Virus record (IMG/VR): IMGVR_UViG_3300021197_000088
Coordinates: 1-54,442 of that record
Source: a virus
DNA: 54,442 bases
Reading direction: 5' to 3' (one strand)
Part shown: positions 1 through 54,442 of the stretch, piece by piece
Position numbering within the stretch: position 1 is the first letter of the stretch
How the letters are laid out: every line of letters begins with the position of its first letter
Notes under the pieces: model-generated
Database searches by the model: none
What the model was told of the DNA's origin: nothing
What the model saw: the letters and a program-made list of their open reading frames with translations, nothing else
Position numbers and translations under genes: made by a program

Positions 1-339
1 GTGCAGGGCAGTGCTGAATTGTCTGCCAAGTTCCGCAAGGTAGAAGCCTTGTATCTGGAGCTACACGGCAAACGTATGGGACGTGAAGCCTTCTATGACA
101 TGTGCCTCAAGTATGCCCGTGCTACAAAGGCAGATGTTGGTGGATACCTACAGTACATGGCACAGGACATTGCTGGCATCTTCCTCGACAAGATGCACAG
201 AGAGATTGGTAAAGAGGTACGCCTCAATCGCCAGCGTAAAGAGCAACGTACCGATGGTATTGTAATCAGTCTAGGTACACACGACTTGAGTACTATGGAC
301 TTAGCTAGAGCCAAGACAGGCAGAAAGGTAGCGGCATAA
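1..339 (+). CDS. Hypothetical early protein, 5' end possibly cut by the window
   Basis: The frame is open from the first base, which happens to be a GTG, to a TAA at 337-339, giving 112 residues. It is unclear whether GTG is the true start, because no upstream sequence is visible. The product is basic at its C-terminus and probably alpha-helical, and I recognise no family. Its stop overlaps the ATG of the next gene (TAATG), so it is the first visible cistron of the coupled small-gene string. If the contig is circular, the gene cut at the right end would not join it in frame. Confidence 0.75.
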   Translation: MQGSAELSAKFRKVEALYLELHGKRMGREAFYDMCLKYARATKADVGGYLQYMAQDIAGIFLDKMHREIGKEVRLNRQRKEQRTDGIVISLGTHDLSTMDLARAKTGRKVAA

Positions 340-518
340 TGTATTGGGAAGTTGGTATTAAGATGGATGGGATTAGTGGTGTGTACGATGTACACCCACA
401 GCCCTTGGAGCAACCTATCTGGAATCATGCTGTAGAACATGCACTTGACATGGCACAAGCACTGTATCCAGAGAAGCATATTGAACTAGAGTTCGTGAAG
501 GAGTATGACAATGAGTAA
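339..518 (+). CDS. Small hypothetical protein (59 aa)
   Basis: The ATG overlaps the preceding stop (TAATG) and the frame ends at a TAA at 516-518. The 59-residue product is acidic, begins MYWEVGIKMDG and has no recognised domain. It overlaps the next gene by 8 nt. Tight coupling on both sides is the main evidence that it is real; its function is unknown. Confidence 0.6.
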   Translation: MYWEVGIKMDGISGVYDVHPQPLEQPIWNHAVEHALDMAQALYPEKHIELEFVKEYDNE

Positions 519-663
519 CATACACAATGACGCAATCATGGAACGTCTGTATGATGAGGCATATGAGGAGTTGTGGGGTTCTTACTTGATAAACAGCCAA
601 GAACAACACCACTATGTTGCATTAGAATGGGCAAAGAAACGCTTTGAGGAAGACTATGACTGA
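511..663 (+). CDS. Small acidic hypothetical protein (50 aa)
   Basis: The ATG at 511 lies inside the end of the previous gene, 6-9 nt after the GAAGGAG at 496-502, a good Shine-Dalgarno sequence. The product is rich in Glu, Asp, Tyr and Trp and ends EEDYD. It overlaps the next gene by 8 nt. No family is recognised. Confidence 0.6.
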   Translation: MSNIHNDAIMERLYDEAYEELWGSYLINSQEQHHYVALEWAKKRFEEDYD

Positions 664-787
664 GTGCGTGACAGCACTATGCGTATACAACCAGATGCCG
701 TGGGACAGTGTATTTGTCGGCGGTTATCTGCTTGTATGTGTAGTCGCAATATGTTATATAATATATGAACTGTATAAGGATGGATGA
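656..787 (+). CDS. Small single-span membrane protein (43 aa)
   Basis: The ATG at 656 lies within the last codons of the previous gene. The 43-residue product has a short N-terminal region, then a hydrophobic stretch from about residue 20 to 39 (VFVGGYLLVCVVAICYIIY), then a short charged tail. This is a typical one-span inner-membrane microprotein. Its function is unknown. The translational overlaps argue that it is expressed. Confidence 0.55.
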   Translation: MTECVTALCVYNQMPWDSVFVGGYLLVCVVAICYIIYELYKDG

Positions 788-788
788 G

Positions 789-1004
789 ATGACAACCGAA
801 AACCAAGCAGACAACTATTTTAATTGTGTTGACCTAATCAAAACGCTAAGTGCTAACAATGCACTAGGTTTGCAACGTGTCCATGATGGCACAGACAACG
901 AGGATACTGTAGCAGATTTGTTGTATGACGTAATACACAATCTGTATATCAGGCGTGGCTTGGATAAGCCAGATTGGGAAGCATTACGTGAGGACTTGAT
1001 ATGA
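789..1004 (+). CDS. Small hypothetical protein (71 aa)
   Basis: I chose the ATG at 789 because an AAGGA (776-780) sits about 8 nt upstream. In-frame ATGs at 765 and 780 lack such spacing. The product is acidic and mostly helical by composition, with no recognised domain. It ends in ATGA, sharing 4 nt with the next start. Confidence 0.6.
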   Translation: MTTENQADNYFNCVDLIKTLSANNALGLQRVHDGTDNEDTVADLLYDVIHNLYIRRGLDKPDWEALREDLI

Positions 1005-1189
1005 CTGACCCCAACCAAATAATAGAAGTGCGTGAGATACACACAGGCAAACACTTCGACATGACTGTAACTGACCTACTTACAGAGATAAATCGTGACA
1101 GGTCAGACCAGTGGACACCATACAATCTTACTGACTGGGAAGAAGGCTGGTATGAATGGTGTGATGGTGACTATTATGAAATCGTTTGA
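1001..1189 (+). CDS. Small acidic hypothetical protein (62 aa)
   Basis: The start overlaps the upstream stop as ATGA, suggesting translational coupling. The product is acidic, and its C-terminal third is very rich in Trp and Tyr (DWEEGWYEWCDGDYYEIV). No family is recognised. Confidence 0.6.
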   Translation: MTDPNQIIEVREIHTGKHFDMTVTDLLTEINRDRSDQWTPYNLTDWEEGWYEWCDGDYYEIV

Positions 1190-1418
1190 TACACCTAGAC
1201 CACCAGAGAAAACATGGGCAGATGCCAAGCTGTATCGCTGTGACCTATACGACACACGCTATCCAGTATGCGGCACACGCCTTGTATGGGTCAACGTAGG
1301 CTGGAAGTGGGTGCGACTATGCACACCTATCCAGCACGACAAGTGGCGTATCAGACGTGCTGAGTGGGATAAGATACCACATGATTTATTTGTAAAAAAG
1401 GAGATTGATGATGCCTAG
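1176..1418 (+). CDS. Small hypothetical protein with KEIDDA tail (80 aa)
   Basis: The frame is open from 1095, but the ATG at 1176 (MKSFDTP) is the likely start because the upstream part lies wholly inside the previous gene. The product is rich in Trp, Arg and Asp. Its last codons, for KKEIDDA, are made from the ribosome binding site of the next gene (GGAGATTGATGATG), so the C-terminus and the downstream start share sequence. Function unknown. Confidence 0.55.
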   Translation: MKSFDTPRPPEKTWADAKLYRCDLYDTRYPVCGTRLVWVNVGWKWVRLCTPIQHDKWRIRRAEWDKIPHDLFVKKEIDDA

Positions 1419-1548
1419 ATATTTAGTAACGGTTAGCGCAGAGATTGAAGTAGAAGCAGGTGATGAAACAGAGGCAGAAATTACTGCCGCAGAATGCTTT
1501 GACTTTGGTAGTGTAGACTTTGATGTAGAGGAGATTGATGATGCCTAA
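1411..1548 (+). CDS. MP[RK]Y-VT small protein, first of a tandem pair (45 aa)
   Basis: The start at 1411 follows AAAAAAGGAG with good spacing. The 45-residue acidic product begins MPRYLVTVSAEIEVEAGDE, which resembles the first half of the next gene's product (MPKYRVTATMDVGYEAIVE). The pattern suggests a short beta-hairpin plus helix fold, as in many phage proteins of the type 'MPKYxVTxxxxxxYExxVEA'. It ends EEIDDA, again encoded by the ribosome binding site of the next gene. Duplication is likely; function unknown. Confidence 0.6.
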   Translation: MPRYLVTVSAEIEVEAGDETEAEITAAECFDFGSVDFDVEEIDDA

Positions 1549-1717
1549 GTACAGAGTAACTGCCACTATGGATGTGGGATACGAAGCTATTGTTGAAGCA
1601 CCTGACGAGGATACTGCATGGAGTATAGCACCATCATGCACAGGATGGGTGCAAGTTGATGAGGGACATGACTGGACACTAGAAAGTATACAGGAGATTG
1701 ATGATGATGATAACTAG
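1541..1717 (+). CDS. MP[RK]Y-VT small protein, second of a tandem pair (58 aa)
   Basis: Start choice is between ATGs at 1538 and 1541; the latter gives better spacing from GAGGAG at 1528-1533 and matches the paralogue upstream. The product begins MPKYRVTATMDV, is acidic, and ends QEIDDDDN in sequence that doubles as the next ribosome binding site. It is a paralogue of the 1411-1548 product by N-terminal similarity. Function unknown. Confidence 0.6.
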   Translation: MPKYRVTATMDVGYEAIVEAPDEDTAWSIAPSCTGWVQVDEGHDWTLESIQEIDDDDN

Positions 1718-1898
1718 AGAAGAATTTTGGGAATGGATGCATACGATGCCAAGCCTATTAATTTATGAAATACTACAAGATGAATGTGACATTGTTAGTA
1801 TACGTTTTCATTTTAGTGAGGAGGATGCTGAAGAAGATGAGGACGATTGGGACGATGGAACTGAAACATATCATAGGCGGGTGAGTGATGGCTGCTAA
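1704..1898 (+). CDS. Small very acidic hypothetical protein
   Basis: Three ATGs in a row (1701, 1704, 1707) follow GGAGATTG; 1704 gives the usual spacing of about 7 nt, but the exact start cannot be decided. The product has an aromatic N-terminal half and a run of acidic residues (EEDAEEDEDDWDDG) near the C-terminus, a composition seen in DNA mimics and chaperones, though nothing more supports such a role. It overlaps the next gene by 11 nt. Confidence 0.55.
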   Translation: MMITREEFWEWMHTMPSLLIYEILQDECDIVSIRFHFSEEDAEEDEDDWDDGTETYHRRVSDGC

Positions 1899-2058
1899 CC
1901 TCGTGAAACATATTTGCGTATACTGCAAAAGTGTACAGTACATACCAACACAACTGCGTAACCTGATAGACAAGATGTATTGTTACGTATGTGGTAAGAG
2001 CATTGAGGAAAGAATACCCAAGTATCTGGGTGGAAAAAAGGAGAATGATGATGCTTAA
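1888..2058 (+). CDS. Small zinc-ribbon protein (56 aa)
   Basis: The ATG at 1888 lies within the end of the previous gene, after GGCGGGTGAGTG. The product carries two CxxC knuckles, CVYC at residues 10-13 and CYVC at 32-35, spaced as in a rubredoxin-like zinc ribbon. The tail KKENDDA is encoded by the next gene's AAAGGAGAATGATGATG. It is probably a small zinc-binding regulator or adaptor of unknown target. Confidence 0.6.
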   Translation: MAANLVKHICVYCKSVQYIPTQLRNLIDKMYCYVCGKSIEERIPKYLGGKKENDDA

Positions 2059-2332
2059 ACTATACAACCTAATCATGGACACAAGGTATAATCCCCTGTC
2101 CCATATACCTGATACAAATACACGGCACATGGTCATGCAGTTGCTGGCTTGGATGTGGTGTATTATATTCGGTATGTCTGTCGGGTCTATCACTGTGTTT
2201 GGCATCAGTGTAGTAGCACATGCCTTGCTGATAGCAGGTGTGTTCATTACGGCAGGTGTATTTGAAACAGCTAGACGTAAGCCTAACTATTTCGGTGGGC
2301 TAGGCAGAGGCAATGGGGGTGAGCATGATTAA
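2051..2332 (+). CDS. Two-span membrane protein
   Basis: I chose the ATG at 2051, seven nt after AAAGGAG, although the frame is open from 1991. The 93-residue product has two hydrophobic segments, about residues 29-49 and 52-72, joined by a very short turn. Cytoplasmic ends are likely, given Arg and Lys at both termini. No family is recognised. It overlaps the next gene by 8 nt. Confidence 0.6.
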   Translation: MLKLYNLIMDTRYNPLSHIPDTNTRHMVMQLLAWMWCIIFGMSVGSITVFGISVVAHALLIAGVFITAGVFETARRKPNYFGGLGRGNGGEHD

Positions 2333-2513
2333 CACTGTATTGACAGACATATGGATACTTGCCTGTCTAGGCACAATCCATACAAACACAGTAGAACTAG
2401 AGGTATGGTCAGGACACAAATGGATTTCACAGTGTCATGTAGAGTCCACTGTGCGTGGCTTTGACTATCCAGACCAACAATGCTTTTGCATAGAGAGGAA
2501 GGACGATGATTGA
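2325..2513 (+). CDS. Small protein with hydrophobic N-terminus (62 aa)
   Basis: The ATG at 2325 follows GGGGGTGAGC, a better start than the in-frame codon at 2313. The N-terminus (MINTVLTDIWILACLGTIHT) looks like a signal peptide or membrane anchor. Two cysteines (QCHVES and CFC) follow. It may belong with the small exported two-cysteine proteins in the virion region, but the match is weak. Confidence 0.5.
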   Translation: MINTVLTDIWILACLGTIHTNTVELEVWSGHKWISQCHVESTVRGFDYPDQQCFCIERKDDD

Positions 2514-2562
2514 GATAATCGGGGCATTGATAATAGCTAACATAATACTTTCAATATTTTAG
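2506..2562 (+). CDS. Possible 18-residue membrane microprotein
   Basis: This short frame encodes MIEIIGALIIANIILSIF, an almost purely hydrophobic helix with one Glu. It starts 5 nt after GAGGAAGG, overlaps the end of the previous gene, and ends just before the ribosome binding site of the next one, so it fits the operon rhythm. Its tiny size makes chance possible. Confidence 0.4.
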   Translation: MIEIIGALIIANIILSIF

Positions 2563-2574
2563 AGGAGATATAAC

Positions 2575-2844
2575 ATGGCTAAGAAACTACATAACATGAC
2601 TACAGATGAACGCATTGAACACTTTGCAAAGGAACGTGCGAAAGAGAAGTCTGAACGTGCAGTCAAGATGAATAAGTTATCTTATCAACAACGTATGGCT
2701 GTTATCGAAGTACACAAATTGCTTGACAGCATACTTGACATTGCGCTGTACCCAGACATGGGTGGCATCAAGATGGTGTCTGCCTATGACCTGCAAGAAC
2801 TGTCCGATGCAAAGGACATACTGGAACACCAATTTAATCTATAG
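2575..2844 (+). CDS. Hypothetical helical basic protein (89 aa)
   Basis: The start follows GAGGAGATATAAC. The N-terminal half is highly charged (TTDERIEHFAKERAKEKSE) and likely a helix; the C-terminal half is amphipathic and could mediate dimerisation. No family is recognised. It is the last gene of the small-gene string, followed directly by a sigma70-like promoter. Confidence 0.65.
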   Translation: MAKKLHNMTTDERIEHFAKERAKEKSERAVKMNKLSYQQRMAVIEVHKLLDSILDIALYPDMGGIKMVSAYDLQELSDAKDILEHQFNL

Positions 2845-2846
2845 AG

Positions 2847-2875
2847 TTGACAGATTATATCTTATATGATATAAC
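2847..2875 (+). promoter_or_regulatory. Sigma70-like promoter before the DUF932 gene
   Basis: TTGACA at 2847-2852 and TATAAC at 2870-2875 are separated by exactly 17 bp. Transcription would start near 2882, 25 nt before the ATG at 2907, which has AAAGGAG upstream. The same arrangement occurs at 9190-9218. Confidence 0.75.
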
Positions 2876-2906
2876 TGCACCTTCACAACCATAAAGGAGA
2901 ATAGAT

Positions 2907-3740
2907 ATGCCATTAGAATACATCCCAGAAAACCTAGACTTTGACGTAACCTTTGAGCCTACTCGTGTAGCTGACAAGAAGTATGTCATCGACAATAACA
3001 CTGGCGAACCTATCGCTATCGTGGGCAAGGACTTTACCTGTGCATCACATGGTGATTTCTTCCGTGATGTTATGTCAACTGTGACAGACAACTTGACTGA
3101 TGAGCAGACAGAGGGTGGGTCTATCGTGTGGCGTGATGCCCATCACAATGGCTGGGCTATGATGGACATGACTCTGCCTAACATGAAGCATACCATCGTG
3201 ACACCCAAGCACGAGACTGAGATTGCACAGCGCATCATTGCATTGCATGGTGTGGATGGCACGTGTTCAAACACTGTGCTGTTTGGTGCTATCGACTTCT
3301 TCTGCACCAATGGTATGATTCGTGGTGAGCATGACAAGCTACGCCGTAAGAACACTAGCGGCTTTAGCCTTGACAGATTCATCACACAGTTGGGCAAGTC
3401 TAATGATGACTTCACTAACTACCATCAGCAGATGCAACGCTGGGCTAACACTCCTGTGCATGTAGGAAATGTCAAAGCTATGCTTGAATCACTGCTCAAG
3501 TCTGACCGCACAGCAGACAAGATGCTTACCCTGTATAATCAGGAAGCAGGTGTGCGTGGTGAGAATGTGTGGGCATTGTACTCTGCCTTCACCAACTATG
3601 CCAGCTATGCTGATGAGCGTAACGGCTTCAAGCTGCGTAACACTGGCGGTGATACCAACGCTGTATCCATGATGAAACGTGAACACGAGGTGTCACAGTG
3701 GATTGAAAGCAAGCAGTTCAAGGAGTTGATTGCAGCATGA
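2907..3740 (+). CDS. DUF932 phage/plasmid-like protein
   Basis: The 277-residue product matches the DUF932 / 'phage/plasmid-like protein' pattern: an N-terminal region with VGKDFTCASHGDFFRDV, a central segment with ...CSNTVLFGAIDFFCTNGM (about residues 112-132), and a C-terminal helical part containing NVWALYSAFTNYAS. The family is widespread in phages and plasmids with no settled biochemical role. It has its own promoter (2847-2875), and its stop overlaps the next start (ATGA). The family call rests on remembered motif style. Confidence 0.75.
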   Translation: MPLEYIPENLDFDVTFEPTRVADKKYVIDNNTGEPIAIVGKDFTCASHGDFFRDVMSTVTDNLTDEQTEGGSIVWRDAHHNGWAMMDMTLPNMKHTIVTPKHETEIAQRIIALHGVDGTCSNTVLFGAIDFFCTNGMIRGEHDKLRRKNTSGFSLDRFITQLGKSNDDFTNYHQQMQRWANTPVHVGNVKAMLESLLKSDRTADKMLTLYNQEAGVRGENVWALYSAFTNYASYADERNGFKLRNTGGDTNAVSMMKREHEVSQWIESKQFKELIAA

Positions 3741-3955
3741 AGCGTTATGTAATACAGTTCGCACCTGAGTGGTGTATTGGTTGCCTATCCTATGATACAT
3801 ACGCCGCTTCAGAAGAGGCGGCACTTGCTACTATAGATAGGCTATTGAAAGAGGGTATTAAATCATGTGATGTAACCGCAGTAGATGTGTGGGAAGACGA
3901 TGACCCTGCGTGGGACATAGTACAAGGCGTTACAGAAATGGGGAGTTATAGATGA
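3737..3955 (+). CDS. Small acidic hypothetical protein (72 aa)
   Basis: The gene starts with a 4-nt ATGA overlap with the DUF932 gene and ends with a 4-nt overlap with the integrase, so it is translationally coupled on both sides. The product begins MKRYVIQFAPEWCIGCLSYD and has an alternating strand-helix pattern (YAASEEAALATIDRLL). Function unknown. Its position next to an integrase raises the possibility of a recombination accessory factor, but it is acidic and no HTH is visible. Confidence 0.6.
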   Translation: MKRYVIQFAPEWCIGCLSYDTYAASEEAALATIDRLLKEGIKSCDVTAVDVWEDDDPAWDIVQGVTEMGSYR

Positions 3956-4830
3956 AGACAGTAAAACATCTTGTGGATAAGTACTACAATTCCAATGATT
4001 TCAAGATGTTACGAAGCAGAACTAAGAAGGACTATCAATACTTTCTTAGTGTCATGGTAGATGATTTCGGCTCTGTGAAATTTTGTGAACTCACAAGTAA
4101 GCAGGCTAAACATGCATACGAAGCATGGGTTGAGCGAGGCATTAGTCTCGCCAACCACGTCTGCACTGTATCATCTATCCTGTTTCGATACGCCATTGAG
4201 ATGGAGTACACTGCTATAAATCCGTTTGCAAATGTCAAGCGTAAAACTCCACCACAACGTAAGGTTGTATGGACAGAGGATGATGTGCGTCAGTTTCTTG
4301 ACATTGCATACAGTGACTTTCAGTGGCGTAGTATTGGATTGATAGTTCACATGGCATATGAATGGTGTCAGAGACTAGGTGACATGCGCTTGCTGACATG
4401 GGATAACATAGACTTGGAAGCTAAGAAGCTGTATCTTGAGCAGTCAAAGCGTAGGGCAGAGGTAACTTTGCCTATAGAAGATGACCTGCTTGAGATGCTA
4501 ATACAACAAGAGCAAGACTTCGGCTTTCAACAGTACGTTGTTCCCCGTACAATGCCCGTACAGGGGCAGTACGAACCTTATAGTATGGAGAGACTATCCA
4601 AAGCTGGACGGGCTGTCATGCGCGAAGCTGGGCTGTCTGATGAGCTACGGCTTATGGACTTGCGCCGTACTGGTACAACACAAATGGTTGAAGCTGGTGT
4701 TCCTATGGGACAAATCATGTCGGTTACAGGACATAGTAATCCACAGTCAGTAAAACCTTACATGAAAAATACATACGAGAGTGCAAATAATGCATTGACA
4801 ACACGTAAATCGTATGGTAAAAGCACTTAA
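3952..4830 (+). CDS. int: Tyrosine recombinase / integrase
   Basis: The 292-residue product has the two-domain layout of a phage integrase: an N-terminal SAM-like core-binding region (about 1-100, containing LTSKQAKHAYEAWVERG) and a catalytic domain. The catalytic residues visible are R141 (WCQRLGDMRLLTW), R238 (LMDLRRTG), H261 (TGHSNPQ) and nucleophile Y270 (VKPYMKNT). The first His of the usual HxxR box is replaced by Met (M235-D-L-R238). It should catalyse site-specific recombination between phage and host att sites. It lies unusually inside the replication operon, coupled to upstream genes. No attP core or excisionase could be identified from the sequence. Confidence 0.9.
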   Translation: MKTVKHLVDKYYNSNDFKMLRSRTKKDYQYFLSVMVDDFGSVKFCELTSKQAKHAYEAWVERGISLANHVCTVSSILFRYAIEMEYTAINPFANVKRKTPPQRKVVWTEDDVRQFLDIAYSDFQWRSIGLIVHMAYEWCQRLGDMRLLTWDNIDLEAKKLYLEQSKRRAEVTLPIEDDLLEMLIQQEQDFGFQQYVVPRTMPVQGQYEPYSMERLSKAGRAVMREAGLSDELRLMDLRRTGTTQMVEAGVPMGQIMSVTGHSNPQSVKPYMKNTYESANNALTTRKSYGKST

Positions 4831-4855
4831 CTGCCGCAAAGGAGAGTGATATATA

Positions 4856-5626
4856 ATGAATACTATATATAATATTATAAGTGATATAGATGTACCCAAT
4901 GGACAGACTAAACGTATGGACTGTCCTAACTGTGGTGGTTACAAAACTTTTACTGTTACTAATAACATGGGTAGTCTCGTGTGGAATTGTTACAAGGCTA
5001 CCTGTAATATACGTGGCGGTAATCGTATTCATCTAACTGTAGATGACATACGTTCTGGTATAGGTAACGTGGCAGAGTTTGCCGATGAGACATTCGACAT
5101 GCCTAGCTACGTTGTACCGCACAGAAACAAGCGCACCGTGCTTGCCTTCTGTTACCAGCACAAGCTAGACCCAGATGAGTTAGGTGTATTGTATGATGTG
5201 AAAGATGATAGGATTGTATTTCCTGTAGTACATGACGGTGTGACCGTTGATGCTACAGGCCGTGCCATTGGTAAGCGATTACCTAAATGGAAACGATATG
5301 GAAAAAGTGGCTTGCCATACACATTCGGATGTGGTAAAGTCGCAGTTGTTGTTGAGGACTGTGTGAGTGCAGCCGTGGTTGGTGGCAAATCCTTTGTCGG
5401 GGTTGCGATACTTGGTACATCTCTACAAGAGTCGCATAAAGGGTATCTCTCACAGTTCTCAACAGCCGTTATAGCATTAGACCCCGATGCTCTACCAAAG
5501 ACCTTGCAGATGGCAAAGGAATTACGTGGTCACGTAAACGATGTTCGTGTACTACGTTTAACAGACGATTTGAAATATCGTAACCCGACAGATATGGAGA
5601 ACCTAAATGGAATTATCAATAATTAG
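4856..5626 (+). CDS. DNA primase, zinc-binding and Toprim domains
   Basis: The 256-residue product looks like the primase half of T7 gp4. An N-terminal zinc module uses C23, C26, C45 and C50 (CPNC...CYKATC). A Toprim fold follows with the acidic motifs VVEDC (E167) and ALDPDA (D209, D211), which bind catalytic Mg2+. It would lay RNA primers for lagging-strand synthesis. The helicase is a separate gene that overlaps its end by 20 nt, so the two are probably made together and act as a complex. A weak promoter-like TTGACA (4795-4800) lies upstream, inside int. The start is preceded by AAAGGAG. Confidence 0.88.
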   Translation: MNTIYNIISDIDVPNGQTKRMDCPNCGGYKTFTVTNNMGSLVWNCYKATCNIRGGNRIHLTVDDIRSGIGNVAEFADETFDMPSYVVPHRNKRTVLAFCYQHKLDPDELGVLYDVKDDRIVFPVVHDGVTVDATGRAIGKRLPKWKRYGKSGLPYTFGCGKVAVVVEDCVSAAVVGGKSFVGVAILGTSLQESHKGYLSQFSTAVIALDPDALPKTLQMAKELRGHVNDVRVLRLTDDLKYRNPTDMENLNGIINN

Positions 5627-6830
5627 AAGCCTTATGGATAAGTCATTCTATGATGACCATCGTGGTAGCAAATGCCCACCACGTTTGTTCAGCAAGGATG
5701 CCCGTAAGATTAAAGAAGCTATTGATACAGCTATGGATAGGTATGAGCGTACCGTTACACCCGATGAGGTAGAGGCGTTGTTCATGTCTAACAATCCAAC
5801 CCTGACCACAGCACAGAAGCAAGGCTATGCATCTATGTTTACTACCATCAAGCGTGAAGATGCTATGGGTAGTGATGTGGCACAGGAAGTATTGTCCAAG
5901 CTGTTTCAACAGGTAGTAGGAGAAGACGTTGCCAACATAGGATTTGATATGGTCAACGGTGACGCCTCTACCTTAGAACGACTACGCAATCTGCTTGAGC
6001 AGTATGGTGATGACTTCATACCCAATATGAATATTGAATGGGAAGACATCAGCATAGAAAGCATCATGGCGGCTGCAGACTTAGAAGCTAAATGGAAGTT
6101 CAATATACCCTCTGTTGTACGTAAGCTAGAGGGTGTGTCTGGTGGACACCTTATAGAAGTAGGGGCAAGACCCAACGTAGGTAAGACATCCTTCCATGCC
6201 AGTTTGATAGCTGCACCGGGCGGCTTTGCACATCAGGGTGCGCAATGCATCATACTATGTAACGAGGAGTCTGGTAAGCGTGTAGCTGAACGCTATCTCA
6301 ATGCTGCGTCAGGCATGTCACGTTACGAGATACGTGATGAGTTTGGTAAAGCATCTGCCAAGTACTATCCTATATCGCAGAACATCAAGATAAAGGAATG
6401 TCAGGGCAGAGACATGGCATGGGTAGAGTCTGTATGCAAGTCATACAGGCCAGACATACTAGTGCTAGACATGGGTGATAAGTTCAGTGCTGGCGGCAAC
6501 TATGCCAGACCTGATGAAGCACTCAAGGCTTGTGCTATCTACGCTAGGCAGATTGCTAAGACCTACGACTGTGCTGTGTTCTATATGTCACAGCTTTCTG
6601 CAGATGCAGAGGGACGTGCGCAGTTGAACCAGAGCATGATGGAAGGTAGTCGTACAGGTAAGGCAGCAGAGGCTGACCTTATGCTGCTGATAGGCAAGTC
6701 ACCATCTGTAGAGGGGCAAGAAGAAGAAAGCCCACTACGCCATGTCAACGTAGTCAAGAACAAACTAAATGGCTGGCATGGTATGGTGAACTGTGAACTA
6801 AACTATCTAACAGCGAGGTACGAAGGATGA
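5607..6830 (+). CDS. Replicative DNA helicase (DnaB/T7 gp4 C-terminal type)
   Basis: The 407-residue product contains a RecA-type ATPase core from about residue 170. The Walker A is GARPNVGKTS (K193, T194), the Walker B is ILVLDMGDKF near residue 290, and a conserved YMSQLSADAEGR segment corresponds to the H3/H4 region of hexameric replicative helicases. The first 150 residues form a helical N-domain that may contact the primase encoded immediately upstream. It should unwind the fork in the 5'-3' direction, driven by NTP hydrolysis. Its stop overlaps the next start. Confidence 0.88.
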   Translation: MELSIIRSLMDKSFYDDHRGSKCPPRLFSKDARKIKEAIDTAMDRYERTVTPDEVEALFMSNNPTLTTAQKQGYASMFTTIKREDAMGSDVAQEVLSKLFQQVVGEDVANIGFDMVNGDASTLERLRNLLEQYGDDFIPNMNIEWEDISIESIMAAADLEAKWKFNIPSVVRKLEGVSGGHLIEVGARPNVGKTSFHASLIAAPGGFAHQGAQCIILCNEESGKRVAERYLNAASGMSRYEIRDEFGKASAKYYPISQNIKIKECQGRDMAWVESVCKSYRPDILVLDMGDKFSAGGNYARPDEALKACAIYARQIAKTYDCAVFYMSQLSADAEGRAQLNQSMMEGSRTGKAAEADLMLLIGKSPSVEGQEEESPLRHVNVVKNKLNGWHGMVNCELNYLTARYEG

Positions 6831-7186
6831 TTAAAATGTATACAAAGGATACTCTAGATGAGTTAGATGAGGATGTTGAATACTATAAACAACAATCTAA
6901 AGACCTATCCCTTACATGTTGGGATAAAGATGTGTATAGCGATAGGTATGCTAGACAGATAAAAAGACTAAAAAAATTGCGGAAGCTATTAGAACGTGGT
7001 CTGAAGGTAGAGTTCTTTGGACAAAAGAATTTTGGGTTGGTTGAAGTAAACAATAAATATGTAGTATGTCTACTACACAATCAGTGGAGAACTGTGCGCA
7101 AAAACAAATGGTATAAGCACAAGCAAGACTTAAATCATTTTATAGACAACTATATTTTAGGAGATAAAAATGAAGCTAACACTTGA
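6827..7186 (+). CDS. Basic hypothetical protein (119 aa)
   Basis: The gene starts inside the helicase stop (ATGA) and overlaps the DNA polymerase start by 17 nt. Residues 1-60 are predicted helical and charged (YARQIKRLKKLRKLLERG); the second half is aromatic and basic. It is embedded between helicase and polymerase, so a replication accessory role is plausible, but no family is recognised. Confidence 0.65.
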   Translation: MIKMYTKDTLDELDEDVEYYKQQSKDLSLTCWDKDVYSDRYARQIKRLKKLRKLLERGLKVEFFGQKNFGLVEVNNKYVVCLLHNQWRTVRKNKWYKHKQDLNHFIDNYILGDKNEANT

Positions 7187-9212
7187 TATAGAGAACACAG
7201 TCACTAAGCGTGATGGCAAGATGCACCTTGACCCGTTTGAGCCAGAGAACTCACTGACTATGGTGGGTATGCTAAATGACCAAGGTGTCAAACGCATCGT
7301 CACATTTGACCACAGTGATGTAAGTGCAGATGAATATGGTCACGTATTGGTACAAGAGTTTCTTGATGCAGCTACCGTACTCATATGCCACAACGCTGCA
7401 TATGATTTGATGTGGTTGTGGGAGTCTGGATTCAAGTATGATGGGCCAGTGTTTGACACGATGCTTGCAGAGTATGTATTGCAGCGTGGTATCAAAGAGC
7501 CACTGTCCCTTGAGGCTTGTGCAGAACGCTACGAGTTGGACACCAAGAAGCAGGACACACTTAAGGAATACTTTAAGCAAGGCTATAGTACACGGGACAT
7601 ACCGTACAACGAGTTGTGTGAGTACCTGTCTGCTGACCTTCATGCTACACAGCAACTGTCTGACAAGCTGATGTATCGACTGAATACAGTAGCTGACAGC
7701 GGATTACGTGGGACAGTAGACCTGACCAATCAGGTGGCTGTATGTCTAGCACGTATCTATCAGCGCGGCTTTGCTGTTGACCTATCTAAGTTGGATGAGG
7801 TGCGACAGGAGTTTGAGCAGGAGAAGAAGCAGCTTGAGGAAGACCTACAAGCTCACATACGTAAGCTGATGGGTGATACACCTATCAACCTGAACAGCCC
7901 AGAGCAGCTATCTTGGGTTATCTACAGCCGCAAGGTAAGGGATAAGCCGTATTGGGGCAATGCTATTGACCCCTACATGGATGACGCAGACTTTCGTAGC
8001 TTAATTGCAGGTGGTACAGAGAAACTCTACAAGACTACTGCACAACAATGTCGTACCTGTAATGGTACAGGATATATTAGAAAGGTGAAGAAAGATGGAA
8101 CACCATTTGCTAGACCAACAAACTGTAAGGACTGTAGTGGGTGCGGCTATCTGCTTGTACCTACTATGGCACTGGCGGGGCTAAAGTTCAAGCCCCCCTC
8201 ATCTAAGTGGGCAAGTGCCAACGGCTTCAGTACTAGCAAGCAGAACCTAGAGATACTAGAGTCAGCAGCCAAGCAACGTGGCATGGCTGACGCTGTTGAC
8301 TTCCTATATAAAGTGCGCAGACTGAGTGCAGTTGATACGTACCTGTCATCCTTTGTTGAGGGTATAAGTACATATACAAAGCAGGATGGTAAGCTGCATG
8401 TACGTTTGCTTCAGCATCGCACAGCTACAGGCCGCTTCTCTGGTGCAGAACCCAACATGCAGAACATGCCCCGTGGCGGCACGTTCCCTGTAAAGAAAGT
8501 ATTTGTGTCACGATTTGCTGGCGGTAGGATTATGGAAGCTGACTTTGCACAGCTTGAGTTTAGGACTGCTGCCTATTTATCACAGGACAAGGTGGCGATA
8601 GATGAAGTATCTACTGGATTTGATGTACACTCATACACCGCTAAAGTTATTACCGATGCTGGTCAACCTACGGATAGGCAGACTGCGAAGGCTCACACGT
8701 TTGCACCGCTTTATGGCGCAACGGGCTTTGGGAGAACGGCAGCGGAAGCAAAGTATTACACACACTTCACAAACAAATACAAAGGAGTCTCAGAATGGCA
8801 TACCCGACTGGCTAAAGAGGCTGTGAATACACGTAAGATTACTACACCAAGTGGGCGTGAGTTCTCATTCCCCGATGTAGTGCGTAAGGTTAGTGGGCGT
8901 GTGTCACACTTTACGCAGATTAAGAACTACCCCGTGCAATCATTTGCTACTGCAGATATTGTACCGATTGCTTTACTACACATAGATGGCTTGTTAGATA
9001 ACATGCGGTCATGTATAGTAAACACAGTGCATGATAGTATTGTTATTGACATACACCCTGACGAAGAACAACAGGTAATCAGTGTCATAGACGCTACTAA
9101 TAAAGCACTACCTTATCTCATCACCCAACGATGGGGTGTTGAGTTTAATGTGCCTTTATTATTAGAGGCAAAAATAGGTCCGAATTGGCTTGACACCAAG
9201 GACGTAACCTGA
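7170..9212 (+). CDS. Family A DNA polymerase with 3'-5' exonuclease and inserted DnaJ-type zinc finger
   Basis: The 680-residue protein has an N-terminal proofreading exonuclease (LDIEN with D6 and E8; CHNAAYDLMWL near 72-82; YLSADLHAT near 155). The polymerase domain has motif A EADFAQLEFR (D458), motif B R503-x3-K507-x3-F511-x3-Y515-G, and motif C VHDS (H621, D622). Between them, C294xxC297-NGTG and C319xxC322-SGCG form a DnaJ-like zinc finger with 21 residues between the CxxC pairs. T7 and E. coli enzymes lack this insert; it is the remembered hallmark of HMO-2011-type phages. Phe at the E. coli 762 position is the type usually linked to lytic phages. It replicates the phage genome. Confidence 0.93.
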   Translation: MKLTLDIENTVTKRDGKMHLDPFEPENSLTMVGMLNDQGVKRIVTFDHSDVSADEYGHVLVQEFLDAATVLICHNAAYDLMWLWESGFKYDGPVFDTMLAEYVLQRGIKEPLSLEACAERYELDTKKQDTLKEYFKQGYSTRDIPYNELCEYLSADLHATQQLSDKLMYRLNTVADSGLRGTVDLTNQVAVCLARIYQRGFAVDLSKLDEVRQEFEQEKKQLEEDLQAHIRKLMGDTPINLNSPEQLSWVIYSRKVRDKPYWGNAIDPYMDDADFRSLIAGGTEKLYKTTAQQCRTCNGTGYIRKVKKDGTPFARPTNCKDCSGCGYLLVPTMALAGLKFKPPSSKWASANGFSTSKQNLEILESAAKQRGMADAVDFLYKVRRLSAVDTYLSSFVEGISTYTKQDGKLHVRLLQHRTATGRFSGAEPNMQNMPRGGTFPVKKVFVSRFAGGRIMEADFAQLEFRTAAYLSQDKVAIDEVSTGFDVHSYTAKVITDAGQPTDRQTAKAHTFAPLYGATGFGRTAAEAKYYTHFTNKYKGVSEWHTRLAKEAVNTRKITTPSGREFSFPDVVRKVSGRVSHFTQIKNYPVQSFATADIVPIALLHIDGLLDNMRSCIVNTVHDSIVIDIHPDEEQQVISVIDATNKALPYLITQRWGVEFNVPLLLEAKIGPNWLDTKDVT

Positions 9213-9218
9213 TATAAC
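9190..9218 (+). promoter_or_regulatory. Sigma70-like promoter overlapping the end of the polymerase gene
   Basis: TTGACA at 9190-9195 and TATAAC at 9213-9218 are separated by 17 bp. The -35 lies in the last codons of the polymerase gene. Transcription would begin near 9225, 28 nt before the next ATG (9253). It gives separate control of the ssDNA-binding candidate and the nucleases. Confidence 0.75.
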
Positions 9219-9252
9219 TATCCATCTTACAACTGAAAAGGAGTTGATAAAC

Positions 9253-10131
9253 ATGAATCAAGTAACAACGATAGATACTAATAACTACGCTGAAATGGCA
9301 AAGGCTATGGGCATTGCCAATGAAGCACCCGCACAAAAGAAACAAGGAATGTTCCTTGCTCGTTTACGTATTAACCACTCGCCTATTATAGGCACAGAGA
9401 AAGTGCTGGTTCAGGGTGGTACGTACAAGCTAGAGATTCCTGATGGCCCTACGTACTACGCTGAGTCTGCTATAGTGCGTCCCTTTATGCAACGCTTCAT
9501 GTACAAGAAGTTTATAATGGGTAGTGGCGGTATACCTAACCGTTATGTTAAGACTGTTATGGCTGATACGCTTAACACAGACTTGAAGGATAACGATGGT
9601 GGCTTTAACTGTGGTAAGCCTTCTGGCTGGATAGAAGACTTTAAGTCCTTGCCTGACGCTACGAAAGAACTGATTCGTTCTATCAAGCGTGTACGTGTAG
9701 TGCTTGGCACAGTTGAGTTGGTGAATCCAAAGGATGCAGAAGGCAATGCTGTAGAGTTGGATAATACCCCATTCATTTGGGAAGTAGAGAACCGTGACGC
9801 ATTTAAGACTGTAGGCGGTGTGTTCTCACAGCTTGCTAAGATGAAGCGTCTACCTGTGCAGCATATCGTTACGTTGAATACTGAAGAGCGTAAGCTTCCT
9901 AACGGTAATAGCTTCTATCTACCAACGACTTCGTTAGATATTACTAATGCAGTAGAACTTACCCAAGAAGACCAGAATATGTTTGGAGACTTTATGTCTT
10001 GGGTAACTAACTACAATGAGTACATCATCAATGCTTATGCAGAGAAAGCATCTAGCCATGATGACGATGACTTGGAAGAGTTAGACCTTGCAGGTGTTAT
10101 TGATGTTGAACTAGAAGAAGAGGTAGCATAA
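9253..10131 (+). CDS. Probable single-stranded DNA-binding protein
   Basis: The start at 9253 follows AAAAGGAG; the frame is open slightly further upstream. The 292-residue product has a beta-rich middle and a strongly acidic C-terminal tail (DDDDLEELDL, then DVELEEE), the signature by which T7 gp2.5-like and other phage SSBs contact polymerase and helicase. Its own promoter would allow the high expression an SSB needs, and it sits between polymerase and recombination nucleases. I recognise no OB-fold motif directly, so the call rests on the tail and context. A recombination mediator is the alternative. Confidence 0.55.
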   Translation: MNQVTTIDTNNYAEMAKAMGIANEAPAQKKQGMFLARLRINHSPIIGTEKVLVQGGTYKLEIPDGPTYYAESAIVRPFMQRFMYKKFIMGSGGIPNRYVKTVMADTLNTDLKDNDGGFNCGKPSGWIEDFKSLPDATKELIRSIKRVRVVLGTVELVNPKDAEGNAVELDNTPFIWEVENRDAFKTVGGVFSQLAKMKRLPVQHIVTLNTEERKLPNGNSFYLPTTSLDITNAVELTQEDQNMFGDFMSWVTNYNEYIINAYAEKASSHDDDDLEELDLAGVIDVELEEEVA

Positions 10132-10982
10132 TGAAACACCCTGCTGAACTGGCACTACATCAGTATCTCACGGATGCTGTAACAGGTAAGTCAACCATGT
10201 CACAAGACACAATCAAACAGATTGGTGATGATGTCATGGCGGCTGCTAAACGCCAGTTTGGTGGGGGTAATAAGCGTGACAAGTTTGGTCTGCGTATGTC
10301 TAATGTAGGCAGGCCAACTTGCCAACTCTGGTACGAAAAGAATAAACCAGAGGAAGCTATACCCTTTCCAACGACATTCGTAATGAACATGATGCTTGGA
10401 GATATAGTTGAGGCTGTCTTCAAAGGTATACTAACAGAAGCAGGAGTGAAGTATGAAGACACGGACAAAGTTACTCTTGACCTTGGTGACGATAGCGTTT
10501 CTGGTTCTTATGACCTTATCCTTGATGGTGCAGTTGATGATATTAAATCAGCTTCAGACTGGTCATACAGAAACAAGTTTGAATCCTTTGACACTCTTGC
10601 CAGCGGTGATGGCTTCGGCTACGTAGCACAGCTTGCTGGTTACGCTAAAGCCGCAGGCAAGAAAGCAGGTGGCTGGTGGGTAGTCAACAAGTCTAACGGT
10701 TCATTCAAATACGTACCCGCTACAGGGCTTGACGTGACCGCAGAAGTGTCTAAGATAAAGTCAACAGTAAACAAGGTAAAGGAGAACAAATTTGAAAGAT
10801 GTTTTCAACCAGTACCAGAAAAGTTTAGAGGAAAGGAGACGGGTAATAAGATACTTAACGATGGCTGCAAGTTTTGTTCTTATCGTTTTAGCTGTTGGCC
10901 TACTCTGGTCGAAAGACCTGCTGTAAAGTCACAGGCTAAGAACCCACCTATCGTAAACTATATTGGTGAAGTAGTTGCCTAA
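10131..10982 (+). CDS. PD-(D/E)XK exonuclease of the Cas4/AddB Fe-S type
   Basis: The 283-residue product has the RecB-like nuclease motifs: GDIVEAVFKG (His-box region), GSYDLILDG followed by VDDIKSAS (the D...D-x-K core), and AQLAGYAKAAG (the QxxxY motif). Four cysteines, C64 near the N-terminus and C246-x2-C249-x5-C255 near the C-terminus, have the spacing that binds a 4Fe-4S cluster in Cas4 and AddB. It is probably a 5'-3' or single-strand exonuclease for host DNA breakdown or recombination. It shares one base with the gene before it and overlaps the resolvase by 8 nt. Confidence 0.82.
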   Translation: MKHPAELALHQYLTDAVTGKSTMSQDTIKQIGDDVMAAAKRQFGGGNKRDKFGLRMSNVGRPTCQLWYEKNKPEEAIPFPTTFVMNMMLGDIVEAVFKGILTEAGVKYEDTDKVTLDLGDDSVSGSYDLILDGAVDDIKSASDWSYRNKFESFDTLASGDGFGYVAQLAGYAKAAGKKAGGWWVVNKSNGSFKYVPATGLDVTAEVSKIKSTVNKVKENKFERCFQPVPEKFRGKETGNKILNDGCKFCSYRFSCWPTLVERPAVKSQAKNPPIVNYIGEVVA

Positions 10983-11430
10983 CGCAAAACAATTTAAAGC
11001 AGCACGAAAGTATGGGTATCGTAGCGGTCTTGAACTCAAGGTATCTGACTACCTCAAAGAACATAAAGTAAAGTTTGTGTATGAGGCAGTCAAGATTGAG
11101 TGGGAAGACCTAGCCTACAGAACATATACACCAGACTTCGTGCTGTTTAATGGTATTATAATAGAGACAAAGGGTATGTTTACTGCAGCAGATAGGCGTA
11201 AACATCTTGCAATAAAGAAACAACATCCTAAATTAGATATACGTTTTGTCTTTGAGAATAGCAAACGCAAGTTACGTAAGGGAGCTAAGTCCACTTATGC
11301 TGAGTGGTGTATTCGCTATGGATTTAAATACTATGACAGGATTATTCCTGAAGATTGGTTAAAAGAAAAAGGTAAAAACAAACATCCAAAGTTTATTAAG
11401 TTTGGTGGCACAAAGGTAAAAAGGAGATAG
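10975..11430 (+). CDS. T7 endonuclease I-like Holliday junction resolvase
   Basis: The 151-residue product carries the catalytic set of T7 gp3 at nearly the same numbers: E20 (SGLE), D54 (YTPDF), E64 and K66 (IIIETKG). The family cleaves branched DNA and host DNA as a domain-swapped dimer. The start is a TTG at 10975 inside the previous gene. There is no in-frame ATG before the conserved RSGLE, and GGTGAAG lies upstream. The C-terminus is very basic. It works after replication to resolve branches before packaging. Confidence 0.87.
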   Translation: MPNAKQFKAARKYGYRSGLELKVSDYLKEHKVKFVYEAVKIEWEDLAYRTYTPDFVLFNGIIIETKGMFTAADRRKHLAIKKQHPKLDIRFVFENSKRKLRKGAKSTYAEWCIRYGFKYYDRIIPEDWLKEKGKNKHPKFIKFGGTKVKRR

Positions 11431-11432
11431 GC

Positions 11433-11807
11433 ATGAATAAGATGATGACCAAATTATCAAAAGAAATAAATATCGAAGACTTCCTTATACGTATTAGACC
11501 TTTCTCTGATGACGATGGTAGATGGTCTGGTGAAGTGGATGTATCTATAATGGCTATGCCAGATAACCCTTTAGTGGATGAGGATTATAATCAGCTTATG
11601 CACTTTACTAAAATGGTATGTGCCTCTATACCTGTCATGGAAGAGATAGAAGATTTAAGGAATCTTGTACATGAATACGTAATAAAAGTTGTTGACAATG
11701 ACATGGACATTGATGTAGAGTTAGAAGATAACATGGGGGTTGAGAAAACTTACGATGGTAATGTTATACATCTAAATTTTAACAGTAAAACAAAGGGGTC
11801 AGCATGA
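11433..11807 (+). CDS. Acidic hypothetical protein (124 aa)
   Basis: It starts after AAAAAGGAGATAGGC with ideal spacing. The product is acidic (DNDMDIDVELEDN) with mixed strand and helix character; no family is recognised. It lies between the resolvase and DUF3310 genes and shares 4 nt with the latter. Confidence 0.65.
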   Translation: MNKMMTKLSKEINIEDFLIRIRPFSDDDGRWSGEVDVSIMAMPDNPLVDEDYNQLMHFTKMVCASIPVMEEIEDLRNLVHEYVIKVVDNDMDIDVELEDNMGVEKTYDGNVIHLNFNSKTKGSA

Positions 11808-12112
11808 GTAGGTATGAAGATTACATGGTAGCTAGACTTAGAGAAGAGGAGATTCGCATGAAAAGTCCAAAGAAAAATAAGGACAATGTAGTTGATATGG
11901 TAAACAGTCCACCACACTACAACCAAACAGGCATCGAATGTATACATGCTATCTCTGCTGCTACAGGTGATGGCTTTAAGCACTACTTGCAGGGCAACGT
12001 ATTGAAATATCTATGGCGTTTTGACTATAAAGATAAACCCTTGCAGGATTTACAGAAGGCACAGTGGTACTTAAACGCTCTTGTTGAAGAGGTTATGGCA
12101 AATGAGAGTTAA
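11804..12112 (+). CDS. DUF3310 protein
   Basis: The 102-residue product has the DUF3310 pattern: NSPPHYNQTGIECIHAI in the middle, then GNVLKYLWRFDYKDKPLQDLQKAQWYL. The family occurs in many phages, often beside nucleotide-metabolism genes; T7 gp1.7, a nucleotide kinase, contains a related segment. A role in nucleotide metabolism fits the next genes (ribonucleotide reductase, MazG) but is inference. The first 30 residues are charged and outside the family core. Confidence 0.8.
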   Translation: MSRYEDYMVARLREEEIRMKSPKKNKDNVVDMVNSPPHYNQTGIECIHAISAATGDGFKHYLQGNVLKYLWRFDYKDKPLQDLQKAQWYLNALVEEVMANES

Positions 12113-12260
12113 GATGTACATAACCATAGACATAGATGATGAAGAATATCCAGTGCCAGCAGATGGAAGAGTTGGTGATGAATTAGAAGAGAGCATACAA
12201 GAATACTTTTATGACATAGAAGGTGCAGACATTAAACACATTAGAACAATTACGGAGTGA
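12102..12260 (+). CDS. Small acidic hypothetical protein (52 aa)
   Basis: The ATG at 12102 lies in the end of the DUF3310 gene. The product begins MRVKMYITIDIDDEEYPVP and ends HIRTITE, a strand-helix-strand pattern with high acidity. Its last codons carry GGAG (12254-12257), the ribosome binding site of the reductase gene. Function unknown. Confidence 0.6.
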   Translation: MRVKMYITIDIDDEEYPVPADGRVGDELEESIQEYFYDIEGADIKHIRTITE

Positions 12261-12265
12261 CAGAG

Positions 12266-14197
12266 ATGCTAAGAAATACATTACCAACAGACTACCAGAA
12301 CTTTATAGCCTTATCTCGCTATGCAAGATGGAAAGATGATGAGCAACGCCGTGAGACATGGGGTGAAACTGTGTCCAGATATTTTGATTACATGTCTAAG
12401 CACTTGCAAGACAATCACAACTATAAAATATCTCAAGCATTAAGAGGCGAACTAGAGGATGCAGTACTTAATCAGAGTATCATGCCTAGCATGAGAGCGT
12501 TAATGACAAGTGGCCCCGCACTTGACCGCTGCCATGTAGGTGGATACAACTGCTCATACGTACCTGTGGATAGCCCTCGTGCATTTGATGAGACTATGTA
12601 CATACTTATGTGTGGTACAGGCGTAGGCTTTAGCGTGGAGCGTCACTGTGTAGAGAAGCTACCTACCGTAGCGGAAGACTTTCATCGTACTGATACAGTA
12701 ATCAAAGTAGGTGACAGCAGACCCGGCTGGGCTAAGTCACTTAAAGAGTTGATTGCTATGCTGTATATAGGTCAGATACCTGCATGGGATATGTCAGAGG
12801 TACGCCCTGCTGGTGCTAGGCTCAAAACATTTGGTGGTAGGGCATCAGGCCCACAGCCTCTAGTAGAATTGTTTGAGTTTGTTGTACAGAAGTTTAGAGG
12901 TGCAGCAGGACGTAAGCTATATCCTATTGAGTGTCACGACATTATGTGTAAAATTGGTGAGGTTGTGGTCGTTGGCGGTGTACGTAGGTCAGCACTCATT
13001 AGCTTATCTAATTTAAATGATGACCAGATGGCACATGCTAAGTCAGGTAAGTGGTGGGAGTATGAAGGACAACGTGCGTTGGCTAACAACTCTGTAGCCT
13101 ACAAGACTAAGCCTGAGATGGGTACATTTATGCGTGAGTGGTTGTCGCTGTACGACAGTAAGTCAGGTGAGCGTGGTATCTTTAACAGGCAGTCAGCTAT
13201 AAAGCAAGCTGCTAAGAATGGTAGACGAGATACTGAGCATGACTTTGGTTGTAACCCTTGTAGTGAGATAATCTTACGCCCCTATCAATTCTGTAATTTG
13301 TCAGAGGTAGTAGTGCGTCAAAGCGACACACTCGACACATTGAAAGAAAAGGTTAGGTGGGCTACACTTCTTGGTACATTCCAAGCTACATTAACTAACT
13401 TTAAATACATACGTAAAATATGGAAAGATAACACAGAGGAAGAAAGATTGCTGGGTGTGTCACTAACAGGTATCATGGACAATCCTATGACATCTAAGTC
13501 TGGTGAAAGACTAAACATACTGCTGGGTATATTAAAAGATGAAGCTGTACGCACTAACAAAGAGATGTCAGAATCTCTTAACATACCACAAGCAACTGCT
13601 GTCACTTGTGTGAAGCCTAGTGGTACAGTGTCACAACTTACTGATGCAGCGTCAGGTATTCATGCAAGACACAATCCTTTCTATGTACGTACTGTACGTG
13701 GTGATAATAAAGACCCACTTACACAGTTCCTTATATCACAAGGCATACCTTCTGAACCTGACGTAATGAAACCCGACTCAACGACAGTGTTCAGCTTTCC
13801 TATGCAGTCACCCTTGGGTGCTATCACACGCACACAGATGAACGCTATAGAGCAGCTAGAGTTATGGCTCACCTATCAGCGTTACTGGTGTGAACATAAG
13901 CCTAGTGTAACAATTTCAGTTAAGGAATCTGAATGGATGGACGTAGGTGCTTGGGTATACAAACACTTTGATGAGGTGTCTGGTATCAGCTTCCTGCCAT
14001 TCAGTGAGCATACATATCAGCAAGCACCTTATCAGGATATAGATAAAGATGAATACAAAAAGTTCTTGACAAAAATGCCAAAGAATGTAGACTGGTCATT
14101 ACTCAAGGAGTTTGAGAAAGAAGACACCACATCAGGTGGACGTGAGTTAGCGTGTACTGCAGGTGTGTGTGAAATTGTAGACATAGAGGCAGCGTGA
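12266..14197 (+). CDS. nrdJ: Adenosylcobalamin-dependent (class II) ribonucleotide reductase
   Basis: The product (643 residues from ATG 12266) resembles monomeric class II reductases such as the L. leichmannii enzyme. Visible elements are the redox cysteine C96 (GGYNC), CGTGVGFSVE, N-P-C332-S-E-I with the thiyl C343 (QFC-NLSE) exactly 11 residues apart, CVKPSGT, and a C-terminal CTAGVC pair (C630, C635) for reactivation. It reduces ribonucleotides to deoxynucleotides using B12, so the host must make or import cobalamin. A GTG at 12257 is in frame, but GGAG 12254-12257 is placed for the ATG. Confidence 0.92.
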   Translation: MLRNTLPTDYQNFIALSRYARWKDDEQRRETWGETVSRYFDYMSKHLQDNHNYKISQALRGELEDAVLNQSIMPSMRALMTSGPALDRCHVGGYNCSYVPVDSPRAFDETMYILMCGTGVGFSVERHCVEKLPTVAEDFHRTDTVIKVGDSRPGWAKSLKELIAMLYIGQIPAWDMSEVRPAGARLKTFGGRASGPQPLVELFEFVVQKFRGAAGRKLYPIECHDIMCKIGEVVVVGGVRRSALISLSNLNDDQMAHAKSGKWWEYEGQRALANNSVAYKTKPEMGTFMREWLSLYDSKSGERGIFNRQSAIKQAAKNGRRDTEHDFGCNPCSEIILRPYQFCNLSEVVVRQSDTLDTLKEKVRWATLLGTFQATLTNFKYIRKIWKDNTEEERLLGVSLTGIMDNPMTSKSGERLNILLGILKDEAVRTNKEMSESLNIPQATAVTCVKPSGTVSQLTDAASGIHARHNPFYVRTVRGDNKDPLTQFLISQGIPSEPDVMKPDSTTVFSFPMQSPLGAITRTQMNAIEQLELWLTYQRYWCEHKPSVTISVKESEWMDVGAWVYKHFDEVSGISFLPFSEHTYQQAPYQDIDKDEYKKFLTKMPKNVDWSLLKEFEKEDTTSGGRELACTAGVCEIVDIEAA

Positions 14198-14198
14198 T

Positions 14199-14357
14199 AT
14201 GAATTGCTGGTACTGTGGAACAGAATTAATCTGGGGTGGGGATATAGATATAGAAGAACAATTTGAAAACTTCTGTATGGAAACAAACCTATCGTGTCCT
14301 AATCCAGATTGCAGGGCTGAAGTTATTATGTATTTACCAAAAGCAGAAAGGAGTTGA
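14199..14357 (+). CDS. Small zinc-ribbon protein (52 aa)
   Basis: The product begins MNCWYCGTELIWGG and carries a second knuckle, CPNPDC, near residue 33, together a treble-clef or zinc-ribbon pattern. It begins 1 nt after the reductase stop and ends in the ribosome binding site of the next gene. Similar tiny zinc ribbons occur in many marine phages. The target is unknown. Confidence 0.6.
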   Translation: MNCWYCGTELIWGGDIDIEEQFENFCMETNLSCPNPDCRAEVIMYLPKAERS

Positions 14358-14358
14358 C

Positions 14359-14556
14359 ATGGAAGCATTATTAGTATTAGGTGCATTAGCATATGGTATG
14401 CATCACATAAATAAACAAGACGAACCAGAAGCAACGGTACAAGGAGAAGTAATCTTTAACGAAGGCATAGAAGAGATTGACTGGTCTAAAGCAGGTAACT
14501 TTAGGACAGTTAGTACAGAGAACAACGTACAATGGGTAATGATAACAGAGGGGTGA
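14359..14556 (+). CDS. Small protein with hydrophobic N-terminus (65 aa)
   Basis: The start at 14359 follows GAAAGGAGTTGAC. The first 16 residues (MEALLVLGALAYGMHH) are hydrophobic, perhaps a short membrane anchor; the rest is acidic. No family is recognised. A longer frame upstream is an extension over the previous gene. Confidence 0.55.
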   Translation: MEALLVLGALAYGMHHINKQDEPEATVQGEVIFNEGIEEIDWSKAGNFRTVSTENNVQWVMITEG

Positions 14557-14559
14557 TAC

Positions 14560-14817
14560 ATGCGAGACATATTAATTAACGCTACACGTTCTCATCTAGC
14601 AGGACAAATAAATAAACACCTTGCTAATGTAGAAGTATATATGAACAATACTATTGGTATCGGAGAACACTCTGATATAGTAGAGACTATAGAATTAGAA
14701 CTTGAGCAGATGGCTAACTACCACGATAAGTTAGAGATGCTTACAAAATACTTTATACAACCACAACTCCAACAGGCAGAAGGAGACACAACCGATGAAC
14801 AAACTGGAACCGAATAA
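14560..14817 (+). CDS. Helical hypothetical protein (85 aa)
   Basis: Starts after GAGGGGTGATAC. The product is helical and acidic, with an INATRSHLAGQINKHLANVE segment resembling many small phage proteins of unknown role. It overlaps the next gene by 23 nt. Confidence 0.6.
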   Translation: MRDILINATRSHLAGQINKHLANVEVYMNNTIGIGEHSDIVETIELELEQMANYHDKLEMLTKYFIQPQLQQAEGDTTDEQTGTE

Positions 14818-15220
14818 GAAAGACCGTAAGAAGTTTGACATTGACCTTGAGTATGGTAAGGTTCGTGAGAAGCAAGTAGCGGATATGCTACAGGATAAAA
14901 AGATTGAGGTGAAAAGTGAAAGGGATGTATGGCAAAAGACTGGCAACATTGCTATCGAGTATGAGTGCTATGGTAAACCAAGTGGTATCAACGCTACGGA
15001 ATCAGATTACTGGTTCCACAATCTATGTATCGGTGATGAAACTTTTGCAACAATTGTGTTTGATACTACCTCGTTAAAGCGTATCATATCTAACTTGGAT
15101 AGCAAACGTAGTGTATCAGGTGGGGATAATAATGCAGCACGAATGTATCTGCTTAATTTGCAGAAGTTGTTTTCCTCTGACGTAATCAAAGCCTTTAAGG
15201 AGACCAAAGATGCGGCGTAG
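14795..15220 (+). CDS. PD-(D/E)XK-like nuclease fold protein
   Basis: The 141-residue product shows the pattern D-x(n)-IEVKSERD followed by TGNIAIEYECYGKPSGINATESDYWFH, typical of small phage restriction-endonuclease-fold proteins in which Asp, Glu and Lys (EVK) form the metal site. The role could be a resolvase-like or nicking enzyme. With the genes at 10131 and 10975 this gives three nuclease-fold proteins in one replication region. The start lies within the previous gene after CAGAAGGAG. Confidence 0.65.
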   Translation: MNKLEPNKKDRKKFDIDLEYGKVREKQVADMLQDKKIEVKSERDVWQKTGNIAIEYECYGKPSGINATESDYWFHNLCIGDETFATIVFDTTSLKRIISNLDSKRSVSGGDNNAARMYLLNLQKLFSSDVIKAFKETKDAA

Positions 15221-15470
15221 CGGCCTAAGTAAATATGATGCTCCACTACGTATTCAATACCAGTGGGGCTATGAAGCCTTTAAACGTGGTGGTAAGCTAA
15301 TTAAAGTAGGTGATAAAACTATGTTTCAAGAGAACCGTCCTAACATTGACCCTAACACTATGCAGTATCGTGAGTGGGAACGAGGATGGAACGATGCCTA
15401 CCATGAGAATCTAAACAAGGGTAAAACTAATGACACTAGAAGAAGAGGCGAAACAGTGGATGAAGAATAA
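15210..15470 (+). CDS. Basic hypothetical protein (86 aa)
   Basis: Starts after TAAGGAGACCAAAG, overlapping the previous gene by 11 nt. The product has GYEAFKRGG and YREWERGWNDAYHEN, a motif style seen in phage proteins related to ribosome modulation factor-like peptides (W/G-rich 'WxxGWxDA'). That link is only suggestive. It overlaps MazG by 41 nt. Confidence 0.6.
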   Translation: MRRSGLSKYDAPLRIQYQWGYEAFKRGGKLIKVGDKTMFQENRPNIDPNTMQYREWERGWNDAYHENLNKGKTNDTRRRGETVDEE

Positions 15471-15813
15471 ATCTTTAAGCGGTATAACAGCTACTGAATA
15501 TCAGATACGTGCAGCAGAGACAGCCATCTTCCCAAAAGAAAAAGCCCTTGAGTATATTACTCTTGGGCTTACTGGTGAGGCTGGTGAGATTGCTAATAAA
15601 GTTAAGAAGCTGATACGTGATGGTGCAGATGTTGAAGGGTACAACGATAAGTTAAATCAGATAGGTGCAGAGTTAGGTGATGTCCTGTGGTACTGCGCTA
15701 TGCTGGCAAGAGAAGTGGATATAAATCTTGGTAGTGTTATGGAAAGCAATCTTAAAAAGTTGGCAGATAGGAAAGCTAGGAATCGCCTACAGGGTGATGG
15801 TGACAATCGTTAA
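15430..15813 (+). CDS. mazG: MazG-like nucleotide pyrophosphohydrolase
   Basis: The 127-residue product contains the MazG metal-binding pattern E50-x2-E53 (LTGEAGEI) and E81-x2-D84 (AELGDVLWY) within an all-alpha fold, at the usual length of single-domain MazG proteins. It hydrolyses nucleoside triphosphates to monophosphates, and in phages it is proposed to tune (p)ppGpp or nucleotide pools. The start lies inside the previous gene. It is followed by small membrane peptides and the operon terminator. Confidence 0.88.
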   Translation: MTLEEEAKQWMKNKSLSGITATEYQIRAAETAIFPKEKALEYITLGLTGEAGEIANKVKKLIRDGADVEGYNDKLNQIGAELGDVLWYCAMLAREVDINLGSVMESNLKKLADRKARNRLQGDGDNR

Positions 15814-15922
15814 GTATGCACCGTTTGTTGCTATCGTTGGCTGGCTCTTGTATGCCATTGGCATGGGGCTGGCTAATGATTTATGTAACTGTGTAAAGGA
15901 GTATGATGGATGGTGGCGTTAG
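15797..15922 (+). CDS. Small membrane protein (41 aa)
   Basis: The ATG at 15797 follows AGGGTG and overlaps the end of mazG. Residues 6-24 (KYAPFVAIVGWLLYAIGMG) form one membrane span; the C-terminus is DLCNCVKEYDGWWR. Function unknown. Confidence 0.5.
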   Translation: MVTIVKYAPFVAIVGWLLYAIGMGLANDLCNCVKEYDGWWR

Positions 15923-15984
15923 GTATACTAGCTATGCTGTATATGTACTTGTTACATATCTTAGCCAAGGAGCAGGGGATTTAG
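15910..15984 (+). CDS. Possible 24-residue membrane microprotein overlapping the terminator
   Basis: The frame encodes MVALGILAMLYMYLLHILAK then EQGI, a single hydrophobic helix. It starts in the end of the previous gene after AAAGGAGTATG, with its stop inside the loop of the terminator hairpin. Its small size and the good Shine-Dalgarno spacing leave the call open. Confidence 0.4.
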   Translation: MVALGILAMLYMYLLHILAKEQGI

Positions 15985-15997
15985 TCCCCTGTTTTTT
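15973..15997 (+). terminator. Rho-independent terminator of the plus-strand operon
   Basis: CAGGGGA (15973-15979), a TTTAG loop and TCCCCTG (15985-15991) form a perfect 7-bp GC-rich stem followed by TTTTTTATTT. It ends the rightward operon exactly where the leftward operon ends; the stop of the converging minus-strand gene (15996-15998) lies in the T-tract. In the minus direction the hairpin is followed by CTCC, not T's, so termination there should be weaker. Confidence 0.9.
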
Positions 15998-18900
15998 ATT
16001 TGTACGCATCCCTTAATGCTTTGCCATACTCAGCAAGGGCAAACAAGTCTTCCACACTAGCACCATCAGCAGGTCTACCTTCACCCAGCAAGAACTCTGA
16101 TGCAGCATTCTTACGTATGTCAGAGGGAAGCCTACGATAAGCTGTCATAGCTTCTATGTATGCAGGTGCATCAGCCATTACAGTCTTGCCATCTGATAGT
16201 TGTTTCTTGGCTGCTTTAATCTGAGTTGTGATAAGAGGTTTGATACGACTATTGACAAACTCTTGCTCAGTCATCTCATCCTGTAGTTCAGGACTGCCCT
16301 TGTAAGTATCACGAGACTGCTCTTCATAAGCCTGTGCTGCAGCTACAATACCGGGGATGATGTCACGCAATTGAGCATTCTCAAACCTACGTATGCTAGG
16401 TACTTTAGATGTACTACCCAACTCAAACTCAGTTAAACCAAGGCGTTTAATATACTCACCCTCTTCACTATCCTGTGTTCTCAGGGTAAGACCTAGCCCC
16501 ACCTTCAATGCTGAACCCACTCTACTTGATTCCTCTTGGAATAAGCGTTCACGTTTGGGTTGTTCATCTTCTGTTATTACACCATCCTCATTTATGTCTA
16601 GGTCTACATCTCTTTTATTTACAGTACCGTCTTTATTTACTCGCACATCTCTAGCTATAAATCCTCTTGCCTCAAAGGGTCGCTTAATCTCCTTCTCAAA
16701 AGTAGAACCAAAGTCTAGTGTAGGGTCTAACGCTACGTCCTTATATATTTCTCCACGTCTACCTAATGCACGTTCAGTATCAATTATTTGTGCAAACGGT
16801 ACAGCCCATGTAGATAGATAGTTACCTAAAGCACGTCCTACTCGCCTTGCTGCAGCTTCATCCCTAGTCAAATCAGAATCACCTGCTAGTTGAACAACTT
16901 CATCTACGATGCTATTACCTACCCCTGTACGTATGTTAGTTCCTAAGAATGTCTCAAAAAACTCCCTTGCATTAAAGAAGTCATCGAATGTGCCATCCTT
17001 TACACGCTTAGTTGCTTCACCTAAGTACAGCATCTGACGTAGAGGAAACTGTGGTGTAGTATCTAGTACTGTACCATCACCTACATTAATCTCTTTATAA
17101 TCGGCAGGTGCATCCTCACCACTACGAGCCATGTAAGCTGCACCAACTGCACCTATGCCTACTAAGTTACGTGAGATACGTTGTCTATCTTTGGCAGATA
17201 GTTTAGTGCCTTTAGGTATTTGACCCATCAGCTTCTTTGTTAATGGTATAGATGCACCACCTGCATAATTACCCATCAACTCCATTGAGTTAAACATAAA
17301 GCGTGGGAATGGCATTACAACGGTCAAGCCATTACGAGTAATGAACGATGTAGCTTCTCTGAACACACCAATGTCAGGCTGCTTTGCATAGGTTACATCT
17401 AGTGCATTGTTAGTAGCATCAGCTACCAGTTCATTAAATGACCTAGCACCTTTAGGACGTACCGTAGTTGAATCGTTAAGCAAGTCTTTAATCTTGCCCT
17501 CATTCAACGTGTCAATTAAATCAATCTTATACTCACGCTTGACTAGGCGTTCTAGTTCACCAAGGAATGCACCCCTGCGTACAAGGTATTCTTGCCAGCG
17601 GTTAGCACTGTTTAGTACACTGACACCATCCTCTAGTTCAGATAGTACAAAATCTGCTCCCTTGCCCAGTGTAGTCGTAGCCTGTCCACGGCCTGTTGCT
17701 TGCTGAAGTTCATTAAGCTGGTTAAACATAAGGTCAAACTGCTTGGATAGTTCAGGTCTATCTAAGATAAAGTCAACATACTCTTTGGCATCTAGTCTGC
17801 TTTCAGGCCCAAACATATACTTCATGTTGGCAAAGCTATCTTTCCAGTTTTCCCTACTCAGTATAGACTTAGCACCAGCAGCAGCCTTACCACCTACGCC
17901 CTTTGCTTCGCCCATGTTGTACAAGGCAGTGTCCATTACGTTACCTAGTGAATCCATAGGTGAACGAATACCAGCAGACTGTAGGTTACGTGCGGCAGTA
18001 GCAAGCTGAGACACTAGACCACCACGGCGTACGCCTTCTAAGCGCATGATGTTATTACGTATATTACCCTGACGTGCCTGTGTAGCTGCACGTTGCAAGT
18101 CTTGCATCTCATTGAGTGGCCTTGCACGTTTAATCTGAGACAGCTTGTTCAGTACCTTACCTGCCTCTGAGCCAGAGCCTACGACAGTAAGGATGTAATC
18201 CTCAAAGGATACATTGTACTTGTTAAGAGTGTCGATGAGTTCATCACCCGCTATCAGTTCTTTGTTAATAGTCAGGTCAAGCAGGTTATCAATTACAGTC
18301 TTATCATTATCAAACGCTGTAGGATACTTAGTCTTTAAGTCTGCGGCTGCAGCAACTAGACCATCTAGCTTCTCTGGCTTGAGTATAGGTGCTACAATAG
18401 AATCGCTTTCCCCTTGCAAATTAAACAAAAGTCTAGCTGTGTCATCGTCAGCAACTTCAACATCTTTGCCTGATGTGATAACATCACCTGCTGATGTTTT
18501 CCTGTCCTTAAATTCTATTTCTCTAGCAGTTTCTCTACCTGCTTTACGTGCTAGTTCATCATCAACTACACGCACACCGTCTACTACAGTTGAGATGGTC
18601 TTACCTGTCTGCTCTTCAAAGCCTATGATAAGTTCATTCTTTAAGTCTACATTCTCTGCAGCTACCTGTTCAGCCCTTGCTGTCTTAGCTGCTATCTCTT
18701 CTGCCGTAGCTTCCTTGGCCTTGTTGATATTCATCTTACGGTCAAGCAGTTTCTCACGGGCTTTCTCACCCCTTTTTTGTAGCTTGGCTGTTTGTTTAGC
18801 CTCTCTAAATAGCTTTCTTACAGGACGCATAGCCGCTGAAGCACCCGGAACCATATTCTCCATCATCTCTAACATCATACCCATATCACCAGCAAACTTC

Positions 18901-19562
18901 TCGCCGCCAACCCTGTCCTCAAAGGGTACGTCAACTCCAACAGCTTTTAATCCTTTAGTTAAGGCTACTCCAACATTGGCGGTAGTGTCAGACACAGCTT
19001 CCATAGCTACAGCTAGATTTCTAATGTCTTTACCTGCTGCTTTACCAATCCATTCTACAATAGGTTGAAGTGGTTCTGCTATAGATTCCTCTATAAAGTT
19101 TTCTGGTATTACACTGCCAATATTACTAAGTTCCTCTGCTGTTTTTGCAGTACGGGCATAGTTAAACGCAGAGTCAGTTTGTTCTGACACTGTTGGTGTA
19201 GGCGCATCAATAGATTCTAGTTTGGGGAGATAGTCCTCTGGTGCATCACCAGTAGGTACTTGAGGTACATACCTAGTACCTTCAGGTACTTCACCTGTAT
19301 CTACAGGCTCTGTTGAGACAGCAGTATCTAATTGCTGCCCCTGTCGTCTAGCTTTTAGCCTGTCTTTTAAAGATACTACAGTAGTGTCGGGAGCAGTTAC
19401 AACTTCATCTTGTTCTGTTTGTGCTGCTTGTAATCTTCTAGCCCTTAATTTATCTTTAAGGCTTTGTCCTTCTTCATCGTCATCTTGAATATCAGACGAT
19501 AAAGCATCATCAGTAATAGACTGCTGTCTTTTTAGTTTTAGTTGTTCTCGTAAAGAAGACAT
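15996..19562 (-). CDS. Large internal virion protein (1188 aa) with EF-hand-like loops
   Basis: This is the largest product and the last gene of the virion operon, where podoviruses encode the ejected core protein. The N-terminus has three copies of a short basic helix (LREQLKLKRQQ, LKDKLRARRLQ, LKDRLKARRQG) within about 75 residues. The centre is long and helical. Residues 989-1000 (DINEDGVITEDE) fit the calcium-binding EF-hand loop DxNxDGxIxxxE, with a degenerate copy just before it (about 974-985, NKDGTVNKRD). It probably enters or spans the cell envelope during DNA delivery. I see no clear lysozyme or transglycosylase motif. Confidence 0.7.
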   Translation of the reverse strand: MSSLREQLKLKRQQSITDDALSSDIQDDDEEGQSLKDKLRARRLQAAQTEQDEVVTAPDTTVVSLKDRLKARRQGQQLDTAVSTEPVDTGEVPEGTRYVPQVPTGDAPEDYLPKLESIDAPTPTVSEQTDSAFNYARTAKTAEELSNIGSVIPENFIEESIAEPLQPIVEWIGKAAGKDIRNLAVAMEAVSDTTANVGVALTKGLKAVGVDVPFEDRVGGEKFAGDMGMMLEMMENMVPGASAAMRPVRKLFREAKQTAKLQKRGEKAREKLLDRKMNINKAKEATAEEIAAKTARAEQVAAENVDLKNELIIGFEEQTGKTISTVVDGVRVVDDELARKAGRETAREIEFKDRKTSAGDVITSGKDVEVADDDTARLLFNLQGESDSIVAPILKPEKLDGLVAAAADLKTKYPTAFDNDKTVIDNLLDLTINKELIAGDELIDTLNKYNVSFEDYILTVVGSGSEAGKVLNKLSQIKRARPLNEMQDLQRAATQARQGNIRNNIMRLEGVRRGGLVSQLATAARNLQSAGIRSPMDSLGNVMDTALYNMGEAKGVGGKAAAGAKSILSRENWKDSFANMKYMFGPESRLDAKEYVDFILDRPELSKQFDLMFNQLNELQQATGRGQATTTLGKGADFVLSELEDGVSVLNSANRWQEYLVRRGAFLGELERLVKREYKIDLIDTLNEGKIKDLLNDSTTVRPKGARSFNELVADATNNALDVTYAKQPDIGVFREATSFITRNGLTVVMPFPRFMFNSMELMGNYAGGASIPLTKKLMGQIPKGTKLSAKDRQRISRNLVGIGAVGAAYMARSGEDAPADYKEINVGDGTVLDTTPQFPLRQMLYLGEATKRVKDGTFDDFFNAREFFETFLGTNIRTGVGNSIVDEVVQLAGDSDLTRDEAAARRVGRALGNYLSTWAVPFAQIIDTERALGRRGEIYKDVALDPTLDFGSTFEKEIKRPFEARGFIARDVRVNKDGTVNKRDVDLDINEDGVITEDEQPKRERLFQEESSRVGSALKVGLGLTLRTQDSEEGEYIKRLGLTEFELGSTSKVPSIRRFENAQLRDIIPGIVAAAQAYEEQSRDTYKGSPELQDEMTEQEFVNSRIKPLITTQIKAAKKQLSDGKTVMADAPAYIEAMTAYRRLPSDIRKNAASEFLLGEGRPADGASVEDLFALAEYGKALRDAYK

Positions 19563-21103
19563 TAGTAGTCTCCATCATACAAATCTCTACCAGTCCATAT
19601 AGCATATTTAGTAACGCCGCCTTCTTCATACTGCACAATATCTCCTTTTGAATAAGCATTAGCAGTATAAGCATTATCTATCAACTCATCTGATGAACCA
19701 CTAAACACCTTTAATCTCTTAGATTTTTGTGCGGGTATAGCTAACTGTTTATCAATAAATGACCTTACGTCTTGTGCAAGTACATCTTCTTGCGCAGCTA
19801 TTGCATTACTCATAGTTGTGTCACTTGTACCATAAGTACTTTCTACAGCGGATATAGCCTGATTAAAGTTATCAAAATAAGATTCTGCATTACCTTGTGT
19901 TATTTGTTTAACCTTATCCTCTATACCATCATATAATCCAGCTTTACCCATAGTGCGTTTAATTTGCGCATTGAATATAGCGTTAACACTTTGAGGTGAG
20001 AACTGTGATTTTTCACCATCTGTTTGTGCGTTCCATGCTTTAGCACCAGCTACTGCTTGTTGTTTCATTTCTTCAAAATCAGAAGTTTGTTGTGGTGTTA
20101 AACCACCAGCGGCAAGTTTCTGTGTAGCATACACAGCCATGTCTTCAAAGTCTGTAAACTCTGGTGGCTGTTGTGCTTTTTGATTGGCTAATTCTTGGGC
20201 ATTTATACCTAGTTTCTTTGCTCTTTTTGCTAAGATGAACAACTCAGCATCTTGTTCTAATTTTGTTTTGCGTTCAGCATCCGCTAACTTATCACGATTA
20301 CGGTCATACGTTTTTTGTTCTTCAGCATTTAACTCATTACGGTTTGCCCGTTCCTCATCTTTTGCTATCTGTGCAGTTAATGCCTTAACCCTTGCTTGAT
20401 TTGTACCGAAAGCAGTTTCTTCCATAGCAAATCGTTTTTCTTCTCTTTTTCGTTCAGCACCTGCAAACCCAGCTTCTTGTGAAGCAGCCTGACGTGTAAA
20501 GTCTAAACCTTTAACAGTTCCAAAACCTTCAACTGCAGAAACGGGAGCAGATTCTGTGCTTGCAAATTTTGCATTAAGTTTAGCAGCTTCTTTGTCTGCT
20601 AACTTATCAGCATCACCAAATATAGGCGGTGTTATACCTGCAAAGTCAGCAGCAGATACTTTACGAGTAGTTTCTAGTGGTGTAAATATCTGTGACAGAG
20701 CTTCTGTCCTTGTCCGTTTAGCATCACCCGGCGTATATCCAGTGAAGTCTAGTTTAGCATCATACTTTTGACCCGGTTGTAAATTTGCACGAGCAGTCTC
20801 TACGTTAGTTAAGTAAGCCTGAACCTTTTCTGCCGTACCTAATCTTTTAAAAGCAGCATAAGTTAAGTCTGTATCCCCTAGTTCTTGATGCAATGCATCA
20901 AAAGCATCTTCATCTGCTTTGTCTGATAGTCTTTTTCTTTCTTCAGCGGCATCTGCTTTTTGAGAATAACGGGTCATTAAGTATTTACGGGCATCACTCA
21001 TCTCCTCGTATCTTCTGTCCATAGATGTTTTTAAAGTACGGTCAACACCCGTTGCTAGTCCTGTTATCAAACCAGTTCCAAAATTACCACTAAAAATTCC
21101 CAT
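19562..21103 (-). CDS. Internal virion protein, coiled-coil (513 aa)
   Basis: The product starts MGIFSGNFGTGLITGLATGVD, a Gly-rich hydrophobic N-terminus like membrane-active virion proteins, followed by long charged helices (YSQKADAAEERKRLSDKADE; residues about 210-300). It overlaps the neighbouring genes by one base on each side (ATG/TAA), so it is made with the 1188-residue protein. By position it resembles the medium internal core proteins of T7-like phages. Identity is by context. Confidence 0.6.
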   Translation of the reverse strand: MGIFSGNFGTGLITGLATGVDRTLKTSMDRRYEEMSDARKYLMTRYSQKADAAEERKRLSDKADEDAFDALHQELGDTDLTYAAFKRLGTAEKVQAYLTNVETARANLQPGQKYDAKLDFTGYTPGDAKRTRTEALSQIFTPLETTRKVSAADFAGITPPIFGDADKLADKEAAKLNAKFASTESAPVSAVEGFGTVKGLDFTRQAASQEAGFAGAERKREEKRFAMEETAFGTNQARVKALTAQIAKDEERANRNELNAEEQKTYDRNRDKLADAERKTKLEQDAELFILAKRAKKLGINAQELANQKAQQPPEFTDFEDMAVYATQKLAAGGLTPQQTSDFEEMKQQAVAGAKAWNAQTDGEKSQFSPQSVNAIFNAQIKRTMGKAGLYDGIEDKVKQITQGNAESYFDNFNQAISAVESTYGTSDTTMSNAIAAQEDVLAQDVRSFIDKQLAIPAQKSKRLKVFSGSSDELIDNAYTANAYSKGDIVQYEEGGVTKYAIWTGRDLYDGDY

Positions 21104-21588
21104 TAGTTTTTCCTCGCCATTAAACCTTTAGGCTCTTCATTTTTATCACTATCTTCTTCTGTTGTTTTAGGTTCTTCATCATCTAAAACTTTTTTATATT
21201 TCATGGTGTACTTAGCAAGTTGAGAATCACGAGGTTTATCTCTGTCAGGATTTGCCAGACCTGTCTCGTACTTAATGCCTGCACTATCTCCCAACATCAT
21301 AATTAATTCCATTAGTAATGGCACAACAAGCATACCAATGTCTACTGTATGTTTGCCTTCCATAACACTACCTAATTGTAGGCTGTTAGCTATGGTGGTA
21401 ACAGGTACACCCATTTCTAAAACCTCAATAATCTGGTCCATGAACTCTTCAGATGTCATGCTATTCATATAATACTCAACAGCTTCATCTACAGTAGAAA
21501 ACTGTGATGGTGTTTGCCAAGGTCTAGCACCTAGCTCGTGTGTTAAGGACATGCCGGGAATTGGGGCATCAAATAGTTCTTCAGCCAT
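21103..21588 (-). CDS. Hypothetical virion-region protein (161 aa)
   Basis: I chose the ATG at 21588 (MAEELFDAPIPGMSL) with AGAGG just upstream; a GTG at 21612 is in frame. A hydrophobic helix (VDIGMLVVPLLMELIMMLGDS) lies in the middle and a charged tail (EPKTTEEDSDKNEEPKG) at the end. It sits between internal virion genes, so a structural or ejection role is likely. No family is recognised. Confidence 0.6.
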   Translation of the reverse strand: MAEELFDAPIPGMSLTHELGARPWQTPSQFSTVDEAVEYYMNSMTSEEFMDQIIEVLEMGVPVTTIANSLQLGSVMEGKHTVDIGMLVVPLLMELIMMLGDSAGIKYETGLANPDRDKPRDSQLAKYTMKYKKVLDDEEPKTTEEDSDKNEEPKGLMARKN

Positions 21589-21796
21589 TCTTAACCTCTT
21601 CCCTAAAGTCACGTATGACCTTCATTTGTTTTGCTACACGAACCACTGGATTTGATAAATCTAATCCATTGTTCATTTTATTCATAGATGATTTAGATAG
21701 TAAACCACCTTTAGGTTTTTCTGGTTTATCACTAGGCATATTTTCAATATCCATATTATAGTATGCTCTAGCAACATCAGTAAGCGCACGAGACAT
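21581..21796 (-). CDS. Small virion-region protein (71 aa)
   Basis: The product begins MSRALTDVARAYYNMDIENMPS and contains KPKGGLLSKSSMNKMNNGLD, an example of the K-GG-[LM] motif that recurs in this phage's virion-region proteins. It overlaps the genes on both sides by 8 and 20 nt. Function unknown. Confidence 0.6.
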   Translation of the reverse strand: MSRALTDVARAYYNMDIENMPSDKPEKPKGGLLSKSSMNKMNNGLDLSNPVVRVAKQMKVIRDFREEVKNG

Positions 21797-24332
21797 TGTG
21801 TTTCCTCTTCTTCTTTTCTACTACTATATCCATTAGCTGCTTAGTAGCCCATTTAAGTGCTGGTACTTTAGCTATTACTTTTGCATATGTTTCACCATGT
21901 TTCATATATACATTTTTAAACCACTTAGGTGCATCATACTGTAACCATGTGCGGAAAATAAACCACTGTACATTTTTAGAGCCATACACTTCACGAGCTA
22001 CCCAGCATGATAATATCCAAGCACTACCCAGTGTACCAATTAGGCTACCAACTGCATTACCTGCAGCAGTGGATGCTCCCTCTTTAGCAACCGCACTTCT
22101 AGTATTTGCATCTAACTCTGCTATAGCCAAAGCATTATTACGGTCAATCTGGTTCTCTGCAGATGTCCATGCCCACTCCATAGTATCAGCATAGTAACTC
22201 CATAGATTACTGTATGCCTGCTTACCTATATCTAAGATAGCATTAGCGTTAAGTTCATTAGCTCTGTTAATAGATGCTGTATCTGCTGTTGCAAGTTGTC
22301 TGCGCCATTGAGCATTAGACTGCGCAATAACAAGCTGGTTCTGCGCATTGAACTGGTCACGTTGATTGTTTAACTCTGCATTAAATCTTGCTATGGTATT
22401 GGTCTGTCCAGCATTAAATTGTGACTGTGCATTTTGTTGTGTAGCATTAAATTGTGCTACCTGTGTTGAAAGGTTTTCAAAGAACTGGTCAATTTGATTT
22501 TGACTTGAAGCATTAAACTGCCTTGCGGCATTTTGTGCAGCGGTATCTGTCAATAATGATTGCGCACGTTGTTGTGCTTTAAACAAATCTGTTTGCTGGC
22601 GATTAGATAAATTAGCCATGTCAATCTGTAAAAAGTTTTGTGCATTATTAACAGCAGCCTGTTGACGATTACTTAAATTAGCAACATCTAATTGTGCTAG
22701 TGCGGATGCGTTAGCCATCACAAGAGCCTGAGAGTTAGACAGGTTATTCAAGTTCATTGTATTTGTGGCACGTGAATTTTCAAGCTGTACTTGTTGTTCT
22801 GCAGTAAAGTTTTGATTAGCAATATCACTAATCTTACTAGCGTTCATTACTTTTTGTTGGAAAGTTTGGTCAAACTCCTGACCCATAAATCTAGCACGTT
22901 GTTCTGCAGCAAGCATTGCAGACTGCTGACGATTAGATAAGTTCTGTGATTCAAACTTAGCTATTGTCTGTGCATCTGCCATTGCAATAGGCAATGCACT
23001 TTCCATAGCAGCTTGTACAACAGCTTGTCCAGCTAATGATGAAGCACCCAAACCTCTTGCAGCCATCTGTGCGTTGGCTGTGCGAATAGCACCAGAAGCC
23101 CAAGCAGGTGGGTTAGCTCCTTGGAACTGTGTCATTAACTGACCTAGTTGATTTTGTACTAAGGCTTGTTGACTAGGATTAGCCGTTGCAGCAGCCGCTT
23201 GTGTTTGTGCAGTAACTGCAGCAGCAGCCACAGCATCCACGCCTGTTCCTGTTATAAGTTCGCCTGCCTGTATCTGTCTTTGTACGGGATTGTTTATAAG
23301 TGTAGCATTACCTTGTGCAGCCTGTAAATTACCTACAGAGGATGCTGTTTGTTGTGCAGCAGCTACTTGTGTTCGTGGGTCTGTAGGATTAGCCTGTGCC
23401 GCTTGTGTGGCTGCTAATGCTGTGTTTATTGCAGGTGCAGATTGTGCAGCAGTCATTGTATTTGCCTGCATAGTGGTAGGCATTTGTGCCTGACCAGTCG
23501 TTGCCATAGCTGTAGGTGTAGCTACCTGACCTGTTAAAGAACCCACTCCACCCGACACATCTTGTGAAGGGTCTGTTTGTATCTGCTGCGCTACAGTTTC
23601 ACCACCGACAGGAACACCGGGGCTATACATCTGTTGTACACTAAACGGTTGTATGGCAGGTTGTCCGGGCTGTGCTGCTGGCATAGTTGCAATAGGAGTA
23701 CCCTGTTGCCCTGTCGCACCTGTTGTTGCTACAGAAGGTGCTTGTGGTGTCGTACCCACTGAACCACTTACAGGTACGCCAGCTACTGTACCGCTACCTG
23801 CAACACCTGTAGGTGAACCAGTTACTGTGCCGCTTACGGGTACACCAGCTACTGTTCCTGTGCCGCTGACTGTGCCACCTTGAATACCAGCTAACTGTGA
23901 CTGTAGCCCAGCAATCTGACTTGTAAGCTGTGTTGCCGCATTACCTACAGCACCTTGAGCTTGTGCTTGAAGGCTGGCTATCTGATTTTGCAAACCCTGA
24001 ATCTGTGCGTTCTGCATAGTAGGTGTAACAGGATTAGTAGTTGGGTTTGGTGTATTGTTAAGAAAACTAGTTTGTTGCCCTGCTGCTCGTGCAGCCGCTG
24101 CAGCCTGTTGTGATGCTATCGACTGTTGTTGTGGTGAGCCACCATTAGCAAACTTTTGTACCATCCCCCCTTGTGCCATTCTTCTAGCAGCGTTAGTATA
24201 CATATTCATCTGCTGTTGTCTGGCTGGGTCTTGCTCTATGTACTTTTGGAAGTCATCCATGTTGCCTGAATAACCCATTGCCTGTGCAATCTTATTCATG
24301 CCTTCAGGTTTAAACGCTTTAAACTGCATCAT
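21777..24332 (-). CDS. Repetitive virion protein with CWVAREVYG C-terminal domain (851 aa)
   Basis: The N-terminus carries GG motifs (RRMAQGGMVQKFANGGS). A low-complexity region of TVAGVPVSG repeats and Gln/Ala/Thr-rich sequence covers about residues 70-400. Next come several LSNRQQ repeats (about 470-600) and QFNA repeats (about 610-700). The last 90 residues (CWVAREVYG...WFIFRTWLQYDAPKWF...) match a conserved C-terminal module seen in many phage tail and virion proteins. It is probably an extended tail or internal structural protein; repeat number may vary between relatives. Confidence 0.65.
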   Translation of the reverse strand: MMQFKAFKPEGMNKIAQAMGYSGNMDDFQKYIEQDPARQQQMNMYTNAARRMAQGGMVQKFANGGSPQQQSIASQQAAAAARAAGQQTSFLNNTPNPTTNPVTPTMQNAQIQGLQNQIASLQAQAQGAVGNAATQLTSQIAGLQSQLAGIQGGTVSGTGTVAGVPVSGTVTGSPTGVAGSGTVAGVPVSGSVGTTPQAPSVATTGATGQQGTPIATMPAAQPGQPAIQPFSVQQMYSPGVPVGGETVAQQIQTDPSQDVSGGVGSLTGQVATPTAMATTGQAQMPTTMQANTMTAAQSAPAINTALAATQAAQANPTDPRTQVAAAQQTASSVGNLQAAQGNATLINNPVQRQIQAGELITGTGVDAVAAAAVTAQTQAAAATANPSQQALVQNQLGQLMTQFQGANPPAWASGAIRTANAQMAARGLGASSLAGQAVVQAAMESALPIAMADAQTIAKFESQNLSNRQQSAMLAAEQRARFMGQEFDQTFQQKVMNASKISDIANQNFTAEQQVQLENSRATNTMNLNNLSNSQALVMANASALAQLDVANLSNRQQAAVNNAQNFLQIDMANLSNRQQTDLFKAQQRAQSLLTDTAAQNAARQFNASSQNQIDQFFENLSTQVAQFNATQQNAQSQFNAGQTNTIARFNAELNNQRDQFNAQNQLVIAQSNAQWRRQLATADTASINRANELNANAILDIGKQAYSNLWSYYADTMEWAWTSAENQIDRNNALAIAELDANTRSAVAKEGASTAAGNAVGSLIGTLGSAWILSCWVAREVYGSKNVQWFIFRTWLQYDAPKWFKNVYMKHGETYAKVIAKVPALKWATKQLMDIVVEKKKRKHNVSCAY

Positions 24333-24556
24333 TTGCTTAACGCCCTATCTAATTTATCTTCGACACGATGTAGTGCTTCCATTACACGTGTCATATCTTC
24401 TCGTAAATCGTTTTTGGTAGCATAGTCTTCTCGTGTTCTATTTAATAGTATATCAATTCTTTTTATTTCTGCCATCTGGTTACGAAACATCCACAAAGCT
24501 GGTGCAATAACCAGTGTTAGTATAACATTCCAGAACATCATGCTTGAAAATTCCAT
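24329..24556 (-). CDS. Membrane-anchored coiled-coil protein (75 aa), holin- or spanin-like
   Basis: One N-terminal span (FWNVILTLVIAPALWMF, residues 8-24) is followed by a charged coiled coil (AEIKRIDILLNRTREDYATKNDLREDM...). This layout is shared by XhlA/BhlA-type haemolysin-like proteins and some small spanins. It lies within the tail genes, away from the endolysin. Function uncertain. Confidence 0.5.
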   Translation of the reverse strand: MEFSSMMFWNVILTLVIAPALWMFRNQMAEIKRIDILLNRTREDYATKNDLREDMTRVMEALHRVEDKLDRALSK

Positions 24557-24735
24557 TAGTCTGCATCCGCTATAGTTATAGTGCCAGCAGCTACCTGCCG
24601 CATAATCTCATCATAATGGGTATTGCCTACAGCACCTGTCGGCACAGACATTTCCGTTTGTCCATCACATGTGAACTTTATAGATATGTTATTTCCACCC
24701 TCATCCTTAACATATTTTAAATTAGTAAAAGTCAT
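24556..24735 (-). CDS. Small conserved tail-region protein (59 aa)
   Basis: The frame encodes MTFTNLKYVKDEGGNNISIK with a C-terminus ending HYDEIMRQVAAGTITIADAD. This pattern is common for small proteins encoded next to tail fibre genes in marine phages. It fits exactly between its neighbours (shared base at 24556, 2-nt gap at 24736). Function unknown. Confidence 0.65.
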   Translation of the reverse strand: MTFTNLKYVKDEGGNNISIKFTCDGQTEMSVPTGAVGNTHYDEIMRQVAAGTITIADAD

Positions 24736-24737
24736 TT

Positions 24738-25796
24738 TTATAACTCCGATGCGAAATCAAACGAAACATCAATGGCACCACTACCACCATTTGATTGAAC
24801 AACCGCAGCACCACCTGCACTAAAAGCACTGCCACTAGAAGAAGCAGCCGCAATACCTACCTGCGTTACATTTACATCTGAAGCCGCTATCGAAATAGAA
24901 TTTAAATCATAAGCAAAATTAGTAGCGTTTACAGTTTTATCTATTGTTAGTGTAGGCTGTACTCGCATTGGTTGCGGAAAATATATAATACCTGTACCAT
25001 CATCAGTGCTATAAGTTCTTATTGTAACAAATTCTCCATAAGCGTTTGTTTTTCGCAATTTGTAAAAATATCTCAAACATTCCTTCAAATCATCGGAGTA
25101 TTTCTTATGTTCATAATCAGTGGCGGTATCGCCAGCTTCCAACTGCACATCTGTTACATATAAGAAATGTCCAGCAGTAGTGTCTGTTACATCAGACCAG
25201 ATAAATACAATAATGTTTTTTGCACCTGACGTATCCACATTTGCAGTCACACTATATTTTGCATAAGAGGACGTAACGCTTAAATTTGCTGGTGTGTTTT
25301 CATATGTAAAATTACTAGCCAATGTTGGGTTAGTGCCTTCAGAACCCCAAGCAGAAATCATATCGGCAGTTGGTGCATCGGCAGTGCTTGACCAGCTAAT
25401 AATAGCTGCCTTTACATTATCAAGTTTACTTGTCTCAGATACCTTGGCTTGGAATGAAAGTGTAACCTTACCGCCAATTAGCCCGACACAGTTTTTGTGT
25501 TCTACAATCTGGGCAATACCAAACTTCTTATTTGCTGTTTCAACATCAAGTGATGCAGCAAACAACCTATTCGTTGGAACAGTCGTGGCTTCCTGACTTA
25601 CATCTATAACATCGTTGCCATCACTAAATATTTTCCAACGGTCTAGTGTATATGCAGCATCGTTATTATCACCCGAAGCAAACGTAGTGCCTCTTTGAGC
25701 TACTGCAAACTGACCGTTCTGAAGTTTGTTCTTGCCAGTAATACCACCAGATGATGCGCTGCCACCAAAGTCAGCTATATCCCTTGCTCTACTCAT
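24738..25796 (-). CDS. Tail fibre protein with carbohydrate-binding-like domain (352 aa)
   Basis: The N-terminus has NGQFAVAQRGTTF then YTLDRWKIFSDG, a typical start of the lectin-like beta-sandwich of marine phage tail fibres. The end of this domain, YVTDVQLEAGDTATDYEHKK, is characteristic of the same group. The C-terminal part is beta-rich and Ser/Gly-rich. It should contribute to host surface recognition. Confidence 0.7.
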   Translation of the reverse strand: MSRARDIADFGGSASSGGITGKNKLQNGQFAVAQRGTTFASGDNNDAAYTLDRWKIFSDGNDVIDVSQEATTVPTNRLFAASLDVETANKKFGIAQIVEHKNCVGLIGGKVTLSFQAKVSETSKLDNVKAAIISWSSTADAPTADMISAWGSEGTNPTLASNFTYENTPANLSVTSSYAKYSVTANVDTSGAKNIIVFIWSDVTDTTAGHFLYVTDVQLEAGDTATDYEHKKYSDDLKECLRYFYKLRKTNAYGEFVTIRTYSTDDGTGIIYFPQPMRVQPTLTIDKTVNATNFAYDLNSISIAASDVNVTQVGIAAASSSGSAFSAGGAAVVQSNGGSGAIDVSFDFASEL

Positions 25797-26369
25797 TTAA
25801 ATCTCCTCAGGCCAATCATTAATTTTAGCAATGGTTTTTACTGTGCCATCTGAATTACGCGCATCCTCAAACAAAGCCATAAATGCTGTAAGGTTAGCTG
25901 CACCATTCAACGCTGTCTCTATCTCTGCACATTTAGTACGAACTGCATCTCTGTATGTAGTGACTGAACTAGGTATAGCTGTAGACTTTTCAGCGTTGCG
26001 AGTAACATACCAGTCATGCACTGCAAGCTTACTTGCCGCTGTTCGTTTTGTTTGTGCTACCCACACATATTTAAGACCTCGTGTTACACCCTGTGTGCCT
26101 GTCGTTGGGTCTGTAACAGCATCGCCATCTGCATCTACCCACAGTGTATCCGTTAGGCTTTTAGGTATGAGTGTGCCATCAGCCTGTCTGCCAAGATAAA
26201 ACCTGTTATCAAATGCAGCCTCTGATGCTGGTGGGTCTTCCCAAGTGATGCCAATAGCAGACTTCTCGCTATCGCTATAACGCATCCAGACTTTAGGATA
26301 CTGCGTACCATCTGTACCAGTAAACTCTCGTCCTTCTTTCAGGGTTGCCCCATTATATTTCCACGGCAT
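25797..26369 (-). CDS. Tail fibre-associated protein (190 aa)
   Basis: The product begins MPWKYNGATLKEGREFTGTDG and continues to RYSDSEKSAIGI; its C-terminal half is helical (YRDAVRTKCAEIETALNGA). This layout is common in marine phage proteins encoded beside fibre genes and resembles tail assembly or fibre chaperone (DUF4376-like) proteins. It is a single cistron between two fibre genes, one nt from its downstream neighbour. Confidence 0.6.
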   Translation of the reverse strand: MPWKYNGATLKEGREFTGTDGTQYPKVWMRYSDSEKSAIGITWEDPPASEAAFDNRFYLGRQADGTLIPKSLTDTLWVDADGDAVTDPTTGTQGVTRGLKYVWVAQTKRTAASKLAVHDWYVTRNAEKSTAIPSSVTTYRDAVRTKCAEIETALNGAANLTAFMALFEDARNSDGTVKTIAKINDWPEEI

Positions 26370-26380
26370 TTTATATTCTC

Positions 26381-28906
26381 CTAAAAGGCATTAGCAAATT
26401 TAAATGGGCTATGAGCAAAGGCCATATAAACAAATGTTCCACCACTAGCGTTCACATATGCTTCTGACCCTCTAATTTTGAATCCATTGCTCAAGAAATC
26501 ACGACCATATGCAGCGTCAGAGCTTTCTGCATATGTACCACTTGGAAACAAAAGACCATCCATTAAATTAAACGGGTTTCTTTTGTCATCCATAATATGC
26601 CAGTCAGCCGCTGCGTCTACTCTCTTGGACATAACAAAAGTTGGTCTGAATCCTGTGTAGACAAATGGCCCGTCATCGGCTCCATTTCCAGTGAAGGAAC
26701 CTATAGAACTAAATCCTTCAATTTCTGCAAATACCCATGCCACATAATCTTCACCAGACTTATTAACGCTATCAACAGATGAGCCAGTATAACCAATTCT
26801 AGGCACTAAAGTTGTAGTGTTACTGCTATCAAAATCTGACCAGCCGCCACCTGCATAGTTTGTTGCTATATTAGCTTGTGCGTCTGTAAAATAAACCAAG
26901 TTATTATTGCTGGTCAAACCTTCCCACTTAATAAACCAATAAGACCCACCACCACTACCTGTGTCACGACTTTTGCTCATAACAAAAGCAGGTGTTTTAC
27001 CTAATCCATGCCCAATAGTATGAGAGGTATTGCCAGTTCCCGTATATGTTAGTACACTAAATCCGGCATCAGCATTAGCCGATACGCTAGAATCAATACC
27101 ACTTCCGTCTGTATTTGTTGAGGCACTGCCGCCGCCTTTCCAGTTCCAAGAGACATATCCTTCAGCGTTTGTATTATATATATCATCGTCACCAAGACTA
27201 AAGCCATCATCACCAAAAGCAGTCAAACCATCTGCGTTAGTACTCTCAGCACTGTTTGTATTAAACGTTAGTTCTTTTGTAACTCCACGAACACTATCTG
27301 TTAATGCATGAGCATCAGTAGTAGCGCGGTTTTTTATCCACGTCCAATCTGATTGAAATCCAACCCCTGTAATGCTTTGAGTGCTGCTATTTCCTGTATA
27401 CAGCACAGTATTAAAATGGTCATCAGCTTGGGTGTCTTGTCCGGGGCCAATTGTTATGTCTTGTAGGTTGGATGTGCAAAGGGCTACAAAACCAGATGGC
27501 GGTGCATAATAAAAATCTCCAATACCATTACCATCGGCAGAGGCAGCAGAGCCGCTTGTTTTATTACCAGCAAAAGTATCATCTTGTCCAAAGTTTGCAA
27601 CTACACCAGCACCGGAACCATAATTAGTTGTTGCAAAGGTGTACAAAGTAGATGCAATTAAATTTTGAGTGCCATTACTCATTGTAGAATTGTTTTTCCT
27701 AAACGTCACCTCACCATCATCTAAATTTAATGCAACACTAATAATATCCCCAGCAGCAAAAGTTGCGTCTGTGTCAGCGGTTTTACTACCTCCCGTATAA
27801 ATATCATTAATGTCGTAATAAGCAACGTCAGGAGATTCATTACCAAGATACTCTTCAGGGTCTACATCTGTATCTGTCACCCCAACGCCAACTCTTGTGC
27901 CACTAGCATTGCAAGTGTGAACATAAAATTCCGCATACCATTTGCCGGAAATACCAGCAGGGAACATTGTTGCAACTTGAATTTCGTAATCGTTACCAGC
28001 AGAGGCATTTTTTAAATTACCTTCGGAGTAAACATTAGCGTTATACAACAAAGGATTAAAAGTAGCAAAAACATTCGTGGGAGAGTCTAAAACGACATCG
28101 GTTGCGGCTAGGTTGTTTGCAGTCCAGTCATTATTATTTCCTGAGACATCATTACCTATTGCACTGGAATCCGCAAAATCAAGATGGTAGCCATTGGTTC
28201 CAAATGAACCAGAGTACGCTTTAGGAACCCAAACCGAATCTTTAGTTTCTCCGAAAGCATCAGCAGTTTGAGTAACGCCATCCAACATAATAACTTCAGC
28301 AATATAAAAACTGGAACTTGGCATAGTACCAGACGCATCATCTCCTATTTCATTTAAACGACCATTTTGATTCATGCTGGTCATTACTGAGTTCAGCGCC
28401 GGAAAAAGTCCAAAACCAACAGAGGCGTCATAGTTTGTAGTATTTGTTACTATGTGTTCACCGTTCACATAAATTTTTATTCGGTCATTTTCTGTGCTTT
28501 GAGTTGTGTCATATTGCCAGACGAAATGGTACCAAGAAGAATAATCTCTAAATTTTCGGTAAGTTTTGCCATTGTTTCCACCATTTTGTGTATAATATAA
28601 CAGAGCATCACCACGCTCAAACCCTAGCAGCGTGTATCCCTGCCCTGTGCCAGAACCAGCATTAACAGAACTTATTATACTAAAATCAGTGCTGCTAGAA
28701 CCGTCACCTTCAGTTACTTTTTTAATCCAAGCAGAAAAAGTAAATATCTGATTGCTGTCAGCCCCAGCCCCCCAAGTTTTACTAAGATAACCAGCACCAT
28801 CTATACGCAAAGACTGATTAATGGTGTGGCTATAAAACGAACCTAACGCACCACCCGGCGCACCTGCTCCTCCTAGTCCTGCGTGATTGCCTTTAATTAT
28901 GCTCAT
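26381..28906 (-). CDS. Tail fibre with LamG- and SPRY-like domains (841 aa)
   Basis: Residues about 25-230 look like a concanavalin/LamG domain (SLRIDGAGYLSKTW, FTFSAWIKK, YHFVWQYDT, IKIYVNGEHI). Residues about 310-470 fit a SPRY domain (GKWYAEFYVH, VGVGVTDTD, AYYDINDIYTGG, DIISVALNLDDGEVTFRKNN). The rest is a repeated beta-rich receptor module (VLYTGNSSTQSITGVGFQSD, VLTYTGTGNTSHTIGHGLG) of the DUF7483 kind. It is probably the main receptor-binding fibre. It overlaps the next upstream gene by one base. Confidence 0.75.
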   Translation of the reverse strand: MSIIKGNHAGLGGAGAPGGALGSFYSHTINQSLRIDGAGYLSKTWGAGADSNQIFTFSAWIKKVTEGDGSSSTDFSIISSVNAGSGTGQGYTLLGFERGDALLYYTQNGGNNGKTYRKFRDYSSWYHFVWQYDTTQSTENDRIKIYVNGEHIVTNTTNYDASVGFGLFPALNSVMTSMNQNGRLNEIGDDASGTMPSSSFYIAEVIMLDGVTQTADAFGETKDSVWVPKAYSGSFGTNGYHLDFADSSAIGNDVSGNNNDWTANNLAATDVVLDSPTNVFATFNPLLYNANVYSEGNLKNASAGNDYEIQVATMFPAGISGKWYAEFYVHTCNASGTRVGVGVTDTDVDPEEYLGNESPDVAYYDINDIYTGGSKTADTDATFAAGDIISVALNLDDGEVTFRKNNSTMSNGTQNLIASTLYTFATTNYGSGAGVVANFGQDDTFAGNKTSGSAASADGNGIGDFYYAPPSGFVALCTSNLQDITIGPGQDTQADDHFNTVLYTGNSSTQSITGVGFQSDWTWIKNRATTDAHALTDSVRGVTKELTFNTNSAESTNADGLTAFGDDGFSLGDDDIYNTNAEGYVSWNWKGGGSASTNTDGSGIDSSVSANADAGFSVLTYTGTGNTSHTIGHGLGKTPAFVMSKSRDTGSGGGSYWFIKWEGLTSNNNLVYFTDAQANIATNYAGGGWSDFDSSNTTTLVPRIGYTGSSVDSVNKSGEDYVAWVFAEIEGFSSIGSFTGNGADDGPFVYTGFRPTFVMSKRVDAAADWHIMDDKRNPFNLMDGLLFPSGTYAESSDAAYGRDFLSNGFKIRGSEAYVNASGGTFVYMAFAHSPFKFANAF

Positions 28907-29562
28907 TAAGTTAACGCACCCGATACTGATACTGCTATGGTATTAGAAGTGCCGCTATCAACACTGCAGTAATAAGCAAGGTGATACGTTCCAGCCGTTG
29001 TTAAAGCTGTAAGTGCAGTAGCATTAATAGCTATATCAGCATGGGCTGACACCGTATGACCACCGCTGTTAATTAAAAAAATATTACCAGATTGACCTGC
29101 ATCGCCGTTAGTAAAAGTCAAAGTAAAGTTGCCTGATGGTGTACATTTAAAATCATTGCCAACAGACAAATCAAAGCTACCATCGTTGTCAGTGGTTACA
29201 TGACCAACTGCCCTGCCACTAACGCCTACATCATTACCAAATGTAACATCTCCGGTAAATGTGCCGCCAGCGATAGGCACGGCATCACCAAGACCAAAAG
29301 TTCCAAACACGGTGACTTCTAATATGTCATTAGCTGACAATGCAGGACTTAATCCTGCAATTGTATTAGATGTACTAGTATTATAATCTGTACCCGATAC
29401 AAGTAAAATACCGTTCAGATGCACAGTTACAACATTGCTAGTAGTAAATGACAATGACTTACTGTTATCATCTGAACCAGTTTTACTTGTCTCGCCCCCT
29501 GTTGCCGTATATACAAATTTTGTAATAACGGCAAAGTTGGGGTCACGACCTATATACGCCAT
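28906..29562 (-). CDS. Tail fibre or spike component (218 aa)
   Basis: The product starts MAYIGRDPNFAVITKFVYTATGG, and residues about 40-90 resemble the short beta domain found at the base of many phage fibres (VTVHLNGILLVSGTDYN, ILEVTVFGTFGLGDA). The rest is Gly/Thr-rich beta sequence. It is flanked by fibre genes with one-base overlaps on both sides. Confidence 0.65.
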   Translation of the reverse strand: MAYIGRDPNFAVITKFVYTATGGETSKTGSDDNSKSLSFTTSNVVTVHLNGILLVSGTDYNTSTSNTIAGLSPALSANDILEVTVFGTFGLGDAVPIAGGTFTGDVTFGNDVGVSGRAVGHVTTDNDGSFDLSVGNDFKCTPSGNFTLTFTNGDAGQSGNIFLINSGGHTVSAHADIAINATALTALTTAGTYHLAYYCSVDSGTSNTIAVSVSGALT

Positions 29563-29891
29563 TAAGTTATCTCCATGATACTTAGAGTAGAGTCAGCACT
29601 ATTTGCAGTATTGGAAGTTACGCTAATAGTATGCCCAGCTTCCATTATTACTTTATTACCTGCCATAAACTCTAAAGATGCTCCTGCAAGAATGGGTACG
29701 TCCTTTACCAAAAAGACTGTAGATGCAGCACTTAACTTAATATCTACTGTAATTTGGCTTGCCGCAATATTTGCAATGGTCAGGCCAATAATTACAGTCG
29801 TTGTAGACGTAGGTGCAGTGTATATATTCATCAGCGCATTGGCTGCTGTGCCAGACCCATCAAACGTCTTTACTTTAAAAGTATTAGCCAT
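29562..29891 (-). CDS. Small beta-rich virion protein (109 aa)
   Basis: The product (MANTFKVKTFDGSGTAANAL...) has the Thr/Ala/Val-rich all-beta composition of small phage head or tail decoration proteins, with the segment VKDVPILAGASLEFMAGNKVI. It resembles the product at 49638-49991 in style (both have ...VKD/AED..V...S). Precise role unknown. Confidence 0.6.
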   Translation of the reverse strand: MANTFKVKTFDGSGTAANALMNIYTAPTSTTTVIIGLTIANIAASQITVDIKLSAASTVFLVKDVPILAGASLEFMAGNKVIMEAGHTISVTSNTANSADSTLSIMEIT

Positions 29892-29901
29892 GACCTGCTC
29901 C

Positions 29902-30351
29902 TTACGCTACATCATCAAGCAATGCTGCTACAATACAATTTACTGTGCTTGTAGAAGAAATTGCATGTATATCTGCAACAGTTGTGTTAGGAAGATTACC
30001 GTACCAAGAATGTCCGGCTTTAATCTTAATAGCATCACCTGCACTTGTAGAAGCAGTCCCTGCATCAAGAACTATGTAGACATCATTACTAGCGTCTGTG
30101 TTCTTAATAAACAAGAAGTTTACTTTATCTGCTGTTGCTACAGCAGTTGGTGCAGTGTCATCGTCTACAGCCGTATAGTCTGTAAAGTAACCTGCAATTA
30201 AATCTGTGCTTGAGTTAGAAACACTGGTTAGTTTATAATACCACTTGTCATTTGCATCTGCAGGTGCTATTGTCATGCTACCAGAAATAGTTTTGGCAAT
30301 CTCATCAGGCAATACCGTTGCCTGTACGGTTACTGAGGCATCGTCTGCCAT
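29902..30351 (-). CDS. Beta-rich virion protein (149 aa), own consensus promoter
   Basis: The product (MADDASVTVQATVLPDEIAK...) has an N-terminal strand-rich domain and ends in CIVAALLDDVA. It contains KVNFLFIKNTDASNDVYIVLD, a jelly-roll or immunoglobulin-like style common in phage structural proteins. A perfect consensus promoter (30387-30415) is placed to drive it, so it may be abundant. It is flanked by tail fibre genes, but a virion decoration role is equally possible. Confidence 0.6.
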   Translation of the reverse strand: MADDASVTVQATVLPDEIAKTISGSMTIAPADANDKWYYKLTSVSNSSTDLIAGYFTDYTAVDDDTAPTAVATADKVNFLFIKNTDASNDVYIVLDAGTASTSAGDAIKIKAGHSWYGNLPNTTVADIHAISSTSTVNCIVAALLDDVA

Positions 30352-30386
30352 GATATATACTCCTATGTTATATCTAATATACTATA

Positions 30387-30415
30387 ATTATAGCATAACT
30401 ATAGTAATTTGTCAA
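30387..30415 (-). promoter_or_regulatory. Consensus sigma70 promoter (TTGACA-N17-TATAAT)
   Basis: On the minus strand TTGACA occupies 30415-30410 and TATAAT 30392-30387, with 17 bp between. It lies in the only sizeable gap between the two fibre-region genes, about 29 nt upstream of the expected transcript start to ATG at 30351. A full-consensus promoter here implies strong transcription of the distal tail and internal virion genes. Confidence 0.85.
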
Positions 30416-30426
30416 GCCCTATTTAA

Positions 30427-32832
30427 CTAGCCAAGGGCTATGGCTAAAGCTGTAGCATCCGCTGATGCAACTGCTGCACTTACTGCACCAATATCTGAGA
30501 GAACTTCTGAGGTAGAACGACTCTCTAATCCACTTGCAGTAAATCTAGCGTACTCATCATCAGCTACAGAAGCGCTATCAATCTTAACTGCATTAGTATT
30601 TGATATACCGAATGTTAAAGAAGCCTGTGCGCCAATATCCGAAAGAACCTCAGATGCAGAACGGCCTTCAATAGTTGTTCCATCAATACGAAGAAAGTCA
30701 TCGTCTACTGCGCCACTTGTAAAGGTAGCCACGTTTCCGCTAGAAATACCACTACTTGGTACATCAGACGTTAAAGCAACTGTACCTGTAGAAGTTGGTA
30801 AGGTTACTGTTACGTCACCCGTAGTAGCTGGACCTATTAATGTAACTTTATTAGTTCCACTATCACTGTCTTCAAAGAACTCTAAGAAACCTGCACTAGT
30901 AGCACCGTTTTTTAATTGTATACCTGCGTTAGCTATAGGTGTAGTTAGAGTTTTATTTGTAAGAGTATCCGTGGTTGCTTTACCAACGAGTGTGTCTGTT
31001 GCGGCTGGTAAAGTTAGTGTAACATCTCCTGAGTAAGTAGAGTGGGCAGAAGATTGCAGCGCAGTATAGTGTGCGTTAGAAGATTCACAGTAGAACTTTA
31101 TGTTTGAAACAGCACCGCCGTTCTTTAAATCAATAACGCCACTCTCTATGCCGACATTACCGTCTAGTAAAACCTGTCCAGTACCTTTTGGTGTTAGCTT
31201 TAGACTAACATTAGTATCGTCACCCGTAGCTGATATTTCAGGAGCATTGCCTGTAGCAGCGTTAGTTACATCAATTTGATTGACTGCAGAACCTGTTGTC
31301 TGAAATATAATTTGTTCATTGCCACTTTCGTCAGCAATAAAGTGAGCATCATCAATAAGTATATTTTGACTATTTGTATCTAAATTTCCACCAAGTTGTG
31401 GAGATGTATCCGCTACAACATCTGTTAGACCACCTGCTGCTGACACTAAGTTTGTTACAGGAACTTTCCTAAGAGCAGTAGCAGAGTTGTCGTAGAATAA
31501 AAGTAAATCGTTAGATGTATCAATGGTAGTTTCTTGCGTCTGCCCTGTAATAACATTAGCATTAAGCATAGAGCCTTCTACTGCTGCACTTGCAATAGTG
31601 ACTGCACCTGTACCTGCCATTGTAACATCGCCGGAGATAGCCACAGGATTATAGTTTGTGCCATCGCCAACAAGCATGTGACCTGCTGTATTAGTGTTCA
31701 TAGTGATGTCATCGCCTGTAACAGTCAAGTCACCAGTTACAACAACATCTCCGCTAAAGGTAGCTTTACCTGCAAGAGCCATATCAATGTCAAGAGCAGT
31801 AATCCCAGAAGAACCATCTGTACCCTTGATAGCAAAGTTTTTATCTGCAGTGCTTACTGTAAGTTCTACGTCAGATGAATTATTAGCAATGTCAAGTATA
31901 GATGTGCCATCATCTTTAAATATTACATTTGCACCACCAGCATCCAGAATAATGTCAGCGGTAGCGTCTAATGTAATATCTGCTCCACTGTCAATTTCAG
32001 CTATTACAGGAGTTGTGAGAGTTTTGTTTGTGAGAGTTTTGGTAGTTTGAGAAAGGTAGGTATCAAAAGTATCTACAGTTGTCTGGCGCATTGTACCGCC
32101 ATCGTTAGTAACAATACCGTCACCACCTGCTACGGCTGTTGTTCCAGCGGATGTATCACCATCTACTAAATTTAATTCTGCAGTTGTAGAAGTTACCCCA
32201 TCTAGTATATTTAGTTCAGCAGCAGTGGATGAAACATTAGTACCGCCAATGTCTAACGTAGTCATAGACACTTCGCCAGCTACAGTAAGTATTCCAGAAG
32301 CTAGTGTAAGTAAATCAGTGTCACCTGTGTGTCCTATGTTTGACCCGTTGATAGCAATGTTATCTACAACTAGATTAGTTATAACACTATTTGCACCAAT
32401 AGTTACGCCATCAATAGTACCGCCGTTAATGTCAACCGTGTCTGCTACAAGTGCGTCTGTAGTTACTGTGCCATCAAAAAAAGCATCTTTAAATTCTAAA
32501 GACGCTGTACCTAAATCAATATCATTATCAGTAACAGGTACAATAGCACCATCTTGAAAACGAAGTTGTTCTACTGACGAGCCAGCACCACCCGCATCAA
32601 CAAATAGTCCTACACGATTATTGGTATTGTCAACAACAACTTTATTTAATGGCGTGGCTACACCGGGGTCTCCAATTAAACCAATAACTGGACCTTCTGC
32701 TGTTGTACCATCATGCTTGTGTCCGGTTGTGTTTACAAAAGACGCTAGTAACTGATTGAACTCATCGTTACTATCGGCTGCTTGAATAACATCTCCGTCA
32801 GCAAACGTAGATTGTCTGGTGTAACCTGCCAT
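30427..32832 (-). CDS. Long tail fibre protein (801 aa)
   Basis: The N-terminus (MAGYTRQSTFADGDVIQAADSN...) and GHKHDGTTAEGPVI are typical of the fibre base in marine podoviruses. A long shaft follows with imperfect repeats (LTNKTLTTPV, TGDLTVTGDDITM, VTLTLPAATDTLVGKATTDT) and Asp/Thr/Gly-rich beta sequence. The C-terminal segments repeat the phrase ARFTASGLESRSTSEVLSD. It should form a trimeric fibre. It is separated from the next gene downstream only by the promoter at 30387-30415. Confidence 0.75.
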   Translation of the reverse strand: MAGYTRQSTFADGDVIQAADSNDEFNQLLASFVNTTGHKHDGTTAEGPVIGLIGDPGVATPLNKVVVDNTNNRVGLFVDAGGAGSSVEQLRFQDGAIVPVTDNDIDLGTASLEFKDAFFDGTVTTDALVADTVDINGGTIDGVTIGANSVITNLVVDNIAINGSNIGHTGDTDLLTLASGILTVAGEVSMTTLDIGGTNVSSTAAELNILDGVTSTTAELNLVDGDTSAGTTAVAGGDGIVTNDGGTMRQTTVDTFDTYLSQTTKTLTNKTLTTPVIAEIDSGADITLDATADIILDAGGANVIFKDDGTSILDIANNSSDVELTVSTADKNFAIKGTDGSSGITALDIDMALAGKATFSGDVVVTGDLTVTGDDITMNTNTAGHMLVGDGTNYNPVAISGDVTMAGTGAVTIASAAVEGSMLNANVITGQTQETTIDTSNDLLLFYDNSATALRKVPVTNLVSAAGGLTDVVADTSPQLGGNLDTNSQNILIDDAHFIADESGNEQIIFQTTGSAVNQIDVTNAATGNAPEISATGDDTNVSLKLTPKGTGQVLLDGNVGIESGVIDLKNGGAVSNIKFYCESSNAHYTALQSSAHSTYSGDVTLTLPAATDTLVGKATTDTLTNKTLTTPIANAGIQLKNGATSAGFLEFFEDSDSGTNKVTLIGPATTGDVTVTLPTSTGTVALTSDVPSSGISSGNVATFTSGAVDDDFLRIDGTTIEGRSASEVLSDIGAQASLTFGISNTNAVKIDSASVADDEYARFTASGLESRSTSEVLSDIGAVSAAVASADATALAIALG

Positions 32833-32835
32833 AAA

Positions 32836-34341
32836 TTATCTCCTTGCGTCAGGTTGAAATTCTAATTGAAATCCTTTTAAAGAGTAAGGTGCGGATGTAC
32901 CCCTGTCATTTACTCTAAGTGCTATTGAAAATCCACTGCCTTCAATTGGTTGTCTTATGATGGGATTAATCTGTCCACCGTAAGTTGCTGTGCCATATAG
33001 AGATGAACCATATACAGCAACAACAGAAGTGTTTAAAAATGGATACGCTGCTGGTCTTGGCGCAGTTCCTGTTTCGTAATCATATCTAACAAACAAGTCA
33101 GCATTGACAACAGCTTCAGGTGCATAGTTTATTATTACTCTTTGAAATCTTTTCCTGATACCAGCATCGCCCATGACTAAATCAGGAGAGCGATATTTAC
33201 CAGTTACAGTATTTCCATCAAAGTTATTACCCTGTTCCTGTCGATAGACGTAACCATCAAAGTCACCGTGTAATACTATGCTGTCTCCTGATACAACTAC
33301 GCTATCTGTGCTGTTTGCTCGTATTCCTTTTAAGTCTGCAAACTCGTAGTTTTGATTTCTCTTAACACATATAACACCTTTTGTATTATCTCTTCCTATG
33401 GATGCATTTGAAAAGAAAAGTCTATACTGTGTCTTGTCTGGTATAACTACGCTGTTAAATTCATCTACGTTTGAAACACCGTCAAACCTTTGTTGTATCA
33501 CACGACTAATTGTACCTAGCTCAACATCTCCAATTTTCTCTGAAGCAGCTACTGTGCGTAATCCATCCTTACCTAAGAATATTAAATCACCTGCAAATTC
33601 TTGTATTGTAAATCCGTTGATACACCCTATCTCTCTGGTTACAGGTTGCAGAACAAAATCAGATATAGTGTTCCCTACTAGTTTAAAAATTCTTTCTTCG
33701 CAAAATATGTATAGCTCATTACGATAAGGATATAAAGCCGTAATAGTATCGTCTACCTGTATACTTCCTGCGCCATTGGCTGGTGAAAAATCATCGTCTG
33801 TATACGGAGAAGTAAATATAACTTCCTGTGGACTTGCAGACATGCCAGCAAAAAATAAAGCGTTTTTAAAACCTGTTACATACTTAGGGTTTGCTGGAGA
33901 GTTTGCTGCAGTTAGGTCCGTTACTGTACTATTATCATACTTTGAAGCTGGGTTAGACCCATCAGCCCACACTATAAAGTCTGTTCCCCCTAAATTGTAT
34001 CTAAAAAAAGTATACCTTCCTGCATCAGTTCTGCCTGTATCTATCTGCGTCCAGCTACCAGTTGATGCTCCTTTATGTACTTTACCACCTCTTGCGGCAA
34101 TAACATTGCCCTTAAAGTAGGCTGACATTAAAACAGGTTCTGCTGAACTGGCATCTTGCGGAACTATGTTAGAGTTCCATTTAGCGTAGCCAGATATTCT
34201 ACGGTATCCACCTGTAATAGCAGGTTCAAAGTTTTCTAGTTCAGTCGCTGTACCGGGTTGTTGTGCAAAGGGTGTTTGGTTTAGTATTAAACCCCCTTCA
34301 CAAGCAAACATGTATGGGTTAAGGCCGGAAGTATCTGCCAT
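32836..34341 (-). CDS. Tail nozzle protein (tail tubular protein B-like)
   Basis: The 501-residue product has the beta-propeller-like pattern of podoviral nozzle proteins, with ENFEPAITGGYRRISGY near the N-terminus, then repeated blades (VWADGSNPASKYDNSTV, NALFFAGMSASPQEVIFTSPY, LYPYRNELYIFCEERIFKLVG, GCINGFTIQEFAGDLIFLGKDGLRT). It is encoded beside the adaptor protein, as gp12 and gp11 are in T7. It probably forms the distal tail tube. Confidence 0.78.
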   Translation of the reverse strand: MADTSGLNPYMFACEGGLILNQTPFAQQPGTATELENFEPAITGGYRRISGYAKWNSNIVPQDASSAEPVLMSAYFKGNVIAARGGKVHKGASTGSWTQIDTGRTDAGRYTFFRYNLGGTDFIVWADGSNPASKYDNSTVTDLTAANSPANPKYVTGFKNALFFAGMSASPQEVIFTSPYTDDDFSPANGAGSIQVDDTITALYPYRNELYIFCEERIFKLVGNTISDFVLQPVTREIGCINGFTIQEFAGDLIFLGKDGLRTVAASEKIGDVELGTISRVIQQRFDGVSNVDEFNSVVIPDKTQYRLFFSNASIGRDNTKGVICVKRNQNYEFADLKGIRANSTDSVVVSGDSIVLHGDFDGYVYRQEQGNNFDGNTVTGKYRSPDLVMGDAGIRKRFQRVIINYAPEAVVNADLFVRYDYETGTAPRPAAYPFLNTSVVAVYGSSLYGTATYGGQINPIIRQPIEGSGFSIALRVNDRGTSAPYSLKGFQLEFQPDARR

Positions 34342-34349
34342 ATTGACCT

Positions 34350-35066
34350 CTAAAATCCAGCTACGTTAATACCATATCTACCGGAATGGGGGAGATAAGT
34401 TGACCTCACATAGTCTGTCCTGTTTAATAGGATTGATTGCATATGCTTAATACCATCTTCAAATCTAGCAAAGTTAATTCCGTAGTGCTGTGCCTCGCCT
34501 CTGTACTGATAAGCATGAGCAGTTGCCCCATCTGCAACAACCTGTCTAAATTGTTCAGGTACAGTAGGGACATCCGTTGCAGCGGTCAGTGCTGTGGGAC
34601 GAGAGTAATATTCATACTTTAATGTGTATGCTTTGTCTGGGTAAGGGTATAAGCCGTAGTTATTATCGGGCGTTCTAAATACATAGGATGGAACGCCACC
34701 GACATCTGTTGTTGTTTCTTGACTAATATGTTTATCTATATATTCTTTATAATCTATTACGCGCAACGTAACGGCATCAACACCAAGTGTGTTATCTTTG
34801 CTTATACGAAAGGTTTCGTAATCTACGTGCTGTGTTCCTGTTGGAATAGTATAACGAGTTTGTGCCGCTACAAGTGTTTCTGTTTGTGTAGCATGGCTAA
34901 AAGGCCAACCAAACTCTCTTTGATTAATATAATTAATGGCATCGTTTACTGCGTTTTGACATTGTATTTGAAATCCTCTAGCCGAAGTAAAACTAGCTGC
35001 TGTTAAAGCTGGCTCATTCATACGGGCAAGAACTTCGTTTGTCAAACCTAGATAATCGTATGCCAT
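34350..35066 (-). CDS. Tail adaptor protein (tail tubular protein A-like)
   Basis: The 238-residue product has the pattern of T7 gp11 / P22 gp4-type adaptors: LGLTNEVLARMNEPALTAAS at the N-terminus, a helical bundle (CQNAVNDAINYINQREFGWPF), then a beta region (RYTIPTGTQHVDYETF) and PEQFRQVVADGATAHAY. It should dock on the portal and carry the nozzle. The gene starts just downstream of the stem-loop at 35086-35115. Confidence 0.75.
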   Translation of the reverse strand: MAYDYLGLTNEVLARMNEPALTAASFTSARGFQIQCQNAVNDAINYINQREFGWPFSHATQTETLVAAQTRYTIPTGTQHVDYETFRISKDNTLGVDAVTLRVIDYKEYIDKHISQETTTDVGGVPSYVFRTPDNNYGLYPYPDKAYTLKYEYYSRPTALTAATDVPTVPEQFRQVVADGATAHAYQYRGEAQHYGINFARFEDGIKHMQSILLNRTDYVRSTYLPHSGRYGINVAGF

Positions 35067-35085
35067 ATTAAATCCTTTAATGAAA

Positions 35086-35115
35086 GTGAGGGGGCAAGTT
35101 GCCCTGCCCCGTCAC
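35086..35115 (-). terminator. Stem-loop after the capsid genes, possible attenuator
   Basis: GTGA/TCAC plus GGGGCA/TGCCCC arms enclose an 8-nt loop; an alternative inner stem GGGCAA-G-TTGCCC is also possible. On the minus strand it lies between the head protein gene (35123-35617) and the adaptor gene, followed by a short T-rich stretch (CTTTCATT). It may reduce read-through after the highly expressed capsid genes, as the terminator after gene 10 does in T7. The T-tract is poor. Confidence 0.5.
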
Positions 35116-35122
35116 ATTATAT

Positions 35123-35617
35123 TTACGCTAATGCGTCACGGTCTACTTCGTTAGCAGTCATATCACCGGGGTCATCCACATCCAAGCAAACAGCAAACAT
35201 ACGGACTTTACCACCCGTTGTTGTACCTGTCATCGCTTGAATTTCAATGTCAATGGTGTCAGCAGTGCCACCAATAAGAACAGGAGTTTGTCCTGCCTTA
35301 AATGCGTAGTCACCTACAGATGCTCCATCAAAGTCAAATCCGTCAACAAAGTTATCCAAGTCTCCACCAGTAATACCGAAATCAAAATCTGTATCGGTTG
35401 AAGTTCCTGCATGAGCAGCAGTTACCTCAAGACCAGCACACATGATGAGAGTATTAGCCGGAATAGTCAGACCGGGAATCACATCGTTAGCAGCAAGGGC
35501 AGTACCCTTATCTGTTACAGCCGTTGCAAAATTTAACTCTGCTGAAAGCAAATAAGGTTTACGACCACGTGCATCATTTCCTCGTGCTACAGAGGTAGTA
35601 TTATCACCAAGAGCCAT
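35123..35617 (-). CDS. Probable head decoration or structural protein (164 aa)
   Basis: The product (MALGDNTTSVARGNDARGRKP...) is Ala/Asp/Thr-rich and beta-strand rich. It lies immediately downstream of the major capsid gene, the usual place for head decoration proteins, and before the stem-loop at 35086. Identification is by position and composition. Confidence 0.55.
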   Translation of the reverse strand: MALGDNTTSVARGNDARGRKPYLLSAELNFATAVTDKGTALAANDVIPGLTIPANTLIMCAGLEVTAAHAGTSTDTDFDFGITGGDLDNFVDGFDFDGASVGDYAFKAGQTPVLIGGTADTIDIEIQAMTGTTTGGKVRMFAVCLDVDDPGDMTANEVDRDALA

Positions 35618-35631
35618 AATTCAATCCTCCT

Positions 35632-36729
35632 TTAAGCTAAGTTATAAGCAGCAGTCACAATTGCTTCTGGGCGAAGAATCTTGCGACCATACAAATGCAT
35701 ACCACGGACAATATCTGCGAAGCTGTCCGGGTCGCGATAGGTTTCAGTCTTATTAATCTGCTCTGCAGTTGCAACAGCAGAAGAATGACCAGCAACGATT
35801 ACACCCATGTTAGACGTGTTTGAACCACCAGTAGTTGCAGGGCCAGTGCCGAGCGAAGGTAGGTTGTTTGACGTATACACTTGGAAACCGTGTAGGCTAT
35901 TCAAAACAAGACCATTCTGTAGACCAGAACCACCGAAGTCAGAGTTCAGAAGACGTGAATCTTCGTCCTTCAGTATTTCGATGAATACAGGGTCAAGAAC
36001 AAGCCAGCGTCCGTTGGTATCAACATTTTGTTGGTCCATAAGACGTGACATACGTGCAATGATTTGCAAAGCAAAAGCATTACCTGTAGTGCCTGACTTA
36101 GTAGCAGTGGCTCCACCAGCACGTGCTTCCAGACCAATGGACTGGTTAGCTGTACCTGCGGTTCCGTTTGACTGCGTAAAGTCAGATGCATCCAAAGACA
36201 TGGAAGCAAGTAGTTCAGCACCAACTAAGTTAGCACCAGCAGAAGCTGTAGTTACAGCCTTTGCACCATTAACAGTAGTGTTAACAGCAGAAGCAACAGC
36301 ATGTAGCTGTGCTTGCTTAAAGCCTGACAGATAGCCAAGAACATCTTGGTCAAACTGGTCGGCAAGGCGATACGCTGCACGGTCACTTGCCAGAGACTGG
36401 AAGTTTACGTGAGAGTGTGCCTCTTCAATGTCATCCACCTTGAAAGCAAAGTAGTTAGCTTTGTCAATCGTAAGGCTGAACTCTTCATCGTCAAGGTCTT
36501 GCGGGGTAATAGTCGTACCACGAGCATACTCCTTGACTGTGATTTCCGGTTCCTTGATAATCTTAACGGAATCACCCATTTGCGCAATTTCACCAAAGTA
36601 GTCATTATTGGTGATTGCTTCAACAATAGATGCCTTGCGGAAAGCAAGTTGCACCTGTTTGCTGTAAATAACGGGTGAAAAATTACCGTTAGGGAGATTA
36701 CCATATCCGGCTGCTGTAGAAAAAGCCAT
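35632..36729 (-). CDS. Major capsid protein
   Basis: The 365-residue product (MAFSTAAGYGNLPNGNFSPVIY...) shows the start of many podoviral coat proteins, with YSKQVQLAFRKASIVEAITNNDYFGEI and DSVKIIKEPEITVKEY, then FSLTIDKANYFAFKVDDIEEA. This is the HK97-fold E-loop and P-domain region as seen in T7-like and HMO-2011-like phages. It is placed after the scaffold and oxygenase genes and carries its own promoter and a 5' stem-loop leader, which suits the most abundant virion protein. Confidence 0.85.
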   Translation of the reverse strand: MAFSTAAGYGNLPNGNFSPVIYSKQVQLAFRKASIVEAITNNDYFGEIAQMGDSVKIIKEPEITVKEYARGTTITPQDLDDEEFSLTIDKANYFAFKVDDIEEAHSHVNFQSLASDRAAYRLADQFDQDVLGYLSGFKQAQLHAVASAVNTTVNGAKAVTTASAGANLVGAELLASMSLDASDFTQSNGTAGTANQSIGLEARAGGATATKSGTTGNAFALQIIARMSRLMDQQNVDTNGRWLVLDPVFIEILKDEDSRLLNSDFGGSGLQNGLVLNSLHGFQVYTSNNLPSLGTGPATTGGSNTSNMGVIVAGHSSAVATAEQINKTETYRDPDSFADIVRGMHLYGRKILRPEAIVTAAYNLA

Positions 36730-36860
36730 GATTATTTCTCCATTTTGGCATTCACAGATGCAAACTTTAAGACGTTCAGAGGCTGCTTTATTTGGGTGTG
36801 ACTGTACGGGTCAGGCCAAATTCTTCAGGTAATCCGTGAGACTGTTCTGTTTGCTGATAT

Positions 36861-36890
36861 GTGTAACACTATCGCGCAATAATGTTACAC
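36861..36890 (-). other. 5' leader stem-loop of the capsid transcript
   Basis: GTGTAACA (36861-36868) and TGTTACAC (36883-36890) form an 8-bp stem; with mismatches it extends toward a CGCG-containing loop. A transcript from the promoter at 36906-36933 should start near 36899, so this hairpin would form close to its 5' end and could protect the capsid mRNA from decay. The rest of the 190-bp gap holds no gene. Confidence 0.6.
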
Positions 36891-36905
36891 GTTTGTATGA
36901 CTATA

Positions 36906-36933
36906 GTTATACTTATAAATAACTATTTGTCAA
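36906..36933 (-). promoter_or_regulatory. Sigma70-like promoter for the major capsid gene
   Basis: On the minus strand TTGACA (36933-36928) and TATAAC (36911-36906) are 16 bp apart. The promoter overlaps the last codons of the oxygenase gene. It should drive the capsid gene with a leader of about 170 nt. Confidence 0.75.
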
Positions 36934-37591
36934 CCTTTTTTTCTTTCGGCACTTCAATAAAGTTCATATTCATGCTGAAAGACCTACGCTCACCTTTTGT
37001 ATAGAAAGGATATACGCAGTGAAATAGATGTGATGGAAATACATAGAAGTCACCAACTTGTGGTTTTACTATAAAATTTGTACAAGCATATCCTGCTGAC
37101 GTACCTGCTGCAAATTGTATATGTCCATTAGAAGGATGGTGGTCTTTGTAATCCTCTTCCCATTCTTTCTCAATTCCTTCTGGAAGTTTAAGATAACCCA
37201 CACAAGATAATCTTGAACCTGTGTGGATATGTAAAGGGTTATACTCGTTTTCAAATTGTCGTACAAACCAACCGGAAACTACTTGCAAACCGTAGTTAAA
37301 GTTGTCTGTGTCCAATCTCTTTGCACCCATAGAGTTTCTATGGTCTGAGTACGCTTGATACTTACCAATAAACTGGCCTAGCCCCTTTTGTGCAATTGAT
37401 ATAATATCATCATCAAATGCTAGTTCTGCTGATACTTTGCCAACTAGCTGGTCAGAATAATCATCCAGCTTGTCAGACATCTTATCGTTTAGTTGCTTAA
37501 CCAACTCATTTGGCATACGATAGTATCCCATAGTTGGTCCAAAAGGAGCGAATAAATGTAGGTCACTTTCCGGCGTATATATAATGCTCAT
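36923..37591 (-). CDS. 2-oxoglutarate/Fe(II)-dependent oxygenase-like protein (222 aa)
   Basis: Residues 118-129 (NPLHIHTGSRLS) and 185-208 (FPSHLFHCVYPF...ERRSFSMN) fit the 2OG-Fe(II) oxygenase_5 pattern 'HxHxxSxLSGvxYl ... FPSxxxHxVxP ... R'. The metal and 2OG ligands would be H121, H123, H191 and an Arg at 202/203. Such enzymes hydroxylate amino acids or nucleotides; the substrate here is unknown. Its position between scaffold and major capsid genes is unusual and suggests a virion protein substrate. It overlaps the scaffold gene by 4 nt. Confidence 0.75.
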   Translation of the reverse strand: MSIIYTPESDLHLFAPFGPTMGYYRMPNELVKQLNDKMSDKLDDYSDQLVGKVSAELAFDDDIISIAQKGLGQFIGKYQAYSDHRNSMGAKRLDTDNFNYGLQVVSGWFVRQFENEYNPLHIHTGSRLSCVGYLKLPEGIEKEWEEDYKDHHPSNGHIQFAAGTSAGYACTNFIVKPQVGDFYVFPSHLFHCVYPFYTKGERRSFSMNMNFIEVPKEKKVDK

Positions 37592-38460
37592 CGGGCTGAC
37601 CCACTCACATCGTACACAAATTTACCACTGCGAATAGCTTCCATTATTTCGTCAGCATTCTTTTCGTATTCCTGTGCTGACATTTTTTGTACTTCAGATT
37701 CTTTTAGATAGGTACTTGATTCACTATTTTGTGGCTTGCTACGAGAGTTTTTTGTAGCCACAGATTTAGCTGCATCTTTATCTGACTTAGGTTTTTCTTT
37801 ACCAATCCCCATGTCAGCTTTGTATAGGTCTATAGCTCTAGCGGCAGAACGTGCATCATTGTCATTGTCATACAGAGCATCTTGTACCCACTTTGGTTGC
37901 TCATCTGCCCAATTGTGAAAATCGTCACTTTCTCGTATATCACCAAAGTCAGGGTGTATGCGCATTAATTCTGCTTCAGCTTTTTCTTTTGTAGCACTAG
38001 ACTGCAATTCATCAATTGCTTTCATACGCTCTTCAAGAGCAGTAGATTGTTCCCTAGCTTTTTTGGTAGCAATTGTTTCTACTATAGCTGCTACGTCTGG
38101 GTAGTCTGCTGCCCACTGTTCAATGTCTTCATCAGACTTAGGTAGCTTCATTTCTTTCTGAGCAGCTTTACTTAGTTGAGATTTAAGTGCTTCTATTTCT
38201 TTTTTAAAATCTTCAGACTGCTGCTGTTGATGTCTACGCAAATCAGAATAACGCTTCTTAAATGTTTTTTCTTCTGCGTTCTTAGGCTCTTCTTCAGGTT
38301 CTGGTTTTTCTTCTACCTCACCTTTTTGTTCTTTCATCAACTGTTCTAGTTCTTCTTCTTCCATCTTGCGTTTTTCTTCGTTACTATATTTACGATTTGC
38401 AAACGCAATTTTCTTTTCGGGCTTCATTTCTTCAGCCATGATTGTAGCTTCTTCAGCCAT
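37588..38460 (-). CDS. Capsid scaffolding protein
   Basis: I chose the ATG at 38460 (MAEEATIMAEE) after AAGGAGAAGTACA, although the frame extends upstream. The 290-residue product is highly charged and helical, with acidic coiled coils (EEEELEQLMKEQKGEVEEK) and no hydrophobic core, as expected for podoviral scaffolds. Its place between portal-side genes and the capsid gene supports the call. Confidence 0.78.
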   Translation of the reverse strand: MAEEATIMAEEMKPEKKIAFANRKYSNEEKRKMEEEELEQLMKEQKGEVEEKPEPEEEPKNAEEKTFKKRYSDLRRHQQQQSEDFKKEIEALKSQLSKAAQKEMKLPKSDEDIEQWAADYPDVAAIVETIATKKAREQSTALEERMKAIDELQSSATKEKAEAELMRIHPDFGDIRESDDFHNWADEQPKWVQDALYDNDNDARSAARAIDLYKADMGIGKEKPKSDKDAAKSVATKNSRSKPQNSESSTYLKESEVQKMSAQEYEKNADEIMEAIRSGKFVYDVSGSAR

Positions 38461-38489
38461 TGTACTTCTCCTTGTTGGGGCCACTGTAG

Positions 38490-38507
38490 CCACACTGTCG
38501 GGTGTGG
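38490..38507 (-). other. Hairpin before the scaffold gene
   Basis: CCACAC (38490-38495) and GTGTGG (38502-38507) form a 6-bp stem with a TGTCGG loop. It lies in the 73-nt gap between the 695-residue virion protein gene and the scaffold gene, upstream of the scaffold Shine-Dalgarno. It could be an RNA processing or attenuation site; there is no T-tract. Confidence 0.4.
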
Positions 38508-38533
38508 GGAGTGAGTAGCCAACATATTGTGGA

Positions 38534-40612
38534 TTATTTTCTAGAAGCTAATCCACTTCGCTTCATTTGTTTGGCTAGACCGCCGGATTTAAATGCTGCT
38601 TCTGAACCCATGCCACCAAAGTCACCGCCAATACCGCCCGGTGCGCTGCTGCCATCACTGCCGCTAACGTCCTTATTATCAGCCGCACCGCCCTTGTCTC
38701 TTTGATAGGCTTCAAGAGTTTCTTGCATCGTAGTACGGTCTTGCTGAAGTGAGGCTTGTTTTGCAGCTTCTTTGTTTGCTTCGTCTCTTTGGTCGTCTTT
38801 TATTTGGTCAACACTAAGAGTTCCACCTTTTTTATACCCTAATTGTTCAGCATATTTATTATATTTAACTTGCCCTGCTGGAGATATTTTGTCAAACTTG
38901 TCTTTACTTATCATACCGCCAGCCCAGCCAGTGTCTATAGAAGCTGTCGTAGCTTTACGCCAATCTCCAAAACTTCTGTACGACCTGCTTCCAAGTTCAG
39001 TTACAGCGGCTTCACCCGTGTTTGGGTCAATAGCTAAACCTTGTTTACTAAAGAAACCCCCAGTCGCAGGGTCAAAATCACCAGCGCGATTATTAGTACC
39101 CATAGATGCATATCTTGTTGGGTCTACTCCTAGTTGTGTTCTTAAAGCTCTTAGATTACGGGCTGTTTGAACAGATGCTGGTAAAAGTCCTGAAGCTGGT
39201 GATAAACTCGGTGAACCGGGGGATGGTTTTCCCGGTAAACGGTCGGCTTCGGACATAGTTGGTAGTTCCGATAAATCCTTTGGACCAAAAGGAGCAGATG
39301 GACCTCCTAATGGAGTAGGTAAAGACTCCGGGTCTTTTTGAAAAAAAGGTGCTATCTCTGGTACGCCTAATAGCTCTCTTATTAAATTACCGCCCGGAAT
39401 TATACTCATTAAGTCAAAACCCCTTCTTCCTGAAATAGCAAATCTATCTTTATTTGTTTCTTTGCCCTCTCTAAAATCTTTTAAAGTTTGCCCACCTACA
39501 AAAGTATTATTAATTTCACCACCATCACCAGTGTCTTGACCAGTTTGAGTTTGTCCCATTATTGGGGTTACAGTTGTTTCTGAAGTTTTTGTGTCTGTAG
39601 GCTGGTCTGCCATAGGCGTATATCCTTCAGGCACAGGATAAATAGGCTGACCATTCTTAAAAGGTATTTGTAAAGTTTGCCCAGCATCATTTTGATATGT
39701 GCGAAGTTCATCATACTGCCCTGCTTTTTTACCTACTGTTTCTGCGAAGGTTGGTAAATTAGTTGTTTGCAAAGCTGTCGTATACTGTGGACCAGTAAAC
39801 TGTGTTGGCTGGAAAAATGGAGTAGCACCACCATAAGGTGTGAAACCTGTAGGTTGCCCTTGATAATTTTGAAATCCTGTAATGCCTGTTGAGCCTGTTT
39901 GATATACTCCTGTCATTGGATTAACTTGATTAGGCGAAGATGGGGGTACATATCCACCTACATTCATTTCTAATCCGTCATCTTCTATATCTAGGTCATA
40001 TTCATTAAAAGGTAAATTGTCTGGCATTGTAGCTTCTTCACTATTACCCATCTGACCCATAGCTTCCATTTCAGCTAAACCTTGCTTGGCCTCTTGCCGC
40101 ATACGCATTAAATTTTCAAGGCCAATGTAACGTACCACATCTGCGGGTACAACAAACTCGCCTTCACTAAGTTGAGCAGGAATGTCATCACGTACTTCTT
40201 CTTGTGTTGAACCGGGTGGCACATCATTGCCAGACACAGGGTCTGTTGTACCGCCTTCATCCATGAGACCACCGTCATCAAAGAGTTCCATTTGTTTAGG
40301 CATACCGCCTTTTGCAAAACTATAATCAGCTTTTAACTTTTTATATTCTGCTACAAATTTTTCTTTTTCTTCATCCGTCATGTCTTTATGTTTACCTGCT
40401 GCAAGCATGTTTTGCATTTCAGTAAATCTATTTTTAGCTTTAATACTATTTTCTAAAGAATCTTGTGCCGCTTGTGACGCATCATCAACATTCATATCTT
40501 TAGTGCGTTCTCTTTCTGCAGCCAAACGAGCAGCCTGTTCATCTGTCATGTTGCCACTTTTAATACGAGTGCCTTCATCCGTTTTTTCTATGGTTGTTTT
40601 ATATTCAGCCAT
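38534..40612 (-). CDS. Virion-associated protein with GG[ML] motifs (692 aa)
   Basis: The start is ATG 40612 (MAEYKTTIEK), 6-8 nt after AAGGGATG. Residues about 100-200 contain FAKGGMPKQMELFDDGGLMDEGG followed by DDIPAQLSEGEFVVPADVVRYIGLENLMRMRQEAKQGL, a block common in marine podoviruses next to the portal gene. The middle is Gln/Pro/Thr-rich. The C-terminus ends GGLAKQMKRSGLASRK. It is probably a head or portal-associated protein of unknown role. Confidence 0.65.
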   Translation of the reverse strand: MAEYKTTIEKTDEGTRIKSGNMTDEQAARLAAERERTKDMNVDDASQAAQDSLENSIKAKNRFTEMQNMLAAGKHKDMTDEEKEKFVAEYKKLKADYSFAKGGMPKQMELFDDGGLMDEGGTTDPVSGNDVPPGSTQEEVRDDIPAQLSEGEFVVPADVVRYIGLENLMRMRQEAKQGLAEMEAMGQMGNSEEATMPDNLPFNEYDLDIEDDGLEMNVGGYVPPSSPNQVNPMTGVYQTGSTGITGFQNYQGQPTGFTPYGGATPFFQPTQFTGPQYTTALQTTNLPTFAETVGKKAGQYDELRTYQNDAGQTLQIPFKNGQPIYPVPEGYTPMADQPTDTKTSETTVTPIMGQTQTGQDTGDGGEINNTFVGGQTLKDFREGKETNKDRFAISGRRGFDLMSIIPGGNLIRELLGVPEIAPFFQKDPESLPTPLGGPSAPFGPKDLSELPTMSEADRLPGKPSPGSPSLSPASGLLPASVQTARNLRALRTQLGVDPTRYASMGTNNRAGDFDPATGGFFSKQGLAIDPNTGEAAVTELGSRSYRSFGDWRKATTASIDTGWAGGMISKDKFDKISPAGQVKYNKYAEQLGYKKGGTLSVDQIKDDQRDEANKEAAKQASLQQDRTTMQETLEAYQRDKGGAADNKDVSGSDGSSAPGGIGGDFGGMGSEAAFKSGGLAKQMKRSGLASRK

Positions 40613-40835
40613 TGACTGCATCCCTTAATGTTTTAATACTACGCAACACCGCAATTGCTCCCTGCGCACGGTGCATTAATACTGTACTATCGCCTTGTTC
40701 TAAAGTACGATGTTGTTGTTCGATAAGCATATCTAAATACTTACTGAAGTGGCCCCATTGGCGGCTGTTGCTGACCAGCGGCTTGAGTTTGCTGAGTATT
40801 TCCTTGTTGTCCACTTGCACTAAATCCTTGTTCAC
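40605..40835 (-). CDS. Small helical protein overlapping the portal gene (76 aa)
   Basis: The frame begins with a GTG at 40835 inside the portal gene and overlaps it by 95 nt. The conserved-looking pattern NSRQWGHFSKYLDMLIEQQHRTLEQGDSTV followed by RAQGAIAVLRSI resembles small podoviral proteins encoded right after the portal. A shorter form from ATG 40730 is possible but would lose the Trp motif. Function unknown. Confidence 0.6.
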   Translation of the reverse strand: MNKDLVQVDNKEILSKLKPLVSNSRQWGHFSKYLDMLIEQQHRTLEQGDSTVLMHRAQGAIAVLRSIKTLRDAVNG

Positions 40836-42876
40836 CCGGAACAGGAACTTGTCCTGTACCTATATTTCCACCACCTGCACCTGTTGGGTCCATTGGATTA
40901 GCACCCGGTGGTGCTTGTCCCTGCTCCGGCATTGGAGCTTGGAAGCCCTTCATAATTTCTGCTTGCAGTGCAGCTTCATCCATATTGTTGGTAACTTTGT
41001 CTGGGTCTAAGTCCATAGACTTTGCAATCTCTCGTATTACATATTGGAACTTAGCAAAAGGAGCGAGTGCAGGGTTACTCGCAATTTGTAGGAACTGCAT
41101 GAGTCTTTGGCTGCGCACTTCGTTTGCCATAAGACTTTCAGTACCACGAGCTTTAACTTCTAAGTCCCCTTTTATTTCAGGGTCAAAGTCAAACTGCATG
41201 TTAAATCTAAATAGTCCCTCCCCTAAAGGACGAAGAAGATAGTCATCCACATTTTTAATAACTGTTTTTGTACCACCTTGAGCCGCACCCATCAACATAG
41301 AAATACCAGAGGCAGTACGACCTACTCCTGTAACTCCTGTTTGTCCATGTGCAAAAGATGGAAAGCCTGTACTTTCATCTGCTAATACACGAGCTTTATC
41401 AAACAGCATCATATTCTCTTGTGCTACATTTGGAAACTTTGTACCAAACAATGCCTGTCCCGGTGCGCCACCTTGTCTACGAAATATCTTACCCGGATAT
41501 ATAGACAGGTCTTGACCCGGCACTAGGTTTGTTTCATCTACCTCTACAATTAAATTGCCTGACAATACTGCATTGTCTACAGCCATACGCATAAAGCCAT
41601 TCATTAATGTCTGCGTATCATCCATGTTTTCAGCAATACCAATACCAAAGAAAGAGTATGGGTTTAGTTCGTAAGGAGAAGCACAGTAAGGTATCTTAGA
41701 AGGTTTAAATGGATTAAGAACCATGCGAAGCAACTTACCACCACAAATCCAAACATTGGCTTGCAACTCATCAAACTCTTTTAATTCTTTTGGAATCTTT
41801 ACGTCGTGTTCTTCAAGTAACTCTACATCTACCATTCCCCAATATTCTAATACTTCAAAACGGTCAATGCCATGTTCGGGTGCGTAGTCAGTTAAATCTT
41901 CTTCCCAGTATTTTTTAGTATAGTTTTCGCCTGTAGCAATAACTTCATCAATAACACCACTTCTAAAATAAGGACGCTTTTTAAGATTACGCAATTGTGT
42001 ACGTGACATTTTGTGTCTCTCAATTACGTACTGTGCTTCGTCCATATTATTGGCATCTGGGTCTGGATAAAAGTTCCAAACAGAAACATGGTTTACCTGT
42101 GGTATTGTTTTAAACATTGGGTCATATTCACCATCATCACTCCAATTAGGATATTCTTTGTCAACGGCAAATGGGCCTTTCATAATACCTGTACCAAATA
42201 AAGCCATTTCAAAAGCTGCGCTACGTAGATGTTTAGTTGCGCCAGACTCTTCTAGTTGGTCATGTATTTTCTTTTGCATTTTCTTTGCAGCAATTAAAGC
42301 AGGACTAAATGCAATAGCCGTAGGTGTTTGACCCGGACCTTCTTTTAATTTATCTTGTATTGGCTCAAGTTTATTTTCCAATACCCCAAGTTTTTCTTGG
42401 AGACTTTGGGCTGTGGCACCCGCAGGGAAATCCATTCCATCTCCCGAAAAACCATAGGGACTAGAAAGTGCAGTCTCACTACGCAATTGTTCCGGTTCTT
42501 TAGGGTCAAAATGTACATCTGCTACAACCCCCTCTGGTAATTCTGTTGGTTCAATAGATAAAGGAAAACGCTGATTAGCAAATAAGACATCAACAATTTG
42601 TCCATATGCTGCCAGCGTTTTTGTTTTTGTTACTTTAATAAATACACGAGACTTTTCAGATTCGGTAAACTGCACATCAGGACCATACAAACCACGATAA
42701 TTCCTATACGCACGAAGCCAACGCTCTTCATCGTGGTATCTGTAATCTTCTGATTTTTTATATCTTTCAGTAATAAAGGGAATAATATTACTTACATCAA
42801 TATCTGTTTTAGCTGTATCATCTGTATCTTCCAGAGCGATAGCGTCATCTTCAATCATAATTTCATCTTCAGCCAT
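40741..42876 (-). CDS. Portal protein
   Basis: I chose the ATG at 42876 (MAEDEIMIED), overlapping the previous stop (TAATG) and preceded by AAGGAAG. The 711-residue product has the podoviral portal pattern: YRYHDEERWLRAYRNYRGLYG near the N-terminus, FKTIPQVNHVSVWNFYPDPDA near residue 260, GIGIAENMDDTQTLMNGFMRMAVDNA, and PSFAHGQTGVTGVGRTASGISMLM. It forms the dodecameric DNA gate and motor docking site. The C-terminus is Gln/Gly/Pro-rich. Confidence 0.88.
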   Translation of the reverse strand: MAEDEIMIEDDAIALEDTDDTAKTDIDVSNIIPFITERYKKSEDYRYHDEERWLRAYRNYRGLYGPDVQFTESEKSRVFIKVTKTKTLAAYGQIVDVLFANQRFPLSIEPTELPEGVVADVHFDPKEPEQLRSETALSSPYGFSGDGMDFPAGATAQSLQEKLGVLENKLEPIQDKLKEGPGQTPTAIAFSPALIAAKKMQKKIHDQLEESGATKHLRSAAFEMALFGTGIMKGPFAVDKEYPNWSDDGEYDPMFKTIPQVNHVSVWNFYPDPDANNMDEAQYVIERHKMSRTQLRNLKKRPYFRSGVIDEVIATGENYTKKYWEEDLTDYAPEHGIDRFEVLEYWGMVDVELLEEHDVKIPKELKEFDELQANVWICGGKLLRMVLNPFKPSKIPYCASPYELNPYSFFGIGIAENMDDTQTLMNGFMRMAVDNAVLSGNLIVEVDETNLVPGQDLSIYPGKIFRRQGGAPGQALFGTKFPNVAQENMMLFDKARVLADESTGFPSFAHGQTGVTGVGRTASGISMLMGAAQGGTKTVIKNVDDYLLRPLGEGLFRFNMQFDFDPEIKGDLEVKARGTESLMANEVRSQRLMQFLQIASNPALAPFAKFQYVIREIAKSMDLDPDKVTNNMDEAALQAEIMKGFQAPMPEQGQAPPGANPMDPTGAGGGNIGTGQVPVPGEQGFSASGQQGNTQQTQAAGQQQPPMGPLQ

Positions 42877-43064
42877 TATACTTCCTTTGCTCCTACGATA
42901 GTGCATTTATAATCTACGGACTTCCAATGCCCGTCTTTAGGAATCTCTTCGTGTATTTGTTTCATTTCTATACATTGCGGTTGTTGTTCAAACCACTGTA
43001 TTGTCTGTGTTCCACAAGAACTTGTATCACACACAGTTAATAATAAAGTCCAAATTACTTCCAT
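42876..43064 (-). CDS. Small exported two-cysteine protein A (62 aa)
   Basis: The start at 43064 (MEVIWTLLLTVCDTSS) overlaps the terminase stop. A short hydrophobic N-terminus looks like a signal or anchor sequence, followed by QCIEMKQIHEEIPKDG and KSVDYKCTIVG. It is one of four small proteins in this strand with the same layout (hydrophobic start, mid-protein Cys in a helix, late Cys in a strand), which suggests a periplasmic disulfide-bonded fold. Confidence 0.55.
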   Translation of the reverse strand: MEVIWTLLLTVCDTSSCGTQTIQWFEQQPQCIEMKQIHEEIPKDGHWKSVDYKCTIVGAKEV

Positions 43065-43065
43065 C

Positions 43066-44625
43066 TTAATATCCAAATGTTGTGTCTGCTACTTGCATAC
43101 CCCCACTTGGTCTACCCATTGGGTCGTAATCAAATATACTAAATCTTGGTCTGCTCATTATACCATATCTTAACGCATCATACAAGTGGTCTTCACTCTT
43201 TGTATCCACGTCTTCGGGATTTTTTTTGTCCAGTGGTATGGCGGGAAGTTGGGATATGACATTTGTGCAAGTATCAAAGAAAACAAGTCTAGGCTCCTCT
43301 GTAAATTCATCTATCTGTAGTCTTCGGTGTATTTCGTTTTTACCCGCTATACGACTACCTCTACTTCTATCTGATGGTCTCCAACGACAACCTTTGCTAA
43401 TCATTTGTTCTGCCAAAGAAGGACCAGTATCGCCACGTTTATGCCACAAAGAACTATCCAGAACACCGTACTTAATATTACCATCGCCAGCCTCTAAGTC
43501 CAATATCATATCTGCCAAATCTGTGGCAAGGACTTTGCTAACGTACAGTTCTCTATATACCACAAGCTGTTCATCAGGTGCAACAGCAATCCAAACAACA
43601 CCAGACTTACTACCGTAACCATAATCACAAGCCCTAAACTTAACCCAGTTACTAGGAATACGGAAAGGCTCAACAACATGAACATCACGATTAAATTCTG
43701 TAAAAGCCGCACCTTCTTTAATATCCCAGTCTCCGTCAAGGAGTTGTCTTCTTTGTTGCTCTGGCATTGAGAGTAGCATGGCTTCGTAATCACCCGACTC
43801 TGCAAGATACGGATTGTCGGAAAGTCTTGCGGGTATAAAACGTCTTTTGAATAAAGGTCTTCCAGCTTTTGCATGACCTGATGGGTATCTGAGTACTTCT
43901 CCTGTTTCGCTATCTGTTGCATCGTAGGCTCTATTATAAGGGGCTGGGTCAATAAATATTTTTTTAACCCACTGATGACCTCTACCGCCGGGGTTGGTCG
44001 TAGCCCTCATAAATATTGGCAAGTCTGGTGCAGTGGACCGTAGACGTGACCGCATGTAATTCCATGCGTAAGGTGTGGCCCATTGTGTCAACTCGTCAAA
44101 ACCTATCCAGCTAAATGCTAGACCCTGATAGCGCAAGACATCATCATCTCTGTCGAGATAAGACATCCACAACCTTGCGCCAGATGGTGCAGTCCACTGC
44201 ATCTTTCTTTCTGACCACTTAATACCGGGCCAGATTTTCGGGTACAACTCCTGCGACTTAAATATAAGTTCGCGCAACTCCTCTGTGGTGTGTCGCAGCA
44301 GAAGCCCACTAAACTGTGGATGCCCCATGTATCGTAGTGGGTCTGCAAGCATGGCATAACTTTTGCCACCACCTGCTGAACCACCATACAAAACTTCTCT
44401 TTCACTTGCAGCCAAGAACTCCGTCTGTGGTCCTACGTTTGGCTTGAACAACACATTAGCGTGTTCTTCTATGCTTTGTGTTTCATATGAAACTTCTTTA
44501 ATCTTAGCTGCTGGCTTTGGAACCTGTTCTTTGGTTACTGATTTCTTCCGCTTTGGCGATTGCCGTTTTCGCATATTCTGCCCACTTGCGGAGGCTTGCA
44601 GCTTGATTCTTACGTCTTCGCTCAT
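43066..44625 (-). CDS. terL: Terminase large subunit
   Basis: The 519-residue product has the ATPase Walker A GGSAGGGKS (residues 81-89), Walker B FSWIGFDELTQ (D/E near 174-175), and coupling motif ATTNPGG. The C-terminal nuclease carries the acidic residues in FRACDYGYGSKSG, YGVLDSSLW and DHLYDALRYG. It cuts and pumps DNA into the prohead through the portal. The first 45 residues are very basic and lie in the 122-nt overlap with the upstream gene. Confidence 0.92.
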   Translation of the reverse strand: MSEDVRIKLQASASGQNMRKRQSPKRKKSVTKEQVPKPAAKIKEVSYETQSIEEHANVLFKPNVGPQTEFLAASEREVLYGGSAGGGKSYAMLADPLRYMGHPQFSGLLLRHTTEELRELIFKSQELYPKIWPGIKWSERKMQWTAPSGARLWMSYLDRDDDVLRYQGLAFSWIGFDELTQWATPYAWNYMRSRLRSTAPDLPIFMRATTNPGGRGHQWVKKIFIDPAPYNRAYDATDSETGEVLRYPSGHAKAGRPLFKRRFIPARLSDNPYLAESGDYEAMLLSMPEQQRRQLLDGDWDIKEGAAFTEFNRDVHVVEPFRIPSNWVKFRACDYGYGSKSGVVWIAVAPDEQLVVYRELYVSKVLATDLADMILDLEAGDGNIKYGVLDSSLWHKRGDTGPSLAEQMISKGCRWRPSDRSRGSRIAGKNEIHRRLQIDEFTEEPRLVFFDTCTNVISQLPAIPLDKKNPEDVDTKSEDHLYDALRYGIMSRPRFSIFDYDPMGRPSGGMQVADTTFGY

Positions 44626-44905
44626 ACTGTAATCTTTTCCTCAATCCTACATGCGAGATATATCTGCCAGTCTGTGTACTCAACCAGTTAGCTACTTCAC
44701 GATAGCTGTATTGATTTACGTGTGACCTAGCTTTCTCTAGCAAGTCCAATTCTATTTGGATAGGTTGAAGAATGTCAGGGTCTTCATCATCCTGTTTATA
44801 TCCGAATGGTACAGTACGTGCAATACGTGGGATAGGTATCCACTCGTTTTCTTCTTTGATGTCTGTTGGCTGTGGTAGCTTCCACTTGCCTATGCTGCGT
44901 GTCAT
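44504..44905 (-). CDS. HTH DNA-binding protein upstream of terL (133 aa)
   Basis: The region SYREVANWLSTQTGRYISHVGLRKRLQYERRR (about residues 67-98) looks like a helix-turn-helix of the recombinase/homeodomain-like type. The C-terminus is basic. Proteins of this type are commonly encoded directly before terL in podoviruses and may act as packaging or small-terminase partners. It overlaps terL by 122 nt in another frame, an unusually long overlap. Confidence 0.65.
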   Translation of the reverse strand: MTRSIGKWKLPQPTDIKEENEWIPIPRIARTVPFGYKQDDEDPDILQPIQIELDLLEKARSHVNQYSYREVANWLSTQTGRYISHVGLRKRLQYERRRKNQAASLRKWAEYAKTAIAKAEEISNQRTGSKASS

Positions 44906-45171
44906 CTAGGTTTATTTTTTTTCTTAGCACGATTTTGTAATGCTTTAAGTGGGGCTTTTGGTCTTAAAACTGCATCAACACTTTTATTATACTTTTTAGC
45001 TATTCTCCTAGCTTCTGCTTCTCTTGCAGCATCCGTCATTGCTTTACCTTTCAATGCACGTACTTCTGATTGAAAAGTTGGTTTTTCTTTTGGTGTTGGT
45101 GTTGGTTTTTTAATTTTAGGTGCTTTTTTTGCCGCTTTTGTGACTCCCCGTAATATTTTAGTTATAGCCAT
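44902..45171 (-). CDS. Small very basic protein (89 aa)
   Basis: The product is about one third Lys and Arg (TKAAKKAPKIKKPTPTPKEK at the start, RAKKKNKPR at the end) and probably binds nucleic acid. It overlaps the preceding and following genes by 4 and 1 nt. Function unknown. Confidence 0.6.
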   Translation of the reverse strand: MAITKILRGVTKAAKKAPKIKKPTPTPKEKPTFQSEVRALKGKAMTDAAREAEARRIAKKYNKSVDAVLRPKAPLKALQNRAKKKNKPR

Positions 45172-45548
45172 TAGTCATCATCCTCTTCTATAATAGCTTT
45201 AGGTGGCATAAGCATGACACCCCCTGATGCTTCTACCTGCATCTTCTCTGTCTTAACCAAGCCTACACGGTCAAGCAGTTCTTTAGCTGCAGACATCTTA
45301 TCACGAATACCCAACTCAGTCGGGTCATACAAAGCACCTGTCATCGCCATCGCAGCCTTCGGCGCATTACGAGCCATGTACATTTGTGTTGCCTCAAGGA
45401 TTTCTTCTTTAAGACCTTTAACAATTTCCGAAGTGCCAGAAGTGTCAGCATATCCCGCCATCTTTTTTGCCATTACCATATCGCCACCTGCCTCTTCAAA
45501 CAGGACGTTTAAGAACGCTTGTTGTTTTTCTGTAAGTTCTCTAGCCAT
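45171..45548 (-). CDS. terS: Probable terminase small subunit (125 aa)
   Basis: The N-terminus (LTEKQQAFLNVLFEEAGGDMVMAKKMAGYAD) is the HTH pattern of Terminase_2-type small subunits ('LTEKQxxFL...GGNxxxAxxxAGY'). A central helical part (IVKGLKEEILEATQMYMARNAP) would be the oligomerisation region. It should recognise the phage DNA for packaging. The C-terminus is acidic (IIEEDDD). Confidence 0.72.
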   Translation of the reverse strand: MARELTEKQQAFLNVLFEEAGGDMVMAKKMAGYADTSGTSEIVKGLKEEILEATQMYMARNAPKAAMAMTGALYDPTELGIRDKMSAAKELLDRVGLVKTEKMQVEASGGVMLMPPKAIIEEDDD

Positions 45549-45700
45549 TAATCCAATGCTTTCTTAATAAAATCTACTACCCTATAAGGGTCTAAAAATT
45601 TAGTAGGTTTTTTCTTTTTGCCGACATAAGTTTGTGCGCCAGTACCTGCTCTTGTTGGCTTTTTTTCATTGATAAAAATTTTTTCATACTTGTCCGACAT
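45548..45700 (-). CDS. Small basic protein (50 aa)
   Basis: The frame encodes MSDKYEKIFINEKKPTRAGT with a basic middle (GKKKKPTKFLDPYRV) and ends IKKALD. It fits between endolysin and small terminase genes with one-base overlaps on both sides. Function unknown. Confidence 0.6.
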   Translation of the reverse strand: MSDKYEKIFINEKKPTRAGTGAQTYVGKKKKPTKFLDPYRVVDFIKKALD

Positions 45701-46185
45701 TAAAATTCTCCGTTGTGCATAGCATTAGCCAACTTAGTAGCCCTGCCTTTTACTTGTGTTGCCCATCTGCTGTCGAGCATTTCTTTTGCTGCGGTAGGAT
45801 AGTCTTCCGCTTCTATAGCTGCCCACATCTTTTTAAACTTACACAATCTAGGCACGCCCATATTAAATGCCATATCTATACATATAAGCTGACGTACAGA
45901 GTCCAACCTGTCTACGCAAGGATGCGCACGTAACAGTTCTTCCTCGACAATCTGTACGTCATTCTCTGCTAGATAGACCGCATCAGCTTCGGTGATTCCG
46001 TATTCATACACGTGATTAATAGACGGAATATCTAAATCGTCTAGCTCTTCTTTAGTTATACCACGGTCTTCTAGGTTTCGTCCAATACCAATAGTATCAA
46101 TTCCCAATGTATCTTTATACACCTGAAGGCGCAGACCCTCATGCTTTATCAATTCTTTTACTAGGTCGTGTCGGTCGTACTTCAT
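45700..46185 (-). CDS. Endolysin, T4 lysozyme-like (GH24)
   Basis: The 161-residue product has the catalytic triad E16-x8-D25-x5-T31 (HEGLRLQVYKDTLGIDTIGIG), the same spacing as E11, D20, T26 of T4 lysozyme, and ends with a helical C-domain (NMGVPRLCKFKKMW...). It hydrolyses peptidoglycan at lysis. No signal peptide is seen, so a holin is needed; holin candidates are encoded immediately upstream. The start follows AAGGAAA. Confidence 0.9.
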   Translation of the reverse strand: MKYDRHDLVKELIKHEGLRLQVYKDTLGIDTIGIGRNLEDRGITKEELDDLDIPSINHVYEYGITEADAVYLAENDVQIVEEELLRAHPCVDRLDSVRQLICIDMAFNMGVPRLCKFKKMWAAIEAEDYPTAAKEMLDSRWATQVKGRATKLANAMHNGEF

Positions 46186-46384
46186 TTTCCTTACCCTCGT
46201 GATTCATCCATACCGCAAATGCACCTGTCATGGCCCCCGTGACTACACTCACTAGTGCCGCTTGCTGACTTGTTGGGTCTTGCAGTGTCATGAACCACTC
46301 CACTACTCTCCACGCTGATACCGACATCATTAGCATCATTAGTCGCGGAATCAGTTTCCACTCTAATATTTTCTGCGCTGCCAT
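46139..46384 (-). CDS. Holin-like membrane protein (81 aa)
   Basis: Two hydrophobic segments (about residues 11-34, LIPRLMMLMMSVSAWRVVEWF, and 42-62, LVSVVTGAMTGAFAVWM) are followed by a charged tail (KENEVRPTRPSKRIDKA). It overlaps the endolysin gene by 47 nt, typical of lysis cassettes. Either this or the next gene could be the main holin. Confidence 0.62.
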   Translation of the reverse strand: MAAQKILEWKLIPRLMMLMMSVSAWRVVEWFMTLQDPTSQQAALVSVVTGAMTGAFAVWMNHEGKENEVRPTRPSKRIDKA

Positions 46385-46767
46385 TATTTTTTACCAAAGA
46401 ATTTTGTCGCACTACGAACTCCAAAAGAAGCGGCAACGATGACTCCAAGTGAGTACTGATACCACTCAGGCATTTTGTTGAGTTGTTCAAATCCATTTCT
46501 TACCACATCTTCCATACCCGGAATGAAAGCTAATATTAATGGTATACTAAATAAAATTACTAGCCACTCGTCTTTCCAACTTGAAGACGAAGCACGAGCC
46601 ATTTCAATGTCCCAATCAATTTCTCCAGTGGCTTTCTTCTCCATGATAGCTGCTTCAGCCACAGCTTTTGCGACTTTAGTTTTAGCATTTGCTTTTGTTT
46701 GTTCAACTTTGCCATCCATCCAACTCCCTGCTATATTAGCAATCGGACCTATCAATGCTGTCCACAT
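46384..46767 (-). CDS. 3-TM holin (GTA_holin-like, 127 aa)
   Basis: The product begins MWTALIGPIANIAGSWMDGKV and has hydrophobic segments near residues 3-15, 68-86 (WLVILFSIPLILAFIPGM) and 98-115 (YQYSLGVIVAASFGVRSA), with KDEWLV and PEWYQ conserved in the GTA_holin_3TM family. It would form the inner-membrane hole for lysis. It shares one base with both neighbours. Confidence 0.68.
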   Translation of the reverse strand: MWTALIGPIANIAGSWMDGKVEQTKANAKTKVAKAVAEAAIMEKKATGEIDWDIEMARASSSSWKDEWLVILFSIPLILAFIPGMEDVVRNGFEQLNKMPEWYQYSLGVIVAASFGVRSATKFFGKK

Positions 46768-47018
46768 TAACCTACTCCTCGTCTGAACTGCGCGGTTTTC
46801 TTTTGTATCTTTTTAGGCTGCTTGACGAACTGCTTACCAGCACGAGTTCCTTTTCTTTTAGCAGCGGTGGTGGCTGCGTACTCTTGCGAAGAAAGCGACT
46901 TGATAGCCGCCTCTGGTAAGTAACGTTCACCCGTTTTGGCTGATGGTTTACCACTCTTGGTTCTCCATTTCTGTCCCGTCCAGTTCTTTAAACTCTGTTG
47001 TGACTTTTTAAGTGCCAT
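46767..47018 (-). CDS. DUF5872-like small basic protein, leaderless promoter
   Basis: The 83-residue product (MALKKSQQSLKNWTGQKWRT...) contains KSGKPSAKTGERYLPEAAIKSLSSQEYAATTAAKRKGTRAGKQFVKQPKK, a block strongly reminiscent of DUF5872 proteins shared by marine phages and large eukaryotic viruses. It is very basic and likely binds DNA. The promoter at 47025-47053 would start transcription at or next to its ATG, and there is no Shine-Dalgarno, so the message may be leaderless. Confidence 0.68.
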   Translation of the reverse strand: MALKKSQQSLKNWTGQKWRTKSGKPSAKTGERYLPEAAIKSLSSQEYAATTAAKRKGTRAGKQFVKQPKKIQKKTAQFRRGVG

Positions 47019-47024
47019 GTTTAA

Positions 47025-47053
47025 GTTATACCACTATCTTATACGTTTGTCAA
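47025..47053 (-). promoter_or_regulatory. Sigma70-like promoter placed for a leaderless transcript
   Basis: On the minus strand TTGACA (47053-47048) and TATAAC (47030-47025) are 17 bp apart. Only six bases (TTAAAC) separate the -10 box from the ATG at 47018, so transcription should start at the A of the ATG or within a base or two. The -35 lies in the end of the upstream gene. Confidence 0.75.
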
Positions 47054-47512
47054 GAGAAAAATAAATAAACCTATTGCTATAGCACCTATTACACCCACGC
47101 CCATAGCCAGTTTAATATTTTCTATTATTTCTTTTTGCCGCCGCATTACTTCTCTTCTAGCTTTTGCTGCAGCCTCTTTTGCTTCTTTTATACGTCTAGC
47201 CCGTAAGTCTACTATACTCTGCCATGTGCCGGGGCCAAAGCGCATATCAACAAGGGTACGCATTTCTTGTAGTTTTTCTTTTGCTATACGTGCGTCTATT
47301 ACTTCTTGGGCTACTGACTCTATACCAAACTGGTCTCCAATGCCTACACCAGATTTCTTAGCCCTTTGTTGCTGTACTTGTTTTTCGCCCTCAAGAAGAT
47401 TGTCTACGTATTTAGCAATCTCGCCTATATCGTTGGCGGTATTAATGGTAGATTTAATACCATCTACGGCACTCTTTACCAGTGCAATACCCGCAAGGGT
47501 TTCTGCAATCAT
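47039..47512 (-). CDS. Helical protein with C-terminal membrane anchor (157 aa)
   Basis: The N-terminus (ETLAGIALVKSAVDGIKSTI) is amphipathic. A long charged coiled coil (residues about 70-130) follows, with the conserved-looking segment VDMRFGPGTWQSIVDLRARR. A C-terminal span (about 134-155, MGVGVIGAIAIGLFIFLL) anchors it to a membrane. This resembles proteins near lysis genes of marine phages; function unknown. Confidence 0.62.
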   Translation of the reverse strand: MIAETLAGIALVKSAVDGIKSTINTANDIGEIAKYVDNLLEGEKQVQQQRAKKSGVGIGDQFGIESVAQEVIDARIAKEKLQEMRTLVDMRFGPGTWQSIVDLRARRIKEAKEAAAKARREVMRRQKEIIENIKLAMGVGVIGAIAIGLFIFLLTNV

Positions 47513-47536
47513 CTCTGTTCCTCATTGGTTGGTTAA

Positions 47537-47752
47537 TTAGTCGCACTTATCTTTTCCTGCACAGTCTTTGGGATAACAATGCACTTGCATAGAGTAGTAG
47601 TCATTTTGGTAACTAGCTGCCCATTTATTATCTTGTAACATATATTCACATTGTTTTTCAGTCATAGGTTCTTGTAATGCGAGTTGTCCTATATAATGGT
47701 CTGTAACACCATCACTACCCCACATACTTATGACCATTATCCACTCTTTCAT
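47537..47752 (-). CDS. Small exported two-cysteine protein B (71 aa)
   Basis: The product (MKEWIMVISMWGSDGVTDHY...) has a short hydrophobic N-terminus, then KQCEYMLQDNKWAASY and SMQVHCYPKDCAGKDKC, with extra C-terminal cysteines. It belongs to the same style as the small proteins at 42876, 48835 and 51839. It overlaps the next upstream gene by one base. Confidence 0.58.
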   Translation of the reverse strand: MKEWIMVISMWGSDGVTDHYIGQLALQEPMTEKQCEYMLQDNKWAASYQNDYYSMQVHCYPKDCAGKDKCD

Positions 47753-48831
47753 TACGCTGCCAGTGCGGGATTACTGGCATCTACCTGCATCCATTTAGAC
47801 CACTCTGCATAATAGTGTCTCATGCCTACTTCATCGTGGATTGTACTATTCTCATGTCTACCATGCAAGATGTTACGAGGTTCTGTACCTTCTCGCATTG
47901 TAGTACCCTGACCTGCTACACCTAGTAAGTCTTCGTGCAGGTTTCTACCAAACGGCCCCCATATAGAGTTGTGATGCTTTATACGAGTAGCTCTTTCTTC
48001 GGGGGTGTCTTTCTTTAAACCATATCCACGGAACTCAATCAATACTTTGTTTGGTCCTAGTGGTGTTACGCTGTCGCTACGATAAGCACTCCCACGTAAG
48101 TTGAAATTAAATCCGGGGAATAAGTCAACCATATACCATTGGTTGGGCGGCAGATTGGGAAAAGATAACTCCCCCCTATCTTCAAATCCCTGATACTCTT
48201 CATAGTTAACAGTAAAGCTGCTGACGTTAACATGACCATTATCAAAAGGAATATTTTTTCTAGCGAAATACTCATCATTAAATCCTGACACACGATTAAA
48301 GTAATGCATGAAGTCGTGATAGAACTCGCTATTAGTGTCGTGCCACAACTTGTAGTTAGTATCTACAATAGCTTTATGGTAGTGAAACACTTCCATTTCT
48401 TCAGCATCTATTGCATCCGCTATGCAATCAAATGCACCCGCAGTCCACTGGTCTACGGTTAAGCTATTGCTTTGGTCTAATGTAGTCCACACCATACCGC
48501 CATGCTTTATTTCGCAGAGTAGTTCTGTCCATAAACCGGAATGATATGTTAGAGATAAATCATTACCAGCAGGACGGTTTACTTTATCCGTAAGGAAAGT
48601 TTTAACTTTATTATTTTCAAAACGTATAGCAGCGACATTGCATCCTGCTATCTGTGTAGTTCTGAAATCGCCTAAGTGTGGCAACTCACTTGAGTGACAC
48701 ATAGGAACCCATACCTTAGAGAATATGTTTTCTAGTTCCTGTTCATATAAACTGTGGTCAGAATAAATAAGAGAGTTAATATACTCTACGCTAGGTTGTT
48801 TAGTCCAGCTTTGATGATTACGTGGTGCCAT
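47752..48831 (-). CDS. Ring-hydroxylating oxygenase alpha-like protein (MsmA-like) with degenerate Rieske site
   Basis: The 359-residue product follows the alpha-subunit plan of Rieske non-haem oxygenases, and HMO-2011 is remembered to carry a methanesulfonate monooxygenase alpha gene. The C-terminal domain keeps a mononuclear-iron motif: E169-F-Y-H172-x3-H176 and a possible third ligand D301 (NLHEDLLG). The N-terminal region aligns with the Rieske module (VKTFLTDKVNRPAG ... LSLTYHSGLW), but the CxH pair is K83 and N85, and of the CxxH pair only H97 remains. It therefore cannot bind a normal 2Fe-2S cluster. It may be a structural or regulatory relative, or work with another electron route. 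Confidence 0.72.
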   Translation of the reverse strand: MAPRNHQSWTKQPSVEYINSLIYSDHSLYEQELENIFSKVWVPMCHSSELPHLGDFRTTQIAGCNVAAIRFENNKVKTFLTDKVNRPAGNDLSLTYHSGLWTELLCEIKHGGMVWTTLDQSNSLTVDQWTAGAFDCIADAIDAEEMEVFHYHKAIVDTNYKLWHDTNSEFYHDFMHYFNRVSGFNDEYFARKNIPFDNGHVNVSSFTVNYEEYQGFEDRGELSFPNLPPNQWYMVDLFPGFNFNLRGSAYRSDSVTPLGPNKVLIEFRGYGLKKDTPEERATRIKHHNSIWGPFGRNLHEDLLGVAGQGTTMREGTEPRNILHGRHENSTIHDEVGMRHYYAEWSKWMQVDASNPALAA

Positions 48832-48834
48832 AGT

Positions 48835-49041
48835 TTACTCTACAATCTCCAATATCTCACCATCTTTTACTTTTACTTTTAATTCTTTACAGGACCATTT
48901 CTGGTCAAAGTTATTAGTTGGACCTATGTTACGTTTTATTTTACGGCGTACAGATAGACATTCAGATAAAGATTGATATGGTGTATACTCTACCTTTTCC
49001 CCACCCATTACTAGCAACAATACAAAGGTAAGTTCAACCAT
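48835..49041 (-). CDS. Small exported two-cysteine protein C (68 aa)
   Basis: The N-terminus MVELTFVLLLVMGGEKVEY is a likely signal or anchor. Then come YQSLSECLSVRRKIKRN and QKWSCKELKVK, with one Cys in a helix and one in a strand. It shares the layout of the products at 42876, 47537 and 51839. It overlaps the next gene upstream by 8 nt. Confidence 0.6.
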   Translation of the reverse strand: MVELTFVLLLVMGGEKVEYTPYQSLSECLSVRRKIKRNIGPTNNFDQKWSCKELKVKVKDGEILEIVE

Positions 49042-49432
49042 CTCCGTTTCTCAACTTCTCTATATTCTCTTCTAGGTTTGTAATGCGCTTCTCATAAAAC
49101 TCTAGCGTTAGCTTCTGCTGCTGGTCATATGGGGCTTTACCACTTTCTATGTCTGTTTGCAGTTTTTCTAGTTCACCTGCAAGATGCTCTATTAACATAT
49201 ACTGTTCTGAGTCTGCTGGCAAGCTACCCATATCTCCCCTAGGCCACTTGATACGAAATTCTGTATTCTGCGCTAAATCAGATTCCATCATGGTGATGTT
49301 AGTTTCTATCTGATTCAGTCTTTCTATAATACCAAAGTATGCCCATGTTGCAAGAGATGCTGCAGCAACCATACTTATAATGTTACGTAGGGGTAGTGCG
49401 ACTTCTGTGTTTTCGTTTAGCTTGGTAGGCAT
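49034..49432 (-). CDS. Membrane-anchored coiled-coil protein (132 aa)
   Basis: A hydrophobic segment lies at about residues 18-37 (NIISMVAAASLATWAYFGII), followed by coiled coil to the end (IERLNQIETNITMMESD... and RITNLEENIEKL). This resembles i-spanin or ejection-related proteins in marine phages; the exact role is unknown. It overlaps its neighbours by 8 and 1 nt. Confidence 0.6.
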   Translation of the reverse strand: MPTKLNENTEVALPLRNIISMVAAASLATWAYFGIIERLNQIETNITMMESDLAQNTEFRIKWPRGDMGSLPADSEQYMLIEHLAGELEKLQTDIESGKAPYDQQQKLTLEFYEKRITNLEENIEKLRNGDG

Positions 49433-49629
49433 TAGTTTTTATAGCCACCACCAGCAGACTTATACGCTTTAGCCATCATTTGTGCTTTTCTAGCACTCCA
49501 CTGTCCGGGTTTACCGCCTTTACTACCTGCTTTGATACGATTAAATATACGTTTTCTTAAAGCTGGCTTAGTATAGTTACCCGCTTCGTTTACTCTGCTT
49601 TTAGCTTTTTTCTTCTGAGGTGGGGGCAT
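49432..49629 (-). CDS. Small basic conserved protein (65 aa)
   Basis: The product contains KAKSRVNEAGNYTKPALRKR and KGGKPGQWSARKAQMMAKAY. I recall this block as strongly conserved in small proteins of marine phages and large eukaryotic viruses. It is likely a nucleic-acid-binding virion protein; the function is not established. Confidence 0.65.
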   Translation of the reverse strand: MPPPQKKKAKSRVNEAGNYTKPALRKRIFNRIKAGSKGGKPGQWSARKAQMMAKAYKSAGGGYKN

Positions 49630-49637
49630 GTTACATC

Positions 49638-49991
49638 CTATCTATTTGGGTCGTAGTATTCTTCAACGGATATTAATGCAGATATAGTACCTGCTGTTTC
49701 TGCTGAGAGGATAATCTTATCACTAGAATTTAAATGAATAAAATTACCATCTACTATGTTTACAAACGAATTTGCAGCTACAGATAAATCTTCAGCTATA
49801 AAATAATGCGTTGTTGCCTTTGAGTCGTAGTATTGTATCGTTATCTTTTTTGCTGCAGCATTATTATTAGTAAGACTTAGATGGCGCACTACAGCAGCAT
49901 GTACGTTTGGAACTGTGTACAGTGCTGTAGAGCCAGTGCCTGTAGTTAAACCTTTTGTGGTAAACTTAGAGCCATCTATAATTCTAGGCAT
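49638..49991 (-). CDS. Small beta-rich structural protein (117 aa)
   Basis: The product (MPRIIDGSKFTTKGLTTGTG...) has a Ser/Thr/Ala-rich strand pattern including VRHLSLTNNNAAAKKITIQYYDS, similar to small head or tail decoration proteins. It resembles the 29562-29891 product in composition. It shares three bases with the next small gene. Confidence 0.58.
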   Translation of the reverse strand: MPRIIDGSKFTTKGLTTGTGSTALYTVPNVHAAVVRHLSLTNNNAAAKKITIQYYDSKATTHYFIAEDLSVAANSFVNIVDGNFIHLNSSDKIILSAETAGTISALISVEEYYDPNR

Positions 49992-50110
49992 TAGTCATTC
50001 CAATCCAGAACTTGTCTATGCTTTTTCCAGAACCAGTCACCTACCTTGGTAAAAGGTCTACCCATATAAAGCAAAGCCCATCCCAAATATTTAATTGCAC
50101 ATTTTCTCAT
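49991..50110 (-). CDS. Very small protein (39 aa)
   Basis: The frame encodes MRKCAIKYLGWALLYMGRPF, then a Trp/Lys/His-rich tail (VGDWFWKKHRQVLDWND). It overlaps the genes on both sides by 1 and 4 nt. It has a short hydrophobic segment and may be membrane-associated. Similar tiny proteins are frequent in marine phages. Confidence 0.55.
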   Translation of the reverse strand: MRKCAIKYLGWALLYMGRPFTKVGDWFWKKHRQVLDWND

Positions 50111-50247
50111 TTCTTTTTCTTAGCCATGCCACCGCGCATCATTTTCTTTTTAGATGCCATCTTAGCCATGCCGCCTCCGCGCATTTTCTTAGCCATTACA
50201 GAACCACCGCCCCGCATCTTTTTAGCCATTTTAGTTTTGCCCTTCAT
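50107..50247 (-). CDS. MAKKMRGGG repeat protein (46 aa)
   Basis: The product is almost entirely repeats of Met-Ala-Lys-Lys-Met-Arg-Gly-Gly-Gly (MAKKMRGGGSV, MAKKMRGGG, MAKMASKKKMMRGG, MAKKKK). It has a strong Shine-Dalgarno (AGAAGGAGA) and overlaps its neighbours, so it is likely translated. It is extremely basic and carries the GG-M motif common to this phage's virion region. Function unknown; DNA condensation is one possibility. Confidence 0.6.
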   Translation of the reverse strand: MKGKTKMAKKMRGGGSVMAKKMRGGGMAKMASKKKMMRGGMAKKKK

Positions 50248-50764
50248 TTCGTAGTCTCCTTCTGTCTATAACTAATGAATGAAACACTTCCACAGGAAAG
50301 TGATTATAATAACCAGACTTCTCCAGACTCATTGCTGCATCATCTAGTGTCGATAGCCTTTGTACAAATACCATGCAGTAGACTAGGCTCTCATCTACTA
50401 TACCATCTTCAACTAAAAAGTCCAGACCTGCTTCTTCTGCATCATAGTCTGGATGGAACACCATAAGGTGCATATCTTTACCTGCAATGGACATGGCTTC
50501 GTTTACACCATCACACCAACCATCTAGGTATTCTACATCTGGAAGTAACTCATTAGCCCATACAACTATGTCATAGTCGTGTTCATTAAAGTCTGCTACT
50601 TCTTTAGCTAGTCCATCTAACCCTGTGTTTATACTAAATACAACCTTATCATCAAGCCACGCTTGTTTAGCATAGGGGCAGGGCGGTAGGCCGTTCAGTT
50701 TTTCACTAGGTACTTCTAGGAAATCATGTGACCACTTACGTATGTCACGCTCTACGGGATGCAT
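50231..50764 (-). CDS. Hypothetical protein (177 aa)
   Basis: The product begins MHPVERDIRKWSHDFLEVPS and contains NGLPPCPYAKQAW, then acidic alternating strand-helix sequence (YDIVVWANELLPDVEYLDGW). The PPCPYAKxAW style recurs in phage hypotheticals I cannot name. It overlaps the repeat-protein gene by 17 nt. Function unknown. Confidence 0.62.
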   Translation of the reverse strand: MHPVERDIRKWSHDFLEVPSEKLNGLPPCPYAKQAWLDDKVVFSINTGLDGLAKEVADFNEHDYDIVVWANELLPDVEYLDGWCDGVNEAMSIAGKDMHLMVFHPDYDAEEAGLDFLVEDGIVDESLVYCMVFVQRLSTLDDAAMSLEKSGYYNHFPVEVFHSLVIDRRRLRNEGQN

Positions 50765-50768
50765 AAAA

Positions 50769-50987
50769 CTAACTAAGAATTTTCTTAACTACATCAGGGC
50801 GTGTTTTACTTAATGCGCGTAGGCCGGGGTTCATCTTATCTGTGACACTACCACCTGCTGAATACATGTGTTCTTTTTTATTAGCCATACCCCCACGCAT
50901 CATGTTAGCTTTCTTGCTTGGGTCTTTTTTCATTTCAGCCATGCCTACAGATATGGCTATGACAGGAACCTTTTTCTTTTTAGTCAT
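50769..50987 (-). CDS. Small basic GG-motif protein (72 aa)
   Basis: The N-terminus is MTKKKKVPVIAISVGMAEMK, then KKANMMRGGMANKKEHMYSAGGSVTDKMNPGL, containing the MRGGMA motif also found in the 46-residue repeat protein. It overlaps the next gene upstream by one base. Function unknown. Confidence 0.58.
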   Translation of the reverse strand: MTKKKKVPVIAISVGMAEMKKDPSKKANMMRGGMANKKEHMYSAGGSVTDKMNPGLRALSKTRPDVVKKILS

Positions 50988-51514
50988 TACTTTCGTTTCC
51001 TATTATCTACAGATGATAGCAGTAAGCCGCCTTTGTTCATGCGGAAGTCATGTGCGCCTGTGCGAGATTTCTTAACTACACCGCCACGTGCTTTATTTTG
51101 TGGCGCACGTTTTTTTAACGCTTCCATTATCTGTTCTACACCTGCATCTAATTCTTTTTCCTTCTTTGCTGCCTTAACATCTGCTTTTGCATCAGCAGGA
51201 ATACGTGGTTCAACATCTTTCATAGGCTTCTTTTTAATTATATTATTAACAAACATATCTTTTAAAGACTGTTCACGTTTTGCAATACTTTCTGCGCTGC
51301 CGTCATTTTTTTTAAGCCATTTAATTTCAGCTTGTATACGGTCATATGCTTTCTGTGGACCTTTTGATTTTGCTTGCTTTAGTCTTTCGCCTGATTCAAT
51401 TCTTTTTGGGTCTGCTGCAGGTGCAGTAGATGTGTTACCTGTTTCTGGATTCTTTTTTTGTTTAGGTTTTACTGCTGCTTTAACGCCCTTCTTTAGTATT
51501 TTTAAAAATGCCAT
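50987..51514 (-). CDS. Basic GG-motif protein (175 aa)
   Basis: The product is Lys-rich (MAFLKILKKGVKAAVKPKQKK) with a helical middle and ends RGGVVKKSRTGAHDFRMNKGGLLLSSVDNRKRK. The block TGAHDFRMNKGGLLL is one I associate with virion-region proteins of other marine phages. It is probably a DNA-binding or virion-packaged protein of unknown role. Confidence 0.6.
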   Translation of the reverse strand: MAFLKILKKGVKAAVKPKQKKNPETGNTSTAPAADPKRIESGERLKQAKSKGPQKAYDRIQAEIKWLKKNDGSAESIAKREQSLKDMFVNNIIKKKPMKDVEPRIPADAKADVKAAKKEKELDAGVEQIMEALKKRAPQNKARGGVVKKSRTGAHDFRMNKGGLLLSSVDNRKRK

Positions 51515-51542
51515 TAGTATTTTCCTTTCCTAGATTTCTTTT

Positions 51543-51839
51543 TTAACATTTCCAACGTCTACGTGCTTGCCGTAAACGGCTGTTCGGGTCTTTAGCAGCT
51601 TTTGGAAACTTCTTCATCTGACCTGCAGACCTAGCACAAAATGATTTACGCCTATTAGCGTCTTTACTGCCTTTCTTAACATCACCAGTAACGGCAGTTT
51701 TTAATTTGCTACCGGGGTTTGCTTTTCTATATGCCTTTACACCTGCAGCAGTCATACCTGCTCCCGACTTTGTAGGACGAAAGTTCTTCTTATTACGAGG
51801 TGGCATTTTACTTGGCTTGCGTTTTTGTGGTGGGGACAT
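51543..51839 (-). CDS. DUF6321-like basic protein (98 aa)
   Basis: The product contains KSGAGMTAAGVKAYRKANPG, SKLKTAVTGDVKKGSKDANRRKSFC and SAGQMKKFPKAAKDPNSRLRQARRRW, the DUF6321 pattern known to me from phages and large eukaryotic viruses. It is extremely basic and has two Cys (SFCARS and the C-terminal Cys). Probable nucleic-acid binder. Confidence 0.68.
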   Translation of the reverse strand: MSPPQKRKPSKMPPRNKKNFRPTKSGAGMTAAGVKAYRKANPGSKLKTAVTGDVKKGSKDANRRKSFCARSAGQMKKFPKAAKDPNSRLRQARRRWKC

Positions 51840-52051
51840 TAAGTTGCTGTTCCTTTTGGTGCTACATTTAAATCAAACTCATATGCAGTACACCTAGCTC
51901 TCCAGTCTACTATTTCGCCAGACTGAATCATCTCATTATGATATGACATTACATACTCAGTAGTAGGACATGTCTCTAAAGTTTCGGTATAGGTTTTAAC
52001 TACGCCATCTGGCATAACAATTACGGATATGTACAGGAAAAAAGAAAACAT
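51839..52051 (-). CDS. Small exported two-cysteine protein D (70 aa)
   Basis: The N-terminus MFSFFLYISVIVMPDGVV is hydrophobic and could be a signal or anchor. Then TETLETCPTTEYVMSYHNEM and VDWRARCTAYEFDL place one Cys in a helix and one in a strand. Fourth member of the group at 42876, 47537 and 48835. Confidence 0.58.
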   Translation of the reverse strand: MFSFFLYISVIVMPDGVVKTYTETLETCPTTEYVMSYHNEMIQSGEIVDWRARCTAYEFDLNVAPKGTAT

Positions 52052-52054
52052 ACG

Positions 52055-52267
52055 TCACTCATCTTTCTCTTTCCAGCCTTCGGCCCTCATTGCATCCTCT
52101 ACATGCTTCAGAGTAAAAGAACGACCATAGTGAGCTTCCACGGCACTACGCACATAGAATACATCACTATGGGGTATATGAAGTCTGTCTAAAGAATTAG
52201 TACGGATAGCATTATAAAATGCTTCAAGAACATTATCTGTGTATAGTTTTACAGATTTCTTAGCCAT
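52055..52267 (-). CDS. First gene of the minus-strand operon, small charged protein (70 aa)
   Basis: I chose the ATG at 52267 (MAKKSVKLYTDN); a GTG at 52321 is in frame but overlaps an operator palindrome and has no Shine-Dalgarno. The product is mixed-charge and helical (LEAFYNAIRTNSLDRL, FTLKHVEDAMRAEGWKEKDE). No HTH is evident. It is the first gene after the operator-controlled promoters, so an early regulator is conceivable, but nothing in the sequence shows it. Confidence 0.6.
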   Translation of the reverse strand: MAKKSVKLYTDNVLEAFYNAIRTNSLDRLHIPHSDVFYVRSAVEAHYGRSFTLKHVEDAMRAEGWKEKDE

Positions 52268-52317
52268 TGTCAAGAACTTTCTTTTAAAAAACACGAATAA
52301 TCTTTGCACAAAGGAGT

Positions 52318-52345
52318 ACACTTATAGTGTAGTCACTTAAAGTGT
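52318..52345. promoter_or_regulatory. Operator palindrome pair (sites 1 and 2)
   Basis: ACACT-TAT-AGTGT (52318-52330) and TCACT-TAA-AGTGT (52333-52345) are two 13-bp palindromes of the form ACACT-N3-AGTGT, with centres 15 bp apart. They lie just before the first minus-strand gene, downstream of its promoters. They are probably binding sites for a dimeric repressor. Confidence 0.65.
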
Positions 52346-52428
52346 ATTAGCAAAGAAAATTTAGTAAGGACTAACTTATACTATAGTTAAGTGTTATAGT
52401 TAAAGAGCTTTTTAAGAATTATTATATA

Positions 52429-52456
52429 GACATTTAAGTGTAAACACTTTAAGTGT
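52429..52456. promoter_or_regulatory. Operator palindrome pair (sites 3 and 4)
   Basis: GACAT-TTA-AGTGT (52429-52441) and the perfect ACACT-TTA-AGTGT (52444-52456) repeat the motif of sites 1 and 2 with the same 15-bp centre spacing. They overlap the expected transcription starts (about 52456-52466) of the minus-strand promoters, the classic place for repression. Bases 52346-52428 between the pairs contain AT-rich sequence with a further AAGTGT half-site (52389-52394). Confidence 0.7.
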
Positions 52457-52462
52457 GTCTTA

Positions 52463-52501
52463 GTTATACATAATTATATCAGATTATGTCAAGCCTGTCA
52501 A
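52463..52501 (-). promoter_or_regulatory. Tandem overlapping promoters of the virion operon
   Basis: On the minus strand a perfect consensus TTGACA (52501-52496) N17 TATAAT (52478-52473) overlaps a second TTGACA (52492-52487) N18 TATAAC (52468-52463). Both drive leftward transcription into the minus-strand genes. Operator palindromes follow immediately. These should be the strong promoters of the late unit. Confidence 0.85.
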
Positions 52502-52526
52502 GCATTATTTTTAATATAAATAGTAT

Positions 52527-52573
52527 TGCCTATTATTTAGGCAGTTGCACAATACTTATGCATAAGATAATGT
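52527..52573 (+). promoter_or_regulatory. Divergent early promoter with internal palindromes
   Basis: TTGCAC (52545-52550) N17 TAATGT (52568-52573) forms a rightward promoter back to back with the late promoters. An inverted repeat TGCCTA-N5-TAGGCA (52527-52543) abuts its -35, and a perfect 12-bp palindrome CTTATGCATAAG (52555-52566) fills the spacer; either could be an operator. Transcription would start near 52580 and run 570 nt to the first early gene. Confidence 0.55.
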
Positions 52574-52728
52574 CAGTTGTTCTTGTGGTTAACACTTAAT
52601 TTTCCTAATCTGTGTATTTCTACATACACATATACGTACACCCCCACTCTGCCCCCTGCCTACCCTCCTTACTGCGCCTGTATGTGCCGCATTATGCAGC
52701 CGCATAGCGCATGGTAAGAGCCAAACTT

Positions 52729-52999
52729 AGTCCAACATCGGACTTAAAGCATTGAAAATGCTATATGTTATCCCAAACAACCAGTTGTAAACAACTGTTA
52801 TGGTATCAGTTGCCATACGAAGTATGCTTTTTGAACAACAGAACTACAGATTTGTATCGAAGATACAATGTTGATGCATCTATTTCTGTATAGCTTGCTA
52901 TACAATGTTTCTGCTACACCATACCCCACCAACCAAGCGGTCATCCTCGCATCCGCACAGTTCAGTGCAGGTATTTCGGAATAACTTGTTATTCCTGCA
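52729..52999. other. Array of small hairpins in the non-coding control region
   Basis: The region holds consecutive perfect inverted repeats: AGTCC-N6-GGACT (52729-52744); AGCATT-GAA-AATGCT (52748-52762); CAGTTG-TAAA-CAACTG (52782-52797); CATAC-GAA-GTATG (52814-52826); TTGTATC-GAA-GATACAA (52852-52868); TGTATAG-CTTG-CTATACA (52887-52904); GGAATAA-CTTG-TTATTCC (52978-52995). Three have the GAA triloop, and two of those close with the C-G pair of the exceptionally stable DNA mini-hairpins. No convincing gene covers this stretch. It may be a structured leader RNA of the early transcript or a replication origin. Confidence 0.7.
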
Positions 53000-53068
53000 A
53001 TCACATGGAACGGCATGGGCAGAGGATGGCGTGTAAGGCTTCAACCAAAACCTTAACTATCTTCTTAC

Positions 53069-53125
53069 GGTTTTACGGGATATAGCCCCTTGAACGTAGT
53101 GAAAGGGGTATATCCCTATAAAACC
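53069..53125 (+). other. Long hairpin upstream of the first early gene
   Basis: Three successive perfect arms, GGTTTTA/TAAAACC, GGGATATA/TATATCCC and CCCCTT/AAGGGG, stack with small bulges to about 21 bp around the loop GAACGTAGTGA. The loop and closing bases (CTTGAAxxTAGTGAAAG) are shared with the hairpin at 54246-54281. The structure ends 24 nt before the ATG at 53150. Confidence 0.7.
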
Positions 53126-53149
53126 TAAAGATAGATAAGAGGAACCGAA

Positions 53150-53749
53150 ATGCAAAATTCAACTTCAAAATCACTGACTGTTGTAAACAACACTTTGGAA
53201 GCTGAAGGCTTTGCCTTGGCTAAAGAGTTCAAGCAAATCACCAAAGGTGATAAGGCTCGTTTCACCAAAGCAACTAAGGCTGATGGCTTTGATACACGGC
53301 TTGGAAAGCTGATGCAAAAGCTGAAGGCTGAAGGTGGCGAACGGATTTCATCCGATAGGCTGAAGGATTGCGGCATCAATGTAATTGATAAGCGGCGCAG
53401 AGCAGAGGCTTTGTGGTTCGTTGAAAACGAAAAGGCTTGCCGTGAGTTTATTGCTAAAAGCAAAAAAGGTTTTACCAGTCTCACAGCTTTACAAGCTGCA
53501 ATGAAGCCAAAGGCTCCGTCAAAGCCAAAGGCTGAGACACCTGTTGAGCCAAAGGCTAAAGCACAGCCTCAAGAACAGCCAAAGGCTGAAACACAGTCTG
53601 TAAAGACTGCTGAAGATTTGGCACTTGACACTCTACTGCAAGTAGAGTTACATGGTATCAGCCTTGCTGATTTCAAGATTGCTATGGCAAATGCCATTGG
53701 CTTAATTGAGCAGAACAACGAAGTTGTCCCATTTGATATGGTAGGTTAA
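53150..53749 (+). CDS. Early protein with KPKAE linker (199 aa)
   Basis: The start follows AAGAGGAACCGAA. Residues 1-115 are helical and basic with RISSDRLKDCGINVIDKRRR, which may form a helical DNA-binding domain. Residues 118-150 are a KPKAE/PKAQ linker, and the C-terminal 45 residues are an acidic helix pair (LALDTLLQVELHGISLADF). No family is recognised. It is the first early gene after the control region and is a candidate regulator. Confidence 0.7.
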   Translation: MQNSTSKSLTVVNNTLEAEGFALAKEFKQITKGDKARFTKATKADGFDTRLGKLMQKLKAEGGERISSDRLKDCGINVIDKRRRAEALWFVENEKACREFIAKSKKGFTSLTALQAAMKPKAPSKPKAETPVEPKAKAQPQEQPKAETQSVKTAEDLALDTLLQVELHGISLADFKIAMANAIGLIEQNNEVVPFDMVG

Positions 53750-53756
53750 CACCTAC
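53741..53756 (+). other. Short hairpin at the stop of the first early gene
   Basis: GTAGGT-TAAC-ACCTAC is a 6-bp stem with a 4-nt loop containing the TAA stop. No T-tract follows, so terminator function is doubtful. Confidence 0.35.
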
Positions 53757-53769
53757 TATATCATTCCCT

Positions 53770-53802
53770 AGTCCAACCTTGGACTTAACAATACGGAGTA
53801 TT
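53770..53802 (+). promoter_or_regulatory. Start-associated double hairpin with Shine-Dalgarno in the loop (copy 1)
   Basis: AGTCCAA-CC-TTGGACT (53770-53785) is followed by AATAC-GGA-GTATT (53790-53802), whose triloop plus the next G is the GGAG that serves the ATG at 53806. The same two-part module precedes the gene at 54336. It may display or sequester the ribosome binding site. Confidence 0.72.
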
Positions 53803-53805
53803 GAA

Positions 53806-54003
53806 ATGAAATTTGAAATGTTAGATTTATTTTTGATTGCCATGTTAATGGTAGGCGTTTTCTTCGGATTAGCTATGCTATCCGTTCATGGTGTAGGTTA
53901 CATGACATGGCTGTCATGGACGCTATTCGGTAGCAGCGCATGGTGCCTAGTCGTTGGCTGGGTAATTGTAGCATACAATTTGGAGAATCGTAATGGCTCG
54001 TAA
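53806..54003 (+). CDS. Early two-span membrane protein (65 aa)
   Basis: The ATG at 53806 is set by the GGAG in the preceding hairpin loop; an upstream in-frame TTG (53779) lies in the hairpins. Two hydrophobic segments (about residues 6-25 and 36-57) are separated by HGVGYMTWLSW. The C-terminus is charged (NLENRNGS). Early membrane proteins often interfere with host functions; the role here is unknown. Confidence 0.62.
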   Translation: MKFEMLDLFLIAMLMVGVFFGLAMLSVHGVGYMTWLSWTLFGSSAWCLVVGWVIVAYNLENRNGS

Positions 54004-54235
54004 ATTCATCACACCGATGGGCAGGCATAAGCCTGTCCGTTCAAGCTGGCAGGCAATGGACACACAAGCCTATAGCCGTAGCTATGAGCCTGAGACACGG
54101 CCTGAGTTCCGTTGCTATGTGACTGGTCAAGCTGAAGCTGCACAGCAAGCGTATGAAGCGAAGCTGAAGCGTGAGGCACAAGTTCAAGCCTTGCTTGAGT
54201 TGAAGCAGAGGATGCTTGACAAGAATTTGCTTTAG
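53993..54235 (+). CDS. Early basic protein (80 aa)
   Basis: The gene overlaps the previous one by 11 nt. The product has a basic N-terminus (MARKFITPMGRHKPVRSSW) and a long C-terminal helix (EAAQQAYEAKLKREAQVQALLELKQRMLDKNL). No family is recognised. The promoter at 54216-54245 overlaps its end. Confidence 0.62.
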   Translation: MARKFITPMGRHKPVRSSWQAMDTQAYSRSYEPETRPEFRCYVTGQAEAAQQAYEAKLKREAQVQALLELKQRMLDKNLL

Positions 54236-54245
54236 TGTGTATAAC
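54216..54245 (+). promoter_or_regulatory. Sigma70-like promoter for the last early gene
   Basis: TTGACA (54216-54221) and TATAAC (54240-54245) are 18 bp apart. The hairpin at 54246 begins at the expected transcription start (about 54252). It probably drives the gene at 54336 and, in a circular or concatemeric genome, the genes at position 1 onward. Confidence 0.65.
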
Positions 54246-54281
54246 GTAAATACACTTGAAACATAGTGAAAGTGTATTTAC
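54246..54281 (+). other. Perfect 12-bp inverted repeat at the promoter start site
   Basis: GTAAATACACTT and AAGTGTATTTAC enclose the loop GAAACATAGTGA. The arms contain the ACACTT and AAGTGT half-sites of the operators at 52318-52456. The loop shares CTTGAA-N2/3-TAGTGAAAG with the hairpin at 53069-53125. It could act as an operator at DNA level or as an RNA hairpin. Confidence 0.7.
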
Positions 54282-54300
54282 TTATATCCACTACTAACCT

Positions 54301-54333
54301 AGTCCAATGTTGGACTTAACCAAACGGAGTTTG
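54301..54333 (+). promoter_or_regulatory. Start-associated double hairpin with Shine-Dalgarno in the loop (copy 2)
   Basis: AGTCCAA-TG-TTGGACT (54301-54316) then CAAAC-GGA-GTTTG (54321-54333); GGAG at 54326-54329 serves the ATG at 54336. The stems differ in sequence from copy 1 but the loop, the spacing and the first hairpin are conserved. Confidence 0.72.
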
Positions 54334-54335
54334 AG

Positions 54336-54442
54336 ATGAACACAGAAACTGATTACAAGAATGAGTTGGTGCAAATCCTGTGGGACTTGTTCAAGGATGT
54401 ACATGGTGTACGTCCCCGTGGCATGGGCTATGAGAAGTATTC
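54336..54442 (+). CDS. Early protein, 3' end cut by the window
   Basis: At least 35 residues are visible (MNTETDYKNELVQILWDLFK..., then GVRPRGMGYEKY). The start is well supported by the SD-displaying hairpin. The frame runs off the window. Joining the end directly to position 1 would put it in a frame with a stop within about 14 codons, not in the frame of the first gene. No family is recognised. Confidence 0.7.
   Translation, partial: MNTETDYKNELVQILWDLFKDVHGVRPRGMGYEKY

Follow-up and report, generated by a model that had tools for sequence, protein, structure and literature searches.

In Rieske oxygenases the cluster lies ∼12 Å from the iron of the neighboring subunit, to which it is linked by a bridging acidic residue (PMC12445004). 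MsmA, of the methanesulfonate monooxygenase (MSAMO), is defined by the segment CxH-X26-CxxH (PMC4433239, PMC5068391), and the loss of this motif in the 'MsmA' proteins of phage HMO-2011, viromes and GOS was already published in 2015 (PMC4433239), as was the finding that IMCC1322 has two 'MsmA' proteins with the motif in only one of them (PMC4433239). Phage 'msmA' has been cited as an auxiliary metabolic gene of the sulfur cycle (PMC4928673, PMC10134843). Outside this family, a catalytic subunit without a Rieske cluster is known from the caffeine N-demethylase complex NdmCDE, in which the Rieske domain of NdmD supplies NdmC with electrons (PMC10380055).

The window, by which we mean the whole stretch of 54,442 bases analysed here, is a virus record of the HMO-2011 type that encodes a family A DNA polymerase with a DnaJ-like region, an integrase and an endonuclease I. 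Phages of this type are among the most abundant phage groups of the ocean. The type is recognized by a DNA polymerase A with a DnaJ domain together with an HMO-2011-type terminase (PMC8528129); in the window we found PF00476 in 7170-9212, where PF00684 also matches with 23.2 bits, which is below the family cut-off, and the polymerase and TerL are 82% and 88% identical to those of HMO-2011. This similarity points to SAR116 as the probable host. The window also contains a ribonucleotide reductase (12257-14197) with likeness to the B12-dependent type and fragmentary Pfam matches, and a gene for a MazG-like nucleotide pyrophosphohydrolase (15430-15813). A thymidylate link via ThyX was discarded because ThyX is absent from the window.

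The gene under study is a real open reading frame, and K83, N85, H97, E169, H172, H176 and D301 are located in its product where the original prediction had placed them (Table 1). The only Pfam match of the protein was PF00848 (Ring_hydroxyl_A, residues 144-349, E 2e-7), with none above the cut-off for the Rieske family and no family in PHROGs, while its N-terminal scaffold (residues 19-82) is matched by solved biphenyl, naphthalene and carnitine oxygenases. A search across the window for a partner domain of the Rieske or Pyr_redox_2 type found none. The gene is located in the late structural and lysis region, apart from replication and metabolism genes, and its neighbors are small unknown proteins and a nearby lysozyme (PF00959, 45700-46185), in agreement with the setting first described for it. 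Gp61 of HMO-2011 (YP_008320323, annotated as methanesulfonate monooxygenase) occupies the same late-gene position, is 74% identical to the window protein and also lacks the Rieske ligands, but it forms the deepest branch of the short clade and has a different variable segment.

Table 1. Positions of the features discussed in the text. Unprefixed coordinates refer to the window and those with an L prefix to bacterial contigs; V, viral; C, cellular short; M, true MsmA; R, R-half.
Feature	Position	Strand	Observation
Rieske-less MsmA-like protein (C-half), 359 aa	47752..48831	(-)	ATG start; PF00848
Remnant of Rieske cluster-binding segment, residues 63-104	48520..48645	(-)	∼50 residues shorter than MsmA
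K83-V84-N85, first taken as the CxH position	48577..48585	(-)	C/H in 0/98 short proteins at MsmA C1/H1
H97	48541..48543	(-)	Present in 56/83 V, 0/15 C; hypervariable stretch
Catalytic (mononuclear Fe) domain, residues 126-348	47788..48456	(-)	Nearly invariant
E169, bridging acidic residue (expected role)	48325..48327	(-)	E in 83/83 V, 15/15 C, 63/63 M; 0/13 R
H172, Fe ligand	48316..48318	(-)	Invariant in V, C, M; absent in R
H176, Fe ligand	48304..48306	(-)	Invariant in V, C, M; H in 1/13 R
D301, Fe ligand	47929..47931	(-)	Invariant in V, C, M; gap in 13/13 R
R-half examples, MsmA-reductase fusion	L086:1243-3690; L200:4157-6553
∼275-aa protein	L083:4953-5792; L086:4921-5745; L096:4924-5805; L200:12555-13385; L201:12689-13534

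The alignment comprised 83 viral proteins, 15 cellular short proteins, 63 true MsmA, and 13 sequences of a second MsmA paralogue (R-half) that is described below. CxH-X26-CxxH and all eight ligands of the Rieske and iron sites are present in 63/63 true MsmA, whereas no Cys or His occupies the C1, H1 and C2 columns in any of the short proteins (83/83 viral and 15/15 cellular). As the loss extends to 98 of 98 proteins, it characterizes the whole family and does not stem from sequencing error. Moreover, IMG/VR has at least 599 C-half relatives, of which the best 80 were examined and all 80 are Rieske-less. A scan of bacterial genomes recovered two groups, true MsmA of 409-433 aa and short proteins without the Rieske site, which measure 352-364 aa (∼359 aa for the window protein) and come mostly from SAR116. 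A deletion of ∼50 residues (MsmA positions ∼83-140) has removed both metal-binding loops from the short proteins, so that the ligands went with it and were not replaced one by one by K83 and N85, as had been proposed for the CxH pair. Identity to true MsmA in the cluster segment is accordingly 0.09 for the viral and 0.08 for the cellular short proteins, with 0.80 for the R-half. The original prediction, that three of the four ligands are lost, thus holds in the sense that a usable Rieske site is missing throughout the family, but not in its view of H97 as the remaining one, because this residue lies in a hypervariable stretch and is missing in 27 of the 83 viral and all 15 cellular proteins, which makes it no conserved leftover ligand.

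From its sequence, the window protein is without the capacity to hold a Rieske cluster of its own. As first proposed, electrons cannot reach it through its own 2Fe-2S cluster and it should not be called a self-sufficient alpha subunit of methanesulfonate monooxygenase; the phage 'msmA' product is unable to work alone. The remnant of the cluster segment (residues 63-104) evolves with a pN/pS of 0.58 among phages vs 0.22 in the cellular copies. This region is also mosaic among phages, as seen in L064, whose residues 1-42 resemble those of the window protein and are followed by a different allele.

Apart from the missing CxH-X26-CxxH segment, the window protein shares with MsmA the N-terminal scaffold, the iron site and the catalytic domain, in which it is ∼74% identical to the 63 MsmA (group values of 0.74 for viral, 0.73 for cellular short and 0.25 for R-half sequences). 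Its E-x2-H-x3-H plus Asp arrangement is that of 63/63 MsmA, so that the site is intact as had been noted, and this in all 83 viral proteins, while the x3 spacing that had been considered unusual is the ordinary one for the family. The domain is under strong constraint both in phages (pN/pS 0.057, from a pN of 0.042 and a pS of 0.75, with synonymous change near saturation) and in cellular copies (0.051), and it is 93% identical between phage and cellular short proteins; the cellular C-halves are 71-78% identical to the window protein.

Structure prediction led to the same family. An AlphaFold2 model built from a 51-sequence alignment had a pLDDT of 85.9 and a pTM of 0.87; an input of 24 near-identical sequences gave a pLDDT of 47 and that model was not used. 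When the better model was compared by VIA-align, salicylate 5-hydroxylase aligned with a Z of 33.7 and an rmsd of 2.4 over 315 residues (span 14-350), terephthalate and biphenyl dioxygenases with a Z of 33, and several Rieske oxygenases with a Z of 31-34 over 306-329 residues. The predicted fold is thus that of a Rieske oxygenase alpha subunit, with a Rieske-domain scaffold and a helix-grip catalytic domain.

The same fold could in principle have been put to another use. The phage protein might no longer be an oxygenase but serve in the virion, in adsorption or in lysis while retaining the oxygenase fold, as would fit its place between the lysozyme and small genes of unknown function (a position shared with HMO-2011), its hypervariable and mosaic N-terminal segment, and the absence of the cluster ligands. 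We regard this as highly unlikely, because the 83 viral copies, which have diverged to a pS of 0.75 with a pN of only 0.042, show no variation in the iron site and in almost all of the catalytic domain, and because the bacterial copies to which the domain is 93% identical reside within a sulfonate gene cluster. These observations also speak against the repurposing as a structural or binding protein that had been put forward at the outset. The suggestion made alongside it, that the protein is alternatively fuelled, is likely right, and the SAR116 genomes provide a specific candidate for the electron source.

In fact, SAR116 genomes with the short protein also encode the R-half, an MsmA paralogue of 796-857 aa in which a Rieske domain with intact CxH-X26-CxxH and a degenerated MsmA catalytic domain are fused to an MsmD-like FAD reductase (Pyr_redox_2/Reductase_C) at the C-terminus. 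All 13 R-half sequences keep the four Rieske ligands and all 13 have lost the E, the first His and the Asp of the iron site, the segments WHDTNSEFYHDFMH and RNLHEDL being deleted or scrambled. Selection on the R-half mirrors that on the short protein, with a pN/pS of 0.029 in the cluster segment and 0.506 in the catalytic domain. Furthermore, the cluster segment has a mean identity of 98% within the group and retains the long MsmA spacer. R-half and window protein share an origin in MsmA and have complementary residues, one with the cluster site and without the iron site, the other the reverse.

The two halves also occur together. Among 136 genomes of the SAR116 order the C-half was found in 12 and the R-half in 11, all of them within those 12 (Fisher p 2.5e-15, a value that overstates independence since the co-occurrence is partly due to shared ancestry, and the gene cluster may have been inherited once). 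In the twelfth genome (G034) the contig stops inside the R-half gene. Intact MsmA is present in none of the 12 genomes with the C-half, while G005 has intact MsmA and neither half. Two contigs titled as bacterial (L097, Rickettsiales, and L098, Hellea) carry the C-half without the R-half; both are phage-like and were counted as viral, so that G004, the genome to which L097 belongs, does not count as a bacterium with an unpaired C-half. Two further arrangements were observed: the SAR116 genome G003 has two copies of both halves (C45 and C16), and G035 encodes the R-half and the reductase in two overlapping frames and not as one fusion (L202:16189-17181 and 17178-18575), as a result of either gene fission or faulty assembly. 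As mentioned above, the loss of the ligands in phage MsmA was already published; for the split pair or the R-half partner, we found no description in the open literature searched.

In SAR116 the C-half is in or near a gene cluster with the R-half, an MsmB-like protein, an MsmC-like Rieske ferredoxin, an unknown protein of ∼275 aa, a LysR regulator, a TauE sulfite exporter and C1/folate genes, as well as a divergently transcribed gene for an NMT1-like substrate-binding protein. In G024, which we take to be IMCC1322, the host of HMO-2011, three molybdopterin/FeS/membrane genes resembling a sulfite dehydrogenase are located between the halves. The ∼275-aa protein is encoded directly upstream of the bacterial C-half in 5/5 loci, and the copy of L086 had no Pfam or NCBIfam match; it may be a factor for the assembly of the split enzyme or an accessory to it.

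The MsmC-like ferredoxin adjoins both halves in every fully read cluster (L083, L085, L086, L091, L096 and L200), and this raises the possibility that the C-half is an active Rieske-less oxygenase fed directly by host MsmC or another reductant, with the R-half being vestigial and kept for its reductase. NdmC gives a precedent, as it is a Rieske-less oxygenase served by a Rieske domain in trans. However, the cluster segment is the most constrained part of the R-half and its long spacer is kept, which would be unexpected in a vestigial protein, and we consider this explanation unlikely.

On the viral side, the IMG/VR contigs contained no relative of the Rieske domain of MsmA, of MsmB or of MsmC at the patterns used, and neither intact or R-type MsmA nor the ∼275-aa gene was found in viral contigs at those patterns. 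Within the searches made, viruses thus appear to carry the catalytic half only. Among the sequenced isolates of the HMO-2011 type, the C-half is present only in the SAR116 phage HMO-2011 and not in the RCA (roseophage) or Pelagibacter phages, and in the family to which the MAG G006 (titled Planktomarina, possibly a mixed bin) belongs, the R-half was found in just one of 198 genomes, which suggests, for a small set of isolates, that the gene and the host partner go together. In both trees the cellular short proteins group as a single clade nested among the viral sequences, with HMO-2011 deepest. This hints at a transfer of the C-half from phage to bacterium, but a tree with the phages as a single clade was not rejected (AU p 0.21).

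That the phage has one half, without MsmB, MsmC or the R-half, could also mean that its C-half is a decoy which binds the host R-half, outcompetes the host catalytic subunit and so diverts or stops sulfonate metabolism; in line with this, the segment beside the lost cluster site diversifies fast in phages and slowly in cells. Such a decoy would not need an intact iron site, and the constraint on the catalytic domain is as strong in phages as in cells, so that we give this idea very little credence.

All these data lead us to consider it probable that the product of the window gene is the catalytic half of a split, MSAMO-type Rieske oxygenase, to which the R-half of the host would give electrons across the subunit interface. 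On balance, we also favor the wider proposal that reciprocal degeneration has divided the oxygenase into two subunits, one with only the cluster and one with only the iron, neither of which works without the other, and that the subunit with the iron circulates in abundant phages; the bacterial catalytic subunit may even be of phage origin. Because cluster and iron of adjacent subunits cooperate in Rieske oxygenases, subunits with opposite defects can form a working interface. In the proposed mechanism the two halves would form a mixed oxygenase, which could be an odd-numbered ring of mixed subunits or rely on a docked Rieske domain. NADH would be the electron source, with the reductase domain and/or MsmC as carriers to the cluster of the R-half, from which the electrons would cross the interface to the iron of the C-half via E169, which is expected to link the iron site to the Rieske cluster of the neighboring subunit. 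The iron would then oxidize methanesulfonate, or a sulfonate like it, with sulfite and formaldehyde as the products; this substrate is suggested by the similarity to MsmA and by the gene context, and the reaction fits the surrounding uptake, sulfite-export and C1 genes. During infection, the phage C-half would join the R-half of the SAR116 host and the reaction would be boosted or retuned. The late structural and lysis location of the phage gene counts against the split enzyme, as does the hypervariability of residues 63-104 in phages, where cells are more constrained, so that the phage half may have another interaction.

The arrangement proposed here has its nearest counterpart in NdmC, which we compare by description and which is likewise a Rieske-less catalytic subunit with its Rieske domain in trans, fused to a reductase (PMC10380055). 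A Rieske domain linked in this way to a reductase was found in the SAR116 cluster, as the R-half, and not in the phage itself. However, NdmD is an otherwise ordinary reductase with an extra Rieske domain, whereas the R-half is itself a paralogue of MsmA whose iron site is destroyed, in a loss reciprocal to that of the C-half, and, unlike NdmC, the C-half is also virus-encoded.

If the phage gene encodes one half of a split enzyme, the phage could have its effect only where the host encodes the other half, as in a biochemical lock and key. The reading of viral msmA counts would change, and SAR116 'msmA' genes, either R-half or C-half, would have to be counted as pairs. Finally, the split pair would represent a natural experiment on the electron transfer between subunits of Rieske oxygenases, since the two metal sites are on separate genes and each can be studied without the other.

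Follow-up and report, generated by a model that had tools for sequence, protein, structure and literature searches.

In the HMO-2011-type marine podovirus analysed here, the Shine-Dalgarno (SD) sequences of genes at the start of the rightward operon are held in the loops of short hairpins whose stems covary across relatives. These SD triloops are one class within a dense string of coding-strand mini-hairpins, and a palindrome with a 14-bp core, GTCCRNNNNYGGAC, is dispersed among them and travels with a private phage gene, gp74. The pattern points to an undescribed gene-control system, for which translational control through mRNA structure is plausible and the best reading we can offer. The window, by which we mean the whole stretch of DNA analysed, is an IMG/VR record of 54,442 bases; the nearest named phages are CRP-1 and CRP-345, which infect Rhodobacteraceae, and HMO-2011, which infects a SAR116 host and whose terminase shares 88% identity with that of the window. 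Few marine viral groups are more abundant than phages of this type (PMC9038755), and the main comparative paper on them holds, under promoter, RNA polymerase, hairpin, terminator or regulation, no mention of early-gene control.

The sequence-only reading that this analysis follows up had described a repeated two-part module at two start codons, i.e. a first hairpin, AGTCCAA/TTGGACT, and behind it a triloop hairpin that presents the SD. That observation is correct but understated, and all sequences and coordinates of the modules proved to be as claimed. The first module consists of a palindrome copy at 53770-53785 (AGTCCAACCTTGGACT, core GTCCAACCTTGGAC) and the SD triloop CAATAC-GGA-GTATTG at 53789-53803, with GGAG at 53795-53798 and the ATG at 53806, opening a 65-aa ORF without known family (53806-54003). 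The second consists of a copy at 54301-54316 (AGTCCAATGTTGGACT) and CAAAC-GGA-GTTTG at 54321-54333, with GGAG at 54326-54329 and the ATG at 54336; the two SD elements read CAATACGGAGTATTG and CAAACGGAGTTTG. Both modules lie on the plus strand, as does an 80-aa ORF (53993-54235) that is kept in relatives. A further copy, reported at 52729 ahead of a GAA triloop, is likewise present on the plus strand in the non-coding leader (52729-52744, AGTCCAACATCGGACT), with AGCATT-GAA-AATGCT after it at 52748-52762. The modules sit where the rightward operon begins, with a leftward operon opposite, and the genes with hairpin start signals are thought to be the first expressed, hence early, genes. The plus-strand ORF behind the second module is truncated by the window end, its 5' part covering 54336-54442, and it is out of frame with base 1, which makes a complete circle improbable for this record; its ends (1 and 54442) are probably incomplete, and part of the early operon is probably missing.

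The sequence-only reading had also noted a covariation-like difference between the two SD stems within this one genome, and the covariation is real in relatives, where the module again stands ahead of orthologous starts. In HMO-2011, the first orthologous module runs AGTCCGACAGCGGACT..AATACGGAGTATT..ATG, and the second AGTCCGCTGTCGGACT (an inverted copy)..CAAACGGAGTTTG..ATG. In IMG/VR, 54 stretches match the two-part pattern exactly; most are HMO-2011-type, and the remainder are chance matches of other context. Across relatives the fixed part is C-GGA-G, and the stem sequence varies with pairing kept: AATAC, CAAAC, TCAAC, TTAAC, AAAAC, ATAAC, ATTAC, GTTAC, TTTAC, TTATC, TAATC, AAATC, CTATC and others, with 15 different complementary 5-bp stems among the SD C-GGA-G sites. 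At 30 distinct SD sites that were not selected for stems, 114 cells (positions 2-6) are Watson-Crick pairs, where the best of 5000 shuffles gives 84, and ten non-SD C-GGA-G sites of the same zone show no pairing excess. Stems of at least 4 bp flank 45 of the 87 C-GGA-G sites with an ATG after them versus 3 of the 71 without, and 55 of 66 SD C-GGA-G sites when loci are chosen by gp74 alone; wherever the stem of an SD site is 4 bp or longer, the base adjoining the closing C is A or T. A 28-sequence alignment of the module has 99.4% of its cells paired versus 84.7% in shuffles, falling to ~40% or lower if the partner is shifted by one to three columns; as this alignment was built from sites with visible stems, the shuffle test on unselected sites is the stronger. 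A covariance model of the 28 copies, run against relatives, matches those that bear gp74 and none of eight gp74-lacking isolates (0/8). Rfam returned no family at gathering score, and one match far below its threshold.

The SD triloops stand in a wider landscape. Counting as perfect any hairpin with a stem of 6 or more and a loop of 3-6, we find 21 between 52 and 54 kb in the window, where 2.5 are expected, and also 21 in the corresponding 2 kb of HMO-2011, where 2.0 are expected; most of the remaining genome is near expectation. The same holds for loci collected through gp74 alone, blind to the motif (220 relatives, 80 kept, 55 distinct): these contain 1910 hairpins versus 372 in block shuffles, with an excess in every locus. 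Density rises from ~1x left of -1000 through 9x at -500 to 14x where gp74 starts, and then declines along the rightward operon to 2-3x by +2.5 kb; in the eight gp74-lacking isolates, the first 8 kb are free of any such general excess. Loops of the GAA, AAA and GTA kinds, none of them SD sites, belong to the class too: in early regions stems of at least 4 bp are found at 61% of C-GAA-G, 74% of C-GGA-G and 29% of C-AAA-G, against ~3% outside, and for C-GAA-G the counts are 57 of 93 in early regions versus 4 of 148 elsewhere. Loops are biased to the mRNA-sense strand (GNA 121 versus TNC 31; 320 versus 116 in the gp74-chosen loci). RNA folding z-scores are -1.85 for the minus strand and -1.59 for the plus strand; with the minus strand as low as the plus, folding energy does not tell the strands apart. 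On the left side of the leftward promoter there are too few hairpins for a loop-orientation flip test. The promoter itself (52473-52501, minus strand) is a perfect sigma-70 consensus (TTGACA, 17, TATAAT, extended TG) driving the leftward operon, and consensus matches lie at comparable distance from gp74 in many relatives. Non-coding sequence at 52584-52665 is 81% identical to CRP-1 and could hold a rightward promoter or an origin.

On the plus strand, the leader carries a run of mini-hairpins at 52748-52868, including three GAA triloops (the one at 52748-52762, and those at 52814-52826 and 52852-52868), followed by GGAATAA-cttg-TTATTCC at 52978-52995. At the orthologous leader site, between conserved flanks, relatives have GTAATC-gta-GATTAC, GTAATC-tac-GATTAC or GGAAAC-gta-GTTTCC, the gta and tac forms amounting to a loop inversion at one fixed site. 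A long imperfect stem-loop in the gp74 5' leader (53057-53134, plus strand), just upstream of the gp74 SD, has 30 consensus pairs, 5 of them with two-sided changes (TTTTA/TAAAA versus TTAGT/ACTAA). The gp74 gene (53150-53749, plus strand, 199 aa) holds 14 hairpins in the window and 17 in HMO-2011, whereas synonymous-codon shuffles average 1.9 and 1.8 (maximum 6). When 60 gp74 genes are aligned, hairpins keep to the same columns while one complementary stem replaces another (sum of squares 11015 versus a maximum of 3569 with rows shifted), a regularity to which shared descent contributes. The gene ends in GTAGGT-TAAC-ACCTAC (53741-53756, plus strand), with the gp74 TAA in the loop: the stop codon lies inside a hairpin loop in 37 of 53 loci, over many different stems, the stem is at least 4 bp in 21 of 22 among the orthologues listed, and this boundary hairpin covaries too, with double changes. 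Upstream of the second module, the plus-strand hairpin AAATACACTT-gaaacatagtga-AAGTGTATTT (54248-54279) has similar counterparts in HMO-2011. A hairpin of a second type, with CTTGAA..TAGTGAAAG at its apex, also recurs: it is seen in the gp74 leader (53092-53110) and before the second module (54255-54274), and HMO-2011 has it as well.

How might such a string of hairpins work? Our tentative proposal, to which we give a little less than an even chance, combines hairpin punctuation acting on the mRNA with a palindrome that serves as the recognition site of a gp74-type factor. The 5' part of the rightward early operon would then be a string of short hairpins with two signals overlaid. At cistron boundaries, punctuation hairpins would keep the start signal in a loop: C-GGA-G would leave GGA unpaired while the last G of GGAG closes the stem, which is weak, AU-rich and free in sequence; as a rule, the stop codon of gp74 would be looped as well. 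On the mRNA, such a weak hairpin may display the SD and prevent it from mispairing within a hairpin-rich transcript, to be opened by the 30S subunit, or kept closed or cut by a factor, and early cistrons could thereby be switched together. The second signal, the dispersed 14-bp site, would be read by a trans-acting factor, most likely gp74. The analysis shows the hairpins and their covariation, their seat on start and stop signals, their confinement to the gp74 region and the joint occurrence of palindrome and gp74; from these patterns we infer RNA action, control of translation and gp74 as the binder. That the hairpins act on mRNA we hold with moderate confidence, as start and stop signals are centred in the loops, an arrangement that suits translation and would be pointless in DNA. 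The weakness of the SD stems (-0.7 to -2.2 kcal/mol) fits a display or a switch and not a block. On the other hand, the module alignment has no one-sided (G-U) intermediates among 308 cells, every change being double; this is unusual for RNA covariation and calls for caution towards a simple RNA-only reading, and a wobble test of RNA versus DNA offers too few informative cells.

The palindrome deserves consideration apart from the triloops. The AGTCC..GGACT element had been taken for a 7-bp hairpin with a 2-nt loop, which is sterically impossible; it must be either a stem of 6 bp with a 4-nt loop, or a DNA palindrome. Nor do the two parts form a single module: among 230 distinct GTCCN6GGAC copies, 99 have an SD and ATG within 60 nt and 131 have none within that distance, and the SD triloop is also found without the palindrome. 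Stem covariation, placement and the parallel with cluster K mycobacteriophages thus stand from the sequence-only reading, but the unity of its module does not. What the palindrome does accompany is gp74. It is present in 55 of 55 gp74 loci, and in whole records GTCCRNNNNYGGAC has 5-6 copies, mostly clustered within a few kilobases, in 12 of 12 gp74-bearing phages and is absent from 8 of 8 gp74-lacking isolates, counts that ignore the kinship of the genomes. The window, with its probably incomplete ends, shows three exact AGTCCN6GGACT copies, all confined to 52.7-54.3 kb, which is above chance. The leader position recurs in relatives, with 38 copies in the bin from -500 to -250 before gp74, and 44 of 60 gp74 genes have a hairpin at the linker column that holds the palindrome. 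In CRP-1 and CRP-345 the version present has the core GTCC..GGAC. The fifth base of the palindrome is uniform in 53 of 60 genomes despite many changes between A and G along the gp74 tree; a trans-acting factor that reads the sites would be expected to produce concerted change of this kind, as would gene conversion. The reading we favour for the palindrome is a recognition site for a trans-acting factor, with gp74 as the first candidate.

Among cultivated HMO-2011-type phages, gp74 was detected only in HMO-2011, CRP-1 and CRP-345, and CRP-2, -603, -207, -9, -13, -212, -3 and HTVC033P are without a detectable copy. A search of 84,980 species genomes found no copies in hosts or prophages; Pfam, PHROG, PDB sequence and fold searches for its function matched only its HMO-2011 orthologue, and the fold search gave no solved counterpart. 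The protein begins with a helical domain that contains a basic, HTH-like stretch (RISSDRLKDCGIN-VIDKRRRAEAL), followed by a disordered linker and a helical C end, where dimerisation is possible. Its KQRR variant arose three times, always together with GTCCG sites (three independent switches, 3/3 consistent, sign test p = 0.25), a correlation that cannot reach significance with three cases only. The link between gp74 and the palindrome is one of correlation, and gp74 is the most likely binder.

A repressor of the phage, be it gp74 or another protein, could use the palindrome as an ordinary DNA operator or stoperator, unrelated to the hairpins. We regard this as somewhat unlikely; it would cover the palindrome alone, and is compatible with any reading of the SD triloops. 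Several of these phages have integrases, and 5-6 bound sites would silence an early operon. The site is a near-perfect 14-bp dyad, homogeneous within a genome and dispersed, mostly in the early region but also within genes, and the HTH-like stretch and possible C-terminal dimerisation of gp74 would suit a repressor; several copies, some of them in genes, co-travelling with a private phage protein are what marks a dispersed operator. However, the palindrome centre follows transcription (AATGTT 83 versus AACATT 16; GATGTC 33 versus GACATC 3), an asymmetry superfluous for a symmetric operator, albeit one that copying history could cause, and the SD triloops would be left unexplained. The stoperators of cluster A mycobacteriophages are asymmetric sites bound by a monomeric repressor (PMC9283540); they resemble the present case in having many copies of one short site per genome and one phage protein as binder (here a candidate), and differ in that our sites are palindromic and mostly in the early region, with a putative binder.

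A rather improbable alternative is that the hairpins act as DNA, the C-GNA-G mini-hairpins being recognised in single-stranded or supercoiled phage DNA, for replication start, priming or first-entry transcription, with the overlap with start signals secondary. DNA-level readings keep their place owing to the extrudable N4-type triloop, the concerted change of arms, the loop inversions and the lack of strand preference in folding. Indeed, the C-GNA-G loop extrudes the promoter hairpins of phage N4 from supercoiled DNA (PMC4496689), the GAA, AAA and GTA loops of our class are non-SD, and loop inversions and the lack of G-U intermediates would follow. Yet action as DNA fails to explain why C-GGA-G is tied to start codons or why the gp74 stop is centred in a loop, and the dense zone tracks the rightward transcription unit. 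The N4 virion RNA polymerase promoter is itself a template-strand hairpin that needs -8G and +1C (PMC4496689). It shares with our hairpins a short variable stem and a G-purine-A triloop closed by C-G; here, in contrast, the loop is on the coding strand, -8 is A or T, and GGAG stands at SD distance from the ATG. We rejected an N4-type promoter on the wrong strand and the wrong -8 base.

Mutation instead of selection, which we judge improbable to a like degree, could also fill the zone: fold-back template switching would copy one hairpin arm onto its partner near an origin or exposed single strand, and perfect mini-palindromes would pile up there with little function. This would account for perfect Watson-Crick arms without wobble, for whole-stem replacement between conserved flanks, for loop inversion, for the bias toward loops most stable in DNA and for the gradual decay with distance. 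Against it, non-SD C-GGA-G sites in the same zone lack stems, start and stop signals are placed in the loops, and hairpins recur at fixed gp74 positions across relatives with alternative stems, to which shared descent contributes. We observed inverted palindrome centres or hairpin loops at orthologous or sister sites (loci L012 and L070 versus HMO-2011; L001:60 versus L002:9808); inverted loops and centres, e.g. GACAGC/GCTGTC, point to inversion by DNA hairpin or cruciform events.

Two known post-transcriptional systems also act at GGA-containing start sites. CsrA classically binds GGA presented in a hairpin loop that overlies the SD. T4 early mRNAs combine RegB, GGAG start sites and structured translation starts (PMC3014915), and our sites share with them a proposed post-transcriptional control of early genes at GGAG, an unpaired GGA and a constrained fourth G, here in predicted structure. 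It is nevertheless very improbable that the SD triloops are RegB-like RNase cleavage sites inactivating early mRNAs: the RegB family PF10715 has a match in 0 of 10 of these genomes at E up to 10, which led us to reject RegB targets; the RegB 3' consensus GGAGRAYARAA is missing from the window sites; the GAA and AAA hairpins, being non-SD, would stay unexplained; and here stems are kept by covariation at many sites. That the SD triloops are targets of a host or phage CsrA-like translational repressor is very improbable too, as GAA and AAA loops belong to the class as well and UC-GGA-GA is a frequent variant, for all that the geometry equals that of the classic target.

Returning to hairpin punctuation read together with a gp74-type factor, the closest known arrangement, in concept and not in sequence, is that of the SAS and ESAS elements of cluster K mycobacteriophages, a likeness already drawn in the sequence-only reading and borne out in that both pair a start-adjacent element with an upstream, subgroup-specific inverted repeat; both are unexplained. 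SAS is a fixed 13-mer, GGGATAGGAGCCC, and ESAS an imperfect 17-bp inverted repeat pair with a variable spacer and subgroup-specific sequence (PMC3203893). In both systems a ribosome-binding motif lies directly before the starts of non-structural genes, often with the inverted repeat just upstream. However, the SAS sequence is fixed whereas here C-GGA-G alone is fixed and the stem varies, and neither CAATACGGAGTATTG nor CAAACGGAGTTTG matches the SAS consensus within two mismatches. Furthermore, our palindrome is compact (14-16 bp with a 4-6 nt centre) and also lies within genes, and a hairpin-dense zone and a private gene accompany the element. This makes a second independent case in which a start-adjacent element co-travels with an upstream inverted repeat, with natural covariation far richer than in the first, and it can be approached by experiment through gp74 as a named protein, through the defined site of 14 bp and through the start hairpins, whose stems can be broken and restored. 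Could the early operon even be a deliberate string of coding-strand mini-hairpins, in which gp74 reads or protects the looped starts and stops and also recognises the palindrome? Such a structure-based code for early expression would have no described counterpart, and we think it unlikely.

Elsewhere in the window, no tRNA was found, and, with regard to a virion RNA polymerase, the 1188-aa and 851-aa ORFs have no Pfam or PHROG matches. At 40741-42906 on the minus strand this 54 kb podovirus encodes an SU10-family portal protein (PF23899). Finally, between 1400 and 2060, another repeated start motif, GGAGATTGATGATG, and variants of it precede several small ORFs without a hairpin.
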